Part shown: positions 1-24,510 of the stretch, piece by piece | How positions within the stretch are numbered: the stretch's first letter is position 1 | Layout: every line of letters begins with the position of its first letter | Virus record (IMG/VR): IMGVR_UViG_3300007640_000227 | Coordinates: 1 to 24,510 of that record | Length of the DNA stretch: 24,510 nucleotides | Source of the DNA: a virus | Reading direction: 5' to 3' (one strand) | Made by a program: the position numbers and the translations under genes | Notes under the pieces: generated by a model | What the model saw: the letters and a program-made list of their open reading frames with translations, nothing else | Told to the model about the DNA's origin: nothing | The model's database searches: none

Positions 1-233
1 AGTCAACATCATCGATGACATTTACTGGTGCTGCTACAAGAAAATACAATGCGAAGTCTTCTATTGATTATAATGGTGACGCTCATATTCGATTTGATGG
101 TGACAAGTACGAACACATCGGCGCTGACACATACAACTTTACTGTTGGTGGTAAGGTCGATCACACGAATACAGTTGCTCCAGCAAGAACTGGTGTAGTT
201 GATACTACAGATTCAACAGTGGATGATCTATAA
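1..233 (+). CDS. C-terminal end of a beta-helical baseplate protein, probably gp5 hub/tail lysozyme (5' partial)
   Basis: The frame is open from the window edge (first full codon at position 3) to a TAA at 231-233, so the gene starts upstream. The ATG at 15 is probably internal. About 77 residues are visible. They contain short alternating strands with Gly-Asp turns (NGDAHIRFDGDKYEHIGAD, then NFTVGGKVDH), like the C-terminal beta-helix of T4 gp5, the membrane-piercing spike below the tail tube. The last 20 residues are Thr/Val/Asp-rich and look like a flexible tail. Position just before the gp25-gp6-gp7-gp8 wedge genes suits gp5. A PAAR-type tip or another hub protein remains possible, since no lysozyme domain is in view. 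The stop overlaps the next start as TAATG, which suggests translational coupling. Confidence 0.55.
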   Translation, partial: STSSMTFTGAATRKYNAKSSIDYNGDAHIRFDGDKYEHIGADTYNFTVGGKVDHTNTVAPARTGVVDTTDSTVDDL

Positions 234-2425
234 TGGCTAAATTAGAACTTTGTGGTGTAAGTTTAGATTTACAAGCATTAGACGATGCACAAAAAGCAAT
301 TGAAGATGCTCTTGCAGAACTCACATCAGGAGCAGGTGGTATTGCTGATGCGATTGGTAATCTTCAAAATGAACTTGGAGATGCTCTTGATGATGCTCTT
401 GCTGACTTAGAAAATCTAATTCCAGAAATTAAAATAGAGTTCCCTAATCTTCAGAAAGAGATTAATGAGTTACTCGAATTGCTTGCCGACCCATTTAAAG
501 CATTGGAAATACAAGCGCAGATTGATAAGATTCGAGAATTGTTTGGCGACTCTGATTTTGATGTAGACGGTATTCTATCTGATATTACAAATGGTTTGAG
601 TGATATTGCTGGTGGATTATCTGAGTTTACTGGCGACATCACAAAAGCATTAGGCGATCTTGCAGGTACATTATCAAGTTTTGACCCATGTAAGTTAGTT
701 CCAAATATGGATGCAGAACCACAGTATGACGAGTTTGGGGATGTTATTGGTTATGAATATAAAACAAAAGCATATGTTCCAGACGCTCCAATAACAGATG
801 CTGTTTCTCTTCTTCCTGACGAAGAAGCATTTGGTGATGATGAAGTTATATTAGATGATGTTGATGTTGTTTCAAAAGCAAAACCAACAGTAAAAACATT
901 CAGTGATACCGTGACATCTGTGTTATCGGGTTTAGCTACACCAGTAGTTGATTTAATCCCTACTCCTGCAAAGATAGAATCATTGACGTTGCCAGAAGTA
1001 ATGGGTGGAGGTGAAATTAAGTTTAGAGATGTTGGTTCACAACTTGCACCTGCTCCAGAAGAACTTAAAAATAAATTGGAGATTCCAAAATCAAAACTCA
1101 TTGCAAATGCATATTCAGATGCACTCGCTGATGAAAGAAATGGTGGATTAAATTTTGGAGAGTTGCAACAAATAGATGGATTGAAATCAACACTTCCTAT
1201 ACAGTATAAAGTCGAAAAGGCAAGAGAAGCTGCTGGAATTGCCTCAAATGTAAAAGCTGTTGTAACCGAAAAGTTTAGCAAAGTCGCATTTGATGGAATT
1301 ACTGGAACTGCTGCTCAAACTGCTCAGGCTGCTTTCTCAGCAGCAAATATTAATAATATTGGTCTTGATGATTTGTCTCCCAATATCGCTACAAAAGTTG
1401 CAAAGTCATTAGGCATACCATATATACCAAAGTTCCCATCGATTAACGCTGGCAAAACAATTGAATCTGTTACTAATATCACGGCTAGTCTCAATGTACC
1501 AAGTAATGCGACTCCTCTCGCTGGTGGCGAAGCAGATGATTTTGAGATGGAAGATGCACCAGACGGTATTGATGATGAGAATGTTGCAGCAACTCAAGTT
1601 ACTCCAATTGAATATTCTATTCAATCTACCATGTCAAGTGCATTTGGTGCGTTACAAAAAGTGTTTACGCCAGAAGGCAATAGAAGTCAAGAAGAACTTG
1701 AAATTAGTTATGCCAAAACTGTTGCCAAGAAAAAGAAGGTAAAGCAGAGACAGTATGATGAATTAATCAAAAAACTTACACCACTAGAACAAGCTCAGGT
1801 AATTAATGGGAGAGAAACTGCTCTTGGTGGTACAACTGTGCTGCCCGAAGGTTTTGTTCGTAGCGGCACAGGTGTTACGGGTGGTGATTTTGCAAACGTT
1901 GTCCCTTCTGGATTTAGTGGTTCTGCTTCTGATTTACCAGGATCTTTCTCAAGAACAACTACTACAACTACAGCGTTACCATCAGAAAGTACTGGGGATA
2001 TTGAAAAAGATGCAGAAATCTTTAGACAAGGTATCGCTGGCATCTTTGGTTCTGCAAGTAAAGAAGCGAATGCAGCAAAAGAATCATTACCGGGAATCAT
2101 TTCAAGACTTAAAATCGACATGACGGCTGCTGCTACCGAAATGAAAACTGATTTAGATAATCTTGACAAACTTGAACCAGTTGAGTTTGAAGAAGATTCT
2201 GATGGTAGAATTATTATTAAAAGTGATATCTCAAAGAGTGATTGTCCAAAACCATCTATTCCAGCAGACAAACCAATTGAAACTGTAACTATTGCGGGTG
2301 AACAAGTTGTAGTCGAGTCAGAACCTAATGTCAACTCGTATAATTCTTATGAAGAATGGCAAGCAGATATTAAAAAATCAAGAGAAGCCTCTGGTGGTAG
2401 TATTACAAAACTACTTGGTTTTTGA
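233..2425 (+). CDS. Predicted virion structural protein, 730 residues, function unknown
   Basis: I do not recognise a named family. The N-terminal 150 residues are acidic and predicted helical, with Asp/Ala/Leu-rich heptad-like stretches (about residues 13-65 and 70-105) and amphipathic Gly/Leu/Asp segments after them, as in coiled-coil virion proteins. A less repetitive segment follows with CKLVPNMDAEP near residue 153. A lysine-rich stretch lies near residues 494-515 (AKKKKVKQRQ) and a Thr-run linker (RTTTTTTALP) near residues 575-585. The C terminus is mixed charged and ends in LLGF. There is no signal peptide or membrane segment. It starts on the TAATG overlap with the upstream gene and is followed by a late promoter and gp25. 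Sitting between the hub and the wedge genes, it is most likely a baseplate or tail component; that role is inferred from context only. Confidence 0.9.
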   Translation: MAKLELCGVSLDLQALDDAQKAIEDALAELTSGAGGIADAIGNLQNELGDALDDALADLENLIPEIKIEFPNLQKEINELLELLADPFKALEIQAQIDKIRELFGDSDFDVDGILSDITNGLSDIAGGLSEFTGDITKALGDLAGTLSSFDPCKLVPNMDAEPQYDEFGDVIGYEYKTKAYVPDAPITDAVSLLPDEEAFGDDEVILDDVDVVSKAKPTVKTFSDTVTSVLSGLATPVVDLIPTPAKIESLTLPEVMGGGEIKFRDVGSQLAPAPEELKNKLEIPKSKLIANAYSDALADERNGGLNFGELQQIDGLKSTLPIQYKVEKAREAAGIASNVKAVVTEKFSKVAFDGITGTAAQTAQAAFSAANINNIGLDDLSPNIATKVAKSLGIPYIPKFPSINAGKTIESVTNITASLNVPSNATPLAGGEADDFEMEDAPDGIDDENVAATQVTPIEYSIQSTMSSAFGALQKVFTPEGNRSQEELEISYAKTVAKKKKVKQRQYDELIKKLTPLEQAQVINGRETALGGTTVLPEGFVRSGTGVTGGDFANVVPSGFSGSASDLPGSFSRTTTTTTALPSESTGDIEKDAEIFRQGIAGIFGSASKEANAAKESLPGIISRLKIDMTAAATEMKTDLDNLDKLEPVEFEEDSDGRIIIKSDISKSDCPKPSIPADKPIETVTIAGEQVVVESEPNVNSYNSYEEWQADIKKSREASGGSITKLLGF

Positions 2426-2426
2426 T

Positions 2427-2434
2427 TATAAATA
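2427..2434 (+). promoter_or_regulatory. T4-type late promoter octamer TATAAATA before gp25
   Basis: This is a perfect match to the T4 late promoter consensus, 1 base after the stop of the 730-residue gene. With T4 spacing the transcript would start near 2440, leaving a leader of about 16 bases that contains an AAAGAGAAG purine tract before the gp25 ATG at 2456. In T4 this motif is read by RNA polymerase carrying gp55, with gp33 and the gp45 clamp. The assignment here rests on the motif and its placement. Confidence 0.75.
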
Positions 2435-2455
2435 ATAAAAACAAAGAGAAGATAG

Positions 2456-2851
2456 ATGCCTGAACTTAAAGAACCAGTATTCAAAGATATTCCTCTGAGT
2501 TTCACTGCTCATCCAGTCACTGGTAATGTGAAAGCATTAACAAACCGTGATGCAGTAAAGCAGAGCGTAAAGAATATTGTTTTGACTAACTTTTATGAAC
2601 GACCATATAGTCCAAATCTTGGTGGTAATATTCTTTCTCAGTTATTTGAAAATATGGATTCTATTACACAATATGAGATTTCAACGAATATTCGTCAGGC
2701 ATTAGATAACTACGAACCAAGAGCAATTATTGATGATATTGTAACAGATTTTTTTGAAGATCAAAATGCAATTAACGTAACAATTACATTCCGTGTGAGA
2801 AATAATTCTGAACCAATCTCGGTAAATGTTCTTTTAGACAGGGTGCGATAG
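2456..2851 (+). CDS. gp25: Baseplate wedge subunit gp25
   Basis: The 131-residue product matches T4 gp25 (132 residues) in length and belongs to the GPW/gp25 family. Visible family features are the NRDAVKQSVKNIVLTNFYERPY segment around residues 30-50, which in T4 precedes the conserved region holding the wedge core together, followed by PNLGGNILSQLFE, and a C-terminal strand region NVTITFRVRN. In T4, gp25 binds the gp6 dimer and gp53 in the inner baseplate and has a sheath-like fold that seeds sheath assembly. The gene follows a late promoter and a purine-rich ribosome binding site. It abuts gp6 without a gap (TAG then ATG), so the two are probably co-translated in the amounts the wedge needs. 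Confidence 0.96.
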   Translation: MPELKEPVFKDIPLSFTAHPVTGNVKALTNRDAVKQSVKNIVLTNFYERPYSPNLGGNILSQLFENMDSITQYEISTNIRQALDNYEPRAIIDDIVTDFFEDQNAINVTITFRVRNNSEPISVNVLLDRVR

Positions 2852-4702
2852 ATGGCAGCTAATTCAGCAATCAATGTAACAAGTCTCAACTTCGACAATA
2901 TTAAGGAGTCGATGAAGACTTATATTGCTTCGAAGCCAGAGTTTACCGACTATAACTTTGAAGGCTCAACAATCAGTATGTTGCTTGATCTTCTTGCATA
3001 CAACACATATCAAAATGCGTTTTATACAAGCATGGTCGGTAACGAGATGTTTCTTGACTCTGCTTTACTAAGAGACAGTGTTGTATCACGAGCAAAAATG
3101 TTAAACTACGTTCCTCGCTCTGCTCGTGGCGCAAGCACAACACTTACTGTTGAAATCACACCAACTGGTGCTCCTGATTCAGTCACAGTTGCAAAAGATT
3201 CTGAGTTCTCTGCAACAATTGATGGTGAAGCGTATAAGTTTGTTACTCCACAAGCATATTCTTTTTCTTCAACTGATAACTATTCTGGTACAATTACAAT
3301 CACAGAAGGTCGTCCAGTTACTCATCGGTTCACAGTAAATACTAACTCACCTGTTCGTTACATTCTTCCAAACGAAAATGTTGATACAACATCAATTACT
3401 GTTGACGTTCAGACTTCATCTTCCGATGCAAGTTCAGTTCGATATAATCTTGCAAGTGATATTACTGAAGTTCAAGCGAATAGTGCAGTGTACTTCTTAC
3501 AGGAAGTTGAAGATAGTCAATATGAAATCACATTCGGTGATGATGTGATTGGTCAAGCGCCTGTCGATGGCAATATTGTTATTGCAAACTATCGAATCTG
3601 TAATGGTACGGATGGTAATGGTATTAGTTCTTTCACAAGCCCATCAACACTTGGTGGTTCTTCTACATTTACAACTTTAGTCGATGCTGCTACATCTGGT
3701 GGTGCAAATAACGAAACGATTGAATCGATTAAGTTCAATGCACCAAAGAACTATGAAACACAGAACCGTGCTGTTCTTGCCGAGGATTATAAACGTCTTA
3801 TTCTTCGTGACAACGGCGATGTTCAATCAATCAGCGTTTGGGGTGGTGAAGAAAACAATCCTCCAATTTATGGTAAGGTATACATTTCTATCAAACCAAC
3901 GATTGGTAATACAATTTCTTCTCAGAGAAAAACAGAAATCACAACTGAACTCAAAAAATATAATGTGCTTTCAATTGACCCTGAGTTTGTTGATGCTACA
4001 TTCTTATACATTCGTCCAACTGTTGAAGTTCGATACGATTCAAAAACAACTACATTGACTGGACCACAGGTTCAAACAAAAGTATTGAATGCTATTACAA
4101 ACTTTGAGAGCACAAAACTTGGCACGTTTGATAATAAGACATTCCGTTATTCTCAGTTTGTAAAGGCAATCGATGCCGCTGATTCTTCAATTGTAAGTAA
4201 CCTAACTACAATTCAAATTGAAAAGAGATTTGTGCCAAGTCTTACAAACTCTACAACATATAACGTATCATTTAGCAACGCTCTTCATAACCCACATGCG
4301 GGTCATCGATATGCGATTAGTTCAAGTGCCTTTACATATCGAGGTAATACATCATATTTTGATGATGATGGTAGTGGTAATCTTCGTATTTACTATATTA
4401 CTGGTTCAAATACAAGAGTGTATACAAATGAAACTGCTGGTGTAGTAAACTATAGAACTGGTCTTGTGACCATCAACTCTTTCTTACCGAGCGCATTTGT
4501 TGGATCATCTCTCAGTATTTTTGCTGACTCTGCTGATGATGATGTCAATGCTATCCGAAATCAAATTCTTCTTATTGCTGGAGCGAATGTAACACTGATT
4601 GATGATGCTACTACATTAGTTGCTGCTACAACAGTTACAGCAACGACAAGCGGTGTTACAACAGAAATTCCAGGATCCAATCCACCTGCATTGGTATACT
4701 AA
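2852..4702 (+). CDS. gp6: Baseplate wedge subunit gp6
   Basis: The 616-residue product is slightly shorter than T4 gp6 (660). The N-terminal helical region includes FEGSTISMLLDLLAYNTYQN and FLDSALLRDSVVSRAKMLNY (about residues 36-88), typical of gp6. The centre carries the gp6/gpJ signature around residues 297-315 (APKNYETQNRAVLAEDYKRL), shared with baseplate J proteins of other contractile systems. In T4, gp6 dimers form the continuous inner ring that links wedges and changes geometry on contraction. The start follows the gp25 stop directly, with AGGG at 2840-2843 as a weak ribosome binding site. The last 120 residues, rich in Ser/Thr/Asn, are less typical and may be a phage-specific decoration. 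The stop abuts the next ATG. Confidence 0.95.
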   Translation: MAANSAINVTSLNFDNIKESMKTYIASKPEFTDYNFEGSTISMLLDLLAYNTYQNAFYTSMVGNEMFLDSALLRDSVVSRAKMLNYVPRSARGASTTLTVEITPTGAPDSVTVAKDSEFSATIDGEAYKFVTPQAYSFSSTDNYSGTITITEGRPVTHRFTVNTNSPVRYILPNENVDTTSITVDVQTSSSDASSVRYNLASDITEVQANSAVYFLQEVEDSQYEITFGDDVIGQAPVDGNIVIANYRICNGTDGNGISSFTSPSTLGGSSTFTTLVDAATSGGANNETIESIKFNAPKNYETQNRAVLAEDYKRLILRDNGDVQSISVWGGEENNPPIYGKVYISIKPTIGNTISSQRKTEITTELKKYNVLSIDPEFVDATFLYIRPTVEVRYDSKTTTLTGPQVQTKVLNAITNFESTKLGTFDNKTFRYSQFVKAIDAADSSIVSNLTTIQIEKRFVPSLTNSTTYNVSFSNALHNPHAGHRYAISSSAFTYRGNTSYFDDDGSGNLRIYYITGSNTRVYTNETAGVVNYRTGLVTINSFLPSAFVGSSLSIFADSADDDVNAIRNQILLIAGANVTLIDDATTLVAATTVTATTSGVTTEIPGSNPPALVY

Positions 4703-6769
4703 ATGTCTACAGATAAGAAAATATCAACGCTTGTTGAGCAACAGTTTCCTCAATTTGCTCGTGACGATGGTCCTAACTTCGTTGCGTTTGTGAAGGCTTA
4801 TTACGAGTGGACCGAGCAAGCAAACAACGTCATTGAGGTTTCTAAGAATCTTCGAGAATATCAAGACATTGATACTACGTATGACAAATATCTTGAGTAT
4901 TTTCATCGTGAAGTATTAGGTTCAATACCACGTGCTACACTTACAGACCGAAAGAAACTTGCAAAGCATATTAAAGATATGTATCGTGCTCGTGGGTCTG
5001 AACTCTCTTATCGTCTTTTATTCCGTTTGCTTTATAACGAAGAGATTGAATTTTATTATCCAGGCGAAGATATTCTTCGTGCTTCAGATGGTCGTTGGGT
5101 TAAAGAAAATACAATTCGCCTTGGTGTACCGAGAGTTGGATTAGTTACACAGTTTGCAAATGAAAATATTACTGGACTAACATCTGGTGCTACTGCAAAG
5201 GTAGATAGAATTGTCGGTGGTATTTCTGGCGGTGCTATTGTTGATGAACTCTATCTTCTTGACATTGTAGGTACATTCCAAGATAACGAAAGAGTTGCTC
5301 TTGTAAGCAACAACGATGTCTACGCTACTATCTTTGCTGGTGCTGGTCCACTACAATCGATTCAAATTACACAGGGTGGTGCGTTTCACCAGAAAGATGA
5401 TATCGTTACCTTAACAAGTGCATCTGGTACTGGTGCAATTGGTGGTGTAACAGCAACAAACGATACAAGTTCTGTTCAATGGTCGCTTGATGATGGTGGT
5501 TCTGGATATACAGCCAACGCAACGATTACAATTACTGACAATGGTGGTTTTGGAACATCGTTTGCTATTACAGGAATTTCAAATACAGAAGTTATTGCAT
5601 TAAACACAGATACAATCGAGCCATTTCAAAATGTTGTTTTAAATACAGGACCAACGTTTGTTTCTGCTGGTGCAAATACTTCTTCGGTATCCGCAAATCT
5701 TGCAAGTGCAAACTCATCTTCTGTTTTATCATCTGTATTATCTTTTGCTAATAATACTGTGGGAACGATTAGTTCGATTACAACTACTAACTATGGTTAT
5801 GGCTATGCAACATTACCAACAGCATCTGTAATTCAACAAAATATCCTCAATGCTAACATCCCAGATGGAAGTGGTGGTATTAAAGGTGCCAATGCAAGAA
5901 TTAGTGCTGACCATGCTCCAGGCGCAATCACATCAGTTAATGTGTCTACTTTTGGTACAAACTACAGTAAGTTTGATGAAGTTACCGTTGCTAATTCAAC
6001 ACGCTCTGGTACACAAGACGCTAAAGGGAATCCTGTAACTTCTGGTGTTATCAATTATCCAGGAAAATATACTGACACTAAAGGTTGGTTGAGTTGGAAC
6101 AATAGATTACAAGATAACTTCTACTATCAAGAATATTCATATGAAATTCGTTCAGACCAGTTCACTAACACATATCGTAAACTTGTCAACGAAATTGTTC
6201 ATCCTGCTGGTACAAAGATGTTTGGTCGTATCAGATTATTCTCTGATGTTGAACCTCCTGTTGTAACAATTGATACAGATGATACAAGAACACTTAAAGT
6301 TATTTCTGAAATTGAAATTGATATTCCAACAGCAGTGTCAGATTCTGTGGATTCATATATTGATACCGCAGCAAATACAACACCAACAATTGAACGTCTA
6401 TCACTTGTTGAACCTACACTTGGTGACATTGAAACAAATGTATTTACATTCTCTCCAGGTACAGGTGATCTGTTTATATACAATGACCCAACAATCAACA
6501 CATATGCATCAGAAGCAATTCTAACTTATGCTAATGTAGCGGTATCCGTTATTGGAACACCTCAACTGATTATTGGTAATAATACAGTATTCCAAGTTGA
6601 AATACCTGATAGTAACACTGTTATTAGAATTATAGATAATTATGGTTCTACTGCGAATGGATTGTATTATACAGGGGGTACATTCTCAAATACTGCTGTA
6701 TCTATTACGATTCCATACTCTGGAAATACTCTATCAAATGGTTCTTTTTACATTGGAACCCCAGTTTAA
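4703..6769 (+). CDS. gp7: Baseplate wedge gp7-like protein, lacking the long T4 N-terminal part
   Basis: The 688-residue product aligns with the C-terminal third of T4 gp7 (1032 residues). Residues 25-118 (NFVAFVKAYYEW ... LSYRLLFRLLYNEEIEF) correspond to the T4 segment ending SYKFLFKVLYNEEVEIE. Residues 460-512 (WNNRLQDNFYYQEYSYEI ... IVHPAGTKMFG) correspond to T4 RSRSYYVMKIKS ... FVHPVGFGF. Both comparisons are from memory. Between them lies an insert of roughly 300 residues made of Gly/Ser/Thr-rich beta repeats (ITGLTSGATAKV at 156-167; DDGGSGYTANATITI at 263-277). The first 600 residues of T4 gp7 have no counterpart. In T4, gp7 bridges gp10, gp8 and the gp6 dimer within the wedge. No clear ribosome binding site precedes the ATG, which abuts the gp6 stop, so translation is probably coupled. 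Confidence 0.88.
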   Translation: MSTDKKISTLVEQQFPQFARDDGPNFVAFVKAYYEWTEQANNVIEVSKNLREYQDIDTTYDKYLEYFHREVLGSIPRATLTDRKKLAKHIKDMYRARGSELSYRLLFRLLYNEEIEFYYPGEDILRASDGRWVKENTIRLGVPRVGLVTQFANENITGLTSGATAKVDRIVGGISGGAIVDELYLLDIVGTFQDNERVALVSNNDVYATIFAGAGPLQSIQITQGGAFHQKDDIVTLTSASGTGAIGGVTATNDTSSVQWSLDDGGSGYTANATITITDNGGFGTSFAITGISNTEVIALNTDTIEPFQNVVLNTGPTFVSAGANTSSVSANLASANSSSVLSSVLSFANNTVGTISSITTTNYGYGYATLPTASVIQQNILNANIPDGSGGIKGANARISADHAPGAITSVNVSTFGTNYSKFDEVTVANSTRSGTQDAKGNPVTSGVINYPGKYTDTKGWLSWNNRLQDNFYYQEYSYEIRSDQFTNTYRKLVNEIVHPAGTKMFGRIRLFSDVEPPVVTIDTDDTRTLKVISEIEIDIPTAVSDSVDSYIDTAANTTPTIERLSLVEPTLGDIETNVFTFSPGTGDLFIYNDPTINTYASEAILTYANVAVSVIGTPQLIIGNNTVFQVEIPDSNTVIRIIDNYGSTANGLYYTGGTFSNTAVSITIPYSGNTLSNGSFYIGTPV

Positions 6770-6772
6770 GAT

Positions 6773-6780
6773 TATAAATA
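6773..6780 (+). promoter_or_regulatory. T4-type late promoter octamer TATAAATA before gp8
   Basis: Perfect octamer 3 bases after the gp7 stop. A T4-like start would fall near 6786, giving a leader of about 33 AT-rich bases with AAGGA at 6804-6808 as the ribosome binding site of gp8 (ATG 6819). This would let gp8 and the genes after it be transcribed separately from the gp25-gp6-gp7 group. Confidence 0.75.
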
Positions 6781-6818
6781 AATAAAATAAATTATTCAGT
6801 CATAAGGATTGAGAAAAA

Positions 6819-8390
6819 ATGCCAGGCATTGTAACACGTAATTTCCGAATTCATAATGCAGAACAGTTTCAAGAAGCGTTTGGTGAATCTGCTGCTACGA
6901 ACATGTATCTTTATATCGCAAGAGTATCCGCTTGGGATGATGATAATGATCCACCAACTCCATCTGATTCCGTTCAAGAGATTGACTATAACAGTTGGAA
7001 GAAAATGCTTGCAGCTAAAAAAGTGCAAACATCTGATGTAACGTTTGCTGTTCCTCGTTATGATTGGACTTCAGGTAAAATCTATCGTGAATACGATAAT
7101 ACTTCAGCTACATTACATGACACACCAGCAAGCGCAAATGGTCTTTATGTAATCAGTAGTTCTTATAACGTATACAAATGTCTTTTTAATAACAAAGGTG
7201 GAACTTCAACAGTAGAGCCAACTGGCACTTCTACATCAACTCTCGTTACTGCTGATGGTTATCATTGGAAGTATATGTACACTGTTGATGCTGCAAACGC
7301 ATTGAAGTTCTTATCGACAAACTGGCAACCAGTTAAAACACTTACTGCTGATGATGGTTCAGGTCAATGGGACGTTCAAGCGGCTGCTGCTAACGGCGCA
7401 ATTAATATCATTGATGTAAATGCTGTTGGTGATAATTATCTCACAAACACAGGCACTCTTGCTGCTGTTGCAAACAGTACAACAATGACACTTGACGCTG
7501 GTGCTTCTGGTACTGATGATATCTACACAGGTTCATCTTTGTATATTGCTTCTGGTCTTGGTTCTGGTCAAGTTAGTAATATCACTAACTATGTTGGTAG
7601 CACAAAAGTACTTACGCTTGGTAGTGCTCTTTCAATTACTCCAAATACTTCTTCAACATATTCAGTTGGTCCTACTGTCACGATTACTGGTGATGGTACT
7701 GGTGCTACTGCATATGCAAACGTTGTTTCGGGTGGTGCAAACGGTAACACAGTCAACTATATCAATATGGTTTCAGTTGGTGCTGGTTATTCAGAAGCAA
7801 CGGTTGCAATTACTGCAAACACTTCTCATGGCTCTGGTGCTACTGCAACTGCATATGTTGCACCTCCAGGAGGTCATGGTTCTGATCCAGTTCAAGAACT
7901 TGCTGGTCATAATGTCATTGTCAATGTTCAACTTGATGGTGATGAATCCGGTACGTTTATGACAACAAACGATTTCCGCACGATTGGTCTTATTCGTGAC
8001 CCACTTCTTGCTAATGGTTCAATTGCAACTGGCACATCATTTGACCAAACAACTCAAATCACTGTTTCAAGCGTAACAAGTTCAGGTGCTTATACTCTTG
8101 ACGAAACGATTACTGGTGGTACTTCTGGTGCAACTGGTAAACTTGTCAGTTTTGCAAATACAAATGCATCAAACACTGCTGGTGTTGTTCGAGTAATTGA
8201 TACAGATGGAACATTCTCTGCTTCAGAAACAATCACAGGCGGTACATCGAGTGTAACTGCTACGGTTAGCAGTGCTGCTCTTGGTAGTCTGAAACCATAT
8301 ACGGGTGATGTACTATATACAGAGAACCGTGGTCCTATCTCTCGTGCATCAGACCAAATTGAAGATGTAAAACTCATCGTTAAATTCTAA
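6819..8390 (+). CDS. gp8: Baseplate wedge subunit gp8 with two beta-rich insertions
   Basis: The product has 523 residues against 334 for T4 gp8. The ends are recognisable: PRYDWTSGKIYREYD (79-93), YNVYKCLFNN (116-125), ADGYHWKYMYTV (145-156), FRTIGLIRDPL (386-396) and LYTENRGPISRASDQIEDV (499-517), the last matching T4 IYMENRPPI...DQTEEI. Extra length falls in two blocks, about residues 196-350 and 402-490. They consist of Gly/Thr/Ser/Asn-rich repeats including ITGGTSGATGKL (431-442) and ITGGTSSVTATV (472-483). In T4, gp8 is a dimeric wedge protein bound to gp6, gp7 and gp10, next to the fibre attachment region. The stop overlaps the AAGGA ribosome binding site of the next gene. Confidence 0.93.
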   Translation: MPGIVTRNFRIHNAEQFQEAFGESAATNMYLYIARVSAWDDDNDPPTPSDSVQEIDYNSWKKMLAAKKVQTSDVTFAVPRYDWTSGKIYREYDNTSATLHDTPASANGLYVISSSYNVYKCLFNNKGGTSTVEPTGTSTSTLVTADGYHWKYMYTVDAANALKFLSTNWQPVKTLTADDGSGQWDVQAAAANGAINIIDVNAVGDNYLTNTGTLAAVANSTTMTLDAGASGTDDIYTGSSLYIASGLGSGQVSNITNYVGSTKVLTLGSALSITPNTSSTYSVGPTVTITGDGTGATAYANVVSGGANGNTVNYINMVSVGAGYSEATVAITANTSHGSGATATAYVAPPGGHGSDPVQELAGHNVIVNVQLDGDESGTFMTTNDFRTIGLIRDPLLANGSIATGTSFDQTTQITVSSVTSSGAYTLDETITGGTSGATGKLVSFANTNASNTAGVVRVIDTDGTFSASETITGGTSSVTATVSSAALGSLKPYTGDVLYTENRGPISRASDQIEDVKLIVKF

Positions 8391-8402
8391 GGAATAAGTT
8401 GA

Positions 8403-11400
8403 ATGGCAACTGCTAATACGAATTCATTGACAACTGATTTCAATGTCAGTCCATACTATGACGATTTCGACGAGAGTAAAAACTTTCATCGTGTTTTATA
8501 TCGTCCAGGTCTTGCTGTTCAAGCTCGTGAACTTACTCAAATGCAGACCATTCTCCAAAATCAAATTGACCGTTTTGGTGAGCATGTCTTCGTAGAGGGA
8601 AGTACTGTTCGTGGTTTAGAAATGAACTACGACCGTAATATTAAATATGTTAAGATTCGTGATGCTGATCAAAATGCAACAACTGTAAATGCGGCTGCAT
8701 TTGTTGGTTCAACAATTACTGGCGGCACATCTGGTGTTACTGCATATGTTATTGACTCTGCAACTGGCACAGAAGCACAAACACCAAATACAAAAACTCT
8801 TTACATTCGTTATACTGGCGCTGGTTCTACAGGAACTGCTGCTGCCTTTTTGAGTGGTGAAGTTCTTACATCTAATACTGCATTATCAGCAAACGTTATT
8901 ACTGAAGGTGTTCAATCAACAAATGTTTTAGGTTCTGCATCTCGTATTTCGTTTGGTGATGGTATCATATATGCCAAAGATCATTTCATTAATGTATCAG
9001 CAGCAAATACAATTGTCGGTCGTTATAGTTCAAATACAAATATTAAAGTTGGTTACCAAATCAACGAAACGATTGTAACATCTGCTTCAGATACAACACT
9101 ACTTGATCCAGCACAAGGTTCATATAACTATGCTGCTCCAGGCGCTGACCGTCTTAAACTTGAAGCTGTTCTTACAACAAAATCGCTTACAGATGAAAAT
9201 GATACAGCATTTGTAGAACGTGCTCGTATTCGCAATGGTCTTATTGAATTCAAAGCAGATAAGCCTCTTTATTCAGTTATTAACGAATACATTGCTCGTC
9301 GCACATATGATGAATCTGGCAACTATATCGTAAATGGTCTCACATCTCGCCTTCGTGAACATCTCAACTCTGCAAACAATGGTGGTGTTTATACTTCAGG
9401 TAACGGTGGTGATGTTAATAAACTTGTTGTTGATATTGCTCCAGGTAAAGCATATGTTAAAGGATTTGAGAACGAAGTTCTTACAACTAGTCATGTTACA
9501 ATCGACAAAGCAACAGACGTTAACTCAGTAGAAAATATTTCTATACCTGCTAACTATGGCAACTACACAACAGTCAATGAAGTAGTTGGTACATGGGACG
9601 TTAATGGTCATGACCGTGTTGAACTTTACAATACTGCTGTAAATGCTATTTCAAATAACTCATTCACTACTGTTGTTCCAAGTGCTATTGGTACAAAGAT
9701 TGGTGAAGCTCGTGTTCGTGCTGTTGAATATAACTCAGGTTCAAAGGGTGCTGCTTCTGGTCAATTAAAGTTATATCTCTATGATATCAATATGACTGCA
9801 AACAGTTTCAGTTATGTTCGGTCAATCTATCATAATGATGGTACAACAGATGGTATTGCTGATACAGTATTGACTGCTAACAGTGCAACAATTTCAGAAA
9901 CAAGTTTCAATCGTGCATTGTTTAATATTCCTGCTGAGAATATCAAAACGCTTCGTGATACATCCGATCAAATTGATAACGAATTCCGTTTTCTTAAAGA
10001 ATTCCCAGTCACTATTGCGGCTGATGGTACAGTAACAATTGCAACTGGTGATGCGACAGAACAGTTTCCATTCTCCACTGGTGCATTAAATGACACACAA
10101 GAACGTGAAAACTTCTATGTTGTTCTTAATGCTGCTGCAAATACCGCATCTGCTCTTGAAACAACTGCCGCTCGTGGTGCAGGTGCAAACACTATCACGG
10201 GTCTTACATCTGCCACTTCTAAGTATAATGTTGGCGATATTCTTAAACTTCAAGGCGAAGCAAACACATATGTCGTTTCATCTGTTGATAGCGCAACACA
10301 AGTAAGTGTTCACGGTAATGGCGAAGGTGCTGCTATCTCAAGTGCCACACTCTTCAAACAGTTTAAAGATGGTCAAGTTATTAGTCTTAATGGTGTTGGT
10401 GGTGATGCTGCTGCTCGTACAGTTACAATCAACTCCACTACAAGTGCAACGATTGATATTGAAGAGACATTAAACTCTACTGTTGCTGCTTCTGTTATTT
10501 GCGAACTCAAGAAAGTAAATGGTCAAGAGAAAGCGAAGAATATTCAAGAAAGTCGTTATGTAGAAATTAATGTTTCGGATTCTGGTACAACTGCTGGACC
10601 ATGGAATCTTGGTGCTTCTGATGGATTTGCTCTTCGTGAAGTTCGTGTAAAGACTGGCAATACTTTCTTTACAACGACATCTGAAGGTACTGATGTTACA
10701 AGTAGTTTCTCGCTTGACACAGGTATGCGTGATAACTTCTATGACCATGCTAAACTCAAGTTAAAGAATGGTGCTTCACATACACCAGCAAATGGCGATG
10801 TCTATCTTGTTAAGTTTGATTACTTTACTCATGATACTTCACAGGGCGTTGGTTACTTCTCAGTTGATTCGTATCCAATCGATGATACAAATAGCGCAAA
10901 TACAACTGCGATTACTACTGGTGAAATTCCTGTTTATACATCACCAACAACTGGCACTCGGTACGATTTACGCAATCATATTGATATTCGTCCACGTATC
11001 GCTGACACTGCAAACAATGTAACAACTCTTACAAACATCTCTCGTAACCCAGCAGTTTCAACATCGATTGTTGAGCCAAGTGGTGGTCTACGATTTATGG
11101 CTCCTAATGAAGACTTCATTACAGACTTTGATTATTATCTCCCACGCAAAGATAGAATTGTTATTACTTCATCTAATGCTTTAAGATCAATCAAAGGCGT
11201 TCCAAGTCTTGATCCAAAAACACCACCTGCACCATCTGATGGTATGACGATTGCTATTGTAAATGTAAAACCTTATCCATCTCTTCCACAAGATAATGCA
11301 AAGCGTATTAGTACTGCAACTGCTCCAGGTGGTCGTGCTGACCTTGCAATTAAACTTGATCCTGTTCGTATTCGTCGCTTCACAATGAAAGATATTCAAG

Positions 11401-14400
11401 GTCTTGAATCACGTATTGATAATCTTGAGTACTACACATCACTTTCATTACTTGAAACAGACACAAAAGCATTATTCCTTGCTGATTCAACTGGTGTAGA
11501 TAGATTTAAAAACGGTATTATTGTTGATGAGTTTGTTGATTTCACGTCATCCGATATCTATGACCCAGGATATGCAGTTGCTATTGATAAAGCTAACAAA
11601 GAAGTTCGCCCATCATTTAAAGTTGATGATGTTCAGGCTGAATTTAAATCTGCCAACTCAACAAACACAACCGCAACATCAAAAGACATCACGTTAGTTG
11701 TTGGAACTGGAACATATTCAAACGGCGAAGTAATTACTGCTGGTTCTGCTACTGGTACGCTTGATTATCAAGTTGGAACAAAACTTTATCTTTCAAATAT
11801 ATCTGGTACATTTAGTGTTGGTGCTTCAGCGGTTGGTGGTACTTCAACAACATCATCAACTATTGCTTCTGTAACAGCGCCAAATGCTGGTAAGTTAATT
11901 ATGCTTCCTTGGACGCATGATGAAACAATCAGCAATCCATTTGCAACAGATACAAGAAATGCTGCTGGCGCTTTTTATACCCATCACGGTAGAATTACAC
12001 TTACACCAGACACTGATTACTGGCAAGATGTAACAACAGTACCAACTGTCACAATTGATTTTGGTGGTATTGCCGAAGCACTCGCTGAAGTTGCTAACTT
12101 TACTGGCATTCAGTGGGGAAGTTGGGGTGGTGGTTCTACTCGACGTGGCAATCAAATTATTACAAATGAAAGTCGCACAGGTCAACAATTAATTGTTAAT
12201 ACTGGTGGTGTAATTGAGACTGATTTGGGCGATTCACTCAAAGACGTAAACATTATTCCATTCATGCGCTCTCGTGTTGTACAATTTACAGCCGAAGGTA
12301 TGAAGCCAAGTACTCGTGTTTATGCATTCTTTGATGGGTCAGATGTAAATGCTTTCTGTTCTCCAGCAAATACATCGTTTGCCAACACTGCTTCGGAGGG
12401 CAGCGCATTAATCACTGATGCTACGGGTATTATTCGTGGATTGTTTAGAATTCCAAATGAAGACGCTCTCAAGTTTCCAGTTGGATCTCTCAAGTTTATC
12501 TTAACTGATAGCCCAACAAACAGTACTGGTTTTGGAGCAGTCGCTACATTTGCTGATGCCACATATAGTGCTGGTGGACTAAGTGTTGTACAGCAAGGTA
12601 CGATTGTTGCAACTCGTGAAATTGAAACACTCACAAGAACGGTTAACGAATCAAGAACAAGTGTCCAAACAATTCGACGACCAAATCGCATGCGTAGCGA
12701 TGGCGAGACCGATTTAACACCCAACGACGGCGGCCCCGGAGGCGATCCACTTGCCCAAACATTCAGTGTAAATGATGGTCGCGGTTCTGCTGGTGATGCT
12801 TCACCTGGAATGTTCTTATCTAAGATTGACATGTATTTCCAGAGTAAAGACCCAGTAAAAGGTGTTGCGATTGAAATTCGTGAATGTGATCCTTCTACTT
12901 CATTCATTACAAATAGAGTTGTCCCATTTGGTCGTGTAATCGTACCTTCTGCTGATGTTAACGTAAGTTCAAATGGTTCTGCGCCTACTCCAGTAATCTT
13001 TGAAACTCCAGTGTATCTACTCAACTCAATTGATTATGCTATTATTGTAAAACCAGTAGATAACAATCCAAACTATACAGTATGGACTTCTCGCCTTGGA
13101 AGAACAGATTTACTTTCTGGTAATCGTGTATCAAAACAACCAGTAATGGGCACACTCTTTTCTTCTGCAAACGACAAGAACTGGACTCCTTTACAAGACG
13201 AAGACCTCAAGTTTAACATGTACTTTGCTAACTTTAGTACCAATCAAACTGGTACTGCGGTCTTTAAAAATATTGATAAAGAATATCTTACAATTGATAC
13301 TGTTGATACCGCAACAATCTTTAATCGTGTTGATGAAGAAGTACATGGTGAAACAACACTCACACTTTCGGCTGCACCAGGCGGTATCGCAATTGGTGAT
13401 ACTCTTGTTGGTTCAACCTCTTCTGCTAACGGTACAGTGACAAATGTTTCTGGAACAAATATTCGTGTAAAAGAAGTTACAACTGGTACGAAGTTTACAG
13501 ATACTGAAACAGTTACTCTCTACAAAGCAGGTATTGCTGGTTCAAATACTGCAACAGTAAGCAGTCAAGCAACACCAACTGGTAAAGTATACTTCTTTGA
13601 TGCTACAACACAATCAAACACAGTTGTTCATCTATCACAGCCAAGCGGTTCGTTTACTGCAAACACATATATTCGTGGGCAAGTAAGTGGTCTTGATGCT
13701 CGTATTAGCACGATTGATAACTTATCTATTGATACATTTAGAACATTCGTAAGTAAACTTGATCTTCAAGATACAACAACATCTGCTACTGCAAAACTTG
13801 CTATTACATCAAGTGCTCTTGATTCATCATTCCGAAATGTTGATATCAATGATGATACAACATATGATGGGCGTAGATATATTCTAAGTCGTTCAAACGA
13901 AATTGCAAATCTATCAAGTGCAAAATCTGCTGAGATTAAGTTTACTCTTACCAATGGTGCCAATGTTCGCCATTCACCTGCAATTGATAATGACCGTTCA
14001 GCGTTATTCACAGTAGAAAACTTAATTAACAACGACTCTACAAACGAAGATTCAACTGGCAACGGTAATGCGATTGCTCGTTATGTACAAAGAACAGTAA
14101 CACTTGCAGATGGTCAAGACGCTGAAGACCTCAAGGTATTCGTTGGAGCATATAAGCCATCAACAGCAACCGTTAAAGTTTATGTCAAACTATTGAATGG
14201 TGAAGATGGTGAAACAATGGAAGACAAGACATGGATTGATATGACTCAGGTCACATCAGCCACTGTTGTGTCAGATTCTGAAAATACTCAAGACTTCAAT
14301 GAATATGAATATAGTATTCCAACATCTTATCTTACAGGTGCTTCTGGTGAAGTTCAGTATACAGATAATGGTGTAACATATACAGGATTTAAACACTTTA

Positions 14401-14483
14401 AGATTAAGGTCGTTCTTCTTTCTTCAACACCTTCACGGGTGCCAAGGTTGAAAGATTTCCGTGCAATTGCTCTTCAAATTTAA
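8403..14483 (+). CDS. Giant DUF4815-type baseplate/tail protein, 2026 residues
   Basis: This is the largest gene here. The N terminus (residues 28-72, FHRVLYRPGLAVQARELTQM then RFGEHVFVEGSTVRGL) and the segment near 991-1020 (RRFTMKDIQGLESRIDNLEY) are hallmarks of DUF4815 proteins found in large marine T4-like phages. A second conserved-looking block holds DPLAQTF at 1448-1454, then GMFLSKIDMYFQSKD and a strand-rich region. Short beta modules recur (ITGGTSGVTAYV at 105-116; related copies near 1108-1160 and 1662-1680). The C terminus (KHFKIKVVLL...RVPRLKDFRAIAL) resembles the closing domain of large fibre proteins. It sits where T4 has gp9-gp12, none of which is seen, so it probably forms the baseplate periphery or fibre attachment; that role is inferred. 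AAGGA at 8389-8393 is a good ribosome binding site for the ATG at 8403. Confidence 0.9.
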   Translation: MATANTNSLTTDFNVSPYYDDFDESKNFHRVLYRPGLAVQARELTQMQTILQNQIDRFGEHVFVEGSTVRGLEMNYDRNIKYVKIRDADQNATTVNAAAFVGSTITGGTSGVTAYVIDSATGTEAQTPNTKTLYIRYTGAGSTGTAAAFLSGEVLTSNTALSANVITEGVQSTNVLGSASRISFGDGIIYAKDHFINVSAANTIVGRYSSNTNIKVGYQINETIVTSASDTTLLDPAQGSYNYAAPGADRLKLEAVLTTKSLTDENDTAFVERARIRNGLIEFKADKPLYSVINEYIARRTYDESGNYIVNGLTSRLREHLNSANNGGVYTSGNGGDVNKLVVDIAPGKAYVKGFENEVLTTSHVTIDKATDVNSVENISIPANYGNYTTVNEVVGTWDVNGHDRVELYNTAVNAISNNSFTTVVPSAIGTKIGEARVRAVEYNSGSKGAASGQLKLYLYDINMTANSFSYVRSIYHNDGTTDGIADTVLTANSATISETSFNRALFNIPAENIKTLRDTSDQIDNEFRFLKEFPVTIAADGTVTIATGDATEQFPFSTGALNDTQERENFYVVLNAAANTASALETTAARGAGANTITGLTSATSKYNVGDILKLQGEANTYVVSSVDSATQVSVHGNGEGAAISSATLFKQFKDGQVISLNGVGGDAAARTVTINSTTSATIDIEETLNSTVAASVICELKKVNGQEKAKNIQESRYVEINVSDSGTTAGPWNLGASDGFALREVRVKTGNTFFTTTSEGTDVTSSFSLDTGMRDNFYDHAKLKLKNGASHTPANGDVYLVKFDYFTHDTSQGVGYFSVDSYPIDDTNSANTTAITTGEIPVYTSPTTGTRYDLRNHIDIRPRIADTANNVTTLTNISRNPAVSTSIVEPSGGLRFMAPNEDFITDFDYYLPRKDRIVITSSNALRSIKGVPSLDPKTPPAPSDGMTIAIVNVKPYPSLPQDNAKRISTATAPGGRADLAIKLDPVRIRRFTMKDIQGLESRIDNLEYYTSLSLLETDTKALFLADSTGVDRFKNGIIVDEFVDFTSSDIYDPGYAVAIDKANKEVRPSFKVDDVQAEFKSANSTNTTATSKDITLVVGTGTYSNGEVITAGSATGTLDYQVGTKLYLSNISGTFSVGASAVGGTSTTSSTIASVTAPNAGKLIMLPWTHDETISNPFATDTRNAAGAFYTHHGRITLTPDTDYWQDVTTVPTVTIDFGGIAEALAEVANFTGIQWGSWGGGSTRRGNQIITNESRTGQQLIVNTGGVIETDLGDSLKDVNIIPFMRSRVVQFTAEGMKPSTRVYAFFDGSDVNAFCSPANTSFANTASEGSALITDATGIIRGLFRIPNEDALKFPVGSLKFILTDSPTNSTGFGAVATFADATYSAGGLSVVQQGTIVATREIETLTRTVNESRTSVQTIRRPNRMRSDGETDLTPNDGGPGGDPLAQTFSVNDGRGSAGDASPGMFLSKIDMYFQSKDPVKGVAIEIRECDPSTSFITNRVVPFGRVIVPSADVNVSSNGSAPTPVIFETPVYLLNSIDYAIIVKPVDNNPNYTVWTSRLGRTDLLSGNRVSKQPVMGTLFSSANDKNWTPLQDEDLKFNMYFANFSTNQTGTAVFKNIDKEYLTIDTVDTATIFNRVDEEVHGETTLTLSAAPGGIAIGDTLVGSTSSANGTVTNVSGTNIRVKEVTTGTKFTDTETVTLYKAGIAGSNTATVSSQATPTGKVYFFDATTQSNTVVHLSQPSGSFTANTYIRGQVSGLDARISTIDNLSIDTFRTFVSKLDLQDTTTSATAKLAITSSALDSSFRNVDINDDTTYDGRRYILSRSNEIANLSSAKSAEIKFTLTNGANVRHSPAIDNDRSALFTVENLINNDSTNEDSTGNGNAIARYVQRTVTLADGQDAEDLKVFVGAYKPSTATVKVYVKLLNGEDGETMEDKTWIDMTQVTSATVVSDSENTQDFNEYEYSIPTSYLTGASGEVQYTDNGVTYTGFKHFKIKVVLLSSTPSRVPRLKDFRAIALQI

Positions 14484-14485
14484 GG

Positions 14486-14493
14486 TATAAATA
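14486..14493 (+). promoter_or_regulatory. TATAAATA octamer immediately before the 73-residue gene
   Basis: Perfect late-promoter octamer, but it ends one base before the ATG at 14495. With T4 spacing (start about 6 bases downstream) the transcript would begin near 14499, after that ATG. It could therefore serve the genes downstream but not the start codon beside it. It may also simply be the AT-rich spacer between AAGG (14482-14485) and the ATG. Confidence 0.45.
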
Positions 14494-14494
14494 A

Positions 14495-14716
14495 ATGAAA
14501 CTTCAACCCATTGAAAATGTAGACGGTTTTCAAAAAGATGAAAACAATGGTGCTGTTCTTTCAGTGGACAATAGAGCATTGTACGCATATAAGGCAAAGA
14601 AAAGCAAACAACATGAAATTCTGAACGATATCAATGATATCAAGCAAGATTTAAAAGAGCTTAAAGAAATTTTAAATCATGTTATTTCTTCAAATGCTAA
14701 CGTACAAAAATTATAA
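14495..14716 (+). CDS. Small coiled-coil protein, 73 residues, unknown function
   Basis: I do not recognise a named family. The first half (residues 1-35) is mixed, with NGAVLSVDNRALYAYKAKK. The second half (about 38-65) is a charged amphipathic helix with heptad-like Ile/Leu spacing (ILNDINDIKQDLKELKEIL), probably a short coiled coil that oligomerises. There is no membrane segment. AAGG at 14482-14485 is a weak ribosome binding site, 9 bases before the ATG. It lies between the giant DUF4815 protein and the first fibre and is flanked by two late-promoter octamers, so a minor structural or assembly role is likely. The stop codon sits inside the following octamer. Confidence 0.8.
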   Translation: MKLQPIENVDGFQKDENNGAVLSVDNRALYAYKAKKSKQHEILNDINDIKQDLKELKEILNHVISSNANVQKL

Positions 14717-14719
14717 ATA
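14712..14719 (+). promoter_or_regulatory. T4-type late promoter octamer TATAAATA before the first fibre gene
   Basis: Perfect octamer overlapping the stop codon of the 73-residue gene. A start near 14725 would give a leader of about 64 bases ending in a strong AGGAG ribosome binding site (14777-14781) before the ATG at 14789. This is the longest leader in the window and suits a separately transcribed fibre cluster. Confidence 0.72.
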
Positions 14720-14788
14720 AATGTAGTTAAAAACATTCAATGAGAGATTCGTGTCAAACGGTCTTCTCTTATCAACAGGAGATAAAAC

Positions 14789-15550
14789 ATGGGTCAAGTA
14801 GCTAACGTTGCTCTTACAGATACGTTTGATACATGGAGAATTCGTTCAAACCAAGGTTTCACGAATCTTTTTGAGATCAATCCAACTGCAAACACAGTCA
14901 GTGCAAATACAGTAACTGGTGCGACACTGGTTGCTACAAGCACAGTAACCGTTCCTGCTGCTTCAATTAGTGCTGCTGATGTTGACTTTCTTGCTAACAC
15001 CAATACTTTTATTGGCACAAAGCTAGATTCTTCATCCTACACAACTGCTGATGTTCAAGCAAAAGCTGCTCTTGCAAATACAAACTCTCGTATTGGCACA
15101 GTAGAGACTGCTACAACAACTGCTGCAATTCAAGCAACTGCTGCTCTTGCTAACACCAACAGTGCTATTTCTGGTAAACAAGATGCTGATGCAGATACTG
15201 CTAAGACTGACGTTGTTCAAACGTTTAGTGTTGCTCAACGTGGTGCTGTTACTGACCATGGTTCGTTGATTGCAAATACAGCATTCCGTCAAGACTTCTC
15301 TTCATCTAACCATTTCAAGATGACTCTTGCTGGTAACATTACACTTAATAACCCAACAAACCAAGTTGCTGGTCAGTCTGGTGCAATGGAAATCGTTAAC
15401 GGTGGTTCTTACACAGTATCGTTTGGTAGTGACTTTGACTTTGCTGCTGGCACTCCTCCAACAATTACTGCGAGTGGAACCGACGTTCTATCTTATTATG
15501 TTTCATCTGCTAACAATATTGTAGTTGATGTAATCCAAAACTTATCATAA
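14789..15550 (+). CDS. Short tail fibre protein, 253 residues
   Basis: Low complexity rich in Ala, Thr, Asn and Ser, with few charged residues, is typical of trimeric phage fibres. The N-terminal segment (residues 1-30, MGQVANVALTDTFDTWRIRS) resembles the N terminus of the fibre at 20007 and may be the attachment end. The shaft carries three LANTN-type repeats at residues 68-75, 95-102 and 120-127, spaced 27 and 25 residues apart, probably a helical trimeric bundle. The C-terminal part (about 178-253, with AGNITLNNP and NGGSYTVSFGSDFDF) matches the strand-rich tip common in marine phage fibres, which probably contacts the host surface. Its strong AGGAG site and own late promoter suggest high expression. 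Fibre identity is a pattern-level call; the receptor is unknown. Confidence 0.82.
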   Translation: MGQVANVALTDTFDTWRIRSNQGFTNLFEINPTANTVSANTVTGATLVATSTVTVPAASISAADVDFLANTNTFIGTKLDSSSYTTADVQAKAALANTNSRIGTVETATTTAAIQATAALANTNSAISGKQDADADTAKTDVVQTFSVAQRGAVTDHGSLIANTAFRQDFSSSNHFKMTLAGNITLNNPTNQVAGQSGAMEIVNGGSYTVSFGSDFDFAAGTPPTITASGTDVLSYYVSSANNIVVDVIQNLS

Positions 15551-15580
15551 TTCACTTTCGAGTGTTACGGAGAAAAATGA

Positions 15581-18500
15581 ATGAGCGTTCCAGGTAACTT
15601 ATATACACCGACAATCCGCAAAACTCGTGGTGGAGATTATTTAATTGAACAGTCCCTGCTATTCGACGGCTCGACAACGTATCTGAACCGCACACCGGGG
15701 ACGGCTGGCAACCGTAAAACTTGGACGTATTCGGTTTGGTTTAAGCACGTAGTTGATGGATCGACTGCCAATTTGTTTTTTGGAGGTGTTGATCTGAATA
15801 ACTGCACACGGATACAGTTTCAAAACACGGGTAGCATCAATTTTAGACATCTAGATGCAGGGGTTGTCACATACCAAGTCGCAACTAACGGGTTATACCG
15901 TGACCCTTCCGCTTGGTATCATTTGGTTGTCGCCGTAGACACAACACAAGCAACAGCCGCCGATAGGGTGAAGATATACATCAACGGCATAGAACAATCT
16001 TATGCCACCACAGATTACCCTGCCCAAAATTTTGATGTTGATATTAATTCGACAGCTATTCACTACATTGGCCGTACTTTTAGCACACAAGAATGGGACG
16101 GTCACATGGCTCTCCCAATTCTCGTTGACGGCGCTGCACTTGATCCTACCAGCTTTGGTGAAGAAGACGACGACGGGTATTGGAATCCTATTGAGTTTGC
16201 TGGCACGGCAACGGTTTCTTGGACGGAAAATCTTTCTATAGATGATCATGCATCTAAGCCTTCGACAGGTACGGCCTCTGCAAGTTCAGAAGCAAACGCA
16301 AGTTCTGCCGCAGAGCACGCATTTAATGAGGTTACATCTGGCGGGACCAACGTTGGTTGGCAATCGTCGTCTGCTGGAAGTCAATGGCTACAATTTCAGT
16401 ACGACACAGCCCAAACAATTAAAGCATATTACGTTGTCGGCCATGTGGCTGCTTGGTCACTTGCGAACCGTGCGCCTAACTCGTGGACAATTGTAGGATC
16501 GAATACTGGAGCCTTTAGCGGTGAAGAAGTAACAATTGACACTGTTTCTGGGGAAAGCGGTTGGTCAGATCAAGAGGTTCGTTGGTTTGACTGCTCTGAT
16601 AACGACACAGCGTACACTTACTACCGCATGAATATTAGTAGCAACAACGGTGGAACGCTGGATAGCGTGATCGAATGGAATATGTTTGGTCAAAACGATA
16701 CAGGAACAGGCTTTGGCACCAACGGCTTTGCATTGGATTTTGCGGATACGGCAGCGTTTGGGGTTGATGTAAAGAATAACTCTAACGCTCAACCGACCAT
16801 TGTTTTCGAAGCAGGATACACGGACGACAGCAATGCAACGACCTATACATTTTCATCTGCTGACTTAGGGACAGCCGACGCAGATCGTTATATTTATGTG
16901 GCTGTTGAAGGTGCAAGGGCTACTGCTGGTTCTCGTACTGTATCCACAATGACGATTAATGGTGTTTCAGCATCTTTTGTTGTGCGTCAGCAATCTGTTA
17001 ACTTAAACGCTCACGAATTTTGGTATGCCGCAGTACCAACAGGTTCAACTGGAGATATCGTTGTTACTTTCAATTCTAGCATGCACAACGCAGCGATTGG
17101 TGTTTGGTCTGTAACAGGCTCCCATAGCGTAATTTATAGTAACGGCGATAATACCGTTTCTGGTTCTGCGATATCTACAACATTCGCCGGTAGCGAAAAT
17201 TCAGTAACTCTTTTGTCTAGTTATGATGCTGGGTCGAACATTTCTGCAAGTTGGTCGCCAGCAACAGAAAAGTATGATAGCGGAAATTTTGATACTGCTG
17301 GTCTTTATACTGCGGCTCAGTACACAAATACATCTGCTACCAATGGAACAACGCAAACTGTTACATTCTCTGGTGCCACTTCAGACGTTACGCTACTCGG
17401 CATTACGATCAGCAAAACAAATGACAACAGTTACGTTACCAACAACTTCACCGCAGACGACCAACTCAGCGACACGCCGACTGATAGTGCGGATGATGGG
17501 TTTGGTAATCGACCTACCCTAAATCCAAATGATAAATCAACATCCGGGACATTCACGTTTTCAAATGGCAATAGGACAGTCACGCAAACGGGTTCTGACG
17601 TTAAAAACGCATTCTGCACTATGTCATTACCGACAACCGGCAAGATTTATTTTGAATGTTATTGGTCAAGCGTATCTGGCGACCCTTCAATGGGGATTAC
17701 CACAACCCCAATCTGGACCGCTAATGATTGGAAGGGCGCAGTAAACGGTATTGATACCGCTGATGCTGATAAGTGGCTTTGGAACGGTGACAATTTCTTT
17801 GATGAAACTTCGTCTACCTCATACTCTGGTTTTGGTCCTGATGCTGCTGCTTATGAAAAATGGGCGATTGATTTAGACACTGGTAAAGTATGGTCTGGTA
17901 ACTCTAATAATGGTTGGGCCAACAGCGGCGATCCTGCTGCGGGTACGGGTGAGCTTGCAACGATTGGTGCAACCGAACTAGCTTCTGGTCTGGTTGTTTT
18001 TATTCGCCTTCGTTTAAGTGTCGTTGGAACGGTCAACTTTGGTCAGGTCGCTTTTAATGAAACTCCGCCGACAGGCTTTTCTGGATGGTCAACTGCTGAC
18101 TTTGCAGCGCCAACGATTGCTGATGGTTCAGATTATTTCAATACGGTGATTTATACTGGTAATGGAACATCGAAGTCTATTACAGGGGTAGGTTTTCAAC
18201 CTGATTTTGTGTGGATTAAGAAAAGAGATAGCACCTCAAGTCACATTCTTGTTAACGTCATTGCAGGGGCAACGGAACGATTGTCATCTGACAATACAAA
18301 TGCCGAAGCTACCGCTGGTTTAGATAGTTTTGATAGCGACGGGTTTACAGTAGGTAGTGGTGGACCAATTAACACAAGTGGCGAAGGTCACGTCGCATGG
18401 TGCTGGAAAGCTGGTGGCACTGCTGTTACCAATAGTACATTTTCAATTACCAGTCAAGTAAGTGTCAATACAACAAGTGGGTTTAGTATCGTTACGTACA

Positions 18501-19129
18501 CGGCTCCAGCTTCTCCATCTACTGTAGAAACTGTTGGTCATAGTCTTGGTGCTGTTCCGGGTATGATGATTTGGAAAAATCGAACAGATGCTACTGATTG
18601 GTATGTTTGGCATAAGGATTTAGCAGCTAACAATAACTTAAAATTAAACTCAACCGCCGCTCAAACTAATAATGGAGTGATTGTGGGTGATCCTCCAGCA
18701 AGTGCAAGTCATTTTAATACTCTCGGTGCTTTGCATACTGCAAATAAGGATTACGTCGCCTACTGTTGGGCAGAAGTCGAAGGCTTCTCAAAGTTCGGCA
18801 GCTATACGGGCAATGGCTCGACTGATGGCCCGTTTGTGTATTGTGGATTTAGACCAGCATTTTTGATGATAAAAAGGTTCGACAGTACAGGCAGTTGGCA
18901 TATCTATGATAAAGAAAGATTGGGGTATAACCCAAATAACAATGTTCTTTATGCGGACACCTCCGGCGCCGAAGTATCACTTGCTCAAGATGAATTATTA
19001 TCTAACGGCTTTAAAATGAGAAATACAGGTGCTGCCAGAAACGCCAGCGGTGGCACCTACGTCTTCGCAGCGTTTGCAGAAAACCCATTCCAAGGCGATG
19101 ACGGTTATACTCAAGGAAGAGCAAGATAA
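15581..19129 (+). CDS. Large mosaic tail fibre/adhesin with lectin-like domains, 1182 residues
   Basis: Predicted domains in order: a LamG/concanavalin-like lectin (about residues 20-200; SLLFDGSTTYLNR, TYSVWFK, YHLVVAVD, IYINGIEQ); an F5/8 type C-like domain (about 207-370; GWQSSSAGSQWLQFQYD, NSWTIVGSNTG, YYRMNIS); a beta-sandwich of unknown type (about 402-614); an SPRY-like domain (about 655-827; GKIYFECYW, MGITTTP); and a C-terminal marine-phage fibre domain (about 850-1182; YTGNGTSKSITGVGFQPDFV and a second YTGNGS copy at 1075). All are surface-glycan or protein-binding folds, so this is the likely receptor-binding protein. The ATG at 15581 has GGAG 8 bases upstream; an ATG at 15577 is out of frame and stops after six codons. 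GC is raised: 35 of 60 bases at 15661-15720, against 22 of 60 at 8401-8460. This suggests a recently acquired or exchanged gene. Confidence 0.88.
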   Translation: MSVPGNLYTPTIRKTRGGDYLIEQSLLFDGSTTYLNRTPGTAGNRKTWTYSVWFKHVVDGSTANLFFGGVDLNNCTRIQFQNTGSINFRHLDAGVVTYQVATNGLYRDPSAWYHLVVAVDTTQATAADRVKIYINGIEQSYATTDYPAQNFDVDINSTAIHYIGRTFSTQEWDGHMALPILVDGAALDPTSFGEEDDDGYWNPIEFAGTATVSWTENLSIDDHASKPSTGTASASSEANASSAAEHAFNEVTSGGTNVGWQSSSAGSQWLQFQYDTAQTIKAYYVVGHVAAWSLANRAPNSWTIVGSNTGAFSGEEVTIDTVSGESGWSDQEVRWFDCSDNDTAYTYYRMNISSNNGGTLDSVIEWNMFGQNDTGTGFGTNGFALDFADTAAFGVDVKNNSNAQPTIVFEAGYTDDSNATTYTFSSADLGTADADRYIYVAVEGARATAGSRTVSTMTINGVSASFVVRQQSVNLNAHEFWYAAVPTGSTGDIVVTFNSSMHNAAIGVWSVTGSHSVIYSNGDNTVSGSAISTTFAGSENSVTLLSSYDAGSNISASWSPATEKYDSGNFDTAGLYTAAQYTNTSATNGTTQTVTFSGATSDVTLLGITISKTNDNSYVTNNFTADDQLSDTPTDSADDGFGNRPTLNPNDKSTSGTFTFSNGNRTVTQTGSDVKNAFCTMSLPTTGKIYFECYWSSVSGDPSMGITTTPIWTANDWKGAVNGIDTADADKWLWNGDNFFDETSSTSYSGFGPDAAAYEKWAIDLDTGKVWSGNSNNGWANSGDPAAGTGELATIGATELASGLVVFIRLRLSVVGTVNFGQVAFNETPPTGFSGWSTADFAAPTIADGSDYFNTVIYTGNGTSKSITGVGFQPDFVWIKKRDSTSSHILVNVIAGATERLSSDNTNAEATAGLDSFDSDGFTVGSGGPINTSGEGHVAWCWKAGGTAVTNSTFSITSQVSVNTTSGFSIVTYTAPASPSTVETVGHSLGAVPGMMIWKNRTDATDWYVWHKDLAANNNLKLNSTAAQTNNGVIVGDPPASASHFNTLGALHTANKDYVAYCWAEVEGFSKFGSYTGNGSTDGPFVYCGFRPAFLMIKRFDSTGSWHIYDKERLGYNPNNNVLYADTSGAEVSLAQDELLSNGFKMRNTGAARNASGGTYVFAAFAENPFQGDDGYTQGRAR

Positions 19130-19179
19130 TTATTGAAACACTATATAATGAATAACCCAAAATTAGGAGACATTAAAAA

Positions 19180-19995
19180 ATGTGGGCATTAGTAGAATCA
19201 GGAAGTGTGACCGCAGTTTACACACGTCCAAAAGCAATTACAATCGGTGGCATTCAGCATCCACGTAGTATTTTTACACGCTGGTCTGCTGCTGAACTTC
19301 AAGCAATCGGTATCTATTCATATAGTGAAGAAGGTGCATCTGTTGATAGTCGTTTCTATAATCAAGGTGGTTCTTCAGTTGTTGTTGACGATGCTGCTGG
19401 TACAGTCACAAAGACATATACACATGTTGAAAAAGCACTTGAAGATTCAAATCAACAAATTCAGTCAACAAACGCTGACGGCGTTTTGATCTATCTTGAT
19501 GCTGATGATGTTGAAGTTCTTCAAACAGACTTAGTTGAAGATGTTGAATATACACCTAAGATGGAAGATTACTTAGACGAAGATGGTGAAGTTGTTACTA
19601 CTCTTGGTCTCAAGTCACAGAAAAAATCTCAAGTAAAAGAAACTGCTGCTTCACTTCTTTCACCATCAGATTGGTACGCAATTCGTGCTGCTGAAGGTGG
19701 TGCTGCAATTCCTACTGATGTTGCAACTTATCGTGCTGCTGTTCGTACCGCTTCTGGTACAATGGAAACAGCAATTGATGCTGCTGCTGATATGGATGCA
19801 TTCATTGCTCTTCATACAGATATTCCAGCAACTCAATCAACAAACGCTGACGGCGTTTTGATCTATCTTGATGCTGATGATGTTGAAGTTCTAGAAACTG
19901 ACTTAGTTGACGGTGTTAAATACACAGCTAAAATGGATGCCGCAGTAACAGCAACTCTCAATGACTGGCCAACTATTCCAGACACATTAGCATAG
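19180..19995 (+). CDS. Tail-fibre-assembly-like protein with internal duplication, 271 residues
   Basis: The N terminus (MWALVESGSVTAVYTRPKAI, then GIQHPRSIFTRWSAAELQAI) resembles uncharacterised marine phage proteins encoded next to fibres. Residues 145-214 contain LLSPSDWYAIRAAE and TYRAAVRTASG, the pattern of the C-terminal helix region of many fibre-assembly chaperones (L..TDW...R...YR.A.R). A segment of about 34 residues occurs twice (96-129 and 220-253; STNADGVLIYLDADDVEVL identical), encoded by an exact 56-bp repeat. The second copy follows the part where such proteins usually near their end, so it looks appended. AGGAGA at 19165-19170 is a strong ribosome binding site. Base composition returns to the AT-rich norm, unlike the adhesin upstream. 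A chaperone role for the neighbouring fibres is likely but inferred. Confidence 0.8.
   Translation: MWALVESGSVTAVYTRPKAITIGGIQHPRSIFTRWSAAELQAIGIYSYSEEGASVDSRFYNQGGSSVVVDDAAGTVTKTYTHVEKALEDSNQQIQSTNADGVLIYLDADDVEVLQTDLVEDVEYTPKMEDYLDEDGEVVTTLGLKSQKKSQVKETAASLLSPSDWYAIRAAEGGAAIPTDVATYRAAVRTASGTMETAIDAAADMDAFIALHTDIPATQSTNADGVLIYLDADDVEVLETDLVDGVKYTAKMDAAVTATLNDWPTIPDTLA
19465..19520 (+). repeat. 56-bp direct repeat, copy 1
   Basis: Identical over 56 bases to 19837-19892 and in the same reading frame, 372 bases (124 codons) upstream. Similarity continues imperfectly for about 30 bases past the exact block (GACTTAGTTGA shared). It encodes the STNADGVLIYLDADDVEV segment. Confidence 0.97.
19837..19892 (+). 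repeat. 56-bp direct repeat, copy 2
   Basis: Exact second copy of 19465-19520. Identity at every base, including third codon positions, points to a recent duplication or gene conversion. Purifying selection on the protein alone would not keep synonymous positions identical. Confidence 0.97.
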
Positions 19996-20006
19996 GGGTC
20001 TTATAA

Positions 20007-20876
20007 ATGACACAAATTGCTAACTTAGTATCAAGCGATACATTTGCAACAAGACGCAACAGCATTAACGTTGGTTTCGTCAAAATTGCAAACCTCGAAT
20101 CAGAAGTTTCCACTTTAGCAAGTGGTTCTTCTAATACATTCACAACAACTGTTGAAGCACAGAATATTATTCCTGCTGCTGATGATACATATAGTCTTGG
20201 TACTCCATCTCTCGCATGGAAAGATGTATATGTTGGTCCTGGGTCATTATATGTCAACGGGCAAAAAGTTCTTGAAGACGATTCTGGTACAATCACATTC
20301 ACTGCTGATTCTGACCAGTCTCTTACAATTAAAACATTAGGTAGTGGTGAAACAACTGTTCAATCAGTTGCTGGTGTTAACTTGACTGCTACAGAAAGTG
20401 GTGATATTGCTCTTACCACATCTTCAGGTAATATTGAACTCAAGGGTACAGTTCAACTTCTCAGTGGTAAGCGCATCACTGATAGTGCTGGTACTAAGAT
20501 TGAGTTCGGTGATGACCTTGACATGAACAGTAATAAAATTACTGAACTTGGTACACCATCTGCTAACGCTGATGCTGCTACGAAGTTATATGTTGATACA
20601 TCAATTGCTGATCTTGCCGACTCTGCTCCAACTACTTTAGATACACTAAATGAGTTGGCTGCTGCTCTTGGTGATGATGCAAACTTCAGCACAACTGTTA
20701 CAAATAGTATTGCGTCCAAACTGACTTCTGCTAACGTTGCAGTTACAGTTGGTGCAAGTTCAATTACAACAACTCAAGATGATGTTGCATTGAATGACGA
20801 AGCACTTGTGAATCCAGCAGGTTTCCTTACATTTAATCTCGGTGGAAGTACATATAAACTACCTTACTTCTCATAA
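20007..20876 (+). CDS. Short tail fibre protein, 289 residues
   Basis: The N terminus (MTQIANLVSSDTFATRRNSI, residues 1-20) parallels that of the fibre at 14789. The next part (48-75) has the NIIPAADDTYSLGTPSLAWK pattern common in phage fibre shafts. A Gly/Thr/Ser-rich beta region follows (100-150), with DIALTTSSGNIELKG. Residues 170-197 (LDMNSNKITELGTP, then DAATKLYVD) form the familiar fibre motif, followed by the helix ADSAPTTLDTLNELAAALGD (204-223). The end is strand-rich. AGGGG at 19994-19998 is the ribosome binding site, overlapping the upstream stop. It closes the fibre cluster and is followed by the hairpin before gp13. The trimeric fibre role is well supported by pattern; the ligand is unknown. 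Confidence 0.83.
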   Translation: MTQIANLVSSDTFATRRNSINVGFVKIANLESEVSTLASGSSNTFTTTVEAQNIIPAADDTYSLGTPSLAWKDVYVGPGSLYVNGQKVLEDDSGTITFTADSDQSLTIKTLGSGETTVQSVAGVNLTATESGDIALTTSSGNIELKGTVQLLSGKRITDSAGTKIEFGDDLDMNSNKITELGTPSANADAATKLYVDTSIADLADSAPTTLDTLNELAAALGDDANFSTTVTNSIASKLTSANVAVTVGASSITTTQDDVALNDEALVNPAGFLTFNLGGSTYKLPYFS

Positions 20877-20913
20877 TAATACCCCTGCTCCCCAGTAGAT
20901 AACTCCAGTTGTT

Positions 20914-20921
20914 TATAAATA
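20914..20921 (+). promoter_or_regulatory. T4-type late promoter octamer TATAAATA inside the hairpin, driving gp13
   Basis: Perfect octamer in the upstream arm and loop of the hairpin. With T4 spacing the transcript would start near 20927. It would then lack the CTCC arm but keep the GGAG ribosome binding site, with a leader of about 19 bases to the gp13 ATG. Confidence 0.75.
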
Positions 20922-20934
20922 GATATAAATGACT

Positions 20935-20938
20935 GGAG
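20935..20938 (+). promoter_or_regulatory. gp13 ribosome binding site GGAG, sequestered in the hairpin
   Basis: GGAG lies 7 bases before the ATG at 20946 and is the only good Shine-Dalgarno match for gp13. In a read-through transcript it pairs fully with CTCC at 20903-20906. Confidence 0.75.
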
Positions 20939-20945
20939 TTTTTCT

Positions 20946-21689
20946 ATGGCTGTTCCAAACTCACGACAAACATTTAAAGATTACTGCCTTCGTCGGCTTG
21001 GTTATCCCGTCATCGACATTAACGTGGACGATGAACAGGTTGACGACCGTATAGACGAAGCATTGAAATACTATCAGGATTACCACTTTGATGGGACTGA
21101 ACGTATTTTGCATAAACATATTGTAACTGCTACTGATAAAGCCAATGGCTACATCACGATTCCAGAGTCGATCATAGGAATCAATAATATCTTACCAATC
21201 GGTCAAGCGTTACAATCTTCTAATCTGTTCAGCATTCGCTATCAGATTCACTTGAACGACCTCTTTGATATTTCTGCAAGTTCGTATGTTCCATATACAA
21301 TGGCAATGACACACATACGTATGCTTGAAGAAATCTTTGTTGGTCTCAAACCTATTCGTTATAATCGCCACGTCAACAAACTTCACATTGATATGGATTG
21401 GACAGATGATATTCTTACTGGAGAATATGTAATTGTTGATGCATATCAGATCACAGATCCAGATACATATGGTGATGTGTGGGGAGACCGTTGGCTTTCA
21501 CGATATGCAACTGCATTGATTAAACGTCAATGGGGAAGCAATCTTACTAAATTTGAAGGTGTACAACTCCCTGGTGGTTTGACGTTCAATGGTGCAAAGA
21601 TTTATGACGATGCTGAAGCAGAGATTCAAAAACTCGAAGAAGAAATGATAGTGAGTTACAGTCTGCCCGTCAATGACATGACAGGTTAA
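20946..21689 (+). CDS. gp13: Neck protein gp13
   Basis: The 247-residue product corresponds to T4 gp13 (309 residues), a neck (head-completion) protein that with gp14 seals the packaged head at the portal and makes the joint to the tail. The N-terminal block (FKDYCLRRLGYPVIDINVDD, then DRIDEALKYYQDYHFDGTER, residues 10-53) and the later DIDMDWTD-like strand (about 147-153, HIDMDWTDD) plus DVWGDRWLSRYATALIKRQW (178-197) are characteristic of gp13 of marine T4-like phages. The start is fixed by GGAG at 20935-20938 inside a hairpin. It is the first gene of the neck and packaging block and is followed after 5 bases by gp14. Confidence 0.93.
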   Translation: MAVPNSRQTFKDYCLRRLGYPVIDINVDDEQVDDRIDEALKYYQDYHFDGTERILHKHIVTATDKANGYITIPESIIGINNILPIGQALQSSNLFSIRYQIHLNDLFDISASSYVPYTMAMTHIRMLEEIFVGLKPIRYNRHVNKLHIDMDWTDDILTGEYVIVDAYQITDPDTYGDVWGDRWLSRYATALIKRQWGSNLTKFEGVQLPGGLTFNGAKIYDDAEAEIQKLEEEMIVSYSLPVNDMTG

Positions 21690-21694
21690 AAATT

Positions 21695-22561
21695 ATGTTA
21701 AACCAATACTTCAATAACTTCAATTATGGTCGTGAACAAGACCTCGTTGAAGATTTGACAATCGAATGCCTCAAGATTTACGGATATAATGTCAAGTATA
21801 TTCCGAGCGTATTCGTGCGTGAAGATCCATTGTTTGGTGAAGATACGCTTCGTAAATTTGATGATGCTGTTGACCTTGAGATGTACATTAAGAATGTTGA
21901 AGGGTTTGAAGGCGAAGGCGATTTCTTATCGAAGTTCAATCTTGAAATACGTGACCAGATTACATTGACAGTGGCTCGTAAAAGATTCGACCAAGCAAAA
22001 TCGGAAAAACTTACTACTGAAGTTGGATACAATATTCTTACAGAAGATGCAGATACAAATGCTCCTTCTCGTCAATATCTTTCAACTGCATATGCTGGTG
22101 ATTCTATTCAACTTGAAGAAGGTGGGTTAGAGGGATATTCTATCACTACAAATCGACCAACAGAAGGCGACTTGATTTATTTTCCTCTTGTAAAAAAACT
22201 TTTTGAAATAAAGTTTGTTGAGCACGAGCAAGTATTCTATCAGACTGGTCGACTTCAGACATATGATATTCGTTGTGAGTTATTCGAATATAGTAGTGAG
22301 CAAATTGACACTGGTATATCTGATATAGATAGTATTGAAGATAACTATACTACGGACATACTCGCATATGAGATGTTGCTTGAAGATGATGAAAAACTAT
22401 TGAATGAAGATGGTGGTTCTATCATGCAAGAATATAGGATTGAAGACAATCAACCGACTGCAAACAACTCTTATTTCCAAAGCAACGATCCAATCTTTAG
22501 TCCAAGTTCTGTAATTGACTTTAGCGAAAAAAATCCTTTTGGTGAAGTGGACCGATATTAA
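21695..22561 (+). CDS. gp14: Neck protein gp14
   Basis: The 288-residue product is close to T4 gp14 (256). The N-terminal pattern YFNNFNYGREQDLVEDLTIE, then CLKIYGYNVKYIPS and REDPLFGED (residues 5-50), and FNLEIRDQITLTVARKRF (about 81-98) are typical of gp14. In T4, gp14 forms a hexameric ring with gp13 below the portal and receives the finished tail. The acidic C-terminal third (about 205-288), with EDDEKLLNEDGGSIMQEYRI, is longer than in T4 and may be flexible. AGG at 21683-21685 before the ATG is a weak ribosome binding site. The stop overlaps the gp15 start (TAATG), which suggests coupling. Confidence 0.93.
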   Translation: MLNQYFNNFNYGREQDLVEDLTIECLKIYGYNVKYIPSVFVREDPLFGEDTLRKFDDAVDLEMYIKNVEGFEGEGDFLSKFNLEIRDQITLTVARKRFDQAKSEKLTTEVGYNILTEDADTNAPSRQYLSTAYAGDSIQLEEGGLEGYSITTNRPTEGDLIYFPLVKKLFEIKFVEHEQVFYQTGRLQTYDIRCELFEYSSEQIDTGISDIDSIEDNYTTDILAYEMLLEDDEKLLNEDGGSIMQEYRIEDNQPTANNSYFQSNDPIFSPSSVIDFSEKNPFGEVDRY

Positions 22562-23394
22562 TGTTTCAACAATATTATCACGGTACAATACGGAAGTATA
22601 TAATCAGTTTTGGCAATCTTTTTAATGATATTGTTATTGCGAGATTGAACACTGCTGGCGAAAGAGTTCAGTCTATCGCAGTTCCATTAGCATATGGTCC
22701 TAAAGAAAAATTTTTGGTCCGTCTCCGTCAAGATCCAAACTTTGAACAGGCGGTAGCGATTACATTACCTCGTATGGGTTTCGAAATCACAGGTATGACA
22801 TATGCTCCGACAAGGAAACTATCATCCACTATTAAAAATGTCACTCTCAAGTCTGATGATAATGACCGTTTAAAAACACAGTATGTGCCTGTACCATATG
22901 ATATTAATATTTTATTATCAATCTTTGTATCGAATGCTGATGACGGTGCACAGATACTTGAACAGATACTTCCATACTTTCGCCCAGAGTTTACAACAAA
23001 TATTCGTTTGATTCCAGAGATGAATGTTGTTGTTGATACACCTGTTGTTCTTCAAGATATTTCAATTGAAGATACATATGAAGGCGACTTTGACACTCGC
23101 CGTGCTTTGATATATAGTCTTACCTTTAGTATGAAAGCATACATATACGGTCCAGTTGCAAATCAAGGTGTTATCAAAAGGTCTGTTACAAACTTCTTTG
23201 GGGATGTTCCTGCTGATTCAGCACAAATTGAAAGACTTACAGTAACTCCATCACAGTTTGCAAATGGCGCACCTCTTACGTCACCATCTGCAAACGCTTC
23301 GCTATCAGTTGAGACAAGTGCTATTAGTGCTAACTCCGATTATGGATTCACAACTGATATTAACACTGACACATTTAATATAGAGAATTCATAA
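22561..23394 (+). CDS. gp15: Tail completion and sheath stabiliser protein gp15
   Basis: The 277-residue product matches T4 gp15 (272). The N-terminal part has YYHGTIRKYIISFGNLFNDI, then VPLAYGPKEKFLVRL and FEQAVAITLPRMGFEITGM (residues 5-80), followed by YDINILLSIFVSNADDGAQI and RALIYSLTFSMKAYIYGP (about 180-198), a conserved gp15 block. In T4 a gp15 hexamer caps the tail tube and sheath and binds the neck gp14 ring during head-tail joining. The last 50 residues are Ser/Ala/Asn-rich and probably unstructured. It overlaps gp14 by one base and overlaps the following 45-residue gene by one base, so the block is likely translated as a coupled unit. Confidence 0.94.
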   Translation: MFQQYYHGTIRKYIISFGNLFNDIVIARLNTAGERVQSIAVPLAYGPKEKFLVRLRQDPNFEQAVAITLPRMGFEITGMTYAPTRKLSSTIKNVTLKSDDNDRLKTQYVPVPYDINILLSIFVSNADDGAQILEQILPYFRPEFTTNIRLIPEMNVVVDTPVVLQDISIEDTYEGDFDTRRALIYSLTFSMKAYIYGPVANQGVIKRSVTNFFGDVPADSAQIERLTVTPSQFANGAPLTSPSANASLSVETSAISANSDYGFTTDINTDTFNIENS

Positions 23395-23531
23395 TGGCAA
23401 AAATGGTATCAAAAGTTGAATTTAAAGTTGTTCAAAAACACAGAACAAGTATTGGCAACAGCCCACAATCTCGCCCAAAGAATAAACGCAAGAGAGCATC
23501 TTTTAAGAGGTATCGTGGACAGGGTAAATGA
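23394..23531 (+). CDS. Small strongly basic protein, 45 residues, unknown function
   Basis: The frame starts at ATG 23394, sharing its A with the gp15 stop (TAATG), and ends with TGA at 23529-23531, overlapping the gp16 ATG by four bases (ATGA). The product has 15 Lys/Arg and a single acidic residue. It includes VVQKHRTSIGNSPQSRPKNK and KRKRASFKRYRGQGK, so it should bind nucleic acid or an acidic partner. The tight overlaps on both sides, plus the compact RTSIGNSP...SRPKNK motif, argue for a real gene. I believe related small proteins occur at this place in other marine T4-like phages, but cannot check. Possible roles are in DNA packaging or head completion; neither is shown by the sequence. 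Confidence 0.8.
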   Translation: MAKMVSKVEFKVVQKHRTSIGNSPQSRPKNKRKRASFKRYRGQGK

Positions 23532-23953
23532 AGACGAATCTTGAGAAGAATATGGAAGCAATCTTTGATTTGCCCACTGACACCAAACCAATGGCAGAGG
23601 CAATAGAAGAATCTCGTGTTACTGTAATGAATGAAACGCCATCTACAGATAATGACATTGATGATGATTACAAATATGCAAGAGAGAATCTTAAAGAGAT
23701 TATTGATAGCGCACAACAATCAATCGCTGACCTTGCTTCTATTGCTTCCACTTCTGAATCACCAAGAGCATACGAAGTTTTATCTACTATGATGAAAACA
23801 ATTGTGGATGCGAATAAGGATCTGTTGGAGCTTCAAAAGAGTGTAAAGAAACTCAAAGAAGATAATAATACATCTGCACCACAGAATGTTACAAATGCAT
23901 TGTATGTTGGATCAACATCAGACCTCATGAATCTAATTAAAGATAACAAATAA
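23528..23953 (+). CDS. gp16: Terminase small subunit gp16
   Basis: The 141-residue product is a little shorter than T4 gp16 (164). The acidic N-terminal part (residues 1-48) precedes a helical core. That core holds the conserved gp16 pattern SESPRAYEVLSTMMKTIVDA (76-95) and NKDLLELQKSVKKLK (96-110), a predicted coiled coil that forms the ring oligomer in T4-like small terminases. The end carries NALYVGSTSDLMNLIK (123-138), also typical. gp16 recognises concatemeric DNA and stimulates the gp17 ATPase and nuclease to start headful packaging. The ATG overlaps the stop of the basic 45-residue gene (ATGA), so its translation is probably coupled. gp17 follows after 75 bases. Confidence 0.93.
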   Translation: MKTNLEKNMEAIFDLPTDTKPMAEAIEESRVTVMNETPSTDNDIDDDYKYARENLKEIIDSAQQSIADLASIASTSESPRAYEVLSTMMKTIVDANKDLLELQKSVKKLKEDNNTSAPQNVTNALYVGSTSDLMNLIKDNK

Positions 23954-24028
23954 GTTATAATCATTCATAAGGACAAGTCCTATTATAACGTATTTTTTAA
24001 TAATGTCAATAGAAAAATTGAAAATAGT
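23954..24028 (+). other. AT-rich gap between gp16 and gp17
   Basis: This is among the longest gaps in the window. It has no TATAAATA octamer; TTATAAT at 23955-23961 is only a partial resemblance. A short GGAC/GTCC inverted repeat (23971-23980) and a run of six T (23993-23998) are present, but the stem is too short to call a terminator. AAGGA at 23969-23973 is far from the gp17 ATG. Confidence 0.5.
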
Positions 24029-24510
24029 ATGTCTGACCTCTATTTAAATAACCCTCTTCTCAAAAAAGCATATGTTCCTATTGAATATACACAGGAGCAG
24101 ATTGAAGAAGTAATCAAATGTTCTAAAGACATTAATTATTTTATTAAAACATATACAAAGATTATCAGCCTTGATAAGGGTCTTATTAATTTTGAGATGT
24201 ATCCTTTTCAAGAAGATATGTCAAGAACTATTGCTGACAATCGATTCACTGTAATTAAAACTTGTAGACAAGCTGGTAAAACTACTACATCGGCTGCTGT
24301 AATTTTATGGCACGCTATTTTTAATGATTCATATACGATTGCTATTCTTGCTAACAAACTTTCCACTGCTCGTGAGATTCTTTCTCGTGTTCAGCGAGGA
24401 TATGAAAATCTTCCAAAGTGGCTTCAGCAAGGTGTAGTTACATGGAACAAAACAAACATTGAACTTGAGAATGGTAGCCAGATTGTTGCTGCTTCTACTG
24501 CTTCATCTGC
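24029..24510 (+). CDS. gp17: Terminase large subunit gp17 (3' partial)
   Basis: The first 160 codons are in view. The gene encodes the ATPase-nuclease motor that pumps DNA through the portal and cuts it at headful. Visible parts of the N-terminal ATPase are MYPFQEDM (residues 57-64, the adenine-contacting Q-motif region) and the Walker A CRQAGKTT (79-86, catalytic Lys84), matching T4 SRQLGKTT. A helix and strand (SAAVILWHAIF, YTIAILANK) follow. GSQIVAAST (149-157) begins the region after the first ATPase strands. Walker B and the nuclease domain lie beyond the window. Walker A comes about 80 residues earlier than in T4 gp17, so the N terminus is shorter. ATG 24029 is the first in frame and has no strong ribosome binding site. 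Confidence 0.95.
   Translation, partial: MSDLYLNNPLLKKAYVPIEYTQEQIEEVIKCSKDINYFIKTYTKIISLDKGLINFEMYPFQEDMSRTIADNRFTVIKTCRQAGKTTTSAAVILWHAIFNDSYTIAILANKLSTAREILSRVQRGYENLPKWLQQGVVTWNKTNIELENGSQIVAASTASS

Follow-up and report, generated by a model that had tools for sequence, protein, structure and literature searches.

A Late Promoter Nested in a Shine-Dalgarno-Sequestering Hairpin as a Probable Insulator of the gp13 Operon in T4-like Phages

The leader of the neck gene gp13 in a T4-like phage carries a late promoter nested in a hairpin that pairs the gp13 Shine-Dalgarno (SD) sequence, and this arrangement is probably a cis-acting insulator. The device is re-made with unrelated sequences in relatives, which suggests that it shields a core assembly operon from the gene that happens to precede it. 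Our direct observations comprise the sequence, the structure prediction, the specificity for one gene, the covariation, the recurrence and the variable upstream neighbours. From these, we infer promoter use with a start at 20927, a block to translation, termination, and insulation as the selected function.

Gene Setting and Structure of the gp13 Leader

The DNA analysed (24,510 nucleotides of an IMG/VR record, hereafter the window) is a genome fragment from a T4-like phage. Its genes, all on the + strand, run in the order baseplate wedge, a 2026-aa protein, fibre-type, gp13, gp14, gp15 and terminase small subunit. The gp13 gene (neck/head-tail adaptor; 20946..21689, +) was assigned to PHROG 211 (E 3e-42) and is followed in the operon by gp14 (head closure; 21695..22561, +), a gp15-like tail sheath stabilizer (22561..23394, +) and a gp16-like terminase small subunit (23528..23953, +). 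The fibre-like gene upstream (20007..20876, +), the proposed source of read-through RNA, has its stop 69 nt 5′ of the gp13 ATG.

The hairpin consists of an upstream arm at 20901..20917, a 6-nt loop at 20918..20923 and a downstream arm at 20924..20940 (all +), with 17 consecutive pairs of which four are G-C, two are G-U and the rest are A-U. The anti-SD CTCC (20903..20906, +) in the upstream arm pairs with the gp13 SD GGAG (20935..20938, +) in the downstream arm, 7 nt 5′ of the ATG. A perfect T4-type late promoter octamer, TATAAATA (20914..20921, +), has its first half in the upstream arm and its second half in the loop, which is completed by GA. A T tract at 20939..20943 (+) could form, with the stem, a weak intrinsic terminator. 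The sequence-only reading had described this 17-bp stem with its nested octamer, buried GGAG and T tract, and every coordinate was confirmed. The fold has a z-score of -4.7, none of 200 shuffles being equally stable, and no other terminator-like stem in 19.5 kb comes close to it in length. No Rfam family scored above its gathering threshold, with only a chance sub-threshold match (20.3 bits vs 60).

The octamer occurs five times where 1.3 occurrences are expected, always on the + strand; the remaining copies, at 2427, 6773, 14486 and 14712, each lie close upstream of a gene. The T4 late promoter consensus is located at -13 to -6 (PMC1524935), which places the predicted start of the nested promoter at 20927 (+; octamer end + 6), within the downstream arm. 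As computed from this position, RNA from 20927 is without any upstream arm. The gene for the late sigma factor gp55 is not in the 24.5-kb fragment; gp55 (PHROG 234) is encoded by two larger relatives that carry the hairpin (G004 and G009).

Two further features of the stem were observed. An out-of-frame ATG (20929-20931) sits 2 nt from the 5′ end predicted for late RNA. It would start a short overlapping frame, and it is not retained in all relatives. In addition, TATAAATG at 20924-20931 in the downstream arm is a late octamer with one mismatch, from which a start would land on the SD.

Proposed Mechanism and Energetics of SD Opening

The nearest upstream copy of TATAAATA (14712..14719, +) is a possible start for a fibre transcript entering gp13. 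No second strong terminator was found between 14712 and gp13, and fibre RNA is therefore expected to enter the gene. The stop of the upstream open reading frame, at 20876, leaves 24 nt ahead of the stem; with this gap and an ordinary ribosome footprint, a ribosome terminating there should leave the stem unmelted. RNA entering from the fibre genes would fold the 17-pair hairpin immediately on synthesis, and the folded hairpin would keep 30S subunits off GGAG, leaving gp13 untranslated. Part of the incoming RNA may, in this phage, also be terminated at the T tract. A gp55-type RNA polymerase would start RNA at about 20927, and such RNA, since it is without the upstream arm, would form no hairpin, escape termination at the site and allow gp13 to be translated. 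The output of gp13, and perhaps of its operon, would then be set by its own promoter alone, whichever gene lies upstream.

The free energy required to unpair the SD, calculated with standard 37 °C models, was compared between RNA beginning 75 nt upstream of the ATG and RNA beginning at the predicted late start. The predicted cost for gp13 of the window is 13.9 kcal/mol in the read-through RNA vs 4.1 kcal/mol from 20927, a modest cost thus being retained in own-promoter RNA. The gap is kept at 10-30 °C (18.5/7.2 at 10 °C). When the upstream arm was shuffled, SD opening fell to 3.6 +/- 1.5, and the native level was reached in 0/100 cases. As positive controls from a T4-type phage, gene e and gene 49, whose leaders are known to be blocked in the long RNA (PMC3014915, PMC2988022), gave 14.3/3.5 and 7.6/1.0 by the same measure, the gene e values matching those of the window. 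The SD is thus predicted, on these models, to be paired in the long transcript and freed in RNA from the nested promoter.

Recurrence and Covariation in Relatives

Few close DNA relatives were matched among annotated phages. The relatives used here are 66 distinct gp13 leaders collected by IMG/VR searches with gp13. The two-state pattern, with an occluded long RNA and an open own-promoter RNA, was found in half of them (33/66; L054 scored by hand). Their stems fall into at least nine groups of unrelated sequence, each complementary to the SD region of its own lineage (GGAG, GAGGTG, AGGA or GGAGG). Examples are CTCCAGT/ACTGGAG, TCACCTCTGA/TCAGAGGTGA, TGCAATCTC/GAGATTGCA, CTGATACAT/ATGTATCGG, CCCTCCG/CGGAGGG, ATCTCCTT/AAGGAGAT, CTAAGG/CCTTAG, AGTCCTAG/CTAGGACT and GCCTC/GGAGGC. 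Within the group of the window, two-sided changes convert CTCCAGT/ACTGGAG to the covarying form CTCCAACC/GGTTGGAG in L046 and L048. The anti-SD of L052/L057 and L135/L142/L143 sits between the octamer and the start, not upstream of the octamer, and is still missing from the own-promoter RNA.

As the arms shift by one base among relatives, an arm-swap test replaced fixed-column alignment. Native pairing ranked first in 8 of the 15 leaders and was far above the swapped mean in most, for example in L061 (15.5 vs 3.0), L057 (13.1 vs 2.4) and L088 (12.0 vs 4.1). By this calculation, occlusion usually appears specific to the native arm pair, and swaps between unrelated lineages are usually predicted to abolish it. 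On the gp13 tree, the occluded label, which is threshold-based and leaves the intermediate leaders L026, L050, L051, L055 and L126 scored as open, needs about 11 changes (10-11 in bootstrap trees), at least seven of them on well-supported branches. Compensatory stem changes in related phages, which the earlier reading had looked to, are present, as in L046 and L048. Its refuting condition, a stem not conserved in relatives that keep the promoter, applies in part, namely to L023 and several clades.

Several other leaders contain related structures. In L138, L150 and L155, a hairpin about 30 nt 5′ of gp13, AAGCCATaaatagtATGGCTT, holds a late octamer; it does not pair the SD and lacks a U tract. 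In Caulobacter phage Cr30 (L251:2950-2988), the gp13 SD, AAGGA, is part of a small hairpin (CCTTCT/AGAAGG) extending across the stop codon of the upstream gene. There is no late octamer, and this leader looks like translational coupling rather than promoter choice. In the T4-type phage teqskov, a GC hairpin precedes the gp13 SD and no octamer is nested in it. Elsewhere in teqskov (L308:2672-2720), between divergent baseplate wedge and head completion genes, two divergent late promoters have a common inverted repeat that pairs both SDs (opening 9.5/6.6 and 5.7/2.4). This repeat is a second route of origin for SD-pairing palindromes at late promoters.

Restriction to gp13 among Late Promoters

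All exact octamers with an SD and an open reading frame downstream were scored in 12 related contigs, giving 66 leaders. Strong occlusion was found in 7 of 9 gp13 leaders (7.4-13.9) and in none of the 57 other late leaders, all of which were at or below 5.2 and close to their shuffled values; as the 12 contigs are kin, the leaders are not independent trials and the contrast is one within genomes. Shuffling just the 24 nt before the octamer overlooks arms located between octamer and start (L052, L057, L135 and L142), and extending the shuffle to the octamer-start spacer recovered L057. The promoter-choice switch proposed from the sequence alone is thus supported by energetics like those of gene e, by recurrence with compensatory changes and by restriction to gp13. 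That the hairpin recurs in front of a single structural gene, while the other late genes lack it, indicates strong selection on the dosage of the neck/packaging genes.

Upstream Neighbours and Alternative Barriers

The genes found before gp13 belong to 20 unrelated families across 61 leaders, among them fibre, fibre chaperone, aminotransferase, acetyltransferase and unknowns; gp13 itself forms one family and gp14 three clusters. Replacement of the neighbour could be followed in L016 (2915-3003), where the upstream gene differs from that of L015. The last codons of the new open reading frame supply a new CTCCAG that pairs with the old CTGGAG across a loop of about 36 nt, and occlusion is maintained (10.5/5.0). 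In L023, an acetyltransferase gene lies in front, the arm is lost and the leader is open.

Other barriers are found at the same border. A GC-rich terminator, AGGCCC..GGGCCTTTTT, lies 60-90 nt before the ATG in seven leaders, and all seven are non-occluded. One of them is L058, whose sister L054 carries the hairpin but not the terminator; this exclusion rests mostly on one clade and is subject to phylogenetic non-independence. In L069 and HTVC008M, the upstream gene is divergent and the hairpin is absent, with L075/L089 borderline. The S-PM2-type cyanophages (L392-L451) have an intrinsic terminator about 20-55 nt 5′ of the gp13 ATG, e.g., AAATCCCTACTTCCTAAATAGAAGTAGGGATTTTTT, whose loop contains the late promoter core TAAATA and whose stem pairs covary (A-T/G-C/T-A, T-A/C-G and C-G/G-C). 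Neither hairpin nor recognised substitute barrier was found in L023, L108-L112 and L149-L155, which keep the promoter, and in pelagiphage-type (Mosig-like) leaders, occlusion is mostly absent or weak. Given these clades, an insulator at the gp13 border is a tendency, not a strict rule.

The suggestion that the hairpin insulates gp13 from upstream read-through fits both the 20 upstream families and the terminators and divergent genes that substitute for it in relatives. The best-surviving alternative is a timing role like that of the T4 gene e switch, in which gp13 would be blocked on early or middle read-through and not on late RNA. The known T4 cases act on early or middle transcripts (PMC2988022, PMC3014915), and in Mosig, L088, L190 and L023 the gene before gp13 encodes an oxygenase or bilin reductase, an aminotransferase or an acetyltransferase, enzymes whose transcription could be early. 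In the window, however, all recognisable same-strand genes across the 20 kb upstream look like baseplate or fibre genes, several with late octamers, and we consider timing unlikely as the explanation, if still one of some weight. The two uses are mutually compatible: insulation of operon dosage fits best, and a timing role against early read-through may coexist with it wherever an enzyme gene lies upstream.

A broader reading, which we judge about as probable as its opposite, treats the left edge of the gp13 operon in marine T4-like phages as a site reserved for insulators. Selection would repeatedly install interchangeable devices there: the nested-promoter SD-occluding hairpin, the nested-promoter terminator, a separate terminator or a divergent neighbour. 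If so, the dosage of the neck/packaging operon would be set by its own promoter only, and the border would be the junction between this operon and freely exchanged cargo and fibre genes. This would give a simple account of how cargo can be swapped beside a core operon without disturbing it, and it predicts that same-strand gp13 borders in new relatives will tend to carry an insulator from this short list.

Occlusion, Termination and Other Explanations of the Hairpin

The earlier reading held that incoming RNA would either stop at the hairpin or carry an occluded SD. Predicted occlusion recurs in relatives, and the possible terminator is particular to the subclade of the window. The T tract is limited to the close relatives L010, L014, L015, L016 and L028, while in most relatives the SD pairing is retained and the T tract is gone (ggagttcaaa, ggagtatacac, ggagtttacc and gaggtgattt). 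The GC-rich stem and conserved U tract that mark an intrinsic terminator were thus not found across the relatives. Because the T tract is lost outside the subclade, occlusion is the conserved property; on the predicted structures, the general function would be to block translation, to which termination would be an optional extra.

The main role of the hairpin could instead be intrinsic termination of the fibre transcript, with the SD in its downstream arm as a by-product of compact packing. A T tract does follow the stem in the window and in L010, L015, L016 and L028, and the S-PM2-type cyanophages have a clear terminator at the same location with a late promoter in its loop. We nevertheless regard this as improbable and rejected it as the main function: most relatives lose the T tract and retain the SD pairing, the stem has merely four G-C pairs, and the anti-SD arm follows the SD of each lineage (GGAG, GAGGTG or AGGA).

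The site is also palindromic and overlaps a promoter, as would an operator for a dimeric repressor, and I-TevI is known to repress its own promoter in this way. An operator should be conserved in sequence, but stem sequence, length and bulges all vary, as does the loop (6 nt up to about 36 nt in L016), while the SD pairing is kept, so that an operator is very improbable and was rejected. Least credible is chance or a by-product of AT-rich promoter sequence: the inner stem pairs are AT-rich and supplied by the octamer itself, but the shuffles (0/200, 0/100 and 0/60), the 57 other late promoters of these phages without occlusion and the recurrence before one gene argue strongly against it.

Comparison with Known Systems

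No report of this gp13 leader hairpin was found in the open-access literature searched, nor was a published account of the S-PM2-type nested-promoter terminator before gp13. The S-PM2-type structure resembles that of the window in its place, in having the promoter core in the loop and in an own transcript without the upstream arm. It differs in its CCC/GGG core, long U tract and lack of an SD, and would insulate by termination, not by occlusion.

By analogy, the leader is best read as sharing the design of the switches at T4 gene e, soc and I-TevI. In the leaders of T4 gene e, soc and gene 49, as in the window, the late octamer lies in or beside the upstream arm, the SD is in the downstream arm and RNA from the gene's own promoter loses the upstream arm. 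The gene e hairpin cuts lysozyme synthesis about 100-fold (PMC3014915). The same promoter-in-hairpin sequestration of the ribosome binding site is found in the leaders of the homing endonucleases I-TevI, I-TevII, I-TevIII, segB and Aeh1 mobE (PMC2988022). These are selfish genes inserted in other genes, whereas gp13 is a core structural gene. The T4 cases concern RNA carrying early or middle genes and serve mainly timing, while in the window a neck gene, the first of the neck/packaging operon, lies behind late fibre genes. Also unlike the T4 cases, many unrelated stem sequences are found at gp13, and the stem of the window is followed by a T tract. The mechanism proposed here is one known from T4; what is different is the gene, its neighbours (late fibre genes or variable cargo) and the repeated independent construction of the device.
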